64,000 nt of DNA from an uncultured Eubacteriales bacterium (GTDB lineage Bacteria; Bacillota; Clostridia; Oscillospirales; Oscillospiraceae), in assembly GCA_900316745.1 (NCBI GenBank), contig ONEB01000003.1:93616-157615 (forward strand), read 5' to 3'. Below are positions 1 through 64,000 of this stretch, piece after piece. Each line of letters begins with the position of its first letter. Positions within the stretch are counted from its first letter, which is position 1. Both the position numbers and the translations under genes were made by a program. Below the pieces are notes generated by a model. The model ran no database searches. It was not told the origin of the DNA and was given only the letters and a program-made list of their open reading frames with translations.

Positions 1-49
1 CTCCGTTTCGTAGTTTCTTATGATTGTATTATAACACATCCCTATTTAT

Positions 50-78
50 TTGACAATCAGGCGAAAAACGAGTATCAT
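50..78 (+). promoter_or_regulatory. Sigma-A promoter of the DUF3048 lipoprotein gene
   Basis: A consensus -35 TTGACA at 50-55 is followed after a 17-base spacer by a -10 TATCAT at 73-78, about 35 bases upstream of the start codon. This is a pattern match only. Confidence 0.6.
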
Positions 79-113
79 AGACATGCAAAATTACCAAAGA
101 GAGGTGCATATTA

Positions 114-1172
114 TTGAAACGTTATCTCATGGTTGCACTTGCTGTACTGATGCTTCTTTGCACAGCATGCAGCAAAAAGGCAAATGACAGCGATAAAAAG
201 GAACCTACTGTTGCTCCCACGCCCGGTCAGGCAGAGGAACCGTATGTCCCGACGGATTATGACGCACTCACCGGTCTTCCCGTCGATGCGCCGTCCGCTC
301 TTCGTCCCTATGCGGTTATGATCAACAACATTGTCTATGCCCAACCGCAGGTCGGCACCAGCAAGGCCGCCTGGATTTATGAGATCGAGGCAGAGGGCGG
401 TATCACCCGTATGATCGCCGTATTCAGCGATCTGAACGATGTGCCGAACATGGGCAGCATTCGCAGCGTCCGTCCCTATTATCTCAGCATTGCCAGATCC
501 TATGACGCGATTCTCGTGCATGCAGGCGGCAGCGAGCAGGCTTACAGCGATCTCGCCACGAGCGGCTATGAGCATCTCGACGGCGTACGCGACGGCGACG
601 CAAGCGCCGCGCTGTACTATCGCGATCCCAGCCGCGGCGCGCACGGCACGGAGCACACGCTCTTCCTGCACGCTGACCAGGTTGCCGCTTATGCCGAGAA
701 GAGAGGCTTCCGTCTGGAGCACAAGGGCGACTACACTTCCGGTCTGAACTTCTCCGATGACGCTGCCAGCCAGGGCGTCGGCGCTGCCAACACCGTGAAC
801 GTTGCCGTCACGAAGTCCAAGACGACGAGCTTTACCTACCATGCCGACACCGGCATGTACACCGCCGCTCAGTACGGCAGCGATTACATCGACGGCGGCA
901 CGAACCAGATCGTGAACTTCGCCAATGTCATGGTCCTGAACACGACCATCAACATGACGGGCGACGAAAAAGGCCATAACGAAGTCGAAGTCACCGGCTC
1001 CGGCAGCGGCTACCTCATCACCGGCGGTCAGTATGTGCCCATCAAGTGGAGCCGCGCCGATGTCGACAGCCCGTTCACCTATACGCTGGAAAACGGTTCT
1101 CCGCTCTATCTGTCCCGCGGTGCAACCTACTGCTGCATTGTGAACAACGGTGCAAGCGTTACTTTCGCGTAA
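114..1172 (+). CDS. DUF3048 domain lipoprotein (YerB-like)
   Basis: A 352-residue exported lipoprotein. The N terminus has a basic start, a hydrophobic stretch and a lipobox (LCTAC, Cys near residue 19), followed by a low-complexity Thr/Pro/Glu linker. The rest matches the DUF3048 family (B. subtilis YerB), with the characteristic stretch around residues 68-110 containing MINN, then the GSIRSVRPYY region and a C-terminal beta-rich half. The start is a TTG with GAGAGGTG 7 bases upstream. The molecular function of the family is not established; it is assumed to act at the outer face of the membrane. It stands alone, with its own promoter and a terminator shared with convergent copA. Confidence 0.88.
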   Translation: MKRYLMVALAVLMLLCTACSKKANDSDKKEPTVAPTPGQAEEPYVPTDYDALTGLPVDAPSALRPYAVMINNIVYAQPQVGTSKAAWIYEIEAEGGITRMIAVFSDLNDVPNMGSIRSVRPYYLSIARSYDAILVHAGGSEQAYSDLATSGYEHLDGVRDGDASAALYYRDPSRGAHGTEHTLFLHADQVAAYAEKRGFRLEHKGDYTSGLNFSDDAASQGVGAANTVNVAVTKSKTTSFTYHADTGMYTAAQYGSDYIDGGTNQIVNFANVMVLNTTINMTGDEKGHNEVEVTGSGSGYLITGGQYVPIKWSRADVDSPFTYTLENGSPLYLSRGATYCCIVNNGASVTFA

Positions 1173-1187
1173 TTGCAATCATAAAAG

Positions 1188-1220
1188 AACAGCCGAACGA
1201 TCATTTCGTTCGGCTGTTTT
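1188..1220. terminator. Bidirectional rho-independent terminator
   Basis: A 13-base stem (AACAGCCGAACGA and its complement) around a short loop lies between the convergent lipoprotein gene and copA. It is followed by seven T on the plus strand and by an A-rich run that supplies U residues on the minus strand. Confidence 0.85.
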
Positions 1221-1230
1221 TTTGATCCTA

Positions 1231-1443
1231 TCAGTCCGAGAATCCGAGAACTTTGTAGTCCTGATCCTCGATTGCCTGCTTCACGGCTGCTTCGTCGATC
1301 GGCGCATTGAGCGTCACAACTGCCGTTCCTGCCTCGTGACTTACCACTGCGCTGTCGATTTCGGCAAACTTTTCAAGCGTCTTCTTGACGCGCGCTTCAC
1401 AGTGCGGACACATCATGCCTTCGATTTGAATGGTTTTTTCCAT
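1231..1443 (-). CDS. Possible internally initiated CopZ-like copper chaperone inside copA
   Basis: The last 70 codons of copA begin with an ATG (1443-1441) preceded at 8-9 bases by a good ribosome-binding site (AGAGAGGA). They encode a complete free-standing HMA fold with the MxCxxC copper motif (MMCPHC). If used, this in-frame internal start would give a soluble CopZ-like chaperone in addition to the full-length pump. This is inference from the ribosome site and domain boundary; the codons are also translated as part of CopA. Confidence 0.4.
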
Positions 1444-3771
1444 AGTGGATTCCTCTCTTTCCTGATTTTCAAATATTTCATCCGGCAATCTGACCGGATC
1501 TGTTTTTTTGTCCTTGGCCGCATCGCGGAGCTTGAACAGATTCAAGCGCAGCGCATTGGTAACAACGCAGAAGCTGGAGAGACTCATGGCGGCTGCGCCG
1601 ATCATCGGGTTGAGCGTCAGCCCCAACGAAACAAACGCACCGGCTGCAAGCGGGATACAAATCACGTTATAGAAGAATGCCCAGAACAGATTTTCGTGGA
1701 TATTGCGCAGCGTCGCCCGGCTCAGGCGAATCGCCGCAGGGACATCCAAAAGACGGCTCTTCATCAGTACGATATCAGCGGCATCGATCGCAACGTCCGT
1801 ACCGGCGCCAATGGCAACGCCCATGTCCGCACGCGTGAGGGCTGGCGCGTCATTAATGCCGTCACCGACCATCATGACCTTACCGTATTCCTGCAGCGAG
1901 CGTACCACGCTCTCTTTCCCGTCCGGCAGGACGCCTGCGATCACATGATCGACACCGGCCTCCTGACCGACCGCTTTCGCAGTCCGAATATTGTCGCCGG
2001 TCAGCATTACGACGCGAAGCCCCATATTCTGAAGCTCACGAATCGCCTGCGGGCTGTCTGCTTTTATGGTATCCGCAACCGCAATCATACCGAGCAGACG
2101 ATTATCCGCAGCAAACAGAAGCGGTGTTTTGCCGCAAGCGGACAGTTCGTCAGCAGCTTTGCTCATTCGTTCAGGTACAGAGACCTGATTTGCAATATAC
2201 TTCATACTGCCGCCGCGCAAAAGCACACCGTCAAGCTTCGCAGAGAGACCGTTTCCGGGGAGGGAATGAAAATCCGCTACCTCAGGAGCACTGAACCGGC
2301 GGATCCCGGCTTCCTGTACAATCGCCTTTGCGAGCGGATGCTCGCTGCCGCGCTCCAGCGCATACGCCAGATTGAGAAGCTGATCTTCCGCAACACCGTC
2401 TGCCGGAAGAACGTCCGTCACGCGCGGCTCTCCGCTTGTGATTGTACCGGTTTTGTCCAGAACGACGATCTGGGTCTTCCCAGTCTCTTCAAGAGAAACT
2501 GCTGTCTTAAACAGAATGCCGTTCTTCGCGCCCAGCCCGTTGCCGACCATAATGGCGACAGGCGTTGCAAGACCAAGCGCGCAAGGGCAGCTGATGACGA
2601 GCACGGAAATTCCGCGCGCCAGCGCAAAGCTGAATTCTTTCCCGAGCAGGAGCCAGATGATCGTCACAACCACTGCGATGCTGATCACAGCCGGAACAAA
2701 CACGCCGGACACCCGATCCGCGATCTTGGCAATCGGCGCTTTCGTCGCGGCAGCGTCGCTGACCATTCTGATGATCTGCGAAAGCGTCGTGTCTTCGCCT
2801 ACGCGAGTCGCCTCACAGCGCAGAAAGCCGGATTGGTTGACCGTTGCAGCCGAAACCGCATCGCCGACCGCCTTATCGACCGGAATGCTTTCTCCGGTCA
2901 GCGCCGCTTCATCTACAGCGCTGGCGCCCGAAAGAACAACGCCGTCTACCGGAATATTCTCTCCGGGGCGCACCACGAACACGTCGCCTTTTTTAACCTG
3001 CTCGACGGGCAGCGATATCTCCTCTTCGCCGCGGATCACAGTGGCCGTCTTCGGCGCAAGCTGCATGAGACTCTTCAGCGCATCAGTCGTCTTCCCTTTT
3101 GCGTTTGCCTCCAGCATCTTGCCGACCGTGATGAGCGCAAGAATCATGGCAGCGGACTCAAAATAAAACCCGTGCATATAGTTCATGACGGCGACCGCGT
3201 TTCCATCCAGCTGCGCGCGCGTCATCGCAAACAGCGCATAGGTGCTCCAGACAAAGGATGCAGAAGATCCGAGCGCGACAAGCGTATCCATGTTCGGTGC
3301 GCCATGCGACAGACTTCGAAAGCCGCTGATAAAGAATTTCTGATTGATGACCATCACGATAATCGCAAGCAGCATCTGCGCAAGTCCCATCGCAATGTGG
3401 TTATCCTCAAAAAATGCCGGCAGCGGCCATCCCAGCATCATGTGACCCATGGAGATATACATCAGGACAAGCAAAAAGCCGAGCGACGCAATCAGGCGTC
3501 GTTTCAGCTTCGGCGTCTCCGTATCGCGTAGCGCATCAACAGCAGAAGCTGACGATACCTGCGCTTTGTCAGCGCCTTTCAAAGAAGCGCCGTACCCGGC
3601 ATCCGTAACAGCCGCAATGATCTCCTGTGCAGAGGCTGTGCCCTCCACGCCCATGGAGTTCGTGAGCAGACTTACAGAGCACGACATTACGCCGGGAACC
3701 CTGGAGACCGCTTTCTCCACACGGGCGCTGCAGGCAGCGCAGCTCATGCCCGTTACGTTATACTGTTTCAT
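1231..3771 (-). CDS. copA: Copper-exporting P1B-type ATPase with an additional C-terminal HMA domain
   Basis: 846 residues. It exports Cu(I) across the cytoplasmic membrane using ATP. An N-terminal heavy-metal-associated domain carries GMSCAACS (residues 8-15). After it come the transmembrane region, the actuator TGES (about 291), the membrane CPC metal site (about 394), the phosphorylated Asp in DKTGT (about 437), the HP motif in the nucleotide-binding domain and the GDGINDAP hinge (about 632). Unusually, after the last membrane helices a roughly 30-residue linker leads to a complete second HMA domain (777-846, GMMCPHC). The start abuts the stop of the upstream HMA-protein gene (TAAATG), with GAGGAAGG as ribosome site, so the two are translationally coupled. 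It is the third gene of the csoR operon. Confidence 0.96.
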
Positions 3772-4143
3772 TTAACCTTCCTCGATCCCCGTCACGGTGA
3801 AATCCAGCAGCTCGATGGTGCGGCGGAGTCGGGTGTCATCAATCGGGCGGTCATAGGACACAACCGCCAGATTCTTTTTCAGATCCACTTCACACGAGGC
3901 GCCGTCTATCTTGTTCACATGACGCTCTACGCTGTTTTTGCAGTTTTCGCAGTGCATGCCTTCGATATGCACGATCTTTTTCCCGATCACAGGTCCGTCC
4001 AGCACCTTCTTCTCCTCGCGGATCACTTCGCCGCCGCCACCGCAGCAGCCGCCCTCGCCTTTCAGATGCCTGGCGCTGGAACGCACCGCAAAGAAAACCA
4101 CCACCGCCACGACAAGAATGATGATAACAGTCGCAGGATTCAT
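3772..4143 (-). CDS. Membrane-anchored heavy-metal-associated (HMA) domain protein
   Basis: 123 residues. One N-terminal transmembrane helix (about residues 4-20) is followed by a Gly/Cys-rich patch (GGCCGGGG, about 31-38), a short linker and a C-terminal HMA domain with the copper-binding motif GMHCENC (about 61-67). It is likely a tethered Cu(I) chaperone handing metal to CopA, which is encoded directly downstream with no intergenic space. It is co-transcribed with csoR and copA. Small HMA proteins with a membrane anchor are known in Clostridia, but the CC patch between anchor and domain is a distinctive feature. The specific role is inference. Confidence 0.82.
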   Translation of the reverse strand: MNPATVIIILVVAVVVFFAVRSSARHLKGEGGCCGGGGEVIREEKKVLDGPVIGKKIVHIEGMHCENCKNSVERHVNKIDGASCEVDLKKNLAVVSYDRPIDDTRLRRTIELLDFTVTGIEEG

Positions 4144-4167
4144 ACTATGCCTATCCTTTCTGAATGA

Positions 4168-4485
4168 TTATCGCATCAGCTTTTGGAGCGTTGTCACGAG
4201 CTCATCGATCACTTCATCATCGCCCGCGCGAATATCGCGCACAACGCAATGCCGGATGTGGCTCGCAAGCAACTCTTTGTTAAAAGAATTGATCGCCGCA
4301 TTCGCAGCGGCAGACTGTGTCAGGATATCGGGGCAGTACGCGTTTTTCTCCAGCATTCCTTTCAGGCCCCGGATCTGACCCTCGATGCGATTTAAGCGAT
4401 TGAGGAGTTTTTTGCGCTCTTCCTCAGATCGCATCGTATGTTTTTCATCCGCTGCGCAGCAACAGCACTTCTCATTCTCAGCCAT
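4168..4485 (-). CDS. csoR: CsoR-family copper-sensing transcriptional repressor
   Basis: About 105 residues, DUF156/CsoR fold (all helical, no helix-turn-helix). It shows the family Cu(I) ligands: Cys in NAYCPD, then His and Cys four apart in SHIRHC. The conserved RLNRIEGQIRGL segment of helix 1 is present. Cu(I) binding would release the operators just upstream. An N-terminal extension holds four consecutive cysteines (KCCCC), which is not part of the core fold. I chose the ATG at 4485 because AACGAGGT lies about 9 bases upstream; a GTG at 4494 is too close to that site. First gene of the csoR-HMA-copA operon. Confidence 0.93.
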   Translation of the reverse strand: MAENEKCCCCAADEKHTMRSEEERKKLLNRLNRIEGQIRGLKGMLEKNAYCPDILTQSAAANAAINSFNKELLASHIRHCVVRDIRAGDDEVIDELVTTLQKLMR

Positions 4486-4509
4486 GCATGTCACCTCGTT
4501 TCAATAAAT

Positions 4510-4526
4510 ACCCCCTAGGGGTGTAT
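4510..4526. promoter_or_regulatory. csoR: CsoR-type operator 1
   Basis: ATACCC-N5-GGGTGT, one mismatch from a perfect palindrome. It lies just downstream of the -10 box and covers the expected transcription start of csoR. G/C-tract inverted repeats of this form are the known CsoR operator type. Confidence 0.75.
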
Positions 4527-4530
4527 TTAG

Positions 4531-4559
4531 TATATACCCGTAGGGGGTATCTGTCAAGG
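4531..4559 (-). promoter_or_regulatory. csoR-copA promoter with embedded CsoR operator 2
   Basis: On the minus strand a perfect -35 TTGACA (4559-4554) and -10 TATACT (4536-4531) are separated by 17 bases. The spacer is filled by a perfect ATACCC-N5-GGGTAT palindrome (4536-4552), 26 bases centre to centre from operator 1. Binding there would block RNA polymerase. Confidence 0.82.
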
Positions 4560-4659
4560 CATATTTTTTTGAGTACCCAGCATCGCTCCAAAACGCATTA
4601 CATAACAGACGGAGCAGCGTCATATACATGATGCAAGAGTACCTTGGGAGTGATGGAAT

Positions 4660-4911
4660 TTGCGAAATCAGATCGAAGATCGCGCTCAGAAACTGGGGCT
4701 TTATATGATTGAAAACAATGCGACGGTACGCGCTGCCGCAGCTCAATTCGGCGTCAGCAAATCGACCGTACACAAGGACCTTACAGAACGCCTCTGTCGG
4801 ATCGACCCTGCGTTGTTTGAGCAGGTTCGAAAGGTGCTGGAACAGAACAAAGCGGAAAGGCATATCCGCGGCGGCTTGGCGACAAGACGAAAATACAGAG
4901 GAACCGCGTAA
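4660..4911 (+). CDS. spoIIID: Sporulation transcriptional regulator SpoIIID
   Basis: 83 residues, the usual SpoIIID size. The helix-turn-helix with the family hallmark FGVSKSTVHKDLTERL (about residues 30-45) is intact, followed by the basic C-terminal tail containing HIRGG. SpoIIID is a mother-cell DNA-binding protein that modulates sigma-E and sigma-K genes. The start is a TTG with GGGAG 9 bases upstream. It is divergent from csoR and lies 48 bases before spoVAD. The typical neighbours of spoIIID (spoIID, mbl) are not here. Confidence 0.94.
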   Translation: MRNQIEDRAQKLGLYMIENNATVRAAAAQFGVSKSTVHKDLTERLCRIDPALFEQVRKVLEQNKAERHIRGGLATRRKYRGTA

Positions 4912-4959
4912 TACATAGACCATACGATTTCGGATAAACTACGTCCGAAGGTGATAAAC

Positions 4960-5976
4960 ATGACGAACAAAAGATGCGGGCGGCAGACAGTCACATTGTC
5001 CTCCCCTCCTGTTATGACTGCTTCCGCCGCGATTGTGGGTCAGAAAGAAGGCAGCGGTCCGATCAAGGATCGCTTCGATCAAACGGAACCTGACGCCTAT
5101 TTCGCCCAGAAAACATGGGAGAAGGGTGAAAGCAGCATGTTTGAGCGCTGCTTGAATCTTGCCTGCAAAAAGTCAAATATACAGCCTAATCAATTGGATT
5201 ATATTTTTTCCGGCGACCTGCAAAACCAGTGCGCCGGTGCAGCTTATGCAATGCGCAGCACCAACGCGCCGTATTTCGGTTTGTACGGTGCCTGTTCCAC
5301 AATGGCTGAATCACTGGCGCTGGCAGCCATGATGATCGACGGCGGTTACGCGCACAGCTGCGCCGCAATCACGGGATCACATTTTTGTACTGCCGAGCGT
5401 CAGTATCGATTTCCGCTCGGATACGGCGGCGTCAGAACGCCGACAGCGCAGTGGACCGTGACCGGTTCCGGTTGCGTGATTGTATCAGACAGAGGGCCCG
5501 GACCGGCTATCACATCCATCACCGCCGGCAAAATCATTGATCTCGGTATAAAGGATATCAGCAACATGGGAGCCGCTATGGCGCCCGCTGCTTATGATAC
5601 GCTGAAAACCCATTTTGAGGATACAGGACGAAGCCCGGAGGATTATGATCTGATTGTAACCGGCGACCTTGGTCATCTAGGCCATCCCATTGTGTCAGAG
5701 CTGTTTCAGCAGGACGGCGTAACCCTGACAAACTATGATGACTGCGGCCGCATCATCTTCGATCGAGAAAAGCAGGATGTGCACGCGGGCGGATCCGGCT
5801 GCGGATGCAGCGCGGTCGTGCTCGCCGGACATCTGATGCGGCAAATGCAGGAGGGCAAGCTGCATAAGCTGTTATTTGCAGCGACAGGCGCGCTCATGTC
5901 CCCCACCACATCCATGCAGAAAGAGAGCATTCCGGCGATATGCCACGCTGTGAGCATCGAGGTGAGACAAGCATGA
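4960..5976 (+). CDS. spoVAD: Stage V sporulation protein AD
   Basis: About 338 residues with a thiolase-like fold throughout, the normal SpoVAD length. Recognisable stretches include the early GPIKDRFD region, the GACSTMAE segment around the position of the thiolase nucleophile, and GDLGHLGHPI in the C-terminal half. SpoVAD is part of the inner-membrane channel that moves Ca-dipicolinic acid into the developing spore and out at germination, and it binds dipicolinate. I chose ATG 4960 because AAGGTGAT lies just upstream; GTG 4951 is in frame but has a poor site. The stop overlaps the start of spoVAE. Confidence 0.94.
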   Translation: MTNKRCGRQTVTLSSPPVMTASAAIVGQKEGSGPIKDRFDQTEPDAYFAQKTWEKGESSMFERCLNLACKKSNIQPNQLDYIFSGDLQNQCAGAAYAMRSTNAPYFGLYGACSTMAESLALAAMMIDGGYAHSCAAITGSHFCTAERQYRFPLGYGGVRTPTAQWTVTGSGCVIVSDRGPGPAITSITAGKIIDLGIKDISNMGAAMAPAAYDTLKTHFEDTGRSPEDYDLIVTGDLGHLGHPIVSELFQQDGVTLTNYDDCGRIIFDREKQDVHAGGSGCGCSAVVLAGHLMRQMQEGKLHKLLFAATGALMSPTTSMQKESIPAICHAVSIEVRQA

Positions 5977-6329
5977 TGATCTTAAAAGCATTCATAATCG
6001 GCGGCATTCTCTGCGGCATCGGGCAAATCATTCTGGACAAAACGAATCTGACACCGGCAAGGATTCTGACGCTCTATGTGGTCTCAGGCGTTGTGCTCAG
6101 CGCATTGGGATTATATCAGCCGCTGGCAGATTTTGCGGGCGCAGGCGCAAGCGTACCGCTCACCGGATTTGGTCATCTGCTCGCTAAGGGCATCCGGGAA
6201 GCAGTGCATCAAAGCGGCGCGCTTGGGATCTTTACCGGAGGATTGGAAGCGTCTGCAGGCGGGATATGCGCAGCCGTAACAGCAGCACTCGTCATGTCGA
6301 TTCTGTTCCGCGCAAAATCGAAGCAATAA
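5973..6329 (+). CDS. spoVAE: Stage V sporulation protein AE
   Basis: 118 residues, hydrophobic throughout, with about three to four predicted membrane helices and the GGILCGIGQIILDKT N-terminal signature of SpoVAE (SpoVAEb type). It forms the membrane part of the Ca-dipicolinate channel with SpoVAC and SpoVAD. The ATG overlaps the spoVAD stop, so translation is coupled. No spoVAC-like gene lies upstream or downstream in the window. A strong terminator follows directly. Confidence 0.92.
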   Translation: MMILKAFIIGGILCGIGQIILDKTNLTPARILTLYVVSGVVLSALGLYQPLADFAGAGASVPLTGFGHLLAKGIREAVHQSGALGIFTGGLEASAGGICAAVTAALVMSILFRAKSKQ

Positions 6330-6330
6330 A

Positions 6331-6358
6331 AAACTCCCCCGAATGGGGGAGTTTTTTT
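6331..6358 (+). terminator. Terminator of spoVAD-spoVAE
   Basis: ACTCCCCC and GGGGGAGT form an 8-base stem with a 4-base loop, followed by seven T. It sits between convergent spoVAE and the oxidoreductase operon and may serve both. Confidence 0.88.
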
Positions 6359-6366
6359 GAAAGGTT

Positions 6367-6912
6367 TTAGATCTGATCAGCAGCGGCAGCCTTACCGGCT
6401 TCGAGAGCCTTCATGTTGCCGGGCAGGAACTTGGCCTTGCGCTCGCCAAGCTCGATGCGGATCGCTTCACTCATGAGCTCGTCGCTGACGATGGGCTCGG
6501 CAGCCATCAAAGCGCCGAGGATCGCAACGTTCGCGCCCTTGGGGTTCTTGATCTCCTCAGCGATACGCTGGGCGTCGCAGTAGACAACCTTAATGTCGTC
6601 ACGCTCGGCCTTGCGGTCGATGATGGAGCTGTTGATCACGAGGATGCCGCCGGGCTTCACCTTGCTCTCGAACTTGTCGAGAGACGGACGGTTCATAGCG
6701 ACGATGCAGTCGGCCATGTCAACCAGCGGGGAGCCGACCGGCTCGTCGCTGACGGTGACAGAGCAGTTCGCCGTGCCGCCGCGCATCTCAGGGCCGTAGG
6801 AAGGCAGCCAGGAGACGTGCTTGCCGTCGAGCATGCAGGCCATGGCGAGGAACTTACCGATCAGGAGCATGCCCTGACCGCCGAAACCGGCAAAAATAAA
6901 CTGTTTCATCAT
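6367..6912 (-). CDS. 2-oxoacid:ferredoxin oxidoreductase, gamma subunit
   Basis: 181 residues. Matches the POR/KOR gamma domain: FAGFGGQGM near the N terminus, SYGPEMRGG around residues 38-46, and VAMNRPSLDKF in the middle. The gamma subunit completes the catalytic complex that oxidatively decarboxylates a 2-oxoacid to the acyl-CoA while reducing ferredoxin. Last gene of the delta-alpha-beta-gamma operon, starting 3 bases after the beta stop with a G-rich ribosome site. Substrate cannot be read from this subunit; branched-chain 2-oxoacids are suggested by the VorB-like alpha subunit. Confidence 0.9.
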   Translation of the reverse strand: MMKQFIFAGFGGQGMLLIGKFLAMACMLDGKHVSWLPSYGPEMRGGTANCSVTVSDEPVGSPLVDMADCIVAMNRPSLDKFESKVKPGGILVINSSIIDRKAERDDIKVVYCDAQRIAEEIKNPKGANVAILGALMAAEPIVSDELMSEAIRIELGERKAKFLPGNMKALEAGKAAAADQI

Positions 6913-6914
6913 GA

Positions 6915-7664
6915 TTATTCTGCCCCCTTATCCTTCTTAACACCCAGCGGGTAGTAAGGAATCATGTTCTCTTCCAGCCAGGTCATAGCCTCGACCGGGC
7001 TCAGGCCCCAGTTGGTCGGGCAGGTAGACAGGACTTCGATCAAGCAGAAGCCCTTGCCTTCCATCTGATACTTGAAAGCCTTGGCAATAGCAGCCTTGGT
7101 CTTGCGGATGTTGGCGGTGGTGTTGACCGCGCAGCGCTCGATGTAGTAGGAGCCGGGAACCTGCGCGAGCATCTCGGAGACCTTCAGAGGAGCGCCGCAC
7201 CAGGCTTCGTCACGACCGCGCGGGCTGGTGGTGGTCTTCTGGCCGACGAGAGTCGTCGGAGCCATCTGGCCGCCGGTCATGCCGTAAATCGCGTTGTTGA
7301 CGAAAATGGTGCAGATCTTCTCGCCGCGGTGCGCAGCGTGAACAATCTCAGCAGTACCGATGGAAGCGAGGTCGCCGTCGCCCTGGTAGGTGAAAACCAG
7401 AACGTCCTTGCCGACAACGCGCTTCGCGCCGGTGGCAACTGCGGGAGCACGGCCGTGAGCAGCTTCGTACATATCGCAGTTAAAGTAGTCATACGCAAAG
7501 ACGGAGCAGCCAACAGGCGCAACGCCGATGACCTTGCCGTCGAGATTCATCTCGTCGATGACTTCAGCGACCAGACGATGAATAATACCATGGTTGCAGC
7601 CCGGGCAATAATGGAACGTCTTGTCGGTCAGCAGCTTGGTTTTCTCAAAAACAACCTGGCTCAT
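6915..7664 (-). CDS. 2-oxoacid:ferredoxin oxidoreductase, beta (TPP-binding) subunit
   Basis: 249 residues. The TPP-binding fold is evident from CPGCNHG (about 21-27) and the GDGD ... NNAIYGMTGGQ segment that binds thiamine diphosphate and magnesium. It carries out the decarboxylation half of the reaction with the alpha subunit. ATG directly follows the alpha stop (TAAATG), with AAGGAGGG inside the alpha gene. No ferredoxin domain is fused; iron-sulfur clusters are supplied by the separate delta subunit. Confidence 0.94.
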   Translation of the reverse strand: MSQVVFEKTKLLTDKTFHYCPGCNHGIIHRLVAEVIDEMNLDGKVIGVAPVGCSVFAYDYFNCDMYEAAHGRAPAVATGAKRVVGKDVLVFTYQGDGDLASIGTAEIVHAAHRGEKICTIFVNNAIYGMTGGQMAPTTLVGQKTTTSPRGRDEAWCGAPLKVSEMLAQVPGSYYIERCAVNTTANIRKTKAAIAKAFKYQMEGKGFCLIEVLSTCPTNWGLSPVEAMTWLEENMIPYYPLGVKKDKGAE

Positions 7665-8744
7665 TTATTTGCCCTCCTTCATGCTCTTGATCTTGGCCTT
7701 GACTTCGTCAACGGTCGGCATCTCGGAGCCGAGGTGACCGAAGAAGTCGATCGGCGTAGCACCGTTAAGCGCAAGCTTAACGTCCTGAAGCATCTGGCCT
7801 TCGTTCAGCTCAACGTCGAGAACAGCCTTCACGCTGGGAGCGGTGCAGGCAGACTTGACAGCCTCATAGGGGAACGGCCAAACGGTGATCGGACGAACCA
7901 GACCAACGTTGATGCCCTCAGCCTTGAGCTCATCGATCGCGGACTTCGCGATACGAGCAACCGTACCGAAAGCGGTGATGATGTACTCAGCGCCTTCGAC
8001 GTTGTAGTACTCCCACTGCTGCTCGTTGGCTTCGATCTCACGATAGATCTTCTGCAGCTTCGCATTGTGGACAGACAGCGTCTCGGTGTCGATGTAGATG
8101 GAGTTGATGACGCCGCGCTTCTCGGGATCGTCGCCGGGCTTCCAGCCGGTGCAAGCCCAGGGCTTCTTCTCGGGATCGATCTTGAAATCGACCATCTCGG
8201 GCATTTCCACAGGCTCCATCATCTGAGCAATGATGCCGTCAGCGAGGAACAGAACGGGAACGCGATACTTCTCAGCCTTATCGAACGCATACATCATGAT
8301 GTCGATGGCTTCCTGCACGGAGGCAGGAGCATAGGTGATCAGGTGATAGTCACCGTTGCCGCCGCCCTTGACGCCCTGCAGATAGTCGCCCTGAGAGGCC
8401 TGGATGTTGCCGAGGCCGGGGCCGCCGCGCATGACGTTGAGAATGACGCAGGGAAGCTGCGCGCCAGCGCAGTAGGAGATGCCTTCCTGCTTCAGGCTGA
8501 CGCCGGGGCTGGAAGAAGAGGTGATGGCGCGAGCGCCGGTGCCGGCAGCGCCATAGATCATGTTGATTGCCGCGACTTCGCTCTCGGCCTGCAGGAAGCA
8601 GCCGCCGACTTCGGGCATACGCGCGGACATGTACTCAGGAATCTCCGTCTGCGGAGTGATGGGGTAACCGAAGAAATAACGTGCGCCAGCACGAATGGCA
8701 GCCTCAGCGATGGCCTCGCTGCCTTTCATAAGCTCCAATGCCAT
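7665..8744 (-). CDS. vorB: 2-oxoacid:ferredoxin oxidoreductase, alpha subunit (VorB-type)
   Basis: 359 residues. Contains the pyrimidine-binding and transketolase C-terminal domains of the POR family: FGYPITPQTEI (about 25-35), an acidic QAESEVAAINM segment, and the SSSPGVSLKQEG loop. Overall it resembles proteins annotated as 3-methyl-2-oxobutanoate dehydrogenase subunit VorB, so branched-chain 2-oxoacids are the likely substrates, but assignment to 2-oxoglutarate or others is not excluded. It lies 12 bases after the ferredoxin subunit gene and is co-transcribed with beta and gamma. Confidence 0.9.
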   Translation of the reverse strand: MALELMKGSEAIAEAAIRAGARYFFGYPITPQTEIPEYMSARMPEVGGCFLQAESEVAAINMIYGAAGTGARAITSSSSPGVSLKQEGISYCAGAQLPCVILNVMRGGPGLGNIQASQGDYLQGVKGGGNGDYHLITYAPASVQEAIDIMMYAFDKAEKYRVPVLFLADGIIAQMMEPVEMPEMVDFKIDPEKKPWACTGWKPGDDPEKRGVINSIYIDTETLSVHNAKLQKIYREIEANEQQWEYYNVEGAEYIITAFGTVARIAKSAIDELKAEGINVGLVRPITVWPFPYEAVKSACTAPSVKAVLDVELNEGQMLQDVKLALNGATPIDFFGHLGSEMPTVDEVKAKIKSMKEGK

Positions 8745-8756
8745 GTTGAACCCTCC

Positions 8757-8984
8757 TTAAACTTCTTCTTTTTCAACGCGGATGACCACGTCAGGACATG
8801 TCAGCGCGCAGGAAGCACAGCCAATGCACTTCTCCGGAGCAACGACAGTCGCCGGGTGATAACCCTTCGCGTTGAGTTTGTCTTTGGCCAACTCAATGAT
8901 CTTCATGGGGCAGGCACGGGCGCACAGACCGCAGCCTTTGCAAAGATTCTCATTGATTGTCACCAGTCCATGAAATTTTGCCAT
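8757..8984 (-). CDS. 2-oxoacid:ferredoxin oxidoreductase, delta subunit (2[4Fe-4S] ferredoxin)
   Basis: 75 residues. Two classical CxxCxxCxxxCP cluster motifs (CKGCGLCARACP, about 15-26; CIGCASCALTCP, about 53-64) show a bacterial-type two-cluster ferredoxin. It relays electrons from the TPP site to free ferredoxin. AAGAGGT lies upstream of the ATG. First structural gene of the complex, 74 bases downstream of the P-loop ATPase gene, without an obvious promoter between them. Confidence 0.93.
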   Translation of the reverse strand: MAKFHGLVTINENLCKGCGLCARACPMKIIELAKDKLNAKGYHPATVVAPEKCIGCASCALTCPDVVIRVEKEEV

Positions 8985-9058
8985 TTTGCTACCTCTTTTC
9001 TATTAAAGATTGCATAAACCTTCTATGTAAACCGCGCAAAGCGGATCTACACCAAACA

Positions 9059-9760
9059 TCAAAGACTGTGGATGTAACTCTCCCAGTCGCGCTTCATGTA
9101 GATGTCGATCGGCATCAGCTCGCCGTAATACTTGGGATCGTGTCCCTCGGAAGCAAAGATATCGAGCATCTCTTTCTTGCCGGTCGTATACAGGACGGGA
9201 ACGCCGGTACGCTCCGTGACCTTTTTGAGCATCTCGTAGCCGTCACGCAGCTCGTCAGGACGCGTCATGGTCTGGAGGTTCGTGTTATTGATCATGCCGG
9301 TAATCTTCAGGCGGGAATGAATCTGCATTTCCTCCTGAAGCTTGATGATCTTTTCCACCGTTCCTGCAAGCGGGCGGCGGATATTCACAACATTCAGCAC
9401 TTCCAGCTGGTCCGGAGCAAGCTCCATGAAATCAGCATGATAACGTCCCAGCGCAGTTGAGCCGACGGCATCGCCGCCGACGTCAAAAACAACAGTATCC
9501 CAGTTGAGCGCGAAAGCAGACGCGACCTCAGCCGGGAGGGAAAGTGTTTCAATACCAGAACATGCAAAATTCGGGGATACCAGCCGGATCTCCTTCTGAC
9601 TCACCATCTTGCCGCGCTCCGTGAGGCGGAAGTAGGTGTTGACCATATCCAAATCGATCAATTCGGTCTTGCCGGTCTCGGCAGCTTTGAACGCAAAGTT
9701 CAGCGCGAGCTCACTCTTGCCGCTGCCGTAATTGCCGATCAAGACAAACATTTTTTTCAA
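9059..9760 (-). CDS. P-loop ATPase of unknown function, copy 1 (beside the 2-oxoacid oxidoreductase)
   Basis: 233 residues. A Walker A motif GNYGSGKS (about 9-16), a DLDMVNTYFR motif (about 37-46) and a Walker B-like VVFDVGGD (about 109-116) place it in the SIMIBI/ParA-CooC-like superfamily, though the signature lysine of deviant ParA Walker A is absent. An NNTNL motif around 172 could be the base-specificity element. Starts at TTG with AGGGG 9 bases upstream. It is first in an apparent operon with the 2-oxoacid:ferredoxin oxidoreductase, which suggests a role in that enzyme's assembly, activation or control (inference). A full-length paralogue lies at 36548-37255. Confidence 0.8.
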   Translation of the reverse strand: MKKMFVLIGNYGSGKSELALNFAFKAAETGKTELIDLDMVNTYFRLTERGKMVSQKEIRLVSPNFACSGIETLSLPAEVASAFALNWDTVVFDVGGDAVGSTALGRYHADFMELAPDQLEVLNVVNIRRPLAGTVEKIIKLQEEMQIHSRLKITGMINNTNLQTMTRPDELRDGYEMLKKVTERTGVPVLYTTGKKEMLDIFASEGHDPKYYGELMPIDIYMKRDWESYIHSL

Positions 9761-9810
9761 AGAAAGACGCCCCTAACGTTCAATGAATTCATTCAATATA
9801 AACCAATATG

Positions 9811-9839
9811 ATAGTACCACATGTAGAAAAAATCGTCAA
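9811..9839 (-). promoter_or_regulatory. Promoter of the P-loop ATPase / oxidoreductase operon
   Basis: Minus-strand -35 TTGACG (9839-9834) and -10 TACTAT (9816-9811) with a 17-base spacer, about 50 bases before the start codon. Confidence 0.6.
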
Positions 9840-10076
9840 CATGTTCAAACGACGGTGAAAAATCTTTAATGGTTTTTGAAAATAATCATAAAAATTTTGA
9901 TATTGTTCTGACTAATAGATGCCAATCACACTTCTATCTCGATTATATCTAGAATAGCATTGTATTTTGAACAAATACTGTGATGTATGTCACAAAATAT
10001 TGGTCGATTCGTTCCAAATCAAACGTGAATACATGCAATTTGATATGAGTAAATTCGTAATTCTTTACGTTTTCCG
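9840..10076. other. AT-rich non-coding spacer
   Basis: About 240 bases between the oxidoreductase operon promoter and the sigF terminator. It is markedly more AT-rich than its surroundings, has no ribosome-site-supported reading frame and no tRNA or riboswitch that I recognise. Confidence 0.6.
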
Positions 10077-10110
10077 TAAAAAAGAATCGTTCGACAAGAT
10101 AATCGAACGA
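10077..10110 (-). terminator. Terminator of the spoIIA operon
   Basis: TCGTTCGA and its exact complement TCGAACGA form an 8-base stem with an 8-base loop. On the minus strand the hairpin is followed by TTCTTTTTT. It lies about 36 bases after the sigF stop. Confidence 0.8.
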
Positions 10111-10145
10111 CACATCAAAAGATTCAAATTATCAAATTATTTTCC

Positions 10146-10883
10146 TCAGAGCAATGCTTCATCTGTATTCGGCAGGTTCTCATGCAGCATTTTTCTGAGC
10201 GCAGAGATCGCGCGGCGCTCAAGACGTGAGACCTGCACCTGTGATACACGCAGAATCTTTGCGGTATTCTGTTGTGTCAGGCCGCGATAAAAGCGCAGCG
10301 CGATTACTTCCTGCTCACGAGGCGTCAGCATTCCAACCGCCTGCCGCAGCGCCGCATATTCCAGCATTCGCTCCTCGCTGTTGTCGCTCACGATCTGCTC
10401 CAGTGAAAAACCCGTTTCGTCGTCTGTCTCCTGCAGAGACTGTGCAAATCCGGTCGCGGTTTCGGCGGCTGCGATCTCCTCCGGTTCCAATCCGCTTTTT
10501 TCCGCAATCTCGCTGAGTGTCGGTTCCCTGCCCAGCTTCTGTTCAAGTTCTCCGCGAATATGCCGAATTTTCGAAGCGCGCTCTTTCATGCCCCGACTCA
10601 CTTTCACAATACTGTCATCCCGAAGAAATCGCAAAATTTCCCCCGTAATCTTCGGAACCGCGTATGTGGAAAACTGCGTCCCGTACGACAGATCAAATCC
10701 CTGGACCGCTTTCAGAAAACCGACGCTTCCCAGCTGAAACAGGTCGTCCGGCTCATATCCTCTGCCGAAAAATCTTCTGGCGACGCTCCAGATCAGTCCC
10801 GTATTGTTCTCGACCAGCTGCTCCAGTGCCTGTTGATCTCCGCTGCGCGCTTTTTGCAGCAGCGAGATATTGTCCTCTGTCAT
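10146..10883 (-). CDS. sigF: RNA polymerase sporulation sigma factor SigF
   Basis: 245 residues, a sigma-70 family factor with region 2 (DDLFQLGSVGFLKAV near residues 46-60), region 3 and region 4 (helix-turn-helix with RVSQVQVSRLERRAI near the C terminus). It directs the forespore-specific programme. Assignment as sigma-F rather than sigma-G comes from its position directly after spoIIAA and spoIIAB; the ATG overlaps the spoIIAB stop by 4 bases. It is held inactive by SpoIIAB until SpoIIE dephosphorylates SpoIIAA; spoIIE is also in this window (38.4-40.7 kb). Confidence 0.95.
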   Translation of the reverse strand: MTEDNISLLQKARSGDQQALEQLVENNTGLIWSVARRFFGRGYEPDDLFQLGSVGFLKAVQGFDLSYGTQFSTYAVPKITGEILRFLRDDSIVKVSRGMKERASKIRHIRGELEQKLGREPTLSEIAEKSGLEPEEIAAAETATGFAQSLQETDDETGFSLEQIVSDNSEERMLEYAALRQAVGMLTPREQEVIALRFYRGLTQQNTAKILRVSQVQVSRLERRAISALRKMLHENLPNTDEALL

Positions 10884-11314
10884 GAGCCGCGATGCCGGAT
10901 GCGGCGCCGCATCGTGACCGTCGTCCCCTTACCGGCTGTGGAACGCACACGCAGCGAATCCATGAAGCTCTCCATGATCGTAAAGCCCATCCCGCTTCGT
11001 TCGCTGCCGCCGGTCGTATAGAGCGGCGTTCTGGCACGCTCTACATCTGCAATTCCGACGCCATGATCCTTTACGACCAGCTCCAATACAGAATCTGGAA
11101 GAATTCTGGCGCGGATATGTATGGTTCCGATCTCGTCCGGATAAGCATGTACAACCGCGTTCGTCACCGCCTCAGAAACCGCCGTTTTAATGTCTCCGAG
11201 CTCCGCAAGCGTCGGGTCCAGCTGTGAAACAAAAGCTGCGACCGCAGCGCGCGCGTATCCCTCGTTCACACTGCGCGCCGGAAACTCGATCTTCATGTAG
11301 TTTTCCGCGTTCAT
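10880..11314 (-). CDS. spoIIAB: Anti-sigma F factor / serine kinase SpoIIAB
   Basis: About 144 residues, a GHKL-family kinase. The N box EAVTNAVVHAY (about residues 45-55), the G1 box DHGVGI and the G2 region GGSERSGMGF form the Bergerat ATP site. It binds and inhibits sigma-F and phosphorylates SpoIIAA. I prefer the ATG at 11314, which overlaps the spoIIAA stop and has AAGGAG upstream; a GTG at 11326 is in frame but unlikely. Second gene of the operon. Confidence 0.95.
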   Translation of the reverse strand: MNAENYMKIEFPARSVNEGYARAAVAAFVSQLDPTLAELGDIKTAVSEAVTNAVVHAYPDEIGTIHIRARILPDSVLELVVKDHGVGIADVERARTPLYTTGGSERSGMGFTIMESFMDSLRVRSTAGKGTTVTMRRRIRHRGS

Positions 11315-11637
11315 ATTTTTCCACACTCCTTTTTGCTGTCCTGAATCATTGCGGCAAGTCCTGCGATCTCCAGCACCCGCATGACCTGCGCATTTGCGCT
11401 CTGGATCGCTGTGCCGCCGCCCATCTGCCGCATCAGGCGCTCAGATTTCAGGATCACCGCGATCCCGGAACTGTCCATGAAGGACAGATCTGAAAAGTCC
11501 AGCACACACTGCCGCGGCATATATTCCTCCACTGCCATTTCCACCGCATTCATCGCTGCGGACGCCGCGGCATGATCCAGCTCTCCGATGAGACGTATCG
11601 TCAGTATTCCGTTTTGATATTCCACTGTTGATCGCAT
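11311..11637 (-). CDS. spoIIAA: Anti-sigma F factor antagonist SpoIIAA
   Basis: 108 residues, STAS domain. The phosphorylated serine is in the conserved FMDSSGIAV loop (about 55-63). Unphosphorylated SpoIIAA releases sigma-F from SpoIIAB. The start at 11637 has GGGAGG 7 bases upstream. The gene begins only 33 bases after the valS terminator stem, so the expected sigma-H promoter must overlap the terminator region; I could not identify it. Confidence 0.95.
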   Translation of the reverse strand: MRSTVEYQNGILTIRLIGELDHAAASAAMNAVEMAVEEYMPRQCVLDFSDLSFMDSSGIAVILKSERLMRQMGGGTAIQSANAQVMRVLEIAGLAAMIQDSKKECGKI

Positions 11638-11669
11638 GGTTTCGCCTCCCGCCGTTGTCTTCTGCGAAT

Positions 11670-11707
11670 AAAAAAAGCACTGTATCCGATTGCTCGAATA
11701 CAGTGCT
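11670..11707 (-). terminator. valS terminator
   Basis: A perfect 10-base inverted repeat (AGCACTGTAT / ATACAGTGCT) with a 12-base loop, followed on the minus strand by a run of seven T. It ends valS and lies just upstream of spoIIAA. Confidence 0.9.
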
Positions 11708-11750
11708 ATCATATCTTGTGCTGCGCGGTAAATTTGTAGAACGCTGAGAC

Positions 11751-14372
11751 TCAGCCGAGATTTTTCAGGCTCTCTTCCAGATTATCAATCAGCGCTTTTG
11801 CTTTCTCCGCGCGGTCACGCTCCGTCTGCACGACCTGCTCCGGCGCTCTGGAGACAAACGATTCATTGGAAAGCTTGCGCATCTGATTATCATAATTCTT
11901 GCGCGCTTTCTCCAGTTCCTTCTCCAGACGTGCGCGCTCTTTTTCCAGATCGACCAGCTCCGCCATCGGCATATAGAGCTTTGCTTCATCCGTGACGACA
12001 GAAACCATCTTGTCCGCGTCAGCGGGAACGGCATCGGCAAGCGTAATATGGTCGGCATAGGCCAGCTTGCAGATATACATCTCCCCTGCCGCAAACGCCT
12101 CCGGACGCTCGGCAACGATAATCAGAGAAGCTTTCTTGCTGGGCGGCACATTCATCTCTGCGCGGCGGCTGCGCACGCCCTTGATGGCAGCCATGACCAT
12201 CTCGAAGTCCTGCTCCTCCTGCGGGAACGCAAGCGCCTCGTCGAACTTCGGATACTCCGCGACCATGAGCGCTTCTCCGTCATGCGGCAGCGCCTGCCAG
12301 ATCTCCTCCGTGATAAACGGCATGAACGGATGCAGAAGCTTGAGGATCTGGGTCAGCACATACAGGAGCACCTGCTGCGCGCTGCGGTTTTTCGCCTCAT
12401 CGCCGCTGTTCAGGCGGGGCTTTGTGAGCTCAATATACCAGTCACAGTAGGTATCCCAGATGAAATCATAGATCTTTGCCGCTGCGATGCCAAGCTCGTA
12501 TTTATCGAGGTTGTCGCAGACTTCCTTGCTCAAAGAATTGAGCTTCGAGAGGATCCACTTGTCTTCAAGCTCAAGCGTCTGGGGCAGCTCGTTTTTCTCG
12601 ATCGTAAGATTCATCATCACGAAGCGAGAGGCATTCCAGAGCTTGTTGGCAAAGTTGCGCATGGCGCCGCACTTTTCAATATAAAAGCGCATATCATTTC
12701 CGGGACTGTTGCCTGTGACAAGGTTGAAGCGCAGCGCGTCGGCGCCATAGGTCTCCGCCATCTCCAGCGGATCGATGCCGTTGCCGAGAGACTTGGACAT
12801 CTTGCGGCCCTTGTCATCCCGCACGAGGCCGTGGATGAACACCTTGTGGAACGGCACTTCCTTCATCTGCTCCATGCCGGAGAAGATCATGCGCGCGACC
12901 CAGAAGAAGATGATATCATAACCGGTCACCATGACGGTCGTCGGATACCAGTAAGCGAGATCCTCCGTTTTATCCGGCCAGCCGAGCGTGGAGAAAGGCC
13001 AGAGCGCGGAGCTGAACCAGGTGTCCAGCACGTCTTCCTCCTGATGGATGTTTTTGCTGTGGCACTTTTCGCATTCGCAGGCATCGGTGCGGGAGACCGT
13101 GATATGACCGCAGTCATCGCAGTACCACGCGGGGATCTGGTGTCCCCACCAGAGCTGGCGGGAGATGCACCAGTCATGCACATTCTCCATCCAGTTGTAA
13201 TAGGTTTTGCTGAAGCGCTCCGGAACAAACTGAATTCTGCCGTCACGCACACAGTCGATTGCGGGCTGTGCCAGCGGCTTCATCTTCACAAACCACTGCG
13301 GGCTCGTCATCGGCTCCACGATTTCTCCGCAGCGATAGCAGCAGCCGACATTGTGGCTGTAATCCTCCACCTTGACAAGGTAGCCTTCTTTTTCAAGGTC
13401 AGCAACAATGGCTTTGCGCGCCGCATCGCGGTCAAGCCCGTTATACTTGCCGCCGTTGATGACATGCGCGTCCTCGTCGAAGATCAGGATCTGCTCGAGA
13501 TTGTGACGCAGACCGACCTCGTAGTCGTTCGGGTCGTGGCAGGGCGTCATTTTAACAGCGCCGGTGCCGAAGCCCAGCTCGACGTAATCATCCGCGACGA
13601 TTGGGAGCTTGCGGCCGACGAGCGGCAGGATCGCGTTTTTGCCGACGAGGTGCTGATACCTCTCGTCATCCGGATGCACCGCAACGCCGGAGTCGCCAAG
13701 CATCGTCTCCGGACGCGTCGTTGCGATGATGAATTCCTCATCGCTGTCCTCAATCGGATAGCGGATGTGCCAGAAATGGCCCGGCATATCCTTGTATTCG
13801 ACCTCAGCGTCAGAGAGTGCCGTGCGGCAGTGCGGGCACCAGTTGATGATGCGGTTGCCCTTATAGATAAGGCCTTTTTCATAGAGCTCGCAGAACGTCT
13901 CGCGGACAGCGCGGGAGCAGCCCTCGTCCATGGTGAAGCGGCTGCGCGTCCAGTCGCAGGAAGCGCCGAGCACCTTCTGCTGCTCTACGATCCGTCCGCC
14001 GTATTTGTTCTTCCACGCCCAAACGCGCTCCAGGAACTTATCACGGCCGAGATCGTGGCGCGTCAGACCCTCCTCCTTGCGGAGGTTCTCCTCAACCTTG
14101 ATCTGCGTCGCAATACCGGCGTGGTCATATCCGGGCAGCCAGAGTGCGGAATAGCCCTGCATTCTCTTATAGCGCGTCAGCACATCCTGCAGCGTGGCGT
14201 CCAGCGCGTGGCCCATGTGCAGCTGACCCGTTACGTTCGGGGGCGGCATGGAGATGCAAAACGACTTTTTTTCGGGATCGGGCTTTGGCGTAAAATAGCC
14301 GCCCTTTTCCCACATGTCGTAGATCTTCTTTTCGACCTGCTTCGGATCATACACTTTCGGCAGTTCCTTCAT
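11751..14372 (-). CDS. valS: Valyl-tRNA synthetase
   Basis: 873 residues, class I synthetase charging tRNA-Val. [14 protein letters not shown] (HIGH-type signature, about 43-56), the large CP1 editing domain in the middle, and KMSKS (about 521-525) are all present. A C-terminal coiled coil (about 805-873) rich in Glu, Lys and Arg is typical of ValRS. GAAGGAGGAG precedes the ATG. Expression is controlled by the T-box leader directly upstream. Confidence 0.98.
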
Positions 14373-14403
14373 GTGTGTCTCCTCCTTCGTTTGTCGTCCT
14401 TCG

Positions 14404-14650
14404 GGACAAAAAAACGCCCCGAAACAGAAATTGTTTCAGGGCGATCGTATAACCGCGGTACCACCTGAATTCCGTGCTGAAAAGCGCGGCACTCTTGCCT
14501 CTGTATCGGGAGGACCCGTCCCGCTCTACTGCTGGTTCAAGCGGGCTGCTCCGGGGCGACTTTCTTCTCCGACATTCCAAAGGCTCACACCAACCGCCTT
14601 CTCTCTGAGGTCTGTCGGGGAATACTCCTCCCCATCTGCGCATTAATGAG
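14404..14650 (-). promoter_or_regulatory. T-box riboswitch (valine) with terminator
   Basis: The transcript leader of valS contains the T-box core AGGTGGTACCGCGG (14466-14453). It also has a Stem I with an AGTA bulge on the 5' side and, opposite it, the triplet GTC (14560-14558), which fits a valine specifier codon. Downstream, CGCCCTGAAACA and its complement form a terminator ending in seven T (14442-14404). Uncharged tRNA-Val (GAC) should stabilise the antiterminator and allow valS transcription. Confidence 0.93.
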
Positions 14651-14653
14651 AAA

Positions 14654-14682
14654 ATTATATTGCATTTTATAGAAATTGTCAA
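14654..14682 (-). promoter_or_regulatory. valS promoter
   Basis: Perfect consensus on the minus strand: TTGACA (14682-14677), 17-base spacer, TATAAT (14659-14654), just upstream of the T-box leader. Confidence 0.85.
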
Positions 14683-14689
14683 GGGACGG

Positions 14690-14713
14690 ATTCTATGCCT
14701 GCAGGCATAGAAT
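14690..14713. repeat. Perfect 24-base palindrome between divergent promoters
   Basis: ATTCTATGCCTG followed by its exact reverse complement, with no loop. It lies 7 bases upstream of the valS -35 box and 4 bases upstream of the -35 of the divergent ferredoxin gene. This is a plausible operator or cruciform; no regulator is assigned. Confidence 0.7.
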
Positions 14714-14717
14714 TTGG

Positions 14718-14746
14718 TTGCTATATACCGATTTATATGATAAAAT
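14718..14746 (+). promoter_or_regulatory. Promoter of the flavodoxin-ferredoxin gene
   Basis: -35 TTGCTA (14718-14723) and -10 TAAAAT (14741-14746), 17-base spacer, about 40 bases before the start codon. Confidence 0.5.
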
Positions 14747-14786
14747 ATCTAAAAATCTGCATGCAATTGCGGAAGGAGACTGAATA

Positions 14787-15551
14787 ATGAAAGTAAATGT
14801 GATCATGTTCAGCCCGGCAGGCGGAACAGCAAGAACCGCTGAGATACTTGCACGAGAGCTTGGAACGCTGACCGGCGCTGTTGATATCGCGGAGCACGAT
14901 GTCTTTTATGAGGGAATTCGTGCTGACGCCGAGTCCATTGCTGTCGTTGCCATGCCCTGTTACGGCGGCCGCGTGCCTCAGCTTGCCGCAGAACGCTTCC
15001 GGAAAGTCAACGGCAACGGCGCAAAAACCGTTCTGCTCTGCGTTTACGGCAACCGCGCGTATGAGGATACGCTGGTCGAGATGGAAGATCTTGCCAAGGA
15101 GCGTGATTTTGACGTAATCGCCGGTGTCGCAGCCATCGCGCAGCACTCAATCGTCAGTAGTATCGGCGCTGGTCGTCCTGATTCTTCGGATGCCGCGAAG
15201 CTGAAAGACTTCGCACAGAAAATCCTCGCCAAGCTCGAGGCCGGTGATAACAGCAAGCCGCGCCTTCCCGGCAAGCGTCCTTACAAAAAAGCGATGGGCA
15301 AGCTCGGTCTTGTTCCGCATGCCACCAAAGGCTGTCTTTATTGCGGTACCTGCGCGAAAAAATGTCCTGTTCAGGCGATCGACATTGATAAGATTTTCGG
15401 CGCAAGCAGAAGAAAATGCATCTCCTGCATGCGTTGTGTGGCAAACTGCTCCGTCGATGTGCGCAAGCTCAATGCGCTGGAGCTTAAGCTCGTGGAGGCC
15501 AAAATCAAAAAGGAGGCTTCGAGCCGCAAAGAGCCCGAACTCTTCCTCTAA
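14787..15551 (+). CDS. EFR1-type flavodoxin/4Fe-4S ferredoxin fusion protein
   Basis: 254 residues. The N-terminal half is flavodoxin-like (phosphate-loop-like SPAGGTART at 9-17, PCYGGRVP near 60). The C-terminal part has two ferredoxin motifs (CLYCGTCAKKCP, CISCMRCVANC, about 190-230), so FMN and two [4Fe-4S] clusters are expected. It matches the EFR1 family of clostridial electron-transfer proteins whose partners are unknown. GGAAGGAG precedes the ATG. Monocistronic between its own promoter and a bidirectional terminator. Confidence 0.87.
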   Translation: MKVNVIMFSPAGGTARTAEILARELGTLTGAVDIAEHDVFYEGIRADAESIAVVAMPCYGGRVPQLAAERFRKVNGNGAKTVLLCVYGNRAYEDTLVEMEDLAKERDFDVIAGVAAIAQHSIVSSIGAGRPDSSDAAKLKDFAQKILAKLEAGDNSKPRLPGKRPYKKAMGKLGLVPHATKGCLYCGTCAKKCPVQAIDIDKIFGASRRKCISCMRCVANCSVDVRKLNALELKLVEAKIKKEASSRKEPELFL

Positions 15552-15567
15552 TACATCCGAGACATGT

Positions 15568-15602
15568 AAAATGGCTCGCACCAAATCGGTGCGAGCCATT
15601 TT
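15568..15602. terminator. Bidirectional terminator
   Basis: A stem of about 14 bases (AATGGCTCGCACC and complement) flanked by A-rich and T-rich ends, between the convergent flavodoxin-ferredoxin gene and the G1P dehydrogenase gene. Confidence 0.82.
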
Positions 15603-15615
15603 GATATATCTGCGA

Positions 15616-16857
15616 TTATTCGAAATCCAGCACGCGCAGCATGCGAACCAGCGTGAGACGGTTGCGGATAGCGGCGGAGATGGGCAGCATCTCGTCCGTA
15701 AGGGCAGGATCAATGCCGATATGCTCCGGCAGATACTTGGAGCCGCATGCCTTGTACAGGGCTTCCAGTTCCTCAGCGGGAGGAATCGTTGCGATTATCT
15801 CTTTGATCTCGTCCCAGTGATCCACAATGTTCTGCGGATCGAACTTGCCGAGAATGTCATCAGCGTTCTCCTTGATGATGCCGGCAGCAAGACGATCGCC
15901 GAACTTCTCGCGGATCCAAGCTTCCGTGAGCGGCTCAAAGGGCTTTGCTTTCGGCGTCTTTTTCGCGAGCTCATGATAGAGCTTGGCGCAAAGATAGGTG
16001 CCGACACCGACGCATTCGCCATGGATGCCCTCGGCTCCCTCAAAGCGAGGCGGCTGCATCTCAACAAGGTGCGCCATCAGATGCTCAGCACCGGAAGCGG
16101 CGCGCGAGTGGTTCAGAAGCTGCATCGTAAGACCGGACTTCATCTGCGCCATGGTCATGGCCTCGTGATCGGCCTCGCCGGTAGCGGCATACTTATCCGC
16201 GGCAGCGCGCATAATATCGAGCGCTTCATCGGCAAGATCCGCAACCATCGGGCAGAAATACTCGTCCGCAACAAGGCGGGAGATCTTCCAGTCAACGCGG
16301 GAGATATACTTGGCAAGAATATCATTGATGCCGCTGGCGACCAATCTCGCAGGAGCACCGGCAATGATATCCAGATCCGCAACGACAAGGATCGGCGCGC
16401 ACATAGGGATGGACTTTTTCTGACCATCGATGATGACGGAGCAAATATTAGCAGTAAAGCCGTCAGAGGAGGCAAGCGTCGGGATCGCAACAAAGGGGAT
16501 GCCGAGCTTGAACGCGGGATAGCGGCCAAAGTCCATGATCGTACCGGCACCAAACGCAACAATGACCTCGGGATTATCAAGATCTTTCATCATCGCTTCA
16601 ATCTGAATGTCCTCAGAACGCAGACCTTTGCCCTCAAGAACGATCTCCTGATCGGCAGCAACGTGCTTACCCTCGGTCAGCTTATAGATATTCGTGTCAT
16701 AGACAACCGTACGGCGTTTCCCGGCAAGACCGACATCCGCCATGTACTGCTCGAAATTGGCAAGAGCATTGTACTCCACAACGACCTTCTTGGTCTCCAG
16801 AGTATGCTCTCTTCCGCATACACATTTGCCGGTGTAGCGCTCGCAATCCAAAATCAT
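15616..16857 (-). CDS. egsA: sn-glycerol-1-phosphate dehydrogenase (EgsA/AraM family)
   Basis: 413 residues. An iron/nickel-type dehydrogenase of the glycerol-1-phosphate dehydrogenase family, reducing dihydroxyacetone phosphate to sn-glycerol 1-phosphate. Visible features: the NAD(P)-binding GAGTIMDFGRY, the PTLASSDGF loop, and candidate metal ligands Asp in SGINDILAKY and His in GIHGE. The start ATG at 16857 has AGGAGGG about 7 bases upstream. The bacterial homologue AraM of B. subtilis makes G1P for heptaprenylglyceryl phosphate; the partner prenyltransferase PcrB is not in this window. Confidence 0.9.
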   Translation of the reverse strand: MILDCERYTGKCVCGREHTLETKKVVVEYNALANFEQYMADVGLAGKRRTVVYDTNIYKLTEGKHVAADQEIVLEGKGLRSEDIQIEAMMKDLDNPEVIVAFGAGTIMDFGRYPAFKLGIPFVAIPTLASSDGFTANICSVIIDGQKKSIPMCAPILVVADLDIIAGAPARLVASGINDILAKYISRVDWKISRLVADEYFCPMVADLADEALDIMRAAADKYAATGEADHEAMTMAQMKSGLTMQLLNHSRAASGAEHLMAHLVEMQPPRFEGAEGIHGECVGVGTYLCAKLYHELAKKTPKAKPFEPLTEAWIREKFGDRLAAGIIKENADDILGKFDPQNIVDHWDEIKEIIATIPPAEELEALYKACGSKYLPEHIGIDPALTDEMLPISAAIRNRLTLVRMLRVLDFE

Positions 16858-16937
16858 AGCGTTTTCCCTCCTGAATCTGTTTTCATTGCTGGACCACACT
16901 GCTTACAAATTGTAAAAGCAGCATTTCTGACTTTTAT

Positions 16938-16966
16938 ATCATAGCAAAGCAGAACCTTTGTGTCAA
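16938..16966 (-). promoter_or_regulatory. egsA promoter
   Basis: Minus-strand TTGACA (16966-16961), 17-base spacer, TATGAT (16943-16938). Confidence 0.75.
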
Positions 16967-17161
16967 TCCAAAATCCTTTCATGCTCTGCGCGATTCACCT
17001 GATCACCGTGCGATTAACGCTAGAAAAACGACTTCGCTATATTTCATTATGCGATTCCTAATCTGTTCCAGAAACTTCAGTATTTAGCAGTATTGGTGAC
17101 AATATGGTAAATATATAATTAAAAATTAAGATATTTTTGAACAATATTTGTAACTCTCAAA
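16967..17161. other. AT-rich spacer between divergent egsA and SLH promoters
   Basis: About 195 bases, strongly AT-rich in its right half, with no supported reading frame or RNA gene that I can recognise. Confidence 0.5.
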
Positions 17162-17190
17162 TTGACTTCTGTTCAAAACCGGAATAGAAT
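17162..17190 (+). promoter_or_regulatory. Promoter of the SLH protein gene
   Basis: -35 TTGACT (17162-17167), 17-base spacer, -10 TAGAAT (17185-17190); about 63 bases of leader before the start codon. Confidence 0.65.
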
Positions 17191-17253
17191 AATAATTACA
17201 CAACTAACGTCTGCTTCATTTGCAGATGTGAAATATCAAAAGGAGTGAAATCA

Positions 17254-18402
17254 ATGAAGAAATCCCGCAAGCTTCTGTGTCTCCTGCTGTCGCTCGTTAT
17301 GGTGCTGGCTCTGCTGCCGACCATGGCGCTCGCAGCGGATGATCCTGCAGGAGAACCTGTCGGCGCATCCGACGCACAGCCTGAGGGCGTCATCTCCGAC
17401 ATCGTTGATGTTGTGGTTGATGCCTCCATCCCTTCCTATGGCGTTTATGTGAAGAATCCGCTTGGACTGCCGGCTTCCGGCGCTCAGCTCATTCTCACCG
17501 AGCAGAACAAGCTGCTCGACGGCACGATCGGTGCAGGCAAGTCTTACCGCTTTACGGCAAACGCTCTGGGTCTGATCCTGATCCCGAAAAGCCTGACTGC
17601 GACCTACACGCTTTCCGCGACCTGGCAGTCTCCCCTGCTTGGCATTAAGTTTATCTCCCTGCCCGGCCTGACCTGGTCTGTGAGCATCGCTCCCGACATT
17701 GATCTGATCACGGTGTATCCGATCCCCGATATCGGTCTGAATCTCACCGACCATATTGCTTACATCGAGGGTTATCCGGATGGAACCGTTCGTCCGACCG
17801 GTTCTCTGACCCGCGCCGAAGCCGCTGCGATGATTTACCGCGTTTTTAAGCCGGGTATGCTCAAGGAAGGCAATCTCAATCAGTTCAGCGACATGAAAGG
17901 TCATTGGGCGCAGAAATATGTTGCCGCTCTGGCTGACAAGGGCGTAATCAACGGCACCTCCGAAACGACCTTCACCCCCAACGCCGCAATCAAGCGTCAG
18001 GAGCTGTTCACGATGATCGGCCGCATGTTCGGTGAAGCCTACACCACCGACGGCATCATCGGCAATACTTTCGCCGATATCGGCAGCGGCTACTACGTCC
18101 GCTTCATCAATCTGCTGTATACCCTCGGCCTTGTGCAGGGCGACAATGACACAACTGTTCGCCCGGCAGACAACATTACGCGTGCCGAGACCGCAGCGCT
18201 TCTGAATCGACTGCTGCTTCGCAGCCCTGCAAACGAGAGCTCCAGCACCGTTGACAATGCCAAGGTCTGGCCGGACAATCCGGTTGGCGCCTGGTATTAC
18301 GCCGACATCATGGAAGCCTCCAACTCCCACAATTACACCCTCGATGTCAAGGTCCTCACGATGGGAAGCCACTTCGTCGAGCACTGGACTGAGATCAAGT
18401 AA
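17254..18402 (+). CDS. S-layer homology (SLH) domain surface protein
   Basis: 382 residues. A Sec signal peptide (basic start, long Leu-rich core, cleavage after ALA near residue 27) leads to an unrecognised, mostly beta-type domain (about 55-165). Three SLH repeats follow. The first starts near 170 (YIEGYPDGTVRP), the second near 210 (FSDMKGHWAQKY) and the third near 270 (FADIGSGYYVRF), each with the LTRAE or related TRAE box or a variant of it. SLH domains bind pyruvylated secondary cell-wall polysaccharide, so the protein is wall-attached. AGGAG lies 9 bases before the ATG. It has its own promoter and terminator. Confidence 0.9.
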   Translation: MKKSRKLLCLLLSLVMVLALLPTMALAADDPAGEPVGASDAQPEGVISDIVDVVVDASIPSYGVYVKNPLGLPASGAQLILTEQNKLLDGTIGAGKSYRFTANALGLILIPKSLTATYTLSATWQSPLLGIKFISLPGLTWSVSIAPDIDLITVYPIPDIGLNLTDHIAYIEGYPDGTVRPTGSLTRAEAAAMIYRVFKPGMLKEGNLNQFSDMKGHWAQKYVAALADKGVINGTSETTFTPNAAIKRQELFTMIGRMFGEAYTTDGIIGNTFADIGSGYYVRFINLLYTLGLVQGDNDTTVRPADNITRAETAALLNRLLLRSPANESSSTVDNAKVWPDNPVGAWYYADIMEASNSHNYTLDVKVLTMGSHFVEHWTEIK

Positions 18403-18418
18403 TCTGTGGTTCATAAGT

Positions 18419-18452
18419 AAAGAAGCTGCCTTATCTGGGCAGCTTCTTTTTT
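18419..18452 (+). terminator. Terminator of the SLH gene
   Basis: AAGAAGCTGCC pairs with GGCAGCTTCTT and is followed by a T run. Confidence 0.82.
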
Positions 18453-18489
18453 CCAACGAAAAGGCCACCCTTTCGGGTGGCCTTTTCGT

Positions 18490-18493
<4 letters not shown>
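18452..18493. repeat. 19-base perfect inverted repeat abutting the tRNA-Thr 3' end
   Basis: TCCAACGAAAAGGCCACCC, a four-base TTTC loop, then the exact complement. The right end covers the encoded CCA and discriminator base of tRNA-Thr. It can act as the transcription terminator of the tRNA pair on the minus strand. Confidence 0.75.
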
Positions 18494-18565
<72 letters not shown>

Positions 18566-18601
18566 ACAGTATAAATCCCGCGGAGCGTGAACTCCGCGGG
18601 A

Positions 18602-18678
18602 TGGCGACCGAGAAGGGACTTGAACCCTCGACCTCTAGCGTGACAGGCTAGCGTTCTAACCGACTGAACTACTCGGCC
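18602..18678 (-). tRNA. tRNA-Asp (GTC)
   Basis: Cloverleaf with GGCCGAG acceptor, anticodon loop CTGTCAC (anticodon GTC), TTCAAGTC T-loop, and encoded CCA. It lies 36 bases upstream of tRNA-Thr and is probably co-transcribed with it. Confidence 0.95.
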
Positions 18679-18778
18679 TTGCGTTTCAGCGCTTGATTAT
18701 AATAGCACGCGCTGTTGATAAAGTCAAGTGTTTTTTCTGATTTTTTTGACTTTTTTTATCCGCCATAATGATGATCTG

Positions 18779-18812
18779 AGGAGAGGCCGCACAGACTGCA
18801 GCCTCTCCCCTA
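18779..18812 (-). terminator. Probable terminator hairpin after acpP
   Basis: GGAGAGGC and GCCTCTCC can pair around a 13-base loop 17 bases after the acpP stop. There is no clear U tract, so termination is uncertain. Confidence 0.4.
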
Positions 18813-18828
18813 TACTGCCTAGAAAGAC

Positions 18829-19056
18829 TCAGACGCGGTCTTCCAGGAATTCGACAACCTGACGCACGGTCTTGAAGTCGCCGACAGCTTCATCGGTGAT
18901 GACGATATCGAACTCATCCTCGATGGAGGTCACGAGCTCAACAAAGTCGAGAGAATCCGCTTCAAGATCCTCGAGAATGTTGGTATCCATGGTAATGGTC
19001 GCCGGGTCCAGCTCAAGCTGATCGGCCAGAATGTCTCTTACCTTTTCAAAGATCAT
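18829..19056 (-). CDS. acpP: Acyl carrier protein
   Basis: 75 residues, highly acidic, with the phosphopantetheine attachment serine in EADSLDFVE (Ser near 36) and the usual ACP four-helix pattern. It carries growing acyl chains in type II fatty acid synthesis. AGGAGG lies upstream of the ATG at 19056. It sits 32 bases downstream of jag at the end of the rpmH-rnpA-yidD-yidC-jag block and not in a fab cluster, so it may be a housekeeping ACP or a dedicated one; the sequence does not decide. Confidence 0.93.
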   Translation of the reverse strand: MIFEKVRDILADQLELDPATITMDTNILEDLEADSLDFVELVTSIEDEFDIVITDEAVGDFKTVRQVVEFLEDRV

Positions 19057-19088
19057 TTTGAGGTCCTCCTTCTGTTGATGACGGCATA

Positions 19089-19766
19089 TTAGCTCCACTC
19101 ACGGCTCGCAGGCTTGTTGCTGCGCTGCGGCTGCGTGGGACGTTCATAAGAAACAACGACGCGGCGGTTCGGCTCCGTACCGGTAGAGCTGGTGGACACG
19201 CCTTCGTAGTTCTGCAGAGCGGTGTGGATCACATGGCGCTCATAAGAGTTCATCGGCTCAAGCGCCATGCTGCGCTTATACTTCAGAACCTTCGCCGCCA
19301 TTTTCTCGGCGAGACGAACGAGAGAATCCTCACGCTTGGCGCGATAGCTCTCAGCGTCCACGCTGATGTGCATGTGCTTTTCTCCGCCGCGATTCACGGC
19401 ATAGTTCGTCAGATGCTGAATGGCGTCGAGTGTCTCACCGCGGCGGCCGATCACCGCGCCCATGCCGTTGCCGGAAAGCGTGACATTCACGCCGCCGTTC
19501 TCGCGGGGTGCAATCTCAATCTCCGCCTGCACGTCCATGTGCTCCAGAAGACCGGAAAGGAACGTGCGGATCTTCTCGTAGGGGTCGTCCTCCACTTCAT
19601 AAGTCACGCGAACGACCGCATCCACCGCCCCAATGCCGAGAAAGCCCTTTTTCGCAAGCTGCACGACTTCAACGGAAACTTCTTCTTCCGCAAGGCCGAG
19701 CTCTTCCAGAGCGGCAGCAATGGCTTCTTCCTGCGTGGGAGCGGACTTTTCCAATACTTTTTGCAT
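19089..19766 (-). CDS. jag: RNA-binding protein KhpB/Jag (EloR)
   Basis: 225 residues: N-terminal Jag_N domain (about 1-50, including KKGFLGIG), a KH domain with GRRGETLDAIQ (about 118-128), and a C-terminal R3H domain with arginine- and histidine-containing RHVIHTAL. KhpB/EloR binds RNA and controls cell elongation in streptococci; in Firmicutes it is almost always encoded after yidC, as here. The gene starts 3 bases after the yidC stop. Confidence 0.93.
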   Translation of the reverse strand: MQKVLEKSAPTQEEAIAAALEELGLAEEEVSVEVVQLAKKGFLGIGAVDAVVRVTYEVEDDPYEKIRTFLSGLLEHMDVQAEIEIAPRENGGVNVTLSGNGMGAVIGRRGETLDAIQHLTNYAVNRGGEKHMHISVDAESYRAKREDSLVRLAEKMAAKVLKYKRSMALEPMNSYERHVIHTALQNYEGVSTSSTGTEPNRRVVVSYERPTQPQRSNKPASREWS

Positions 19767-19769
19767 GAT

Positions 19770-20996
19770 TTAGTTCTCTCCTGTTTCGTCGGCAGCGGGA
19801 GCGGAAGTCTCTGCCTTCGGCGCATGATCCGCGCCGAAGCGGTTCGGGTCATAAGCGCGACCGCGCGCATAGCGGCGGCTGCCGACCTGAGAGGCAGGCT
19901 TTTCGTTCTCCTTGATGCCGAGGCGCTCACGCTTTGCGGCACGCTCTGCGCGCTCCGCCGCCGCCTTGCGCTCGTCATCCTGCTGCTTGAGATTGGCTTG
20001 AATTTTCTTCTTGCTGGTGTTGGGATTCTTTTCCGAGAGCCCCTCCGCCTTTTTGCGCTCAGTCTCTTCCTTCTGACGCGCAAGCTCTTCCTCGCGATTG
20101 TGCTCAGCGCGGACGGCATCCTCCAGATTCAGCTGCTTGGTATAGAGTTTCGTGAGGGAATAATCACGAGCGATACCAAGTACGCTGTTGAAAATCCAGT
20201 AAACACCGAGGGCGGCGGGCATGGAGAAGCAGATCCACAGCGAAATGAGCGGCATGACATACATCATGCTCTTGTTCGTGCGCTGCGTGGTCTCATCGGT
20301 CTGCGGGGTCGTCTTGGTGCTGATGACCATGGACAGCCAGCTCATCAGAGCAGAGATCACGGGGATCATAAACAGGCCCAGTGCCGGAAGCCAGATCGCG
20401 GAATTGCTCCAGTCCACCGACCACAGACGGAACGTCGGCTGCTCGCCGAGATTCAGGCCGAGGAACGAGTAGTCAAGATTGATCAGCTTACCGCCGAAAT
20501 CGCCAAGCGCGGCGACGACCTTGTCCCAGCTGTTGTGGATCGCGTCTGCAAGACCGATCTGCGCATAGGCGCTGGCTCTGCCGCTGGCGGCAGCCTCATA
20601 GCCGAGGAAATCCGTGAGCGCGGTCACATTCTCCTCAGACAGCATCATCATCGCCGTAAGGGGCTTGCGGATGACGTTGTACAGCGCGATCAGGATCGGA
20701 TACGGAATCAGCATCCAGAGGCAGCCGGACATGGGGTTGATCTTTTCTTCTTTATAGAGCTTCGCGACAGCCTGCTGATACTGCTGCTGGTTGCCGTTGT
20801 AGCGCTTCTCGAGCGCTTTGAGACGGGGTGCGAGCCGCGTGGTGCGCATCATGCTTTTCTTGCTCTTCGCCATGAACGGGAGAAGAATGAGGTTGACAAG
20901 CACTGCGTACAGCATAACGGCAATACCGTAGCTGTGGGTCAAGAGATAGAATTGCTTAAGCGGCCAGCCAAAGATTGTGTTGAGAATTGCTGACAT
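19770..20996 (-). CDS. yidC: Membrane protein insertase YidC/Oxa1
   Basis: 408 residues. Starts with the amphipathic segment and first helix (WPLKQFYLL, GIAVMLYAVLVNLILLPF) and the following coiled-coil hairpin. Further helices carry the GCLWMLIPYPILIALYNVI and later MSWLSMV, MYVMPLISLWICF segments typical of the Oxa1 core. The tail from about 300 on is long, charged and Lys/Arg/Glu-rich, as in ribosome-binding YidC tails. No signal-peptide lipobox is seen. It inserts proteins into the cytoplasmic membrane. Confidence 0.95.
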   Translation of the reverse strand: MSAILNTIFGWPLKQFYLLTHSYGIAVMLYAVLVNLILLPFMAKSKKSMMRTTRLAPRLKALEKRYNGNQQQYQQAVAKLYKEEKINPMSGCLWMLIPYPILIALYNVIRKPLTAMMMLSEENVTALTDFLGYEAAASGRASAYAQIGLADAIHNSWDKVVAALGDFGGKLINLDYSFLGLNLGEQPTFRLWSVDWSNSAIWLPALGLFMIPVISALMSWLSMVISTKTTPQTDETTQRTNKSMMYVMPLISLWICFSMPAALGVYWIFNSVLGIARDYSLTKLYTKQLNLEDAVRAEHNREEELARQKEETERKKAEGLSEKNPNTSKKKIQANLKQQDDERKAAAERAERAAKRERLGIKENEKPASQVGSRRYARGRAYDPNRFGADHAPKAETSAPAADETGEN

Positions 20997-21029
20997 AAAA
21001 ATGACTCCACTTCTTTTTGAGTGCCCGGT

Positions 21030-21248
21030 TCAGGGAACCGGATCGTAGAAATCATGCTCACCCGTGTGGAACGGATGGCATTTGAGCAGACGCTTTACAG
21101 CGAGCTTTCCGCCTTTCCATGCGCCGTATTTTTCAATTGCCTCCAATGCATACTGCGAGCATGTCGGCACAAAACGGCACGTCGGCGGAAACAGCGGCGA
21201 GATGCATTTCCGGTAAAACCGGATCAGTGCAAGGAGAATGGTTTTCAT
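21030..21248 (-). CDS. yidD: Membrane protein insertion efficiency factor YidD
   Basis: 72 residues with the family signature [20 protein letters not shown] followed by [12 protein letters not shown] and the C-terminal [16 protein letters not shown]. It assists YidC-dependent insertion. The ATG overlaps the rnpA stop by 4 bases and is preceded by GGGAGGAAG. Confidence 0.95.
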
Positions 21249-21598
21249 TCTGCTTCCTCCCTCGCAGCGCACAAGCCCAGTCTCTGCGCACATCGCAGCA
21301 TTTCACGCTCCAGCCTGTGATAGTCAGCGCTCGCCGCGCGCATACGCGCGACAATGACGATATCATAGCCGGTCTGAAACTCTGCCTCGTGCAGGCGGTA
21401 GATCTCTCTGAGACGGCGGCGAATACGGTTGCGCACGACTGCGTTGCCGACCTTGTTGGAAACGGTGAACCCGATTCGGTTGCTCTGCCGCTTCGTTTTG
21501 CGGCAATAGACGGCAAGGCATGGCGCAGCGGTGCTGTTTCCTTTGGAATAGAGACGCCGAAATTCATGATTCTTTTTTAGGGTAACAGTAAATCTCAA
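21245..21598 (-). CDS. rnpA: Ribonuclease P protein component
   Basis: 117 residues from a TTG at 21598 that has AGAGGAAG 9 bases upstream. The start [17 protein letters not shown], the central [24 protein letters not shown] (RNR motif) and the rest match RnpA. It pairs with the RNA encoded at 30264-30615 to process tRNA 5' ends. Confidence 0.95.
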
Positions 21599-21722
21599 CG
21601 CTTCTCGCTTCCTCTTGCGGGTATCCAGGCACACTGAAAAGCAGCACAAACGCCTTAAGGGCGGAAGAATCCCGCCCTGAAAACGATGTTATGCTTTAGT
21701 CCTGCTCACGAATGGCCGGCGC

Positions 21723-21857
21723 TTAGTAGCTCAGCTTTTTTCTGCCCTTCGCTCTGCGGCGGGACAGAACCTTGCGGCCGTTCGCGGTCGCCATTCTCTT
21801 GCGGAAGCCGTGCTCTTTCTTGCGCTGACGCTTCTTGGGCTGATAGGTACGGAACAT
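21723..21857 (-). CDS. rpmH: 50S ribosomal protein L34
   Basis: 44 residues, very basic, beginning [20 protein letters not shown], with the [17 protein letters not shown] tail typical of L34. First gene of the rpmH-rnpA-yidD-yidC-jag operon. Confidence 0.97.
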
Positions 21858-21954
21858 CGTCATAACTCCTTTCTGAATCATACTCAACAGCGCCCGAAGC
21901 GGGCACCGTAGTTGGCAGAAGAATACCGCTGAAAATCGGCGGCATCGAATGTGT

Positions 21955-21983
21955 ATTATATCGGGAAATGCGCAGTATGTCAA
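21955..21983 (-). promoter_or_regulatory. rpmH operon promoter
   Basis: Perfect consensus on the minus strand: TTGACA (21983-21978), 17-base spacer, TATAAT (21960-21955). Confidence 0.87.
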
Positions 21984-22022
21984 CCATTTTTTCTTCACAG
22001 ATCTGGAGCGACATTTTTCTCC

Positions 22023-22051
22023 TTGCAAAGGAGATGTGCCTGTGCTATAAT
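22023..22051 (+). promoter_or_regulatory. tRNA-Gly promoter
   Basis: TTGCAA (22023-22028), 17-base spacer, TATAAT (22046-22051), 16 bases before the tRNA. Confidence 0.78.
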
Positions 22052-22067
22052 ATCAGCACAAATAAAT

Positions 22068-22141
<74 letters not shown>

Positions 22142-22149
22142 AACCGGCT

Positions 22150-22183
22150 GCGTCCGTCTCATTGCGAGACGGACGCTTTTTTT
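22150..22183. terminator. Terminator of tRNA-Gly
   Basis: GCGTCCGTCTC and its complement form an 11- to 12-base stem followed by seven T, overlapping the 3' end of convergent yhaM. Confidence 0.85.
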
Positions 22184-23129
22184 ATTCGTGACGGAAGATC
22201 TTTTTCTCCAGAGCGTAAATTCTGCCGCTGAAGCTGTTGGGCTGAAGCGTCGGAAGAATCTCGGCATAGATCTCCATGCGGCTGTCCACCCGGTCGATCA
22301 GCGCGAGAAGCTCCGCCTCAGCCGTCATGGGGATGACCGCAGCGCCATACTCCGGATTGCCGTGGTGCGAGAGGATCAAATGCTGCAGCAATACGGATTT
22401 GTGCTCCGGGATATCGAGTTCCGCGCAAACCGCAGAGATCTCCTGCGCTCCCATCACGAGATGGCCCAGAAGCTCTCCCTGCACGGTATAGCCGGTCGCC
22501 ATGCCGATGGATGAGAATACAAACTCGCGTTCTTTCGCAAGATCATGCAGCAACGTCCCTGTGATCAGAAGGCTGCGGTCCACAACCTCGGGATACAGCG
22601 CCGCAAAAAAGTCCGCGGTCTTCAGCATATTGGATGTATGCATCAGCAGGCCTGACAGAAAGCTGTGGTGAACGCTCTTGGCGGCAGGAATCTTCCGAAA
22701 CGTTTCCTCATGCCGGCGAAGCATTTCGCGGGCAACCGCACGATAGTCCTCATCCTCAACAGAATCTATCAGATGCACGACCTCCTGAAAGCGCATATCC
22801 GTGTCGATCGGTGCAATCGGAACAAGGCGGGACAGGTCCACCTCGTCTTCCTCCGTCGCCAGACGCAGCCGGGACGCTGTGATCTGATTGGAATTCTTAT
22901 ATACGGAGACATCCCCGCGCACTTTTACGATCTTTCCGACATCGTGTTCGTCGATCGAGCCGGAATAGTCCCACATCATGACCGTAACAGAGCCGGTGCT
23001 GTCCATCACGGAAGCGTTCAGATAGGGCTTCCCGTTTGACGCTTTTTTTACGGCGGCGTCTTTCAGGAGATAAAACCCCTCCACGCGCATACCCTGTTCC
23101 ATTTCGGAGATCGGCAGATTCAGTTCCAT
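22182..23129 (-). CDS. yhaM: 3'-5' exoribonuclease YhaM family (OB-fold plus HD domain)
   Basis: 315 residues. An N-terminal OB-fold nucleic-acid domain (about 12-90, with KPYLNASVMDSTGSV) precedes an HD phosphohydrolase domain with metal ligands in HHSFLSGLLMHT (about 157-168), LLHDLAKE (about 192-199) and HLILSHHG. YhaM degrades single-stranded RNA or DNA from the 3' end. Length and domain order match B. subtilis YhaM. It is followed on the same strand, upstream, by the DUF255 gene. Confidence 0.9.
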   Translation of the reverse strand: MELNLPISEMEQGMRVEGFYLLKDAAVKKASNGKPYLNASVMDSTGSVTVMMWDYSGSIDEHDVGKIVKVRGDVSVYKNSNQITASRLRLATEEDEVDLSRLVPIAPIDTDMRFQEVVHLIDSVEDEDYRAVAREMLRRHEETFRKIPAAKSVHHSFLSGLLMHTSNMLKTADFFAALYPEVVDRSLLITGTLLHDLAKEREFVFSSIGMATGYTVQGELLGHLVMGAQEISAVCAELDIPEHKSVLLQHLILSHHGNPEYGAAVIPMTAEAELLALIDRVDSRMEIYAEILPTLQPNSFSGRIYALEKKIFRHE

Positions 23130-23173
23130 AAGTACCTCCAGAATCCGGTCAGCGGTGTTTCAACCGCTGTTGT

Positions 23174-25150
23174 TTATGAGAGTCGAAGCGCATCAAAGCT
23201 GCTTACCGGCAGATTGCATGTGCCGTTCGTGCAGAGATACCATTGCGTCCCCTGCTCCGGCACGCCATACGCGCTCGTAAACGGCGCGAGCTTATCCAAC
23301 TGCAAAGCGTTCTCTTTTGTTTTCCACAGGATCGCGAGCGCATTTGCAGGATGCTGTTTCAGATAGGTCTGAAGCGCTCCGCCATCCGTTTCGCCGCAGC
23401 AGATCAGCTCGCGGTGCGGAAAAAGCGAGCGCATCATGGCAAGCAGTCCGTACGCGACGCCGAAGCCGTACCGTTCGGCTTGGCCGGCAACGAACGCATG
23501 CTGCGCAAAAGCGGCATCCAGAAAGCGTTTTTCTCCCGTGAGCTCTGCAAGCTCTTGCAGCACCATTGCCGCGCAGCTGTTGCCGGACGGCATCGCTCCG
23601 TCAAACAGTTCTTTGGGTCGGGAGATCAGCAATTCAGCGTCAGATGCGGTCCGGTAAAACCCTCCGCGCTCGTCATCCGCAAAGAGCGTGAGCATCTGAT
23701 CTGCCCGAAACGCCGCCTGCTCCAGATAATCCACCGAGAACGTGCAGCGATAGAGCTCCAGAAGAGCAAGCGCATAGGCAGCGTAATCGTCCAGCTGTCC
23801 CGGCACGGCGCAAGCACCATCGTGCCAGCGCAGATACAGGCGATCATTATCATCCGTGAGAGCCGAACGCAGAAAACGTTCCGCGTCTTTCGCGGCATTC
23901 AAATACCGCATCTCGCGCAGAACAAGCCCTGCACGCGCAAGCGCAAGGATCATCCAGGCATTCCACGAGGTCAGGATCTTATCATCCTTGTGCAGGGCAG
24001 TACGCTCGGCTCGATATGCCCGCAGTCGTTCCAGTCTCGGATCGTCTGCCGCCCAAGCATCGCCTTGCAGCCCGATGCGATTTACGATCCCGGCTGTCAG
24101 AGAATAGGCGATTAAGAACAGTTCGGCGTCTTTTTCGCCGAGAACGGAGATAAGCTCCGCTTCAGTGAAGCGATAGTATTTCCCCTCTTCCCCGTCGCTG
24201 TCCGCATCCTGTGCGCTGTAAAAGCCGCCGTCAGGGTGTGTCATCTCCCGCAGGACATAATCCGCTGTGCGGCGCGCAACGTCTGCATAGCGCATTTCTC
24301 CCGTGCGCTGAAACGCCTCGGTATACGCCAGAAGCAGCAGCGCGTTGTCATAGAGCATTTTTTCAAAATGCGGCTTGAGCCAGCGCTCATCCGTAGAATA
24401 GCGCGCAAAGCCGCCGCCGATGTGATCAAACATCCCGCCGGCTTCCATCGCATTCAGCGTACGGCAAACGAGCTGCATCGCCTCAGGCGTTCCGGTCCGA
24501 TCCGCATAGTCCATCAAAAACAGCAGATTGTGCGCGCTCGGGAACTTCGGAGCGCCGCCAAAGCCGCCCCATTTCGAATCAAACGTACAGCGATACTCCT
24601 GATAAGCGTCGCGCACCAGCTTCTCCGAGGGCGAACCCGGTTTTGGCGCTGCAACACGCCTGAGCGCAGAAGCAAGCTGGTCGCCGTTTCGCAGCAGCCG
24701 CTCCCGGTCGTTCTTCCAAACCTCCGCAAGGTAAGAGAGCGTGTCCATGAGTCCGACTCTTCCGTAAGAGCTGTATTTGGGCAGATAAGTCCCTGCGTGA
24801 AACGGCTTTTGATCCGGCGTCATGAAGATCGTAAGCGGCCAGCCTCCGGTGCCGGTCAACGCCTGACATACCTGCATATACACCGCATCCACGTCCGGGC
24901 GTTCCTCACGGTCGACCTTGATCGACACATACTCGCGATTCAGCAGACGCGCGACCGCTTCATCCTCAAAGGACTCATGCGCCATGACATGGCACCAGTG
25001 GCATGTCGAATAGCCGATCGAGAGAAAGATCGGTTTATCCTCGCGTCTGGCCTTTTCAAAAGCCTCTTCGCCCCACGGATACCAGTCCACGGGATTATGC
25101 TGATGCTGCATCAGATAGGGCGAGTGTGTGTTGGCAAGATGATTGGACAT
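23174..25150 (-). CDS. Thioredoxin-domain DUF255 protein (YyaL family)
   Basis: 658 residues. The N-terminal DUF255 thioredoxin-like domain includes [16 protein letters not shown] and the cysteine motif STCHWCHVM (about 46-54). It is followed by an (alpha/alpha) barrel resembling N-acylglucosamine 2-epimerase/cellobiose-epimerase folds ([19 protein letters not shown]). This is the YyaL/SPATA20 family; the reaction is not known. The ATG at 25150 has GGAGGTG upstream. Same length and architecture as family members. Confidence 0.9.
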
Positions 25151-25183
25151 GTCAGCACCTCCGGGAAGCACGCTTCAAATTCG

Positions 25184-25978
25184 TTATGCAAGATATTTTT
25201 CCCGCAGCGCCGAGATTTCATGCGCGCCGAACTGAAGCTTCTGCTCCAGAAACGCTTCTGTTGAACCGTAATTACGATCGATGGACGCCCACGCGTTGCG
25301 CAAATACCGCTCGCTGGCGGCTTCAAACGCCCGAACCGCAAATTCCAGATCGGGCGAATCGGAATACTGCATCGCTTCCTGCACCACCTGGTCCGTCTCA
25401 GCGGCAAGAAACCCATTCGTGAGCAGATAGTCTTCAAGGATCGTCTCGCGCGTCACACCGAGCGCCTCAAGGATCAGCATCGTCGCAACGCCGACTCGGT
25501 CCTTGCCGGCCGTACAATGATACAAGAGCGCTCCGTCCTTATGGTTTAACACATACCGCAAAAACTGCGCATAATGAGTTGTGCTGTATTCACCCTCTAC
25601 GAGCGGCAGATAAAGCCCTGCCATCCGTTCCGCAGCGTCCTTTCCGGCCCGGATCGCGGCGCGATAATACGGCGGAATCTCATTTCCGGTCTGTTCGCGC
25701 GTGATGCCCGTCATCTGCTCCAGGATCGGACAATGGAGATATGTAACGCCGGGGATCACAGCATCAGGCTTCTCGTTCTGTTCATATTCCGTTCTGAAAT
25801 CCACAACGGTTTTCAACCCGGCGTCTGTGAGCTTTTGCACATCCGTCTGCGTGAGTCGTGAAAGCTCGCCGCTGCGAATGAGCATACCGGGCTGAACGCT
25901 TCTGCCGTCAGCGGTTGGAATTCCGCCAAGGTCTCGGGCGTTCGGAGCGCCGGTGAGTCCTAAATGAATCATTTTCAT
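25184..25978 (-). CDS. Tyrosine/serine phosphatase-like protein (Y_phosphatase3 family)
   Basis: About 264 residues. The catalytic P-loop HCTAGKDRVG (Cys-X5-Arg, about 155-164) and the N-terminal NARDLGG motif are typical of the bacterial lipid/tyrosine phosphatases of the MptpB/IphP type. Substrate may be phosphotyrosine, phosphoserine or phosphoinositide; it cannot be read from the sequence. ATG 25978 (or in-frame starts at 25981 and 25972) overlaps the tatD stop, so it is coupled to tatD. Confidence 0.85.
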   Translation of the reverse strand: MKMIHLGLTGAPNARDLGGIPTADGRSVQPGMLIRSGELSRLTQTDVQKLTDAGLKTVVDFRTEYEQNEKPDAVIPGVTYLHCPILEQMTGITREQTGNEIPPYYRAAIRAGKDAAERMAGLYLPLVEGEYSTTHYAQFLRYVLNHKDGALLYHCTAGKDRVGVATMLILEALGVTRETILEDYLLTNGFLAAETDQVVQEAMQYSDSPDLEFAVRAFEAASERYLRNAWASIDRNYGSTEAFLEQKLQFGAHEISALREKYLA

Positions 25979-26739
25979 CACCCAATCCGAAAGAGTCGTT
26001 TTCCGTTTTCCATCGTCGCTGCCGCGACCGTTTCCACATCCATCCCCTTCTCCCGGGCAACAACAGCCGCGATATAGGGCAGGTTGCGGGAATCATTGCG
26101 CTTACCGCGGTTCGGCACCGGAGAGAGATACGGCGAATCCGTTTCGAGCAGGATGCGCTCCATCGGCACGGAGCGAATCACTTCCAGCGCCTTAACGGCG
26201 TTTTTATAGGTGATCGGCCCATCGAACCCGAGATACCAGCCGCGTTTGATCAGCTCCCTTGCCATCTCGACGCTGCCGGAAAAGCAATGGAATACGCCGC
26301 GCAGCATCGGATAGTCCCGCACAATCTCCAGACAATCCCCATGTGCTTCACGGTCGTGCACAATGACGGGAAGATCCAGCTCCAGAGCCAGCTCAATCTG
26401 CGTGCGGAACATCATCTTCTGCTGATCGATAAAGGTTTTGTCCCAGTAATAGTCAAGCCCGATCTCGCCGATCGCAACGACTCTTTCGTCGGCGGCAAGG
26501 GCGCGGATCTCGCAAAGGCTTTCGTCTGTCCAGCTCTCCGCCTCCTCAGGATGCCAGCCGACTGCGGCATAGATGAAAGGATACCGGTGCGCCAATGCTA
26601 CGGCTCTGCGGCTGCGCTCGGTATTGTCGCCGGGATCCACGATGAGTGTGACGCCGTTTTCTGCCATTGAAGAAAGAACTTCTTCCCGATCGGTATTGAA
26701 TTTGGAACTGTCGTAGTGCGCGTGGGTATCAAAATACAT
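25978..26739 (-). CDS. tatD: TatD family metal-dependent DNase
   Basis: About 253 residues. TIM-barrel amidohydrolase with metal ligands in FDTHAH (3-8), the GEIGLDYY motif (about 93-100), VHDREAHGD, FHCFSGS and the LLETDSPYL motif (about 200-208). TatD proteins are 3'-5' DNases active in repair. The start at 26739 has GAGGAT upstream and comes 10 bases after the ligA stop. Confidence 0.93.
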   Translation of the reverse strand: MYFDTHAHYDSSKFNTDREEVLSSMAENGVTLIVDPGDNTERSRRAVALAHRYPFIYAAVGWHPEEAESWTDESLCEIRALAADERVVAIGEIGLDYYWDKTFIDQQKMMFRTQIELALELDLPVIVHDREAHGDCLEIVRDYPMLRGVFHCFSGSVEMARELIKRGWYLGFDGPITYKNAVKALEVIRSVPMERILLETDSPYLSPVPNRGKRNDSRNLPYIAAVVAREKGMDVETVAAATMENGKRLFRIG

Positions 26740-26749
26740 GGTTGTATCC

Positions 26750-30132
<3,383 letters not shown>

Positions 30133-30227
30133 TTTCCACACTCCTTCAAGCTAGTATTATACTTCCCATTTTGCCGCAATACAAGTAAAATCGTCAGCAC
30201 AAGATCTCGAACCTGAAATGTTTTCCC

Positions 30228-30256
30228 TTGACGAAAGCGGTACAAATGCGTAAAAT
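30228..30256 (+). promoter_or_regulatory. rnpB promoter
   Basis: TTGACG (30228-30233), 17-base spacer, TAAAAT (30251-30256), 8 bases before the RNA 5' end. Confidence 0.75.
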
Positions 30257-30263
30257 AACGATT

Positions 30264-30615
30264 CGAGCGGGTCGAGCAGTCGCGGGCATAAGCCGAAAGG
30301 CTGTGCGTGAGGAAAGTCCGGGCTCCGCAGGGCAAGGATAACGGGTAACACCCGCCAGGGGCGACCCTCGGACAAGTGCAACAGAAAGAAACCGCTCTGC
30401 TGCGAGCAATCGCCGCGGAGTAAGGGTGGAAACGTGCGGTAAGAGCGCACGCGTCGGCTGGAGACAGTTCGATGCTGTAAACTCTATCCGGAGCAACACC
30501 GTGGAGGAACACAAGGTCTGCCCGACCGTTCCGAGGAGGTGGCTTGAGTGCATCGGCAACGGTGCGCCTAGATAGATGACTGCTGATTACAGAACCCGGC
30601 TTACAGACCCGCTCC
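30264..30615 (+). ncRNA. rnpB: RNase P RNA (bacterial class A)
   Basis: Conserved landmarks occur in order: the GAGGAAAGTCCGGGCTC core (CR I region), the ACAGAAA and central AAGGGTGGAAACGTGCGGTAAGAG-like segment, and the 3' ACAGAACCCGGCTTAC closure. Outer helix P1 is formed by GAGCGGGTC (30265-30273) and GACCCGCTC (30606-30614). It is the catalytic RNA that matures tRNA 5' ends together with RnpA. Confidence 0.95.
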
Positions 30616-30620
30616 ATTCA

Positions 30621-30685
30621 GACAAACGATCCGCTTCATCACAGCGCAAAACCGCGCTGCTGAAACGGATCGTTTGTCATTTTCT
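30621..30685 (+). terminator. rnpB terminator
   Basis: GACAAACGATCCG and its exact complement 32 bases later form a 13-base stem with an inner hairpin, followed by a T-rich tail. Confidence 0.75.
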
Positions 30686-30737
30686 CTGTCTCTGCACGAA
30701 TCATGCAAAAGAATGCAAAAACAGCCAAAATATTTGG

Positions 30738-30780
30738 AACCATCGCCAGTGGAATCGCTCTTTCCCCGGCGATGGTTTTA
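30738..30780 (+). other. Stem-loop in the fhs leader
   Basis: AACCATCGCC and GGCGATGGTT form a perfect 10-base stem followed by TTTA. It sits between the rnpB terminator and fhs and could be a second terminator or an attenuator. Confidence 0.5.
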
Positions 30781-30844
30781 TGTTAGAATAGACGCGCAAA
30801 TTCAACAGGAATCCGCCCCTATCACCAAAGGAGATGTACTGTTC

Positions 30845-32521
30845 ATGGAAATTCGTTCCGACATCGAGATCGCGCAGAGCTGCAAGATGCGTCCCATCGG
30901 CGAAATTGCCGAGACCGCCGGGATTGCAGAAACCTATCTGGAGCAATACGGGCGTTACAAGGCAAAGGTCGACTACGCTCTGCTCCGTGATCGTGCAGAT
31001 CGCCCCAACGGCAAGCTGATCCTCGTGACCGCCATTAACCCCACGCCTGCCGGTGAGGGCAAGACGACCACGACCATCGGTCTGGGCGACGCGCTGCGCA
31101 AGCTCAATCAGCGAACCATGATCGCGCTCCGGGAGCCCAGCCTCGGCCCCGTGTTCGGCGTCAAGGGCGGCGCTGCCGGCGGCGGTTACGCGCAGGTCGT
31201 TCCCATGGAGGACATTAACCTCCACTTCACGGGCGATTTCCATGCAATCGGCGCGGCAAACAATCTCCTTGCCGCAATGCTCGACAACCACATCCATCAG
31301 GGCAACGCGCTCGGCATCGATCCGCGCCGGATCACCTGGCGCAGAGCGGTGGATATGAACGACCGTCAGCTGAGAAATATCACGGACGGACTCGGCGGTG
31401 CAGCAAACGGCGTGCCGCGCGAGGACGGTTTTGATATCACGGTGGCCTCCGAGGTCATGGCAGTGCTGTGCCTCGCGAGCGACATCACCGATCTCAAAGC
31501 CCGTCTCGGCCGCATCATCGTCGGCTACACCTACGCCGGAAAGCCGGTCACCGCAGGTGACCTGAAAGCTGCCGGTGCAATGGCAGCGCTTTTGAAAGAC
31601 GCGCTCAAGCCAAACCTCGTGCAAACGCTTGAAGGCACGCCCGCGCTGGTGCACGGCGGTCCTTTTGCAAACATTGCGCACGGCTGCAACAGCGTGACCG
31701 CGACGCGCATGGCGCTCAAGCTCGGCGATTACATCGTCACCGAAGCGGGCTTCGGCGCGGACCTCGGCGCGGAGAAGTTCCTCGACATCAAGTGCCGTCT
31801 CGCCGGTCTGAAGCCTGATGCCGTTGTTATCGTGGCAACCGTTCGCGCGCTGAAGTATCACGGCGGTGTGGAAAAAGCCGATCTGAACGCGGAGAATCTC
31901 ACCGCGCTGGAGGCGGGTCTGCCGAATCTGCTGCAGCATGTGGAAAACATCACGAACGTCTACGGCCTGCCCTGCGTGGTCGCCATCAACCGCTTTCCCA
32001 CTGATACGGAGGCAGAGCTCGCACTTGTGCGTGACCGCTGCGCTGCGCTCGGCGTCAACGTCGCGCTCAGCGAGGTCTGGGGCAAGGGCAGCGAAGGCGG
32101 CATCGAGCTTGCGCAGGAGGTTATGCGTCTGTGCCGGCAGCCGAACGATTTCCGCTTCAGCTATGACACGGAGCGCTCCATCCCCGACAAGCTCAACGCC
32201 ATTGCACAGAAGATCTACCACGCCGACGGCGTTGATCTAATCGGCAAGGCACCGAAGCAGTGCGCAGAGCTCGAAGCGCTGGGCTTTGGGAATCTCCCGA
32301 TCTGTGTTGCCAAAACGCAGTATTCGTTCTCTGACGACGCAGCCAAGCGCGGCGCGCCGAAAGACTTCCGCATTACGGTGCGCAACCTCAAGGTCAGCGC
32401 AGGTGCTGGCTTCATTGTCGCACTCACAGGCGACATCATGACGATGCCCGGCCTCCCGAAATCTCCCGCCGCCGAGCGCATCGACGTGGATGAAAACGGC
32501 GTGATCTCCGGCCTTTTCTGA
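30845..32521 (+). CDS. fhs: Formate-tetrahydrofolate ligase
   Basis: 558 residues. The P-loop-like [14 protein letters not shown] (about 59-72) and the [21 protein letters not shown]-type region identify the family. It makes 10-formyl-THF from formate, ATP and THF, the entry of formate into the folate pool and a step of the Wood-Ljungdahl methyl branch. I start at ATG 30845, about 11 bases after AAAGGAG. fchA follows 4 bases after the stop, and folD overlaps fchA, so fhs-fchA-folD is one operon. Confidence 0.97.
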
Positions 32522-32525
32522 TCAG

Positions 32526-33152
32526 ATGGAAAACGAGAAGTTGATTGCCCTCAGCTGTGAGGAATATTCAGAACGTTTGGCCTCCGCTGCCCCTGTTCCG
32601 GGCGGCGGAGGCACAAGCGCATTGGTTGCCGCTCTCGGCACGTCGCTCGGCTCCATGGTCGGCGCGCTCACGGTCGGAAAGCCGAAGTACGCCGCCGTTG
32701 AGGACGAGATCAAAGCGCTGATGAAGCGCACGGAAACGCTTCGTCAGAAATTACTGGCATGCGTCGATCAGGACGCAGCTGCCTTTGTGCCTCTGGCCGA
32801 GGCATACGCAATTTCAAAAGATGATCCCGCGCGTGATGAGATCATGGAGCGCTGTCTGCGCGATGCAGCGGCCGTCCCGCTGCGCATCCTCGAGCTTTGC
32901 TGCGAGGGCATCGCGCTTCACCGGGAGTTTGCCGCGAAAGGAAGTCTGCTCGCGATCTCCGACGCCGCCACCGGCGTTGCATTCTGCTTAAGCGCGATGT
33001 ACGGCGCGGCAGTCAATGTGAAAGTCAACACCAAAGCCATGAAAGACAGAGCGTATGCCGAACAGCTCAACGAGCGTGTTGACGGTTTGATGGAGCAATA
33101 CCGGCCGATTGCCGATCGTGTCTTTGAAGATGTTTACAGGAGGTTTTGCTGA
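32526..33152 (+). CDS. fchA: Methenyltetrahydrofolate cyclohydrolase (FchA, cyclodeaminase/cyclohydrolase family)
   Basis: 208 residues, all helical FTCD_C/FchA fold with the PVPGGGGTSALVAALG folate-binding segment (about 23-38). In clostridia FchA hydrolyses methenyl-THF to 10-formyl-THF; the related cyclodeaminase activity in histidine degradation is less likely given the neighbours. It sits between fhs and folD, exactly the two enzymes whose products and substrates it connects. Its role is probably essential here because the adjacent FolD lacks the cyclohydrolase residues. Confidence 0.9.
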   Translation: MENEKLIALSCEEYSERLASAAPVPGGGGTSALVAALGTSLGSMVGALTVGKPKYAAVEDEIKALMKRTETLRQKLLACVDQDAAAFVPLAEAYAISKDDPARDEIMERCLRDAAAVPLRILELCCEGIALHREFAAKGSLLAISDAATGVAFCLSAMYGAAVNVKVNTKAMKDRAYAEQLNERVDGLMEQYRPIADRVFEDVYRRFC

Positions 33153-34024
33153 TGAGCGAAATCCTGCGCGGCGCCCCCGCCGCGGCAGCGCTCACGGAGT
33201 CTTTGACAGCGCGTTGCGACCAGCTGAGAGAACGCGGACTGACGCCGACGCTTGCGGTCATTCGCGTCGGTGCGCGCGACGACGATCTGGCGTATGAAAA
33301 GGCAGCCGTGCGGCGGTGCGAACAGATCGGAATTGAAGTGCGCAGATTTCTCCTGCCCGAAGATTGCAGTTCGGAAATGCTCCTGAACACGATCGATACC
33401 GTCAACATTGACGGCTCCATCCATGGCTGTCTGATGTTTCGGCCGCTGAAAAACAGAGCTGCGGAAGCTGCCGCCTGCGATCGGCTCAGCCCGGAAAAGG
33501 ATGTTGACGGCATGACGCTGGCGTCCCTGACGCACGTTTTTTCAGGCTCCGACGGAGGCTTTCCCCCGTGCACTGCCGAGGCATGCGTAAGACTTTTGGA
33601 TCACTATGGGATCAGCCTTGACGGCAAGCGTGTTGTGATTCTCGGACGCAGCCTTGTAATCGGAAAGCCGCTCGCCATGCTGATGCTTTCCCGAAACGCC
33701 ACGGTGACAATGTGTCATTCGCACACTTCAAATATCAAAGAGATCACCCGCCCGGCAGATATCATCGTCGCATGCATGGGCAAAGCTGAGAGCATCGACA
33801 GTTCCTATCTCAGCGAGGGGCAGATCGTTCTCGACGTCGGCATTCATGAGCGCGCGGACGGCTCGCTCTGCGGTGACGTTCGTACGGAGTCGATTGCATC
33901 GGTTGTTGCGGCTTATGCGCCGTCTCCGGGTGGAATCGGCAGCATGACGACCTCCGTTTTGGCAGCCCATGTGGTGGAAGCATGCGAAAAAATTGCTTGC
34001 AATCCAATGGGCAGCGTAGTATAA
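33152..34024 (+). CDS. folD: Methylenetetrahydrofolate dehydrogenase (FolD family), cyclohydrolase site degenerate
   Basis: 290 residues; both FolD domains present, including KDVDGMT (about 116-122), the NAD(P)-binding GRSLVIGKPLAMLML and PSPGGIGSMTT. However, the catalytic lysine (Lys54 in E. coli, Lys56 in human MTHFD1), which lies four residues after the conserved Tyr (Tyr48 here), is Ala52, and the conserved Gln of LVQLPL is Phe96 (LMFRPL). Both are needed for the cyclohydrolase reaction. The protein is therefore predicted to be dehydrogenase only. AGGAGG lies before the ATG, which overlaps the fchA stop. Confidence 0.93.
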   Translation: MSEILRGAPAAAALTESLTARCDQLRERGLTPTLAVIRVGARDDDLAYEKAAVRRCEQIGIEVRRFLLPEDCSSEMLLNTIDTVNIDGSIHGCLMFRPLKNRAAEAAACDRLSPEKDVDGMTLASLTHVFSGSDGGFPPCTAEACVRLLDHYGISLDGKRVVILGRSLVIGKPLAMLMLSRNATVTMCHSHTSNIKEITRPADIIVACMGKAESIDSSYLSEGQIVLDVGIHERADGSLCGDVRTESIASVVAAYAPSPGGIGSMTTSVLAAHVVEACEKIACNPMGSVV

Positions 34025-34054
34025 CTAAATCGACGAAGCAATCGCTTCGCAAGT

Positions 34055-34153
34055 TGGACAGAGTAGGACAGGCGCGTTAAGTGCCGCAGGATGGGAAGTT
34101 GCCTGCGGACGAAGCATTCAACATGCGCGGTGCCTGTGCCGCATCCGCTGCCA
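34055..34153 (+). promoter_or_regulatory. Tetrahydrofolate (THF) riboswitch
   Basis: The leader of folT carries the THF aptamer elements in order: GGACAGAGTAGG, GCGTTAAGTGCC, GGATGGGAAGTTGCC, GGACGAAGC, GCGCGGTGCC and the closing GCATCCGCTGCCA. It senses reduced folates and precedes a folate transporter, the usual target. Confidence 0.92.
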
Positions 34154-34167
34154 CTAAGGAACACCGC

Positions 34168-34203
34168 CTCCTTTCGTGGCAACTGTCACGAAAGGAGTTT
34201 TTT
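34168..34203 (+). terminator. THF-riboswitch expression platform (terminator containing the folT ribosome site)
   Basis: CTCCTTTCGTG pairs with CACGAAAGGAG and is followed by six T directly before the folT ATG. The 3' stem strand contains the ribosome-binding site AAAGGAG, so the same hairpin could both terminate transcription and hide the ribosome site when folate is bound. Confidence 0.85.
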
Positions 34204-34719
34204 ATGAAAAAAAGTCGGTTTACACCGAAAGTCATGGCAATCCTCAGCATTTTACTGGCACTGGAAGTCATCATCGCCAGGTTCGGAACGATCCGTCCCT
34301 CGGAAAGCATCAAGCTGAGTCTGGATTTCATCCCGATCGTGATTGCTGCAATTTTGTATGGCACGGTTCCCGCGGTTGTAATGAGCATTCTGGCCGACAT
34401 CCTCGGAGCCTTTCTTTTCCCGGTCGGCCCGTTCTTTCCGGGCTTTACCGTCACTGCTGCCATGACCGGCCTGATTTACGGACTGCTTCTCAAAAAGAGC
34501 CAGTCCTTTCCCCGGGTGATCAGCGCGGTGCTGCTGCAGCAGATTCTTTGCAGCCTGCTTCTCAACACGTTCTGGCTGCATGTTCTGTATGGTCTTCCCT
34601 ATCTCCCCACCATGGCTGCAAGACTCATTCAGTGCGGCGTGATGGTCGCTTTGCAGCTCGTGCTCATTCCGATTATTTCGCAAACAATCAAAACCATCGA
34701 AAAGAGACTGCCCTCATGA
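34204..34719 (+). CDS. folT: Folate ECF transporter S component
   Basis: 171 residues with about six membrane helices. Contains the ALEVIIARF segment early and the SLDFIPI and GPFFPGFT segments, matching the FolT substrate-binding subunit of energy-coupling-factor transporters. The shared ECF ATPases and T component must be encoded elsewhere. Controlled by the THF riboswitch. The stop overlaps the start of the folC fusion gene. Confidence 0.92.
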   Translation: MKKSRFTPKVMAILSILLALEVIIARFGTIRPSESIKLSLDFIPIVIAAILYGTVPAVVMSILADILGAFLFPVGPFFPGFTVTAAMTGLIYGLLLKKSQSFPRVISAVLLQQILCSLLLNTFWLHVLYGLPYLPTMAARLIQCGVMVALQLVLIPIISQTIKTIEKRLPS

Positions 34720-36551
34720 ATGCAAAAGAAGCAATCGAATATATAGAAGCCTGCACTTGGAGCGCCACCCGGCTCGGACTGGAGCGCACACAGACGCTGC
34801 TGCATGCTCTGGGCGACCCGCAGAAGAAGCTGCGCTTCATACACGTTGCAGGCAGCAACGGCAAAGGCAGCACCTGTGCGATGCTCGCCGCAATCCTCAA
34901 AGCTGCCGGCTACCGCACCGGGCTTTACACCTCACCCTATATCCAAACCTTCTGCGAACGCATTCAAATCGACGGCGAGAATATCTCAGAAACGGATCTC
35001 GCCGCGATCACGGAACGGGTACGAGGCATTGCCGATCGAATGGAGGACCATCCGAGTCAGTTTGAGCTCGTGACCGCGATTGCGATGGAGTATTATGCTG
35101 CAAAGCACTGCGATATTGTCGTGCTTGAGGTCGGCATGGGCGGTGCGCTCGACAGCACAAACGCAATCGACGCTCCGGAGATTGCAGTGATCACAAACAT
35201 CGGTCTGGAGCACACAGAATATCTCGGCTCCACACTCGAAGCGATTGCCGAAACAAAGGGCGGCATCATCAAACCCGGCTGCGATTGTGTGGTCTATCCG
35301 TCAGATCCGGCTGTGCTGCGCACAATTACAAAGCTCTGCAACGACCGTAGCGTTCGCATGCACGCTGCGGATACAGATTCGATCCAGACAGAGCTTGCGT
35401 CGCTTGACGGACAGCAATTCTCATTTCATGAATGGCAGCATCTGCAGCTGCCGCTCCTGGGCGCACATCAGCTGAAAAATGCCGCCGTTGCACTCACAGC
35501 CATCCAGGTGCTGCGCAAGCGCGGCTGGATGATCCCGGATGAAGCAGTCCGGCGCGGCATGCGCGGAACCAAATGGCCCGCACGCATGGAAATCCTACAC
35601 AAGGAGCCGCTGTTTTTATTGGACGGCGGACATAACCCGCAGTGCGCGGAAGCGCTTGCACAGGGTTTAGCAGCTTATCTGCCCGGCCAACAGGTCACGT
35701 TCCTGCTGGGGGTGCTTGCCGATAAGGATTCCGATACGATGCTCGATATCGTTGCTCCCTATGGCGCAACCTATATCTGTCTGACGCCGAATAATCCCCG
35801 TGCGCTCTCTGCCGAGGCATTGGCTGAAAAGCTGCGTGCACGAGGACAGGAAGCCGTCGCAGCTGACAGCGTGGAATCCGGTATCCGCATGGCGTTGGAA
35901 GCAGGACTTCCGGTTGCAGCGTTCGGTTCGCTCTATCTCGCGGGCGAAATCCGCACGGCATTTCCGAACACGATCAAGCGCTATCAGCGCGAGGGCGCAC
36001 TGCGCCGCCGCGCCGCTCTCTCCCCTGCAGCAAGAGCGGAAGCTTCCTTACGTCTGAACGAGAACATTCTCAAATCAACGACATATCAGAATGCAAAAAC
36101 CATTCTTGTATACAACGCGTTTGGCAGCGAGGCGGATCTGTCCACAATGATCTCACAGGCAAAGGCAGACGGCAAGCGCGTATGCTGGCCATGCTGTCTC
36201 AGCAAAACAGAGATGGCTGCATTCACGCCGCAGGACGACGCCGGCTGGATGACAGGAGCATTCGGTATCCGCGAGCCGGATCCGGAGCGCTCCGTGCGTA
36301 TCGAACCGGATGAGATCGATCTTGTGGTCTGCCCGTGCGCCGGATTTGACCGGTTCGGAAACCGCATCGGCATGGGCGCGGGATATTACGACCGGTATCT
36401 GCCGCAGTGCACAAACGCCGAATGCATGCTCGCTGCATTTGAAGCGCAGCGCGCAGCGCATATCTACACCGAGAGCACCGATATCACAATGCATTTAATC
36501 GCAACGGAGGCCGGGGTGTTCCCGGCAGAAACGGAGATGAAACCGCTATGA
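34716..36551 (+). CDS. folC: Fusion of folylpolyglutamate synthase (FolC) and 5-formyltetrahydrofolate cyclo-ligase
   Basis: 611 residues. Residues 1 to about 425 are a complete FolC: ATP loop GSNGKGST (46-53), GMGGALDSTN, ITNIGLEH and the C-terminal DGGHNPQ domain. From about 430 to 611 a complete 5-formyl-THF cyclo-ligase follows: the KRYQREGALRRRAALS start, FDRFGNRIGMGAGYYDRYL (about 543-561) near the ATP site. FolC adds glutamates to retain folate; the cyclo-ligase returns 5-formyl-THF to methenyl-THF. No stop or frameshift separates them. ATGA overlaps join it to folT upstream and the ATPase gene downstream. Confidence 0.92.
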   Translation: MNAKEAIEYIEACTWSATRLGLERTQTLLHALGDPQKKLRFIHVAGSNGKGSTCAMLAAILKAAGYRTGLYTSPYIQTFCERIQIDGENISETDLAAITERVRGIADRMEDHPSQFELVTAIAMEYYAAKHCDIVVLEVGMGGALDSTNAIDAPEIAVITNIGLEHTEYLGSTLEAIAETKGGIIKPGCDCVVYPSDPAVLRTITKLCNDRSVRMHAADTDSIQTELASLDGQQFSFHEWQHLQLPLLGAHQLKNAAVALTAIQVLRKRGWMIPDEAVRRGMRGTKWPARMEILHKEPLFLLDGGHNPQCAEALAQGLAAYLPGQQVTFLLGVLADKDSDTMLDIVAPYGATYICLTPNNPRALSAEALAEKLRARGQEAVAADSVESGIRMALEAGLPVAAFGSLYLAGEIRTAFPNTIKRYQREGALRRRAALSPAARAEASLRLNENILKSTTYQNAKTILVYNAFGSEADLSTMISQAKADGKRVCWPCCLSKTEMAAFTPQDDAGWMTGAFGIREPDPERSVRIEPDEIDLVVCPCAGFDRFGNRIGMGAGYYDRYLPQCTNAECMLAAFEAQRAAHIYTESTDITMHLIATEAGVFPAETEMKPL

Positions 36552-37255
36552 AGCAAATCATCGTTTTGATCGGCAACTATGGTTCCGGAAAGACCGAGAT
36601 TGCCCTGAATCTCGCTGTCAACGCATCCAAAAAGGGGCTCAACACGCTTGTGATCGACCTCGACAAGGTCAACGATTATTTCCGCATGTCCGACCGCGTT
36701 GAGCTTCTGACTGACCGCAACATCAATGTTGTCTCCCCTACCTTTGCAGGCAAGGGCGTAACGCCGAGCAGCATGTCCTCCGCCGTCGCCTCCGCTTTTG
36801 ACGGAGACTGGGACTATGTGGTGTTCGATGTCGGCGGAGACGCTGCAGGCGCGCTCTCCCTCGGGAGATACCATCAGGATTTCGCCGCCCTCCGGCCTGA
36901 GCAGCTGCATGTATATGACATCGTAAACGTCTTTCGCCCCATGTCCGGGACGCCGGACAAGATCCTTGCGCTCAAGGATGAGATGGAGGGGTTTGCGCGG
37001 CTCAAAGTGACCGGGTTTGTGAACAACGCAAATCTTCTCAATTACGCAAGCGCAGATGACCTTCGGCGGGGCTACGATGTCCTGCGCGAGACCTCTGAAA
37101 TGAGCGGCATCCCCGTTGTGCATACAACCGGGCGCAGTGAGTTTCTCGAAGCGTTTCTGGAAGACGGGCGTGACAGTGCGTTTATCGGCGAGCCCGTCGC
37201 GCTCGAGACCTACATGCACCGGAGCTGGGAAGCATTCACGCATCAGGGTTTTTAA
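36548..37255 (+). CDS. P-loop ATPase of unknown function, copy 2 (in the folate operon)
   Basis: 235 residues. Aligns over its whole length with the protein at 9059-9760: GNYGSGKT (about 9-16), DLDKVNDYFR, VVFDVGGDAAG, LGRYHQDF and NNANL are at matching positions. SIMIBI-type P-loop NTPase without the ParA signature lysine. The ATG overlaps the folC-fusion stop by 4 bases and mtnN follows after 11 bases, so it belongs to the THF-riboswitch operon. Function unknown; context suggests a link to one-carbon or methyl metabolism (inference). Confidence 0.8.
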   Translation: MKQIIVLIGNYGSGKTEIALNLAVNASKKGLNTLVIDLDKVNDYFRMSDRVELLTDRNINVVSPTFAGKGVTPSSMSSAVASAFDGDWDYVVFDVGGDAAGALSLGRYHQDFAALRPEQLHVYDIVNVFRPMSGTPDKILALKDEMEGFARLKVTGFVNNANLLNYASADDLRRGYDVLRETSEMSGIPVVHTTGRSEFLEAFLEDGRDSAFIGEPVALETYMHRSWEAFTHQGF

Positions 37256-37266
37256 GGAGAGAATCT

Positions 37267-37968
37267 ATGAAACTCGGAATCATCGGAGCTATGGACTCTG
37301 AAGTAGCTGCGCTTCAAAGCGCGCTCGAAAATGCGAATCGATTTGAATACGCCAAAATGCGGTTCTGTGCCGGAACGCTCTGCGGTCTGGACGCCGTTGT
37401 GGTAAAGTGCGGCATCGGAAAGGTGAACGCCGCCATGTGTGTGCAGATTCTGAAAGATCTGTTTCATGTGACGCATATCATTAACACCGGCGTTGCCGGA
37501 GCGCTCAGCCCGAAACTCAACATCGGTGATATCGTCGTCTCCACCGAGGCGGTGCAGCACGACTTTGATCTCTCCCCGATTGGATTTCAAAAGGCGGAGA
37601 TCCCGCCGTTCGGACTCGCGGCATTCCCCGCCGACCTCGAAATGCAGCGCATCGCATTGCAGGCGGCAAAGGATGTTGATCTTGACATATCCGTGCAGGC
37701 AGGGCGCATCTGCAGCGGAGATCAGTTTATTGCAGGCAACGCGCAGAAACAGCGCATCTTATCCGAGTTCGGCGGGCTTTGCGCCGAAATGGAGGGCGCT
37801 GCAATTGCACAGGCATGCTGCGCAAACGGCCTCCCGTTTGTCATCCTGCGCGCTATCTCCGACCGCGCGGACGACGCCGGCGGCGTTTCTTTCGCTGAAT
37901 TTGAAGCCGCGGCTGCAAAGCACTGCGCAGAAATCGTCCTGCACATCGCAAAGGCGCTTTCGAGATAA
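37267..37968 (+). CDS. mtnN: 5'-methylthioadenosine/S-adenosylhomocysteine nucleosidase
   Basis: 233 residues, PNP-fold nucleosidase. Catalytic Glu12 (GAMDSEV), the EMEGAAIAQ motif (about 172-180) and Asp in RAISDRADD (about 197) are all present. It cleaves adenine from methylthioadenosine and S-adenosylhomocysteine in the methionine/SAM cycle, fitting the folate-methyl neighbourhood. Last gene of the plus-strand operon. Confidence 0.95.
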   Translation: MKLGIIGAMDSEVAALQSALENANRFEYAKMRFCAGTLCGLDAVVVKCGIGKVNAAMCVQILKDLFHVTHIINTGVAGALSPKLNIGDIVVSTEAVQHDFDLSPIGFQKAEIPPFGLAAFPADLEMQRIALQAAKDVDLDISVQAGRICSGDQFIAGNAQKQRILSEFGGLCAEMEGAAIAQACCANGLPFVILRAISDRADDAGGVSFAEFEAAAAKHCAEIVLHIAKALSR

Positions 37969-37977
37969 AAGCATAAT

Positions 37978-38011
37978 AACGACCCGCTTCGGATTACCGG
38001 AGCGGGTCGTT
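37978..38011. terminator. Hairpin between convergent mtnN and the spoIIE-linked gene
   Basis: AACGACCCGCTTCGG pairs with CCGGAGCGGGTCGTT (one G-U pair) around a 4-base loop. T tracts are weak on both sides. Confidence 0.55.
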
Positions 38012-38014
38012 CGC

Positions 38015-38353
38015 TTATATTGCAAAAAACCAGTAGATCAATACGCCGCCTGAAAGAGCGAGCGCAACGCCGGAGAGTGCGAACAGGATACGTGAGACGC
38101 GTTCCGTATCCCTTTCCTGCTCGGTTCTTTCCATCGGTTCGCCTATCTCGACATTCCCGGGGAGCAGAAGCATCTGCGCCTCCTGCAGCACCTCCTGCGC
38201 TGTCACGCCGCGGCTTGCAGCATCGTCCCGGACAATATAGATCACCTTTTCATAGAGCGGATTCGTATCTGACGTGACAACCACAATCCGTCTCGACACT
38301 CCCTGTGCGCAACCGATCTCCGCATCTGAGCGCTGCTTTCGTTCGTTGTTCAC
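38015..38353 (-). CDS. Small tail-anchored protein of unknown function, downstream of spoIIE
   Basis: 112 residues, not recognised. A soluble N-terminal part with RIVVVTSDTNPLYEKVIY and a predicted helix (about 48-65) is followed by one hydrophobic C-terminal helix (about 90-110, ILFALSGVALALSGGVLIYWFF), so it looks tail-anchored with the bulk in the cytoplasm. The start overlaps the spoIIE stop by 4 bases, which implies co-expression during sporulation. No metal or nucleotide motif is seen. Confidence 0.7.
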   Translation of the reverse strand: MNNERKQRSDAEIGCAQGVSRRIVVVTSDTNPLYEKVIYIVRDDAASRGVTAQEVLQEAQMLLLPGNVEIGEPMERTEQERDTERVSRILFALSGVALALSGGVLIYWFFAI

Positions 38354-40680
38354 TGCCGCACCTCCACTTTTACGGCGAGCGCCGTCATATCATCATTTCT
38401 GCCGTATTCCCGCACAGCCGAGCGGATCACGCCGCCTGCAAGCGTTTTCATGTCCTCGGCGGTCGTCTTTTCCAGAAGCTTCTTCAGCCAGATATCCTTC
38501 CCGTCCGACACAACGCCATCGCTTGCGATCACGGCAATGCTCCCGGGCTTCAGATGCATGTGCATCACATCCGGCGTTTTCCCGGCCTCATATTTGAGCC
38601 CAGCCGCGAAGGACTTGCACTTGATTTTGCGGATCACACCGCCGGTTTTTACATACGACGGCGCAGCGCCGTATTTATAAAAGCAGGCGTCACCGGTAAA
38701 GAGATCAATGCACATGAGATCGACTGTTGCGTAGCCCCAGTTTTCCTCATCCCGCGCCAGCGCGGTGGAATTTAAGAGCTTCATGGCTGCCGAGGGAGAA
38801 ACGCCTGCACGGAGGAAGCGCTCCAGAATTCGAATCGCGCTGATGCTGCCGTCCGCCGCCTCCGCGCCCGTGCCCATGCCGTCAGACAAAATGACGCAGA
38901 GATGACCGGAATCGGTCTTGAAATACGTGCCGCGATCTCCTGAGACAGATTCCCCGTGCTTTCTTACGGCGGCGATCCCCACCGACGCGGAAAGGGGCTC
39001 CGCCTCCAGCAGAATCAGGCTGTCGTCCTTGACCTGACGCTCCGGAATGCAGAGACGGACTCCCAGAACCGCCGACACGCCGTCAAGAAACTCCGGCAAA
39101 TCAATCACTGAGCCAAGCGCCTTGCTCTCGATCGCCGCGTGAAGCCTTCCCCGTTCATCGCGAAACACTGCCGCATCCGCTTCGATGCCGAACGTGCGCA
39201 GATAGCGGATGAGTCTTCGCTCGGAGAGCGGATCAGCACCGTAAACGCTGTCCAGCGCTCTCGCCGAGTCCGCCAAAACCTCCGAAAAATCTCGATACTG
39301 CTCCAGCAGGAGCGAGCGCTCTTCCTGCATCATCTGCTTCATACGTCTGCGATAGGCGCGCAGGCGAAGCTCCCCGTTCACGACCTCCGTAAACTCATGG
39401 ATAGAGACACAGCGCTCGCGGAAGTATTTCGGAAAGTCGCTGACCTCCAGTCTGCCGCGCTGCTGCATTTTCACAGACGCATCGTTCATGGCATTGAGCG
39501 TTTCTCCGCCTGAGGAGATCCAGCAGACCTCCCGGAGCGCACAGTGCAGACAGACACGATCGGAAGTCCGGTCAAATACCTTTGCAATATCATTGTCGTT
39601 CTCTGCCAAAACAGCAGCCTCCTGCGCCACATCGTACAGCGTGCGATAGGCGCGCGACATTCCGCCCAGGCGTCCCGCGACCAGATGCCGCAGTCCGGAT
39701 TCACCCCGTCCGGCCTGCAGCGGCTGCACGAACGCTCCGACAGAAACGATCAGGCTGCCCGGAAGCAGGAGAAACACCATGCACGCTCCTGCCCCCTCCA
39801 TCATGGCAAAGCTGGTGAGCGCCGGCCGGGACAGAACCAGGACCGTCATCACATACGCAAGCAGCCCGATCCCGCAGAAGATCGGTTTTCGATGTTTGGA
39901 AAAGAGTCCTGCCGCGAGACCTGTCACAGGATAGATGACAGAAAAATAAGCGCTTCCCAGAGAAATGTCCATCGCAAGCCCCAGCACAACGCCGCTTGTC
40001 GCACCGGTGAGAGGTCCCCCGTTTGAGCAGATGACCAGCAGAGCCAGCACCGCAACGCAGCGTCCGAGAGAGAGCTCTCCGAAGATGACAAAGCCGGAGA
40101 TTCCCATCATCAGGCAGCTCAGAAGATATACAGTAGAGACGCTGCGGCACATCGCGCCGTTCGCCGTGCGCACCTCCCGCAAATCCATAGCGTCCTGAAA
40201 CGCAAAAGCCGACGCTCCGCACAAAAAGAGCTGGAAAACGACGCGCAGGATGATCAGCACAGAGAAGCCGCCGGTCATCGCCGCAATCGACACACGCGTA
40301 AGTCCGAATGTCACGGTTGAAATCACGGCAGGCGCCCACCTTGTGTAGAGCCAGGCGCGCCGCCGCAAAAAATAGCATGCGGCAAAAATGAGCGAGCACC
40401 CTGCCGCCATCTGTGTGCCGATTGTGAAGCCGAACGCAGCATAATATCCGGCTGAAGCGCCGAGAAAGCACATCAGGCCGCCGCTGCCATACCCCAGCGT
40501 TGCGAGCATTGCCGCCGCAAACGGCGCGCAGCTGTTCCCGAGCTTTGCCGCCGCAAGAACGAGCCCCAACAGGAAACACACCGTAAGCTCCGTCCATTTC
40601 GACGCATGCAGGACCTGCGCCCACTGCTCCGACATTGTATGCAGCGGCTCTTTGCGCTCTACAACCGATTTGACATCCAT
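38350..40680 (-). CDS. spoIIE: Stage II sporulation protein E (membrane PP2C phosphatase)
   Basis: 776 residues. The N-terminal third holds about ten membrane helices (to about 320), a central regulatory region follows, and the C-terminal PP2C domain (about 560-776) has the metal-binding SDGMGTG and later ASDGVVSDG and RNDDMTALAV motifs. SpoIIE sits at the asymmetric septum and dephosphorylates SpoIIAA to free sigma-F; spoIIAA, spoIIAB and sigF are in this window at 10.1-11.6 kb. GGCGGAGGGG precedes the ATG. Confidence 0.95.
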   Translation of the reverse strand: MDVKSVVERKEPLHTMSEQWAQVLHASKWTELTVCFLLGLVLAAAKLGNSCAPFAAAMLATLGYGSGGLMCFLGASAGYYAAFGFTIGTQMAAGCSLIFAACYFLRRRAWLYTRWAPAVISTVTFGLTRVSIAAMTGGFSVLIILRVVFQLFLCGASAFAFQDAMDLREVRTANGAMCRSVSTVYLLSCLMMGISGFVIFGELSLGRCVAVLALLVICSNGGPLTGATSGVVLGLAMDISLGSAYFSVIYPVTGLAAGLFSKHRKPIFCGIGLLAYVMTVLVLSRPALTSFAMMEGAGACMVFLLLPGSLIVSVGAFVQPLQAGRGESGLRHLVAGRLGGMSRAYRTLYDVAQEAAVLAENDNDIAKVFDRTSDRVCLHCALREVCWISSGGETLNAMNDASVKMQQRGRLEVSDFPKYFRERCVSIHEFTEVVNGELRLRAYRRRMKQMMQEERSLLLEQYRDFSEVLADSARALDSVYGADPLSERRLIRYLRTFGIEADAAVFRDERGRLHAAIESKALGSVIDLPEFLDGVSAVLGVRLCIPERQVKDDSLILLEAEPLSASVGIAAVRKHGESVSGDRGTYFKTDSGHLCVILSDGMGTGAEAADGSISAIRILERFLRAGVSPSAAMKLLNSTALARDEENWGYATVDLMCIDLFTGDACFYKYGAAPSYVKTGGVIRKIKCKSFAAGLKYEAGKTPDVMHMHLKPGSIAVIASDGVVSDGKDIWLKKLLEKTTAEDMKTLAGGVIRSAVREYGRNDDMTALAVKVEVRQ

Positions 40681-40847
40681 ATCGACCCCTCCGCCATCAG
40701 GTTACATAATCTTGTTTGAAGCTATTATATTTCCGGACTCATTCAGATCATGTCACTCTTCGCTGTCGCAGAGCAGAACTTTTTCACCGCGTGCGTCGCT
40801 TCTGCATTCGGCTCGACGGACACAGGTCTGTTCCCTGAAAAAGGCGC

Positions 40848-40880
40848 AAAAAAATCCCCCGACCGTACAGGTCGGGGGAT
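40848..40880 (-). terminator. murC terminator
   Basis: ATCCCCCGACC and its exact complement form an 11-base stem with a 5-base loop; the minus strand continues with seven T. It lies 21 bases after the murC stop. Confidence 0.9.
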
Positions 40881-40901
40881 TTGATCGGAGAATCGGATGG
40901 A

Positions 40902-42275
40902 TTATTGCTTTTCAAGCAGATGCTCGCCGATGCGAAATACGTCGCCGGCGCCAACTGTGAGAATGATGTCGCCGGGACGCGCAACATCCCGCAGCGTATT
41001 CTCGATTTCGCCGAACGTCGGGAAAAAGCGCGCGTTCGGGATCTCTTTCGCCAGATCCGCGGAAGAGATGCCGATCGTGTTCTGCTCGCGCGCGGCAAAA
41101 ATCTCGGCAAGATAGGTGATCGTCGGGCGGCGCAGCTGCTCCACGAACTGCGCAAACAGCGCTTTCGTTCTGGAATAGGTGTGCGGCTGAAACACAACGA
41201 TGACACGCTCATAGTCCAGAGACTCAACGGCATCCAGCACAGCGGCAAGCTCGCTCGGATGATGGGCATAATCATCATAAAGATCCGCGCCCTGGAAACG
41301 CCCCTTGAACTCAAAGCGGCGTCCGGCGCCCTGAAAACCGGCGAGACCGTATTTTACGGCAGTCGCGCTGATGCCAAGCTGAATGGCAGCCGCAGCAGCG
41401 GCAAGGGCGTTGCGCACATTGTGCTCACCGGGGACATGGATTGTCGCGCGCGTGTACAAGTCGCCGTTGCAGATGATATCAAACTCGCAGCGCGCGCCTT
41501 TCCGGACGATATTCGCGGCATAGACGTCCGCCTCGCTGTTCAGACCGAACGTAAACACCGTGCGGTCGATCCCGCGCAGGAGATCCATGGTGTTGGCGTC
41601 ATCGTAATTGGCGATGATGCAGCCCGTCTCCGGCACGCGCTCGGCAAAGGAACGGAAAGAGGCCTTGATGTCGTCCAGATCCTTGAAGAAATCCAGATGA
41701 TCCTCTTCGACATTCAGAATGACGGCAATCGAGGGATTCAGCGCAAGAAACGAATTATAATATTCGCAGGACTCGAAAATGATCGTGTCTCCCGCGCCGA
41801 CGCGGTGTCCCGCGCGCAGGAGCGGGAGCGTGCCGCCGATCATTACGGTCGGATCGCGTTCCGCCGCCATCATGATATGCGTACACATCGAGGTCGTAGT
41901 CGTTTTGCCGTGCGTCCCCGCAATGCAGATCGCATTGGGGTATGCGTGCATGATCGCGCCCCACGCCTGTGTGCGTTCAAAGACCGGAATATCCATCCGG
42001 TGCGCCGCTACAATCTCAGGGTTGTCATCATGGACAGCAGCGGTACGGACGACAAAGTCAAGATCGGGCGTCACATTCTCTGCGCAGTGACCGATATGGA
42101 TCTCGATGCCTTTCTTGCGCAGCATCTGTGTATTGATGCCCTCGTGCATATCAGATCCGACAATGGTGAGTCCCGCGTCGTGCAGAACTTCCGCCAGCGG
42201 AGACATGCTGACGCCGCCGATGCCGATCAGGAGGCCCTTTTTACCGGGGACCAGATATTTTTGAAAATCTGACAT
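40902..42275 (-). CDS. murC: UDP-N-acetylmuramate-L-alanine ligase
   Basis: 457 residues from ATG 42275 (GGAG 9 bases upstream). Mur-ligase family: N-terminal GIGGVSMSPLAEVL, the ATP loop AGTHGKTTTT (about 113-122), NVEEDHLDFF and the C-terminal YDDYAHHPSE motif. It adds L-Ala to UDP-MurNAc as the first step of peptide-stem synthesis. It stands alone with its own promoter and terminator. Confidence 0.96.
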   Translation of the reverse strand: MSDFQKYLVPGKKGLLIGIGGVSMSPLAEVLHDAGLTIVGSDMHEGINTQMLRKKGIEIHIGHCAENVTPDLDFVVRTAAVHDDNPEIVAAHRMDIPVFERTQAWGAIMHAYPNAICIAGTHGKTTTTSMCTHIMMAAERDPTVMIGGTLPLLRAGHRVGAGDTIIFESCEYYNSFLALNPSIAVILNVEEDHLDFFKDLDDIKASFRSFAERVPETGCIIANYDDANTMDLLRGIDRTVFTFGLNSEADVYAANIVRKGARCEFDIICNGDLYTRATIHVPGEHNVRNALAAAAAAIQLGISATAVKYGLAGFQGAGRRFEFKGRFQGADLYDDYAHHPSELAAVLDAVESLDYERVIVVFQPHTYSRTKALFAQFVEQLRRPTITYLAEIFAAREQNTIGISSADLAKEIPNARFFPTFGEIENTLRDVARPGDIILTVGAGDVFRIGEHLLEKQ

Positions 42276-42359
42276 AAAGATACGCTCCGTTATCAAAGCT
42301 TACCAGAGCGGCGACATGATGGGTCGCAGCTCGAAGAAATGATTGAGGTTCAGACGATT

Positions 42360-42392
42360 TTGTATTATAATACAACCAGCGTCCGATTACAA
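42360..42392 (-). promoter_or_regulatory. murC promoter with palindromic -10 region
   Basis: Minus-strand -35 TTGTAA (42392-42387), 17-base spacer, -10 TATAAT (42369-42364). The -10 lies inside a perfect 16-base palindrome TTGTATTATAATACAA (42360-42375), which may be an operator or a coincidence of the AT-rich box. Confidence 0.6.
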
Positions 42393-42531
42393 TGGATAAG
42401 TTATGAATTTTTCAAAGAGATACGGCGGATCTGTCTGGCAAATCAACGAAATCTAACGTTCCGGCAAACCAGATTTCTCCAAATATGATGATACAGGCTT
42501 TCCATGTTGGCTCAGAAATGGAGTGACAAGA

Positions 42532-43110
42532 ATGGCTGACAGCTGGGAAAAATTAAAAGCTGAATGCTCCGGGTGTGCGCGATGCCCGCTCGGTGACACA
42601 CGCAGGAATCTTGTTTTCGGCACCGGAAATGAACACGCACACGTCATGTTCATCGGCGAGGGTCCCGGCGAGCAGGAAGACTTGCAGGGTGTTCCCTTTG
42701 TCGGCCCGGCGGGAAAGCTGCTGGACGACATGCTGGAAATGATCGATCTCGACCGATCGAAAGTCTATATCGCAAACATCGTCAAATGCAGACCGCCCCG
42801 CAACCGGGATCCGCAGCCGGACGAGAAAGCCGCCTGCATCCAATGGCTGCGTCGGCAGATCGCGCTCGTGGATCCGGAAATCATCGTCTGTCTCGGCCGC
42901 ATCTCTGCAATGGAATTGATCCGCGAAAACTTCCGCATCACACGCGAGCACGGGCTTTGGTATACTGTTGACGGTCGGGCGACAACTGCGATCTATCATC
43001 CGTCGGCGCTGCTGCGTGACGTCTCGAAACGACCGGAAACTTTTGCCGATCTGCGAGCGATCCGGCAGCAGATTCGCGCCATCTGCCCGGAGGTATATGA
43101 GCATGCGTGA
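42532..43110 (+). CDS. Uracil-DNA glycosylase, family 4 type (4Fe-4S)
   Basis: 192 residues. Cluster-binding cysteines begin with CSGCARCPLG (about 12-21), followed by the GEGPGEQED active-site motif (about 43-51), the cluster segment with KCRPPRNRDP and the C-terminal HPSALLR motif. It removes uracil from DNA. ATG 42532 has GGAG 9 bases upstream. The next gene overlaps by 8 bases. Confidence 0.92.
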   Translation: MADSWEKLKAECSGCARCPLGDTRRNLVFGTGNEHAHVMFIGEGPGEQEDLQGVPFVGPAGKLLDDMLEMIDLDRSKVYIANIVKCRPPRNRDPQPDEKAACIQWLRRQIALVDPEIIVCLGRISAMELIRENFRITREHGLWYTVDGRATTAIYHPSALLRDVSKRPETFADLRAIRQQIRAICPEVYEHA

Positions 43111-43915
43111 AAAACCCATCCGCATTACCCAACCGGATGTACAGGGCATTCCCGTACTCAAGCAGATCTGGATGGACACATTCGGAGATCCGCCGGAGCT
43201 GATTGAAGCTTTTTTCGACCGCTTTCCTCCGGAGCGCATTGGCTGGATCGTCTGCTGCGGCGACGAGATTCTCTCCACGGCATATCTCATGCTCGGGAAC
43301 AGTCTGATGCACGGCGATCAGACACATGCTGCCGCCTACGTATACGCCGTTGCGACGCCGACAGAACACCGCGGCAAAGGCTATGCCGGCATGCTGATGC
43401 GGCACTTTGCGCAGATCGCTGAGGAGCGAAAGCTGCTGATCTACACGCGGCCGGCAAATGAAAGCCTCTTTCATTGGTATGCCAAAACGATGCAGACGGT
43501 TCCTGCCGCACCGCTGTCGCTGCGTCAGATTGCAGCGAAGAAATCCGCAGATCTGCCGTCTGTGCAGAAAATCTCTTCCACGGACTACGGCGGTATGCGA
43601 GAGGCTTTTCTATCCGCACTGCCCCATATTATACTGAGCGAAGCGTTTTTGTCGCTTCAGGAATTCTATCTGGAAGCGGAAAACGGCGGCTATTACAGCG
43701 TCAACGGCGGAATCTGTGCCTGTGAAGTGCACGGGGATACACTCGTGGTCAAAGAGCTGCTCGCGCGAGACGATGATGAAGTCGTTCAGGCGCTGATGCA
43801 ATATTTCAAAGTCTCCAAAGCGCAGTTTTTTGCTCCCTCTGCGTCCGGAAAAGCGCAGGTTGCCTATCGCGGAGCAGCGCAGAGCCATACGAACTGGGGG
43901 CTTCTGCTCGATTGA
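43103..43915 (+). CDS. GNAT family N-acetyltransferase
   Basis: 270 residues. The N-terminal half is a GNAT domain with the acetyl-CoA-binding HRGKGYAGML (about 92-101). The C-terminal half (from about 135) is a second, less clear domain, similar in layout to two-domain GNAT proteins. Substrate unknown. ATG 43103 has GGAGG 9 bases upstream and overlaps the UDG gene end, so they are coupled. Confidence 0.8.
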   Translation: MREKPIRITQPDVQGIPVLKQIWMDTFGDPPELIEAFFDRFPPERIGWIVCCGDEILSTAYLMLGNSLMHGDQTHAAAYVYAVATPTEHRGKGYAGMLMRHFAQIAEERKLLIYTRPANESLFHWYAKTMQTVPAAPLSLRQIAAKKSADLPSVQKISSTDYGGMREAFLSALPHIILSEAFLSLQEFYLEAENGGYYSVNGGICACEVHGDTLVVKELLARDDDEVVQALMQYFKVSKAQFFAPSASGKAQVAYRGAAQSHTNWGLLLD

Positions 43916-43963
43916 TCCATTTCACTTTGTATTGTTTGAATAATCCATTCCTTTATACGCAGG

Positions 43964-44010
43964 AACGCGGCGTGCATAGATCCAACGGAGGGCTATGCGC
44001 GCCGCGTTAT
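43964..44010. other. Imperfect inverted repeat between convergent genes
   Basis: AACGCGGCG-GCATAG and CTATGC-CGCCGCGTT flank a 13-base loop with one mismatch. No T tract, so a weak terminator at best. Confidence 0.45.
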
Positions 44011-44021
44011 CCTGTTGTCGT

Positions 44022-44729
44022 TCAGCTCCGGCGTTCGGACAGGTGCTGCACGAACTGGACCTCATCCAAATCGTTCATTGCTTTCATGGCAAGATCGATA
44101 TCCAGATCGTGATCGAGCATCTCAATCTCCAGACGATAGCCTGTGTAATCTTCCCCGCTCGATCCGAACGGCTCGATCGAATTAAGCTGCATACCGATCG
44201 CGCTGAGACTCTTCATCAAATGGCTCAGGCGCAAATCCGGTGAAAGCTCCATGTACACGGTCAGAGCATGTGCTGTCTTGACATGCATCGCGTCCAGCTT
44301 ATACAGCGGAACCAGCGCAATGTAAATGATTACACACATCAAAATGGCGCACTCCAGATAGCCCGCGCCGGCGCAAAGACCCATGCCTGCGGTCGCCCAC
44401 AGGCCCGCGGCAGTTGTAAGGCCGGTGACGTGATTGCGGTTTTTCATGATGCTGCCCGCGCCGAGGAAGCCGATGCCGCTCACGACCTGCGCCGGAACAC
44501 GCATCGTGTCGCCCGAAACGCCGAGAATCTCAATGCTGAACTGCGACATGAGCACCGTGGAAGCCGCGCCGAGGCACACCAGAACATGCGTACGGATTCC
44601 GGCAGGGCGATGATACTTTCCGCGGGAATATCCGACCACACCGCCGCAGATGCACGCGGTCAGAAAACGCAAAAGCAGCGTCAACGGCGAAAGGCCTCGC
44701 AGGAAAGGCAGGATTGCCATCAGGGTCAT
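44022..44729 (-). CDS. MgtC/SapB family membrane protein
   Basis: 235 residues. Four to five membrane helices in the first 145 residues carry the family signature (GYSRGKYHRPAGIRTHVLVCLGA region, GIGFLGAGSI, GLTTAAGLW). A C-terminal ACT-like cytoplasmic domain follows (about 155-235). Members are linked to magnesium limitation and to inhibition of F-type ATPase in pathogens; role here unknown. GGGAAGTG precedes the ATG. Confidence 0.9.
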   Translation of the reverse strand: MTLMAILPFLRGLSPLTLLLRFLTACICGGVVGYSRGKYHRPAGIRTHVLVCLGAASTVLMSQFSIEILGVSGDTMRVPAQVVSGIGFLGAGSIMKNRNHVTGLTTAAGLWATAGMGLCAGAGYLECAILMCVIIYIALVPLYKLDAMHVKTAHALTVYMELSPDLRLSHLMKSLSAIGMQLNSIEPFGSSGEDYTGYRLEIEMLDHDLDIDLAMKAMNDLDEVQFVQHLSERRS

Positions 44730-44757
44730 TGTGTATCACTTCCCTATTGAAAATCTT

Positions 44758-45447
44758 TCATTCAATGGATCTTAACAGCGGCTCCAGTTCCCTGAGCGCA
44801 TGAATCTCATAATCCGCCGGTGTCTCGCTGTCAGCCGGTTTGCCGTGCGGGTTAAACCAGCAGGTACGGATCGAGGCGTTGATGCCGCCGCGGATGTCCG
44901 AGGTCAGGCTGTCGCCGACAATGATCGCGCGTTCACGGCAAAAGCCCGGGATCTGCGCAAAACAGTGGTCAAAGAAAACGCGGCTCGGCTTATCAGCGCC
45001 AAGCTGTTCCGAGATAAACATCGCGCGAAAGTACCGCCCGATATCGGCGCTTTTCAAGCGCCCCTGCTGCACGCGAAGATTCCCGTTTGAAACCAGATAC
45101 AGAGCATAACGGTTCGAGAGCGATTGCAGCATCTCTTCGGCGCCCACGATGAAATAATGCCCCTTTGACAGGCGCGCTTCATACAGCCGCTGCGCCTTGT
45201 CGCAGGACCGCTGCACGCCGATTATATCAAAAAACCGCGCAAAACGCGTTGTCAGCACTTGCGCTCGCGTGATCTCCCCTGCCTCAAGACGCCGCCACTG
45301 CTCGGCGTTGATGCGGCTGTAAAGCGTGAGCCGCTCCGCTGTCGGCTCGATGTCAAGGACGCGAAGCGTATCGCCAAGCGCCAGAGCCTCCGCCTTATGA
45401 AAATCAAGGATCGTATCGTCCAGATCCAAAAAAACAAACTCGATCAT
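44758..45447 (-). CDS. HAD-superfamily phosphatase (YjjG-like nucleotidase)
   Basis: 229 residues. Catalytic DLDDTILDF (8-16), motif II SNG (about 119), Lys in ADKPSR and the GDSLTSDI motif (about 177-184) are complete. The overall pattern resembles YjjG pyrimidine 5'-nucleotidase, which clears non-canonical nucleotides. The stop overlaps, within 4 bases, the end region of ogt upstream. Confidence 0.87.
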   Translation of the reverse strand: MIEFVFLDLDDTILDFHKAEALALGDTLRVLDIEPTAERLTLYSRINAEQWRRLEAGEITRAQVLTTRFARFFDIIGVQRSCDKAQRLYEARLSKGHYFIVGAEEMLQSLSNRYALYLVSNGNLRVQQGRLKSADIGRYFRAMFISEQLGADKPSRVFFDHCFAQIPGFCRERAIIVGDSLTSDIRGGINASIRTCWFNPHGKPADSETPADYEIHALRELEPLLRSIE

Positions 45448-45950
45448 AGTATGCTGTTACCCGACTCATGCAGCAATAGCCTGCGCTTTCTGTCGAGCCC
45501 GCCCGCATAGCCGGTCAGGCTGCCATCCGCGCCAAGCACTCGATGACATGGTATGATCACGGAAATCGGATTATGTCCGACAGCGCCGCCGACCGCCTGT
45601 GCCGACACGTTTTTCCCGCTTTCGGCTGCAAGCCGGTTTGCGATCGCACCATAGGTCGTAGTCCCGCCATAAGGAATGCTCAGCAGAACTTTAAGCACCG
45701 ACACGCGAAAAGCCGAGCCCTTCAGACAAAGCTGCAGCGCATTGGGGTCCGGGCACATGCCTCGAAAGTAGGCATCCAGCCATTCACACGCCCTGACAAG
45801 CGCCGGGTCTTCTTCCTCAGTGACACGATCACTTTTGAGAAAAGAGCCGTAGTATTTTGCGCTCTCAAACCATGCGCCGATCAGCTTCTCATCCTCTGCG
45901 GCAAGCAGCAGATCGCCGAGCGGCGAGTTATAATGGCAGACATGGATCAT
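45444..45950 (-). CDS. ogt: Methylated-DNA-protein-cysteine S-methyltransferase
   Basis: 168 residues. The active-site motif IIPCHRVLG (Cys near 137) and the preceding helix-turn-helix (TTTYGAIANRLA) are intact. It directly reverses O6-methylguanine. ATG 45950 has AGGAAA upstream and overlaps the upstream gene's stop by 4 bases. Confidence 0.94.
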   Translation of the reverse strand: MIHVCHYNSPLGDLLLAAEDEKLIGAWFESAKYYGSFLKSDRVTEEEDPALVRACEWLDAYFRGMCPDPNALQLCLKGSAFRVSVLKVLLSIPYGGTTTYGAIANRLAAESGKNVSAQAVGGAVGHNPISVIIPCHRVLGADGSLTGYAGGLDRKRRLLLHESGNSIL

Positions 45951-46615
45951 ACAGTTTCCTCTAGCAAAACGGTGCTGCAAATCGAGAGCCCTGCGAGGAC
46001 GCCGCCGCGTTTTGAGACGCCGACCTCCGCTGTGCCGCCCGGCATGCCGATGCCGTATTCCACAACGCCGTCCGGCAGAGACCGCGCAAGATCGATCGCC
46101 GCAGCCGCAGCGGCAAGCCCGCTCGACGGCAGTTCAGGCCATCTGTCATCCACCTTGCAGCGCATAAGGATCATCTCGCCTTTCGGATCGCGCAGGACAA
46201 AAATAGTCGGCTGCGACACAGGCTCAATCAATATCTCATTCTGCGCGACCAAACACGTCACGCCGGGAAATGAAACCGACAGCGCCTCATCAGCTTCTTC
46301 AACCTCCGGAACCGGAAGCACTGCGGTCGCCTTGCCTGCATCGGGCTCAACCACAACCGGGACCACTCCCTCATAGCCGCTGCACTCAGTCATAACGATA
46401 CAGCGGTCATGCGCGCCGCGCTCTGCCGCAAGAGAGAATGCTGCGGCGCAGACCGCGTCCGCGGAGAACAATTCATGCAGCACCTGCACACGCACCTCAC
46501 CACCGGTCTTTGCCGGACAGAGAAAAAGCGCATCGGGTGATGCCGTTTCCGTATCCCGGCTGAGAATGACTGTCCGTCCGTTGACGCGAAGACGCACTTC
46601 AGATGTTCTGCGCAT
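45947..46615 (-). CDS. Protein of unknown function, weak diaminopimelate-epimerase-like pattern
   Basis: 222 residues. I do not recognise a defined family. Two segments, FSADAVCAAAFSLA (about 50) and SSGLAAAAAAIDLA followed by GMPGGTAEVGVS (about 165-200), resemble the paired half-sites of DapF/PhzF-fold epimerases. The second catalytic cysteine is missing and the protein is shorter than DapF, so enzymatic racemisation is unlikely. It overlaps the upstream lipoprotein gene by 17 bases and lacks a clear ribosome site, so the start could be slightly downstream (GTG near 46597). Coupled to ogt. Confidence 0.55.
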   Translation of the reverse strand: MRRTSEVRLRVNGRTVILSRDTETASPDALFLCPAKTGGEVRVQVLHELFSADAVCAAAFSLAAERGAHDRCIVMTECSGYEGVVPVVVEPDAGKATAVLPVPEVEEADEALSVSFPGVTCLVAQNEILIEPVSQPTIFVLRDPKGEMILMRCKVDDRWPELPSSGLAAAAAAIDLARSLPDGVVEYGIGMPGGTAEVGVSKRGGVLAGLSICSTVLLEETV

Positions 46616-47039
46616 GGAGAAATACCACGTCTTTCAGGATGCAGCCATCGTCCTCACCAAGCACGACGAGGTCCCAGCTGCCGTCTTCCTGCGGCGTCAG
46701 AAAGGCTTTGTTCGCCATATTCAGCTCAGAGCCCGTCACCTCAACGGTAGTTTTGTCTCTCGCCTGAACAGACACTTCTCCGATCCAGGAGGCGTCGATA
46801 TCCCCTGCCTGCAATACGCTGCTGATGAGGATTCCGGTGGTATCCACGTCGATCTGATCGCCGTCACCATTCAGAGTTACACCCTGAACCGGCTCTGTCG
46901 GAAGACTGGTCAGCTCCACGGTTTTGGACAGCGCGTTGCCCTGACGAACTTTTACAGATCCCTTGGCAGCTGTACACGCGGTCAGCAGCACCGCAGAGAG
47001 CACCAGGCACAATATCGCAGAAAACTTGCGTGTAAACAC
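46599..47039 (-). CDS. Small lipoprotein of unknown function
   Basis: About 146 residues. A hydrophobic N terminus with lipobox LTAC (Cys near 22) precedes a beta-rich domain without recognisable motifs (about 30-146). It is probably anchored at the outer face of the membrane. Two GTG starts are possible: 47039 (AAAGGA 10 bases upstream) and 47048 (too close to that site); I chose 47039. First gene of a four-gene minus-strand run ending with the HAD phosphatase. Confidence 0.65.
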   Translation of the reverse strand: MFTRKFSAILCLVLSAVLLTACTAAKGSVKVRQGNALSKTVELTSLPTEPVQGVTLNGDGDQIDVDTTGILISSVLQAGDIDASWIGEVSVQARDKTTVEVTGSELNMANKAFLTPQEDGSWDLVVLGEDDGCILKDVVFLHAQNI

Positions 47040-47098
47040 ACATCGCACTTCCTTTCAAGCCAAAAAAGAAACCCCGCCCGAGAGCGAGGTCAAATGGA

Positions 47099-47187
47099 TG
47101 GCGGAGCGTGAGGGATTCGAACCCCCGTGGGCTTTCACCCTAACGGTTTTCAAGACCGCCCCGTTATGACCGCTTCGGTAACGCTCC
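47099..47187 (-). tRNA. tRNA-Ser (TGA)
   Basis: Class II tRNA of 89 bases with long variable arm, GGAGCGT/ACGCTCC acceptor, anticodon loop CTTGAAA (anticodon TGA), T-loop TTCGAATC, encoded CCA. Confidence 0.95.
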
Positions 47188-47235
47188 GTATCAATGCTGC
47201 AAGCACAGATGGAACGTGCTTACAAGCTAAAAGAT

Positions 47236-47264
47236 ATAATAAACCCCGCAGTCTAAAAAATCAA
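47236..47264 (-). promoter_or_regulatory. tRNA-Ser promoter
   Basis: Minus-strand TTGATT (47264-47259), 17-base spacer, TATTAT (47241-47236). Confidence 0.65.
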
Positions 47265-47280
47265 GTACCATTCCATGTCA

Positions 47281-47320
47281 GAACGCTGTCTGAACGAGCA
47301 TTCTCATTCAGACAGCGTTC
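47281..47320. repeat. 14-base perfect inverted repeat
   Basis: GAACGCTGTCTGAA, a 12-base loop, then the exact complement. It lies after the zinc-ribbon gene stop and upstream of the tRNA-Ser promoter. It could terminate the zinc-ribbon transcript, but there is no T tract. Confidence 0.6.
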
Positions 47321-47343
47321 CGGTATATCAGGTTCTTTTCCAA

Positions 47344-48183
47344 TCAAAGCTTTGTACCGCAGTTCATGCAGAACGCGTCGTCCGGCTCGATCGGCGCGCC
47401 GCAGCCCGGGCAGGTCATCTGAACGGGCGCAGCCGGTGCGCTGTCGTCCGGCACTTCTTCGGCTGCCTCAACCGCAGCAGGCTCAGCTTCCGTCGGCGTT
47501 TCCTCTGCGGGCAACTCCTGAGCCGGCGCGGGATCGACAGCTTCGGCGGCTTCGCCTGCAGGCGCCGGAGTAAACGCCGCCGGCTCCCCGAACGCTTCGG
47601 GCGCGGAAAATCCCATCGGCATCTCCGGCTCGGAGGCCTCAGGCGCAACAGGCGGAACGATCGGATCAGGCGCAGGAGGCGCAGACTCAGCAGGCACGGG
47701 AGGAACGACCGGCGCAGGCGCAGTTTTCGCCACGGGACGACCGCAGTTCGTGCAGAAACGCATACCCTGCTCCAGAATTGTGCCGCAGCTGGCACACACC
47801 AGGACGTCACCGGAGACAGCGGGTTTTTCCGCCGGCATCGGCGCGCCGCAGAGCGCACAGAATGCACTCGACGCGCTCACTTCCGCTCCGCACTTCGGGC
47901 AGGAGCGAACGCCCTTGATTCTCTGAATCTGCTCGCGGCAGGCGCGGATCGTCTCCTCGGAATCGCCGACAGACTGCACGAGCGACGCAAACTCCGGCTC
48001 GGGAGCGTCCCGATGCAGGGATGCGTAGAGCTTGCCGATCTGCAGATATGCGGCATTGATCTTCTTTTCTTCATCGTTGATCTGCGCATTCAGACGCGAC
48101 GTATCTGACATCTCGCCGGTCTTCTGGATCATCTTCTGTCCGGCTTCGGAAACCTTGCGCCCGATGTTATCAAAAAAAGCCAT
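47344..48183 (-). CDS. Zinc-ribbon protein with Pro/Ala-rich linker
   Basis: 279 residues. An N-terminal helical coiled-coil region (about 1-85) is followed by three zinc ribbons: CPKCG ... CALCG (about 97-115), CASCG ... CTNCG (about 129-148) and CPGCG ... CMNCG at the very C terminus. A low-complexity Pro/Ala/Glu linker of about 110 residues separates the second and third. It resembles widespread clostridial zinc-ribbon proteins of unknown role; a scaffolding or nucleic-acid function is possible. Confidence 0.75.
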   Translation of the reverse strand: MAFFDNIGRKVSEAGQKMIQKTGEMSDTSRLNAQINDEEKKINAAYLQIGKLYASLHRDAPEPEFASLVQSVGDSEETIRACREQIQRIKGVRSCPKCGAEVSASSAFCALCGAPMPAEKPAVSGDVLVCASCGTILEQGMRFCTNCGRPVAKTAPAPVVPPVPAESAPPAPDPIVPPVAPEASEPEMPMGFSAPEAFGEPAAFTPAPAGEAAEAVDPAPAQELPAEETPTEAEPAAVEAAEEVPDDSAPAAPVQMTCPGCGAPIEPDDAFCMNCGTKL

Positions 48184-48241
48184 AGCGGTTCCTCACTTTC
48201 TGGTACAATTCGATCGTAGGAATGGAACAGTATTTGGTTAT

Positions 48242-48271
48242 AAAATAGCACACGGCGCAATCCCTTGTCAA
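48242..48271 (-). promoter_or_regulatory. Promoter of the zinc-ribbon gene
   Basis: Minus-strand TTGACA (48271-48266), 18-base spacer, TATTTT (48247-48242). Confidence 0.5.
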
Positions 48272-48324
48272 TTCCAAGTGACCGTTTTCGAACAGAGGTT
48301 TTGGTTTTGTCAATTACAAGATAA

Positions 48325-48357
48325 ATCCGGACAAGGATTTCATCCCTGTCCGGACAT
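48325..48357 (-). terminator. Hairpin after the ABC-transporter operon
   Basis: TCCGGACAAGG can pair with CCCTGTCCGGA around a short loop just after the substrate-binding-protein stop; the T tract on the minus strand is weak. Confidence 0.5.
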
Positions 48358-48359
48358 GT

Positions 48360-49352
48360 TCAGTGCACAGCTTTTTCGGCAAAGCTGTTATCTACGAGCT
48401 GGTCAAATTTCACCCATTCATGATGCTGCAGGACGCCCGCCGTCTCCATGACAGTCTCGAGCCGCTCCAGCGCCTGCTGCTCCATGACAGGCGTTGCGTT
48501 CCATGCGTCGATGTCGACATATCGCTGCACGACTTTCGTGAGCGTTTCCACAGAGGTATCCGGAAACTGCGGCGCAATGATTTCCGCCACCTCAGCGGCG
48601 GAGTGCGTCTGCACAAAGTCAAGCGCCTTTGCGATTGCGTTCGTAAAGCGCTGCACCGTGTCGCCGTTGTCCGTGAGGAAAGACTTTGCCGCGAAGTAAG
48701 CCGTATAAGGGATCTCGCCGCTCTCCGCGCCGATAGAAGTGAGCACATAGCCCTGACCCGCTGCTTCAATTTCCGTCGCGGTGGGCTCAAAGAGGGTCAC
48801 AAAGTCCCCGTTGCCGCCCGTAAAAGCGCCGGCCATCATGTTGAACTGTACCGTCGTGTCGACATTGGCATCCTCACCGGGGACAACGCCGTTTTCACGC
48901 ATCACATATTCAAGCGTCATCTCCGGCACACCGCCGGCTCGACCGCCGATGATCGTTTTGCCGCGCAGCAAATCCCAGGAGAAGTCGGTTTTCTCACGAC
49001 CTACGAGAAACGAGCCGTCGCGCTTCGTCATCTGCGCGAAAACGACGGGGGCATCTTCCTTGCCCTGATTGTGCACATAGATCGCCGCTTCAGGCCCGGC
49101 AAAGCCGATATCCGCCTCACCGGTGAGCACCGAGGTCATGACCTTATCCGCGCCGCCGCCGTTGATGAGCTCCACATCCAGACCCTCATCTGCAAAATAG
49201 CCGTTCTCGATCGCCACATACTGCGGCGCATAGAACACAGAATGCGTTACCTCGCTGAGCACGATATGCTGCGTCCCCTGTCCCTGCACACCGCACGCGG
49301 CACAGCAGCCGACCAACAGCACTGCCAGAAGCAGCACAAGTCCTTTTTTCAT
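48360..49352 (-). CDS. ABC transporter substrate-binding lipoprotein (NMT1/SsuA-like)
   Basis: 330 residues. Signal peptide with lipobox (CCAAC, Cys near 20) and the periplasmic-binding fold of the NMT1/THI5/SsuA group: FYAPQYVAIENGYFADEGLDVEL (N-terminal lobe), GEADIGFAGPEAA and TTVQFNMMAGAFTGGNGDFVTL. This group binds aliphatic sulfonates, nitrate, taurine or thiamine-pyrimidine precursors. Substrate cannot be decided; no thiamine riboswitch is present. ATG follows the permease stop directly. Confidence 0.87.
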   Translation of the reverse strand: MKKGLVLLLAVLLVGCCAACGVQGQGTQHIVLSEVTHSVFYAPQYVAIENGYFADEGLDVELINGGGADKVMTSVLTGEADIGFAGPEAAIYVHNQGKEDAPVVFAQMTKRDGSFLVGREKTDFSWDLLRGKTIIGGRAGGVPEMTLEYVMRENGVVPGEDANVDTTVQFNMMAGAFTGGNGDFVTLFEPTATEIEAAGQGYVLTSIGAESGEIPYTAYFAAKSFLTDNGDTVQRFTNAIAKALDFVQTHSAAEVAEIIAPQFPDTSVETLTKVVQRYVDIDAWNATPVMEQQALERLETVMETAGVLQHHEWVKFDQLVDNSFAEKAVH

Positions 49353-50171
49353 TCAATTCACTCCCATTCTTCGCTTTACGGCGCGCTCGAGCAGCAGCAC
49401 TGCCTGATACATCACCACAGCAGCCGCCGCCAGAAGCAGCACCGAAGCCATCACAAGATCCATGTTGAAAACCTGTGATCCATATACGATCAAATATCCA
49501 AGACCAGCTTTGGACACCAGAAACTCGCCCATGATCACGCCGACCCACGCAAGCCCCACATTGACGCGCAGCGTATTGAACAGCGCAGAGTAATTTCCCG
49601 GAATCACGAGGGTGTGCAGCGTCTGCCATTTGGAGGCGCCAAGCGTCTGCATCAGGCGCAGCTTCTCCCGATCCGTGCCGCAGAACGCGACATACATATT
49701 CAGGATCGTCACAAACAGGGAGATCGCGATCGTCATGGCGATGATCGAGCTCGTACCCGCCCCGATCCAGACAATAAAGATCGGGCCCAGCGCTGTTTTG
49801 GGCAGCGCATTGAGCACGACGAGATACGGATCCAGCACGCGAGAGAGCGTTTCACTCCACCACAGCAGAACCGCGATCAGAATACCAAGCAGCGTCCCGA
49901 ACAGAAAGCCGACGATCGTTTCCATACATGATGCGCCGAGGTGCATCCAGAGATCGCCGGAACGGTACAGCCCCGCGAGCGTGCGAAGCACACGGCTCGG
50001 CGTGCTGACGATAAAGGCATCCACCACGCCGGCGCGCGCGGTGATCTCCCACTGCGCGAGAAATACGACCAGAACGAGGACGCGCAGAACGATCACCTTG
50101 CGTGCCTTGCGCCGTCTTTGCAGCAGATATGCCGCGCGTTCGGAAGACAGATTGGTTTCAGACATTGACAT
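49353..50171 (-). CDS. ABC transporter permease (SsuC/TauC type)
   Basis: 272 residues, about six membrane helices, with the permease EAA-type loop (about 185-205, LMQTLGASKWQTLHTLVIPG). BPD_transp_1 family. Its start overlaps the ATPase gene end by 14 bases; a second in-frame ATG at 50165 has a slightly better-spaced GGGGGAG. Confidence 0.9.
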   Translation of the reverse strand: MSMSETNLSSERAAYLLQRRRKARKVIVLRVLVLVVFLAQWEITARAGVVDAFIVSTPSRVLRTLAGLYRSGDLWMHLGASCMETIVGFLFGTLLGILIAVLLWWSETLSRVLDPYLVVLNALPKTALGPIFIVWIGAGTSSIIAMTIAISLFVTILNMYVAFCGTDREKLRLMQTLGASKWQTLHTLVIPGNYSALFNTLRVNVGLAWVGVIMGEFLVSKAGLGYLIVYGSQVFNMDLVMASVLLLAAAAVVMYQAVLLLERAVKRRMGVN

Positions 50172-50916
50172 CCAGCTCCCCCCAAATCTCCCGAAAAAGC
50201 TCCTGAAACGCGCTCAGGCCGCGCCGCTCCATCGCGCCGACGCCGCGAAAGCTATCCAGGGTATGGATATTTCGCACCTCGCCCGGCCGATGCGACAGCA
50301 CAACGATCTGATCGGACATGCTGATTGCTTCTGAGATATCATGCGTCACCAGCAGCGCCGTCTTGTGCGTCTTTCGAATGATCCCTGAGATATCCGCGGA
50401 AACCGCAAGCCGGGTCTGATAGTCCAGCGCCGAAAAAGGTTCATCCAGCAGCAAGACCTCCGGCTCAACAGCAAGCGTTCGGATCAGCGCACAGCGCTGT
50501 CGCATACCGCCGGAGAGCTGACTCGGCGGCTTTTTGGCAAAGCCTGTAAGCGCATACTGCGCCAGCAGCCGACCGACCTCCGCCTGACGGCGCGGTGTAT
50601 TCTCGCCGCGGATCTCAGGTCCCAGCAGGACGTTGCGCCAAATGGTACGCCATTCGAAGAGCTGATCCCGCTGCGGCATCAGGCCGATCTTTTCGCTCGG
50701 CTTGGAAAGCGTTTGCCCGTCAAACAGGATCTCGCCCGAAGTCGGCTGCTCCAGACCGGCAATGATGCTCAGAAGTGTGGATTTCCCGCAGCCCGAGGGC
50801 CCTACAATCGTGACAAACGAACCATCTTCCACATCGAAAGAAACGTCTCGCAGCGCCTCCACCTCACCCTCCGGCGACTGGTAGGTCATCGAGATGTTTT
50901 TCAGCTCGATGCGCAA
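50158..50916 (-). CDS. ABC transporter ATP-binding protein (SsuB/TauB type)
   Basis: 252 residues. Walker A GPSGCGKST (about 36-44), Q loop, signature LSGGMRQR (about 136-143), Walker B LLLDEPFSALD and the His switch (THD) are intact. I prefer a TTG start at 50916 with AGGAGG 7 bases upstream; a GTG at 50934 is in frame but includes that site within the coding region. First gene of the transporter operon. Confidence 0.93.
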   Translation of the reverse strand: MRIELKNISMTYQSPEGEVEALRDVSFDVEDGSFVTIVGPSGCGKSTLLSIIAGLEQPTSGEILFDGQTLSKPSEKIGLMPQRDQLFEWRTIWRNVLLGPEIRGENTPRRQAEVGRLLAQYALTGFAKKPPSQLSGGMRQRCALIRTLAVEPEVLLLDEPFSALDYQTRLAVSADISGIIRKTHKTALLVTHDISEAISMSDQIVVLSHRPGEVRNIHTLDSFRGVGAMERRGLSAFQELFREIWGELDVNV

Positions 50917-50997
50917 GTCTCTTCCTCCTTTCACATCTTACTCATCAGAAACGCGCTTCGAATCATTCTATGGAGCTTGATCTGCAAACGTGATAAT

Positions 50998-51031
50998 GCC
51001 CCGGCGCCGCATTACGCGATGCCGGGGCATG
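50998..51031. terminator. Hairpin after the CoA-transferase gene
   Basis: ATGCCCCGGC and GCCGGGGCAT form a stem about 17 bases after the CoA-transferase stop. No T tract. Confidence 0.45.
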
Positions 51032-51047
51032 CAAGGAATCTGCTCGG

Positions 51048-52385
51048 TTATTCAGGAAGCTTGTTGGTTCTTCTCCAGATGTGCTGCCGCTCAGCGGCGC
51101 GGATGAGCTCCTCCCGGAAATCCGGATGCGCCACACTGATCAGCCGCTCGGCGCGCTCCCAGGTACAGCAGCCGGTGAGATTCACGACGCCCTGCTCGGT
51201 GCACATGTAATACGCCTGACTGCGGGGAGACGTGACGATGTCACCCTGAAAATACGGGACGATGCGCGAGTGCTTTGTGCCGCTCTTGTCCGTAAAAGTG
51301 CTGGTCATGCAGATAAACGCCTTTCCGCCGCGCGACATGGCGGCGCCGGTGAGAAAGTCCAGCTGCCCGCCCGTGCCGCTGATATGGCGCAGGCCGGCGG
51401 ACTCAGAGGCGATCTGACCGTACAGGTCCGCCGAGATACAGCTGTTGATCGAGACCATATTGTCAAGCTCTCCGATCACCTCGGGCGCATTGACATACTT
51501 CAGCGGACACGCCATGATGCCGGGATTGTCATCCAGCCAGTCATACAGCCGCTCAGAGCCGAATGCGATGCCGAGAACGCCTTTTCCCGGGTAAACCGTC
51601 TTGCGCTTGTTCGTAAGAACACCCGCCTCGGAAAGATCCAGATACGCATCGGAGCAGAGCTCGGTGTGCATACCGAGATCGCGCAGTCCGGATTTGGCAA
51701 GGAGTTTTCCGAGCGCGTCCGGCATGCCGCCGATGCCGAGCTGCACTGTCGCGCCGTCCACAATATACGGCAGGATCAGAGAAGCGATCGCCTCATCCGT
51801 CTCAGAGGGAGTATGCTCCGGCATATTGTAGAGCGGCGGGTGCTCCCCCTCTACAATAAAGTCAGCCTCGGAGATGTGGATGACCTCGTCAAAGCCGCCG
51901 TGCAGACGCGGCAGGTGCTCGTTAACCTCCAGGATGACAATCTGCGCCTTGTCGAGGATGCCCTTTGCAACGCCGGTTGCGCAGGAGAGGTTGAAATACC
52001 CGTGCCGATCCATCGGCGTGACCGAGAGCATTGCGACGTTCACGGTGAGAAAGTGCTTATAATACTCCGTCACGTTGCGGAAAATCATCGGGATATAGTA
52101 GCAAAGCCCCTTGTCGGCAAGCTTTCGCTCATAGGCGGAGCAATGCCAGGAATGATAGGTAAAATGCGCCTGCTCCGGGTCCTGCTCCACAATCTGGAGC
52201 GGGCCGAAGAGCAGATTGCCGCGCACTTTCACGTCCTGCAGCTCGGTTCTCTTTGCCAGAGCAACGTCGAGCAGCTGCGGCATGCTCAGAGCCGTCCCGT
52301 AGTCCACCCAATCGCCGCTGTTGACAACGCGCACCGCCTCTTCGGGCGTGCGGAGCTTCGCACGATATTCAGAGCGATAATCCAT
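51048..52385 (-). CDS. Acetyl-CoA hydrolase/transferase family protein (butyryl-CoA:acetate or 4-hydroxybutyrate CoA-transferase)
   Basis: 445 residues, both family-I CoA-transferase domains. The probable catalytic Glu lies in GMHTELCSD (about 238-246), matching the position used in 4-hydroxybutyrate CoA-transferase. GIGGMPDALG and GTGGQLDFLTGAAMSRGG are typical of gut butyrate producers' But enzymes. It would transfer CoA from butyryl-CoA to acetate, the last step of butyrate formation; 4-hydroxybutyrate or another acid is possible. It lies 11 bases after the asparaginase stop and may be co-transcribed with it. Confidence 0.85.
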   Translation of the reverse strand: MDYRSEYRAKLRTPEEAVRVVNSGDWVDYGTALSMPQLLDVALAKRTELQDVKVRGNLLFGPLQIVEQDPEQAHFTYHSWHCSAYERKLADKGLCYYIPMIFRNVTEYYKHFLTVNVAMLSVTPMDRHGYFNLSCATGVAKGILDKAQIVILEVNEHLPRLHGGFDEVIHISEADFIVEGEHPPLYNMPEHTPSETDEAIASLILPYIVDGATVQLGIGGMPDALGKLLAKSGLRDLGMHTELCSDAYLDLSEAGVLTNKRKTVYPGKGVLGIAFGSERLYDWLDDNPGIMACPLKYVNAPEVIGELDNMVSINSCISADLYGQIASESAGLRHISGTGGQLDFLTGAAMSRGGKAFICMTSTFTDKSGTKHSRIVPYFQGDIVTSPRSQAYYMCTEQGVVNLTGCCTWERAERLISVAHPDFREELIRAAERQHIWRRTNKLPE

Positions 52386-52396
52386 GGCTCACCCTC

Positions 52397-53389
52397 CTAA
52401 AAAATCTGATCTTTCCAGACCGGCGTTTCAAACAGGCGCCTGCGCGCATCGGGATCATCGGTCTGTGCCAGGATCCACATGAGCTTTGTCACGACGGCTT
52501 CAGTCGTCATGCCGTAGGCTTCAACGAGCCCGAGCTCCTTTTTAGCCCGCTGCCCGACCTGATAAACCTCCATATCGCTGCCCTCAAAGGGCACCTGCGT
52601 CGTCATGACCAGCATTCTGCCGGATGCGATCCAGTCCCGCACCGCGGCATAAAAATCCGAATCACCATACTGCGGCAGACCGCCGACGCCAAAGCTTTCG
52701 ATCACAAGCGCGCTGCAATGCGCGCGCAGGGCATCAAAAATTGCGGTGCTTGTCCCGGGAACGAGCTTGAGGACAAATACGCCCGCGTCCATCGCATCAT
52801 AAAACACCGGACCCCCGGTGATCTCCTCCCGGATATACGGCACAAGCCGCTGGTTGCGGAAGATCGCCGTCGGCGGATAGTCCACACTGTCAAACGCATG
52901 GTAGCTCTTCGTGCGCATTTTGCGGGCGCGCGTGCCGAGAATGACCAGATGATCAAATACCACGTGCACGCCGCAGGCAGCATTATCCGAGGCATATCGG
53001 AACGCGTCCAGCAGGTTGTCGCGCGCATCAGTGTCACGCAGGGAAATGCTCTTCTGCGCGCCGGTAATGACAACGGGCTTGCGGTTGTTCTGGATCAGAT
53101 AAGAAAGCGCCGCCGCTGTATAGGCCATGGTATCCGTCCCGTGGGTGACGACAAAGCCGTCATACTCGTCGTAGTGATCGCGTACGCAGCGCGCCATCTG
53201 AAGCCAGTGGTCGGCGGAGATGTTCGTGCTGTCAAGATTCATCAGCTGTACGGCGTCACATTTGCAGATATCCGCCAGCTCCGGAACGAGCGCCATGAGG
53301 TCCTCGCTTTTCAGCTGCGGTGTCAGGCCCGAGCCGCTGTCCAGCGAGGCAATCGTGCCGCCGGTCGCAATGAGAAGAATGTGTTTCAT
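52397..53389 (-). CDS. ansA: L-asparaginase (type I)
   Basis: About 330 residues. Active-site threonines in TGGTIAS (about 9-15) and VTHGTDTMAYTA (about 82-93), plus the TGAQKS loop. It hydrolyses Asn to Asp and ammonia; the absence of a signal peptide puts it in the cytoplasm. The second ATG (53389) has AGGAGG 8 bases upstream and is preferred to the ATG two codons earlier. Confidence 0.92.
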   Translation of the reverse strand: MKHILLIATGGTIASLDSGSGLTPQLKSEDLMALVPELADICKCDAVQLMNLDSTNISADHWLQMARCVRDHYDEYDGFVVTHGTDTMAYTAAALSYLIQNNRKPVVITGAQKSISLRDTDARDNLLDAFRYASDNAACGVHVVFDHLVILGTRARKMRTKSYHAFDSVDYPPTAIFRNQRLVPYIREEITGGPVFYDAMDAGVFVLKLVPGTSTAIFDALRAHCSALVIESFGVGGLPQYGDSDFYAAVRDWIASGRMLVMTTQVPFEGSDMEVYQVGQRAKKELGLVEAYGMTTEAVVTKLMWILAQTDDPDARRRLFETPVWKDQIF

Positions 53390-53484
53390 GTGCATTCCTC
53401 CTTATGATAATACTCTAAATCAAAATCCGAACAGCGTCAACCGGTTTTTCAATGCAAGATTCTCCGAAAATGAGCAGTTTTATG

Positions 53485-53513
53485 TTGACCCTGCGGGCGG
53501 ATTGGAGTATTAT
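53485..53513 (+). promoter_or_regulatory. Promoter of the surface-polymer operon
   Basis: TTGACC (53485-53490), 17-base spacer, TATTAT (53508-53513), about 37 bases before the first gene. Confidence 0.7.
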
Positions 53514-53550
53514 AAATTATTATTGTATCAAGCACACAAAGGATGACAAT

Positions 53551-54990
53551 ATGAACCTGCAACCAAACGATTCCGCGCATCGTGCAAAGCTTGCCCGCTT
53601 CTGGATCTGGGTCCTAGTCCTGTCTCAGCCGGTGCTGGACGCCGTGTCCTACTGGGCGGCGGAACTGAACATGAGCAGCACGCTGACGCTCGGCGTTCGC
53701 ATGCTGATCCTCGCCGTGACCGTGATCATCGCCTTTGCGCTCTCTAATCGGAAGCGGTATTATCTCCTGACGGCTGTGATCCTCGCCGCGTTCTGGGCAG
53801 CGCACATGCTTGCCTGCAGGCGCGTGGGGTATGTCTCTCCCATCACGGACACGACCAATTTTGTACGCGTGGCGCAGCTGCCCGTCTATACGCTTGCGCT
53901 CATCACGCTCCTGCGCACCGCCGGTGACATTCCCGCCCTGATTGAAAGGGCGCTCTCAGCCGATCTCTGGATCATCGCCGTGATCAGCGTTCTGGCCGTT
54001 GTGACCGGGACGAACAATCCCACTTACCCGAAATGGGGCATCGGCATTTCCGGCTGGTTTGCGCTTCCGAACTCTCAAAGCGCGATCTACGGTGTGCTGA
54101 CGCTCATCACCGTGCTCTCCGCCGTTCGGGAAAAGAAGCCTGTTACCGCGATCCTGCGCTGCGCCGTCGGCTTCGCGCTGCTCTTTTTCCTCGGCACGCG
54201 TCTGGCGTTTGCCGAGATCTTTGCGATTGCGCTCATTGTCGTCACCGCCATGCTGATCACGAAAACCGCAGACAGGCGCATACTCTGCGCCGTGCTCGTG
54301 CTTTCAGTTGCATGCGGAGCATTGTTTCACCAGAGCCCGATGTACCAAAACCGCGTTGCATTCTCTCAGAGCGCGGATATCCAGCAGGAGGACGCCGACG
54401 AGACTGTGGAGCAGACGCCTCCGCCGCCCGTGGAATACGACTGGCTGCCAGATGCGCAGGAATCCATTGACATGCTCTATCGGCAGTATCAGCCGCTGAT
54501 GATCAACCGCTTCGGTCTGGAGCCCGTGAAAGCCGCGTTCGGATACACCGACGACGTATCCAAGCTCGGCGATCTGCGCCTGTGCAAGATTCTGTTCTGC
54601 CGGATGGCAATGGATGAGCTTCCCGTGACCAGCAGACTCTTCGGTTTTGAGCTTGCGACCACGCTTTACGAGGACGGCATCTTCGATGTGGAAAACGATT
54701 TTCACGGGATGTATTTCCTCTACGGCATCGTCGGTCTGACGCTGATTGTCGCGTATCTTGCCGTATTTGCCGTGCGCGCGCTCTGGCGGATGCTACATGA
54801 TCCCAGGCGCTATCTTACGCTCCCCGTCTGCGCTTACAGCACAGCGTCGGCCATTCTGGTCATCAACGCCTATTTTTCCGCAAGCGTTCTGCGGCGTCCG
54901 AACGCATCGGTCTATCTCTCGATCGCACTTGCGGTCCTCTGGATTCTGACCGAGAAGCAAAACAGCAGCGATGGAAAGGAGAACGCATGA
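53551..54990 (+). CDS. O-antigen ligase/Wzy-like membrane protein, copy 1
   Basis: 479 residues, about ten membrane helices with a large extracytoplasmic loop (about 255-395). It shares with the protein at 58266-59711 the same order of features: PVLD-SYW near the N terminus, a GTRLAF segment, QSPMYQN at the start of the large loop, NDFHGMYFLYG just before the last helices and LRRPNAS near the C terminus. It resembles O-antigen ligase/polymerase-type proteins, which move polymer from a lipid carrier or polymerise it. AAAGGATG precedes the ATG. First gene of the cluster. Confidence 0.78.
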   Translation: MNLQPNDSAHRAKLARFWIWVLVLSQPVLDAVSYWAAELNMSSTLTLGVRMLILAVTVIIAFALSNRKRYYLLTAVILAAFWAAHMLACRRVGYVSPITDTTNFVRVAQLPVYTLALITLLRTAGDIPALIERALSADLWIIAVISVLAVVTGTNNPTYPKWGIGISGWFALPNSQSAIYGVLTLITVLSAVREKKPVTAILRCAVGFALLFFLGTRLAFAEIFAIALIVVTAMLITKTADRRILCAVLVLSVACGALFHQSPMYQNRVAFSQSADIQQEDADETVEQTPPPPVEYDWLPDAQESIDMLYRQYQPLMINRFGLEPVKAAFGYTDDVSKLGDLRLCKILFCRMAMDELPVTSRLFGFELATTLYEDGIFDVENDFHGMYFLYGIVGLTLIVAYLAVFAVRALWRMLHDPRRYLTLPVCAYSTASAILVINAYFSASVLRRPNASVYLSIALAVLWILTEKQNSSDGKENA

Positions 54991-56522
54991 AACAGCAAAA
55001 AAGAACCCTCCGCACCATCGCCCTCGTGATCGCCATTACGCTTCTGACGAAGGTGCTCGGTGTTGTCCGCGAGGCGCTGCAGGCGCGTGTGTTCGGCACG
55101 GCGCTGGCGTTCGACCTCTATACGATTTCCTACAACAACACGATCTATATCTTCACGACCGTTGCCTACGCTCTGTGCGTCGCAGCCGTGCCGATCATCT
55201 CCAAGAAGCTGGAATCGGATCGCGAGGCCGCTTTCCGCACAGCAGGCAATCTCATCTGCGTATCGCTGGTTGTGAGTCTCGTGCTCACGGCGCTGCTTTC
55301 CCTCGTCGTGCAGTTTGCGCCGGCAGCGGAATTTCTGAACGTCGCGAGCGAGAATGCCCCGGTCCTGCGCACCTATCTGCAGATCTGCCTGCTCACGCTG
55401 CCGCTGATCGTGCTCATCTATCTGCTCGTATCCGTGTTTCAGTCCATGGAGCACTATACGCTGCAGGGCAGTCTGAGTCTGCCGTACAACATTCTCCTGA
55501 TCGTATTCCTGGCGCTCTTTGCAAGCCGTGAGAACATGCTGGGCTACATCCTGGTGGTATGCCTTGCGTGGGTGCTTCAGCTGGCGATGACGGTGCCGAG
55601 CTGGATTCAGGAAAAATTCCGTTTCTACCCGGCGCTTCGCTTCAACGATCCGGATGTAAAACTCTTTTTCCGCACGACGGTCGTGACGGTGTTCACAACC
55701 AGCATCTTCCTCTGGTGCTATCTCGCCGACTCCGCGACCGTGACGCGCTTCGGAGACGGGGCTGTGAGCGCGGTATACTATGCCGACAAGCTCTTTACCC
55801 CCGTCGCGACGACGCTGATTTACAGCATCAGTGTCGTGCTCTTCCCGAAGTACAATCAGGAATACTCGCGTGTGAGTGCGCGCGAATATAAAAAATACGT
55901 CGGCGGTACAGTTGAGAATACGCTCTTCGTGATTCTCCCGTTTTCCGCGATGTTCATGGTCTTTGCCGTGCCGATCATCCACGTTCTGTTTGAGGGCGGC
56001 AATTTTGACGCTGACTCCACAGCCATGACCAGCAGTGTGTTTGCCATGTACTCCATCGGCATGGCAGGCTTCTGCGTGCTGGATCTCATCAACAAGGCCT
56101 ACTATACGATGGGCAAAACACTCACCCCGCTTCTGATCAACGCTCTGGTTCTGGGGCTGGATCTCGTATTGAACGCGGTCGTCCGTTCCGGCGGCAGCGG
56201 CGGCATGATCGCAATGGTGACTGCAATCGCGCTCACCATCGGCGGGCTCGTCGCGCTCGTGTGCTTCTTCCGCTCGGAAAAAGGCACGCTGAACACCGCC
56301 CGCGTGATCAAGAATCTGGTCGCCGCGGCTGTGATGTCCGGCGTGCTCTGGGCGCTCACAAAGCTTCTGTACAGCCCCGACGGCAGCAAGCTGGTCGTGC
56401 TTGCGGAGTTCATACTGCTCGGCGTGCTCGGCATTGCGATCTATGCCGCTGTGTGCTGGCTGCTGAACGAACGTGAAGCGCTTCGGCTCATCTCCGTAAA
56501 ATTCAGAAAACGCGAGGACTGA
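54987..56522 (+). CDS. murJ: MurJ/MviN-family lipid flippase
   Basis: 511 residues, about 14 membrane helices, MOP exporter superfamily. The N-terminal KVLGVVREALQARVFGT and later ADKLFTPVATTLIYSISVVLFP and YYTMGKTLTP segments are typical of MurJ. It would flip lipid II, or here possibly another lipid-linked intermediate because it lies inside a surface-polymer cluster. The ATG overlaps the preceding stop. Confidence 0.92.
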   Translation: MKQQKRTLRTIALVIAITLLTKVLGVVREALQARVFGTALAFDLYTISYNNTIYIFTTVAYALCVAAVPIISKKLESDREAAFRTAGNLICVSLVVSLVLTALLSLVVQFAPAAEFLNVASENAPVLRTYLQICLLTLPLIVLIYLLVSVFQSMEHYTLQGSLSLPYNILLIVFLALFASRENMLGYILVVCLAWVLQLAMTVPSWIQEKFRFYPALRFNDPDVKLFFRTTVVTVFTTSIFLWCYLADSATVTRFGDGAVSAVYYADKLFTPVATTLIYSISVVLFPKYNQEYSRVSAREYKKYVGGTVENTLFVILPFSAMFMVFAVPIIHVLFEGGNFDADSTAMTSSVFAMYSIGMAGFCVLDLINKAYYTMGKTLTPLLINALVLGLDLVLNAVVRSGGSGGMIAMVTAIALTIGGLVALVCFFRSEKGTLNTARVIKNLVAAAVMSGVLWALTKLLYSPDGSKLVVLAEFILLGVLGIAIYAAVCWLLNEREALRLISVKFRKRED

Positions 56523-56523
56523 C

Positions 56524-58257
56524 ATGAAAGAACACCTGAAACCCTATCGTCTGTTCGTGCTGCTCGCATTGCTCTGCACGCTGGCTGCCGCCTGGCTTGT
56601 GGTCTTCCGCATCCGGGTCGAGGAACCCCAGAAGCAGGTCGCGGTCGTCACGTCCTGGGAAGACATTTCGCTGATGAAATACTTCTCTGACGTTCCGGAA
56701 ACCGAATGGCTCGCAGCGCTGAAAGAAGGCGGTCTGGAGGCCGTCATGCTTCCGGTTGCACAGATGGACGACGAGAGCATCACGAAGCCGATTCTCGACG
56801 CAGGACTGAAGATTGCCCAGGTCGGCGGTGAGGCCGAGGGCGGCATTTACTTTTTCGCGACGAAATACGATTCACTGATGACGCCGCGTCTGAGCGACTC
56901 CGTGAAGCGTACGCGTGAAACACTCCCCGCCAAGGTGGTGCTTCCCTCCATCGAGGACACGGACAGCACCCTTGTGCTGGTGGAAAACATCATGCAGACC
57001 GGCAGCTTTGTGCCGAGACACTATCGGCTCATCAACTACGACGGCAGCGCGGCAAAGTGCTTCTGGCTCAACAAGGCATTTGCGTGCAGATATGCATCCC
57101 TCGGTTATTCCGGTTCCGAGGAGCTTGTGAACATGATGTTCCGCGCGGTGATCGACCGCGGCATGACCGTGATCTGGATCTCTCCGCTGACGGACACGAA
57201 CGGACACCCTGTCACAGACCCGCACGAATACACCGTTATGCTCCGGTCGCTGCAGGATCGCATTGCGCCGGCAGGCTATACGTTCGGCATGCCGGATGCG
57301 ATCCCGGCGTTCGGCATGTCCCCGATTCTGCTTGCAATCTGCGGCGTCGGGATCATGGCGGCATGCATGATGGTGCTTGCGCTGATCTATCAGCCAAAGC
57401 GAAAATGGCTCTATTGGGCGCTGTTTGCGCTGCTGGCTGCCGAGAGCGTTCTGGCTCCGTTTGTGTTCATCGAGCAGCAGATGCAGATACTTGCGCTGCT
57501 TGCCGCGATGGCATTCCCGGCGCTTGCGGTTTTGCTGCTCGCCGACCGGCTCCGCAATGCGCCCGTCGGAAAGCACGCCTCTGTCGGACGCTTCGTTGCG
57601 ACCCTTCTGAGCTGTCTTGTGATCGTGCTGTGGGGCTGCCTGTACATCAGCGCCGTGCAGACAACGAGTCTCTATCTGCTGGTCCTGCGCCTCTTCCGCG
57701 GGGTAAAGCTCAGCCAGCTCGGCGTCTACGGCTTCTCCGCGCTTGTGATGGCATGGGTCTTCCTGCACCACAAGGGCAACACTCTGCGCTCTGACTTCTT
57801 CGCCCTGTTTCCGAAAGAGAACCGCCGCGTAAGAATGCAGACGATCACGGCGATCGCCGTTGTTGTCGTTGCCGGCGCAGTCTATGTGCTGCGCAGCGGA
57901 GACGGCATGCTGTCCGTTCCCACGCTGGAGCAGCGGATCCGCAACACGCTGGAAACGATCCTGCTCTATCGCCCGAGAACCAAAGAATTTCTCGTTGCTT
58001 TCCCCGCCGTTGCCGCGGCTTTTGCCTTTGCCGCGCGCGGCAACCGCGTCTGGACCGCGCTGTTCGGCGTGCTCGGCGGCATCGGGTTTGCCTCTGTGGC
58101 AAACACATTCTGCCACATGCGCGCGCATTTCACGGTCTCGCTGTATCGCACGCTTCTGAGCATTGCGATCGGACTTGTGATCGGCATCCTCATTACGCTC
58201 ATCGCGCGTCTCTGGCCGCTGAGCGGAACCTATGAACCTCTGACCGAGAAGGAGTGA
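56524..58257 (+). CDS. DUF5693 family membrane protein
   Basis: 577 residues. One N-terminal helix, then an extracytoplasmic domain (about 35-255), then about eight to nine helices to the C terminus. This matches DUF5693, a family found in Firmicutes next to cell-wall-polymer genes, often near csaB-type pyruvyl transferases; its function is unknown. Starts one base after the murJ stop, so coupled. Confidence 0.82.
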   Translation: MKEHLKPYRLFVLLALLCTLAAAWLVVFRIRVEEPQKQVAVVTSWEDISLMKYFSDVPETEWLAALKEGGLEAVMLPVAQMDDESITKPILDAGLKIAQVGGEAEGGIYFFATKYDSLMTPRLSDSVKRTRETLPAKVVLPSIEDTDSTLVLVENIMQTGSFVPRHYRLINYDGSAAKCFWLNKAFACRYASLGYSGSEELVNMMFRAVIDRGMTVIWISPLTDTNGHPVTDPHEYTVMLRSLQDRIAPAGYTFGMPDAIPAFGMSPILLAICGVGIMAACMMVLALIYQPKRKWLYWALFALLAAESVLAPFVFIEQQMQILALLAAMAFPALAVLLLADRLRNAPVGKHASVGRFVATLLSCLVIVLWGCLYISAVQTTSLYLLVLRLFRGVKLSQLGVYGFSALVMAWVFLHHKGNTLRSDFFALFPKENRRVRMQTITAIAVVVVAGAVYVLRSGDGMLSVPTLEQRIRNTLETILLYRPRTKEFLVAFPAVAAAFAFAARGNRVWTALFGVLGGIGFASVANTFCHMRAHFTVSLYRTLLSIAIGLVIGILITLIARLWPLSGTYEPLTEKE

Positions 58258-58265
58258 CACGCTCC

Positions 58266-59711
58266 ATGGAGCACACCCCAAACAAACCCATACTTCCATG
58301 GATGCGTCCGGCTCTGCTGGCGCTGTTCGCGCTGCAGCCGCTTCTGGATATCCTGTCTTACTGGTCTGTTCCGCTGCAGATCCCGGATGCGGTTTCGACC
58401 GTCCTGCGCGCAGCCGTTCTGATCGGTTTTGGTCTGGTCGGTTTTTCAGTCTCTCAAAGAAAGAAGCTGTATCTCTTCGGCTTTCTTGCCGCCGCAGTCC
58501 TTTTGGCTGGGCACGTGCTCTCCTGCATGCAGGCGGGCTACCTGGATCCCGGTTCCGATCTGGCAAATTTCATGCGCGTGGTGCAGCTGCCGCTCTTTAC
58601 GGGGTGTCTGATCTCCTGTCTTCGCCGCGACCGCCACAGCGCGCGCACGGTCGAAAAGGGGCTGATTCTAAACTTCTGGATCATTACCGCGTCCGTCGCG
58701 CTGAGTCTTCTGACGCACACGGCCTCTGCCACCTATGACGAGAGCGGCTTCGGCGTGATTGGCTGGTTTGCCACCACGAATGCCCAGAGCAGCATTCTGA
58801 GCATGCTGGTGCCGATCGTGGTCGTGCTGTATTACCGCAAGCGCGTTTTCCCGCTGTTTTGTCTCGCGGCGCTCACAGGCTTTGCGCAGCTGTACTTTGT
58901 CGGCACGCGGCTCGCGTTCCTCACGATCCTGATCACCTTTATCGGTCTTGTGATCACGGCGCTCATCACGCGGAATATCAGCCGCAGGTATCTGATCGCG
59001 CTCGGGCTCATCTGCGCTGTATGCCTCCTGGGCGTCAAGCAGTCGCCCATGTACCGCAACCAGGCGCACTACAACGCCGCAATGGAATCCAAGCAGAGCG
59101 ATTCCTCCCGGATGATCCGGGAGGGCACGACGCTGCCGCAGGACTTCACGCCGGTCGCACCTGAGGACGAGCCGGAGGAAGTGGACGAGCAGACGCTGGA
59201 AATGATCTACAACTTCTACGCAAAGGAGCTCTGCAATCGATTCGGGACCGAGCGTGTGATGGAGCGCTACCACTACACGCGCGATATTCCGACGATCACA
59301 GCCACGCGCATGGTCAAGATCAACTTCTGCGAAATGCTCATGGAAGAGCTGCCCGGGCTGTCGCGCTGGTTCGGCATCGAGCTGAGCCGTATGACCTATA
59401 ACGGCTTCAACTACGACGCGGAAAACGATTTTCACGGCATCTATTTCCTTTACGGATCTGTCGGGCTCACAATGATGATCGCATTCCTCGCGTATTTTGT
59501 ATACTTGATCATCAGGGCGCTGCTGCGCGACTTTAAGCGCGTTTTCACGCTGGAGGCCGGCGCTTTCGGCATGGCTTTCCTGCTGGCAATTGTCTATGCA
59601 TACCACACGGCGGGGCTTCTGCGCCGCCCGAATGCTTCATTCTATCTCTCTGTGATCCTCGCTTACATCTACTATCTGGTGCAGCTGCGCAGAAATGAGG
59701 CCGTACAATGA
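58266..59711 (+). CDS. O-antigen ligase/Wzy-like membrane protein, copy 2
   Basis: 481 residues, about ten helices. A paralogue of the protein at 53551-54990, with matching PLLD-SYW, GTRLAF, QSPMYRN, NDFHGIYFLYGSVG and LRRPNAS segments, but clearly diverged between them. The large loop is acidic (EDEPEEVDEQ). ATG 58266 has AAGGAG 11 bases upstream; a GTG at 58254 overlapping the previous stop is an alternative. Its stop overlaps the GT2 start. Confidence 0.78.
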   Translation: MEHTPNKPILPWMRPALLALFALQPLLDILSYWSVPLQIPDAVSTVLRAAVLIGFGLVGFSVSQRKKLYLFGFLAAAVLLAGHVLSCMQAGYLDPGSDLANFMRVVQLPLFTGCLISCLRRDRHSARTVEKGLILNFWIITASVALSLLTHTASATYDESGFGVIGWFATTNAQSSILSMLVPIVVVLYYRKRVFPLFCLAALTGFAQLYFVGTRLAFLTILITFIGLVITALITRNISRRYLIALGLICAVCLLGVKQSPMYRNQAHYNAAMESKQSDSSRMIREGTTLPQDFTPVAPEDEPEEVDEQTLEMIYNFYAKELCNRFGTERVMERYHYTRDIPTITATRMVKINFCEMLMEELPGLSRWFGIELSRMTYNGFNYDAENDFHGIYFLYGSVGLTMMIAFLAYFVYLIIRALLRDFKRVFTLEAGAFGMAFLLAIVYAYHTAGLLRRPNASFYLSVILAYIYYLVQLRRNEAVQ

Positions 59712-60694
59712 GATTCAGCATCGTGATCCCGGTCTACAACGTCAGGGACTATCTTGAAGCCTGCTTCCGCTCGGTAATTGCACAGGGCGGAGACGACTAT
59801 GAGATCATCCTCGTGGACGACGGCTCCACCGACGGCGAGAGCGGGGCTCTGTGCGATCGTCTGGCATCTCAGGCGCCTGATCGCACGATCGTCATTCACA
59901 AGCCTAACGGCGGCCTCGGGGACGCCAGAAACGTGGGTCTGGAGCGCGCGCGTGGCGAATATGTGCTCTTTGTGGACAGCGACGACTATCTGCTGCCGGG
60001 GCTTCTCGACGCGCTGCGGGAAAAGCTCGCTGCAACCGATGCGGATATCATCGACTTCGGCTTTGTTGTCGATCACGGCGGCACGATCCGCGAGCGGCAT
60101 TTCGGCGAGATGACGGCTTTCGGAACGTTCGCGCTTGCAGAGCATCCGGAGGCGCTGCTCGTGCTGCCCGCTGCCTGGAGGCGTCTGTATCGAAGGAGTC
60201 TGTTTCTGGACAATGCGATCCGCTATCCGTCCCGGGTCTGGTATGAGGATATTCGCACGACGCCGAAGCTCTTTGCAAAAGCGCGGTCCATTACCGCGCT
60301 CGACGCGCCGTATTACGGATACATGGTGCGAGAGGGCTCCATCACGCGCAACGCGAACGCCGCGCGCAATGTCGAGATTCTCGAGGCTTTCGACGATCTC
60401 AGAGACTGGTTTTCCAACGAGGAGCTCTGGGACCCCTACCGCGACGAATTTACGCGGCTTGCGGTCGATCACATTCTGCTGGCGGCATCTGTCCGCGTGC
60501 TGAAAACCGATCCGGCGCATCCGCTTTTGAAGGAATTTCAGTCCTACATGGATTCCCATTTTCCGCATTATATGGATTGCCCTTATTTATCTGAGCTGCC
60601 GCAGCAACACAAGCTGATTCTGAAGCTTCTGCGCGGCGGGCACTTCAAGACAATCCGCGCGCTGTTCGCACTCAAAGATTCCATCGCGAAATAA
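59708..60694 (+). CDS. Family 2 glycosyltransferase
   Basis: 328 residues. GT-A fold with FSIVIPVYN (3-11), VDDGSTDG and the metal-binding DSDD (about 87-90). It would add a sugar to a lipid-linked intermediate at the inner face of the membrane; donor and acceptor unknown. ATGA overlap with the preceding gene. Confidence 0.9.
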   Translation: MRFSIVIPVYNVRDYLEACFRSVIAQGGDDYEIILVDDGSTDGESGALCDRLASQAPDRTIVIHKPNGGLGDARNVGLERARGEYVLFVDSDDYLLPGLLDALREKLAATDADIIDFGFVVDHGGTIRERHFGEMTAFGTFALAEHPEALLVLPAAWRRLYRRSLFLDNAIRYPSRVWYEDIRTTPKLFAKARSITALDAPYYGYMVREGSITRNANAARNVEILEAFDDLRDWFSNEELWDPYRDEFTRLAVDHILLAASVRVLKTDPAHPLLKEFQSYMDSHFPHYMDCPYLSELPQQHKLILKLLRGGHFKTIRALFALKDSIAK

Positions 60695-60762
60695 CCGCAT
60701 CCGCGCTGCCGCAAGTCCAGATCCGGCTGCAGCAGCGCTTTTCCATGCCGAGGAGGTGTGCT

Positions 60763-62283
60763 GTGTCCAGAACTGAAAACTCGCTGCGCAACCTGCGCTA
60801 CGCAGCACTCCTGAATCTCGCGCTCGTGATCGTAAACTTCATCGCCCGGCGCATCTTCGTCATGGTCCTCTCCGAGCAGTATCTCGGTTTGAACGGCACG
60901 TTCACAAACATTCTCTCCATGCTCTCGATCGCTGAGCTGGGCGTGGGGACTGCCATCACATACAGCATGTACAGGCCGCTTGCCGTGCATGATGAGGATC
61001 TGCTCCTGTCGCTGATGGCGCTGTATCGGCGGTTTTACCGCATCATCGGGCTCGTGATCGCGGTGCTGGGCGTTGCGCTCACGCCGCTCCTGCCCTATCT
61101 CACGCACGATCTGCCGGACATCCCGAACATTCGGCTGATCTATCTGCTGTTTGTGCTGGATTCGGCGCTCTCCTATGCGCTGGTCTATAAGCAAAGTCTT
61201 ATCTCTGCCGACCAGAAGCAGTACATCGTCACAGCATACCGCAACATTGCGCTGATCGTGCTCGCGGTCGTGCAGAGCGCGCTGCTGCTTCTGACGAAAA
61301 ACTACTATGTCTATCTGGCGGCAAAGATCCTGTCCACGGTCGCGATCAACGTGCTCCTTGCGCGAAAGGCAGACCGGATGTATCCGTTTTTGCGCCGCAG
61401 GGACATCCCCGCTCTCCCCGGTGCTGTGCGCCAGGAGATCAGCAAAAACATCCGCGCTACGCTCATCCACAAGCTCGGAACGGTCGTGGTATTCCAGACA
61501 GACAATCTTCTGATCGCCTTTTTCGTCGGCGCAGTTTCGGTCGGCATTTACTCCAACTATGTCATGATCACCTCCGGTCTTACGACCGCGTATCTGCTGA
61601 TCTTCCGGTCGCTCACGGCGAGCGTCGGCAATCTCTGCGCCGAGGATGACAGGACGCACGCGCGCGAGGTCTTCTGGCAGGTGGATCTGTTCGGGCGCTG
61701 GCTCTATGGCTTCAGCGCGATCTGTCTTGTTGCGCTGCTCAACCACTTTATCGGCTCGATCTGGCTGACGGAGACCTATCTCTTCCCGATGCCGCTTGTG
61801 CTCATCATCGCGGCAAACTTCTATATTACCGGAATGCGGCAGAGCGTGCTGACCTATCGGGACGCGTTGGGGCTATACTGGTATGACCGCTACAAGGCGG
61901 TCTTCGAGGCGCTCATCAATCTCGTCGTGTCGATCCTTCTGGCGCGCAGCATGGGCATTCTCGGCATCTTCATCGGCACGTTTGTCAGCACCGTCACGAC
62001 CTGCCTGTGGGTGGAGCCGTATATGCTCTTCAGGCACGGATTCCACTTCCCTGTGCGCGGCTATTTTGTGCGCTATGCCATGCATACGCTCCTCACAATC
62101 GCGGCAGGAGCCTTGACGCTGTATGTCTGCGCGCTGCTGCCGGGAGCGGGGCTCCTCCCCTTTATCGGCAAGCTCTGTATCTGCGCGATCCTGCCGAACC
62201 TGGCGTACTGGCTCTTTTACAGACGGACACCAGAATTCCGCGCCCTGTGGACCATGCTCCTGCGGCGGCTGAAACGCACATAA
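60763..62283 (+). CDS. Wzx-like polysaccharide flippase (MOP superfamily)
   Basis: 506 residues from a GTG with AGGAGG 6 bases upstream. About 12-14 membrane helices; N-terminal NFIARRIFVMVLSEQYLGLNG is typical of clostridial oligosaccharide flippases with a polysaccharide-biosynthesis C-terminal domain. It probably carries a lipid-linked oligosaccharide across the membrane. It lies 68 bases after the GT2 gene and closes the cluster. Confidence 0.85.
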   Translation: MSRTENSLRNLRYAALLNLALVIVNFIARRIFVMVLSEQYLGLNGTFTNILSMLSIAELGVGTAITYSMYRPLAVHDEDLLLSLMALYRRFYRIIGLVIAVLGVALTPLLPYLTHDLPDIPNIRLIYLLFVLDSALSYALVYKQSLISADQKQYIVTAYRNIALIVLAVVQSALLLLTKNYYVYLAAKILSTVAINVLLARKADRMYPFLRRRDIPALPGAVRQEISKNIRATLIHKLGTVVVFQTDNLLIAFFVGAVSVGIYSNYVMITSGLTTAYLLIFRSLTASVGNLCAEDDRTHAREVFWQVDLFGRWLYGFSAICLVALLNHFIGSIWLTETYLFPMPLVLIIAANFYITGMRQSVLTYRDALGLYWYDRYKAVFEALINLVVSILLARSMGILGIFIGTFVSTVTTCLWVEPYMLFRHGFHFPVRGYFVRYAMHTLLTIAAGALTLYVCALLPGAGLLPFIGKLCICAILPNLAYWLFYRRTPEFRALWTMLLRRLKRT

Positions 62284-62321
62284 AAAAAGCTTTGAAGATC
62301 CGGGATCTTCAAAGCTTTTTT
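62283..62321. terminator. Bidirectional terminator
   Basis: AAAAAAGCTTTGAAGATCC and its complement form a 19-base stem with a minimal loop between the convergent flippase and ECF genes; A/T runs on both sides. Confidence 0.88.
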
Positions 62322-62334
62322 CATAATCGAGTAT

Positions 62335-63063
62335 TCAGGGCTGCACTGGCCTGTTCTGCTTCTGCTTCGCTTCCGGGAACAGCATCGGCTCCAGACGCTT
62401 ATACAGCAGATAGGTCAGAATCGAGTCCACAACGCCCTTGAGGATGTTGAACGGAACGACCGCATACAACACAAGCGTTCCCACGCTCTTGATCGAGCTG
62501 TTGATCGCCGTGCCCATGGCGACGATTGCCTCAAGCGGCATGCCGAAGAGCTGGGAGAACTTCGGGATGAGGTAATACGCGTTGAACGCGCTGCCGAAAA
62601 CGGTCATGCACAGCGTGCCGACGACCATGCCGATGATGGCGGTTTTTCGGGTTTTATTTCTGTGGTAGATGATAGAGGCGGGAAGCACAAAGGCGCATCC
62701 GACAACGAAGTTGGCAAAGTCGCCGACAAACGCGGTACCCGTGCCCTTAAGCAGAAGCTTCAGAACGACTTTCAAGAACTCCGTCACAACACCGGCGACA
62801 GGGCCGAGATAAAACGCGCTCATCAATACCGGCAGCTCGCCGAGATCCATTTTATAGAAGCCGGGAGCGAAAAACAGCGGAATCTCCAGCAGCATCAAAA
62901 CGCCGCCGAGCGCAGAAAACATGGCGATATAGGTCAGATACCGCGCGCCGGTCACACGGCGGAAGCTCCTGCACAGGTACTTTTCGCATACCTTTGCGAC
63001 GAGAAACAACGCCACCGCCACAAGCACGCACACGAGGACAAACGAGAAGTTTTCTTTCAGCAT
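62335..63063 (-). CDS. ribU: Riboflavin ECF transporter S component (RibU-like)
   Basis: About 242 residues with about six helices. The FSALGGVLMLLEIPLFF, FYKMDLGELPVLM and GPVAGVVTEFLKVVLKLLL segments match RibU. The FMN riboswitch upstream supports riboflavin as substrate. ATG 63063 has GGAGGTAG upstream. ATPase and T components are elsewhere. Confidence 0.92.
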   Translation of the reverse strand: MLKENFSFVLVCVLVAVALFLVAKVCEKYLCRSFRRVTGARYLTYIAMFSALGGVLMLLEIPLFFAPGFYKMDLGELPVLMSAFYLGPVAGVVTEFLKVVLKLLLKGTGTAFVGDFANFVVGCAFVLPASIIYHRNKTRKTAIIGMVVGTLCMTVFGSAFNAYYLIPKFSQLFGMPLEAIVAMGTAINSSIKSVGTLVLYAVVPFNILKGVVDSILTYLLYKRLEPMLFPEAKQKQNRPVQP

Positions 63064-63140
63064 GGGATCTACCTCCAAAAAAATATGCACCCAAAGGACG
63101 AACCTTCAGGCGCTCATACGGGAGGGACTCCCCTACGAAC

Positions 63141-63250
63141 ATCTTCTTCCATCCAGACTATACTGTCGGTATCGGAATTGCGCCGATTCAACCCTTTCAG
63201 GCTCGCGGACTATAACCGCCGGTCGGGAATTTCACCCTGCCCCCGAAGAT
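63141..63250 (-). promoter_or_regulatory. FMN riboswitch (RFN element)
   Basis: All conserved blocks are present on the minus strand: ATCTTCGGGG, CAGGGTGAAATTCCCGACC, GGCGGT ... AGTCCGCGAGC, the variable arm, and TCTGGATGG with closing GAAGAAGAT. FMN binding should reduce ribU expression. A clean terminator or sequestering stem between it and the ATG was not found. Confidence 0.95.
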
Positions 63251-63274
63251 CGTTCATTTGGTTTTCTGTTATTA

Positions 63275-63302
63275 ATTATAGCACACTGCATTGAAAAAGC
63301 AA
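63275..63302 (-). promoter_or_regulatory. ribU promoter
   Basis: Minus-strand TTGCTT (63302-63297), 16-base spacer, TATAAT (63280-63275), just upstream of the FMN riboswitch. Confidence 0.7.
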
Positions 63303-63328
63303 CCCCAAATTCATAACTTTTTTCGCGT

Positions 63329-63357
63329 TTGACAATCCATCTGCGCTACGCTACAAT
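63329..63357 (+). promoter_or_regulatory. Promoter of the SLOG-protein gene
   Basis: TTGACA (63329-63334), 17-base spacer, TACAAT (63352-63357). Confidence 0.72.
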
Positions 63358-63392
63358 AGCGATATGTCATTCGCTTCCGGGGAGGTGCGTTC

Positions 63393-63896
63393 GTGGCAAA
63401 GATTCTGAATACATGCTGCTTCACCGGACACCGTGAGGCAAAGCTGCCCTGGGGCGAAAACGAACAGGACGCGCGCTGTCTGGAGCTGAAAGCCAATATC
63501 GCCAAAGCGATCTGCAATGCTTATGACGAGGGCATCCGGCATTTTCTCGTCGGCATGGCAAACGGCTGTGACCTGTACTTTGCGGAGGCAGTGGTCCATC
63601 TGCGCAGTCTCCGCCCGGATGTGACGCTCGAAGCCGCCATCCCCTGCCCCACACAGGCCGACAACTGGCGCAAGGATATGCGCGCACGGTACCAGGCGCT
63701 GCTGCTGCAGTGCGACCAGAGAACGCTGGTCTCCGAAAGCTACGACCGCGGCTGCATGATGAAACGCAATCGCTACATGGTGGACGCCTCACGTATGCTG
63801 ATCGCCGCCTCCAACGGGCAGCCGGGCGGCGCGGAAAACACGATCCGCTATGCCAAACGCAAGGGGCTTGAAATCGTCAGGATCCCGTTATATTGA
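63393..63896 (+). CDS. DUF1273 / SLOG family protein (YpsA-like)
   Basis: 167 residues. Rossmann-like SLOG fold with FTGHREAKLPW (about 10-20), FLVGMANGCDLYFAEA (about 50-65) and the C-terminal GGAENTIRYA. YpsA-like proteins affect cell division in some Firmicutes, and SLOG domains are proposed nucleotide-derivative sensors or enzymes. GTG start with GGGGAGG 7 bases upstream. Own promoter and terminator. Confidence 0.88.
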   Translation: MAKILNTCCFTGHREAKLPWGENEQDARCLELKANIAKAICNAYDEGIRHFLVGMANGCDLYFAEAVVHLRSLRPDVTLEAAIPCPTQADNWRKDMRARYQALLLQCDQRTLVSESYDRGCMMKRNRYMVDASRMLIAASNGQPGGAENTIRYAKRKGLEIVRIPLY

Positions 63897-63903
63897 TATA
63901 AAA

Positions 63904-63943
63904 AAGGGCGCGTTGCAAAACGGAAATTTTGCAGCGCGCCTTT
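63904..63943 (+). terminator. Terminator of the SLOG-protein gene
   Basis: A stem formed by GGGCGCGTTGCAAAA and its near-complement TTTTGCAGCGCGCC with a 6-base loop, followed by TTTCT. Confidence 0.75.
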
Positions 63944-64000
63944 CTCAACGAGAAAAAGCAAAGAAAAGCCGAGAGATTGTGGAAAGCCCTCCGCAATTCT

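Follow-up and report, generated by a model that had tools for sequence, protein, structure and literature searches.

FolD is normally bifunctional and catalyzes two consecutive reactions, as methylene-THF dehydrogenase and as methenyl-THF cyclohydrolase. In the window, i.e., the whole 64,000-nucleotide stretch of DNA analyzed here from an uncultured Eubacteriales bacterium, folD directly follows a gene for a separate cyclohydrolase, fchA, and its product carries other residues at two catalytic positions. This raises the question of which reactions this FolD would still catalyze. Judging from its sequence and from the comparisons below, it is very probably a methylene-THF dehydrogenase without cyclohydrolase activity, with FchA supplying the other step. 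The features of the locus are as follows.

30845-32521, forward strand: fhs, formate-THF ligase (PF01268; PRK13505, 943 bits), first gene of the run, inferred start codon
32526-33152, forward strand: fchA, methenyl-THF cyclohydrolase, 208 aa (PF04961, 191 bits; NF045657, 168 bits, below the cut-off of 275)
33152-34024, forward strand: folD, intact 290-aa ORF (PF00763, 94.2 bits, cut-off 32.8; PF02882, 174.5 bits, cut-off 27)
33284-33286, forward strand: Asp45 codon, position of human MTHFD1 Ser49
33293-33295, forward strand: Tyr48 codon, retained folate-binding Tyr of YxxxK
33305-33307, forward strand: Ala52 codon, replacing the catalytic Lys
33437-33439, forward strand: Phe96 codon, replacing the catalytic Gln
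33506-33508, forward strand: Asp119 codon, retained folate-binding Asp of KDVDG
34057-34152, forward strand: THF riboswitch RF01831 between folD and folT (85.3 bits, cut-off 36)
34204-34719, forward strand: folT-like ECF transporter S component (TIGR04518, 123 bits, cut-off 60), inferred start codon
34719-36551, forward strand: FolC-MTHFS fusion (folylpolyglutamate synthase and 5-formyl-THF cyclo-ligase), 610 aa (TIGR01499, 373 bits; TIGR02727, 143 bits)

The fchA product consists of a single FTCD_C domain, and its gene adjoins fhs. The NF045657 cut-off of 275 bits is reached by none of the 293 class genomes and none of the 398 phylum genomes surveyed here. An earlier account of this DNA, referred to below as the sequence-only reading, had named the gene overlapping folD fchA, and the PF04961 match bears this out. 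The TGA of fchA and the ATG of folD overlap by one base, 33152 (TGATG), and AGGAGG precedes folD, which suggests that the translation of the two genes is coupled. At Rfam gathering scores, the THF riboswitch before folT is the sole riboswitch within positions 24000-40000 of the window, and none was found before fhs. Directly upstream of fhs lies the RNase P RNA (class A, 30264-30619); an ORF over it on the opposite strand (30129-30617) is probably spurious.

Both Pfam domains of FolD exceed their gathering scores in the window protein. In the phmmer alignment with human MTHFD1 (1a4i), Tyr52 and Lys56 correspond to Tyr48 and Ala52 of the window FolD, and Gln100 of the VQLPL motif corresponds to Phe96 (LMFRPL). 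In a MAFFT alignment with E. coli FolD, the Tyr, Lys, Gln, and Asp positions are Y, A, F, and D in the window FolD, Lys54 of E. coli being the counterpart of Ala52. Thus, the two replacements claimed by the sequence-only reading, of the catalytic Lys by Ala52 and of the Gln of LVQLPL by Phe96, are upheld by the alignment with FolDs of known function that it had proposed. Its statement that KDVDG and the NAD(P)-binding region are intact also holds, since Asp119 is kept and GRSLVIGKP (GRSxVxGKP) is present; the Tyr and a PGGxGSMT-like motif are retained as well. Lys50, which it had named as the residue that might take the catalytic position instead, is ruled out as a catalytic or relocated Lys, because it sits at Tyr+2 rather than Tyr+4. 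Many canonical FolDs likewise have a basic residue at Tyr+2 (Arg in 43% of 196 canonical rows), and the paralogue of the same genome has Arg there.

The altered enzymes share further residues. The position equivalent to Ser49 is Ser in 97% of the 196 canonical rows, and Asp, as in the window FolD, in 76% of 123 rows of what is here labeled the F-type, i.e., FolDs lacking both the Lys and the Gln. Other common F-type residues in these 123 rows, besides this Asp at Tyr-3, are Glu at Tyr+1 (78%) and Arg after the Gln position (73%), and the dehydrogenase motifs are largely retained. Against the NCBIfam models of bifunctional FolD, the window protein scores 239 bits at best, with a cut-off of 421, and it stays below the cut-off of all of the best 25 of the 30 families listed. 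The residue losses are not due to chance, as every one of the 120 FolD rows read from genomes without fchA has both the Lys and the Gln.

The source genome (G000; 2.44 Mb, 92.5% complete, 3.5% contamination) contains a second run on contig C29 (L003, 695-7488), which comprises fhs, fchA, folD, a formate/nitrite channel, a THF riboswitch, folT, and FolC-MTHFS. The FolD encoded there also has Ala and Phe at the two positions; it is 52–53% identical to the window FolD and is its closest neighbor on the trees (96/91 in a 68-row tree and 99/93 in a 49-row tree). Two fchA genes were found beside folDs, one per folD. A search for a Lys-bearing FolD elsewhere in the genome found only this Ala/Phe paralogue, and an intact copy may have escaped it, as the assembly is only 92.5% complete. 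In both operons, FolC-MTHFS is a fusion of 597–610 aa (window 34719-36551; L003 695-2488) and the THF riboswitch lies ahead of folT, not fhs (window 34057-34152; L003 3059-3158). The genome also encodes a divergent FTCD_C protein (L007, 1411-2061) adjoining a threonine-aldolase-like gene, which was named by eye. This second Lys-less FolD, the change of Ser to Asp45, and the class-wide pattern described next were absent from the sequence-only reading.

The class sample comprised 293 genomes, with a FolD match in 279 and an FchA match in 110. Presence of FchA denotes an NF045657 match with an E value of 0.001 or better, a threshold that a very divergent FchA would escape; G102 (E 1.7e-10) was counted as fchA-positive. 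FolD was read from 228 genomes, namely all 108 fchA-positive genomes with a FolD match (G071 and G155 have none) and 120 of the 171 fchA-negative ones, which were all those with weak scores, those of the best-scoring loci listed, and otherwise about one per genus. Among the genomes read, a Lys-less FolD is present in 107 of the 108 with fchA and in 0 of the 120 without it (Fisher p ~7e-66, ignoring relatedness). The sequence-only reading had suggested surveying Clostridia for co-occurrence of the substitutions with an adjacent fchA; in this sample the Lys-less state goes with fchA whether adjacent or not. In the 111 rows from fchA-positive genomes, the Lys position is occupied by A (45), I (34), Q (10), L (9), V (9), M (1), and K (2), one row being cut there by a stop codon, and the Gln position by F (77), Q (15), L (10), and M (9). 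The Tyr is kept in 110 of these rows, the other being the stop-cut row, and the Asp is likewise kept in 110. A weak second FolD match of G141 (L146) has no ORF and is thus not a row.

Eleven families of mixed state were chosen by eye, with four of their fchA-negative genomes left unread, and the altered FolD coincides with fchA in 10 of them. The exception is f23, with G048, the sole fchA-positive class genome that has only an intact FolD. Its fchA starts 17 bases from the contig end, so a partner may have been lost from the assembly. G003 has an intact FolD plus an I/F FolD (Ile in place of the Lys, Phe in place of the Gln) that adjoins fchA. Among near relatives of the window genome, a FolD match was found in 36 of 40. 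Leaving out the window genome itself, the loci listed number 29. Of the 16 with YKQD at the four positions, 4 belong to the window's own family and 12 to other families of the order, G103 recurring among the latter. The other 13 have YAFD, YALD, or YILD, and all come from the window's family or genus. Within the 3-kb loci to which the count is confined, fchA or fhs accompanies 11 of these 13 altered FolDs, and fchA accompanies 8.

Adjacency to fchA is not required for the altered state. Of 110 FolD places in fchA-positive class genomes, 61 lie within 2 kb of fchA, 15 lie farther away on the same contig (2.8 kb to 1.6 Mb), and 34 lie on another contig, where contig breaks may conceal linkage. 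All 15 distant FolDs on the same contig are altered, as are 47 of the 49 unlinked ones in total; the remaining two are the FolD of G048 and the intact copy of G003, and one of the 47 belongs to G181, whose canonical copy is stop-cut. With 47 altered FolDs outside the 2-kb range, operon linkage alone is insufficient, and the co-occurrence goes beyond an operon effect.

In a FastTree of all rows, built without the two trait columns, a single change separates the Lys rows from the non-Lys rows. The best tree of a more careful 68-row set has three such changes. One clade (100/97) contains 44 F/L/M-type rows out of the 50 non-Lys rows; the K-to-Q clade of family f38 (100/100) is placed beside a Lys row with 83/75; and G291 (V/Q) lies outside the large clade, beside Lys rows, with 81/44. 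In both the f38 clade and G291, folD is far from fchA. The placement of G145 (I/Q, Asp to Glu) is less sure. The Lys rows form one side of a branch in 0 of 200 bootstrap trees. The well-supported (starred) branches, in turn, force one change only, and few independent events may therefore underlie the co-occurrence. In the 49-row tree, the f38 clade groups with other altered rows (90/94), and more changes are needed, among seven labels. The Lys was likely lost more than once.

The window FolD is nested deep in the large altered clade, and so it inherited its altered state from an old FchA-associated clade. The sequence-only reading had suggested that a bifunctional enzyme became a dehydrogenase once FchA took over the other step. 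The functional part of this claim is well supported by the survey (107/108 vs. 0/120) and by the I/F enzyme of A. woodii discussed below, which is reported as monofunctional. The historical part is half right, as the gene did not change on the arrival of its own neighbor but sits in an old clade of altered FolDs, where FchA may have come before or after the loss. Two genomes are consistent with the split pair having replaced the intact enzyme, although neither proves it. In G181 (Alkaliphilus transvaalensis; L392/L466), a canonical FolD is interrupted by an in-frame TAA, and the genome also has an intact I/F FolD and fchA. G563 (L394) has two FolDs clustered as FolD-FchA-FolD, one of them A/F and the other with Lys and Gln but with Ser for the catalytic Tyr.

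Outside the class, where the pattern weakens, a phylum sample comprised 398 genomes, with an FchA match in 230 and a FolD match in 391. The 113 genomes read were not a random draw: they were chosen because they had fchA or a weak FolD score, or belonged to the 30 best-scoring loci. G397 was dropped as a fragment, and eight genomes with FchA matches of E 6e-10 to 4e-5 were counted as fchA-negative, of which only G317 was read. The 73 fchA-positive genomes read comprise 47 with altered FolDs only, 2 with both kinds, and 24 with intact FolDs only. The last group rules out a strict phylum-wide rule that fchA means an altered FolD, and it indicates that fchA does not force the loss. FolDs with Gln changed to Glu and the Lys kept were read only in fchA-positive genomes (18/18). 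In the 49-row tree, four of five such rows form a clade (100/98) next to the F-type, with a joint clade at 91/89. Many of these FolDs (L269-L275, L289, L290, L293, and others) lie near fchA by coordinates.

The 40 fchA-negative phylum genomes read comprise 26 with intact FolDs only, 12 with an intact and an altered FolD, and 2 with altered FolDs only. In the 12 with two forms, the altered FolD has Lys changed to Gln, Ile, or Ala and the Asp of KDVDG changed to Glu. Six of them have tandem FolD pairs (G317, G384, G411, G602, G635, and G650), which adjoin a putative xseA, named by eye, in all but G411. Each of the tandem pairs L376-L381 combines an intact FolD with one in which Gln replaces the Lys and Glu replaces the KDVDG Asp, while the Gln position holds Gln or His. 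Of the two genomes with an altered FolD only, G574 has it next to fhs on a contig of 4.6 kb, and G438, which is 99% complete, has it ahead of a glycine-cleavage gene cluster named by eye. Altogether, another cyclohydrolase candidate is present in 168 of the 170 read genomes with a Lys- or Gln-less FolD (107 + 49 + 12). A tentative reading, plausible if somewhat doubtful, is that FolD has been split by several routes: loss of the Lys with FchA, Gln-to-Glu with FchA, and duplication of FolD without FchA, where each copy may take one of the two reactions, the two perhaps forming a heterodimer. A wider scan of contigs for FolD gave 80 loci, 72 with Lys and Gln, 7 altered, and one stop-cut; five of these loci are Clostridium-like (59–67% identity to the query), three being K-to-Q with the Gln kept, one Q/L, and one V/F.

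The fate of an enzyme without these residues may be judged from mutants and from a characterized relative. Human MTHFD1 mutants at Lys56 lose cyclohydrolase activity, which the sequence-only reading had called established for Lys56 substitutions. This is disputed by the mutants of B. mori MTHFD, K53A and Q97A, which, according to PMC6443876, retain cyclohydrolase activity (kcat/Km 0.097 and 0.22 vs. 0.13 for the wild type) and dehydrogenase activity too. A simulation of MTHFD2 argues that neither Lys88 nor Gln132 can be the base, leaving room for some role of Lys88 (PMC9173628). For Leishmania DHCH, PMC3368264 describes Lys56 and Gln100 as acting jointly in the dehydrogenase reaction and Lys56 as a possible proton carrier in the cyclohydrolase reaction. 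The B. mori mutants and the MTHFD2 simulation indicate that loss of the Lys and Gln need not by itself abolish activity. The dehydrogenase-only reading is carried more by the genomic pattern and by A. woodii than by the mutants.

For A. woodii, folD and fchA have been located at 1083442-1084347 and 1082745-1083404 of NC_016894.1 (PMC6925170). Exactly the same two intervals in contig C1 of G079 are complete ATG-to-stop ORFs, so that G079 is presumably A. woodii. In the FolD of G079, Ile replaces the Lys and Phe the Gln, with the Tyr and Asp kept. The A. woodii enzyme is reported to be monofunctional, an NAD-dependent methylene-THF dehydrogenase (Ragsdale and Ljungdahl 1984, cited in PMC9124964); the latter, a review, also describes the C. 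formicoaceticum protein as monofunctional and that of M. thermoacetica as bifunctional. The window FolD is thus of a type with a member that is reported to be a dehydrogenase only.

Three other explanations were weighed against this background. The window FolD might still be bifunctional, with a remodeled site (Asp45, Glu49, and Arg97) opening the ring and FchA being only extra capacity. The cyclohydrolase activity kept by B. mori K53A and Q97A (PMC6443876) would agree with this, as would the F-type's own common residues at Tyr-3, at Tyr+1, and after the Gln position. Nevertheless, it is improbable, given that the altered state occurs in the class sample only where fchA was found (0/120 fchA-negative genomes read) and that monofunctionality is reported for the A. 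woodii FolD, which is of this type (PMC9124964). The residue changes might instead be functionally meaningless, one altered FolD clade simply traveling with fchA. This would account for the gathering of most Lys-less FolDs in one clade (100/97, 44 of 50 non-Lys rows), for the one change needed by the all-row FastTree and forced by the starred branches, and for the 61 of 110 FolDs within 2 kb of fchA. Such hitch-hiking is quite improbable, however, as altered FolDs are separated from fchA in 47 cases and still absent from all 120 fchA-negative genomes read. The best 68-row tree also places the f38 K-to-Q clade (83/75) and G291 (81/44) apart from the large clade, although the 49-row tree differs for the K-to-Q clade (90/94), and the Gln-to-Glu form is confined to fchA-positive genomes (18/18). 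The reported monofunctionality of the A. woodii type (PMC9124964) argues against it as well.

A degenerate FolD, inactive or serving as a regulatory partner, would be consistent with three changed active-site positions and with the identity of only 52–53% between the window copy and its paralogue. This is highly improbable, since the Tyr, KDVDG, GRSxVxGKP, and the PGGxGSMT-like motif are kept, the only two FolDs found in the genome both lie within fhs-fchA operons, and the protein is of the same type as the A. woodii dehydrogenase. For the favored dehydrogenase without cyclohydrolase activity, Tyr48 and Asp119 would hold the folate and the Rossmann domain would bind NAD(P), so that hydride transfer between methylene- and methenyl-THF would continue. 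The Lys/Gln pair supporting ring opening is absent, with Ala52 and Phe96 in its place and Asp45 for the conserved Ser. Methenyl-THF would be passed to FchA, encoded by the overlapping upstream gene and interconverting it with 10-formyl-THF, which Fhs would connect to formate. The activity, the cofactor, and the direction of flux are predictions from the sequence.

The split FolD/FchA arrangement is already known from A. woodii, and the functional reading is known biochemistry; the useful part is the systematic pattern of residues and fchA. In the open-access literature on monofunctional FolD/FchA, acetogen FolD, and Lys56/Gln100, as far as its searchable text goes, no statement was found on residue changes in bacterial FolD or their match with fchA; this is weak evidence of novelty, most subscription papers lying outside that scope. 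Current labels differ from the reading given here. The best 25 of the 30 NCBIfam families listed for the window protein all say bifunctional, and acetogen genome papers also call folD beside fchA bifunctional (PMC12003927 and PMC10103890). A check of the two residues together with fchA presence would put one-carbon models right for many Clostridia and acetogens, and it would help to pick FolDs for synthetic formate pathways. Moreover, the altered lineages are natural variants for probing the roles of the Lys and Gln in the active site common to both reactions, a point on which mutants disagree.

Compared with the bifunctional E. coli FolD and the DC domain of human MTHFD1, the window FolD aligns at the folate-site Tyr and Asp and in the Rossmann motifs, whereas their Lys and Gln are Ala and Phe in the window FolD, which is 31% identical to E. 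coli FolD. Yeast MTD1 (1edz) is a FolD homologue and a monofunctional NAD-dependent dehydrogenase, going by titles in the references of PMC11064299. It is very distant from the window FolD, with 28 bits over residues 75-202 only. The FolD of C. perfringens, a species not among the 80 loci of the wider contig scan, is reportedly monofunctional. A separate FolD dehydrogenase and FchA cyclohydrolase with Fhs are named for this species in the title of Aluri et al. 2016 (in PMC7219735), a case that points the same way as the dehydrogenase-only reading. The FolDs of the window and of A. woodii are 31% identical, and rnfC2-metVF follows folD in A. woodii (PMC6925170), whereas the THF riboswitch, folT, and folC-MTHFS follow it in the window. 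Yet both have a residue other than Lys at Tyr+4 and Phe at the Gln position, share the order fhs-fchA-folD, and lie on the same side of the all-row FastTree, on which this tree likeness rests, G079 not being a row of the smaller careful trees. The window locus thus shows the A. woodii-type traits: the Lys and Gln both replaced, a separate FchA, and a place on the same side of the tree.
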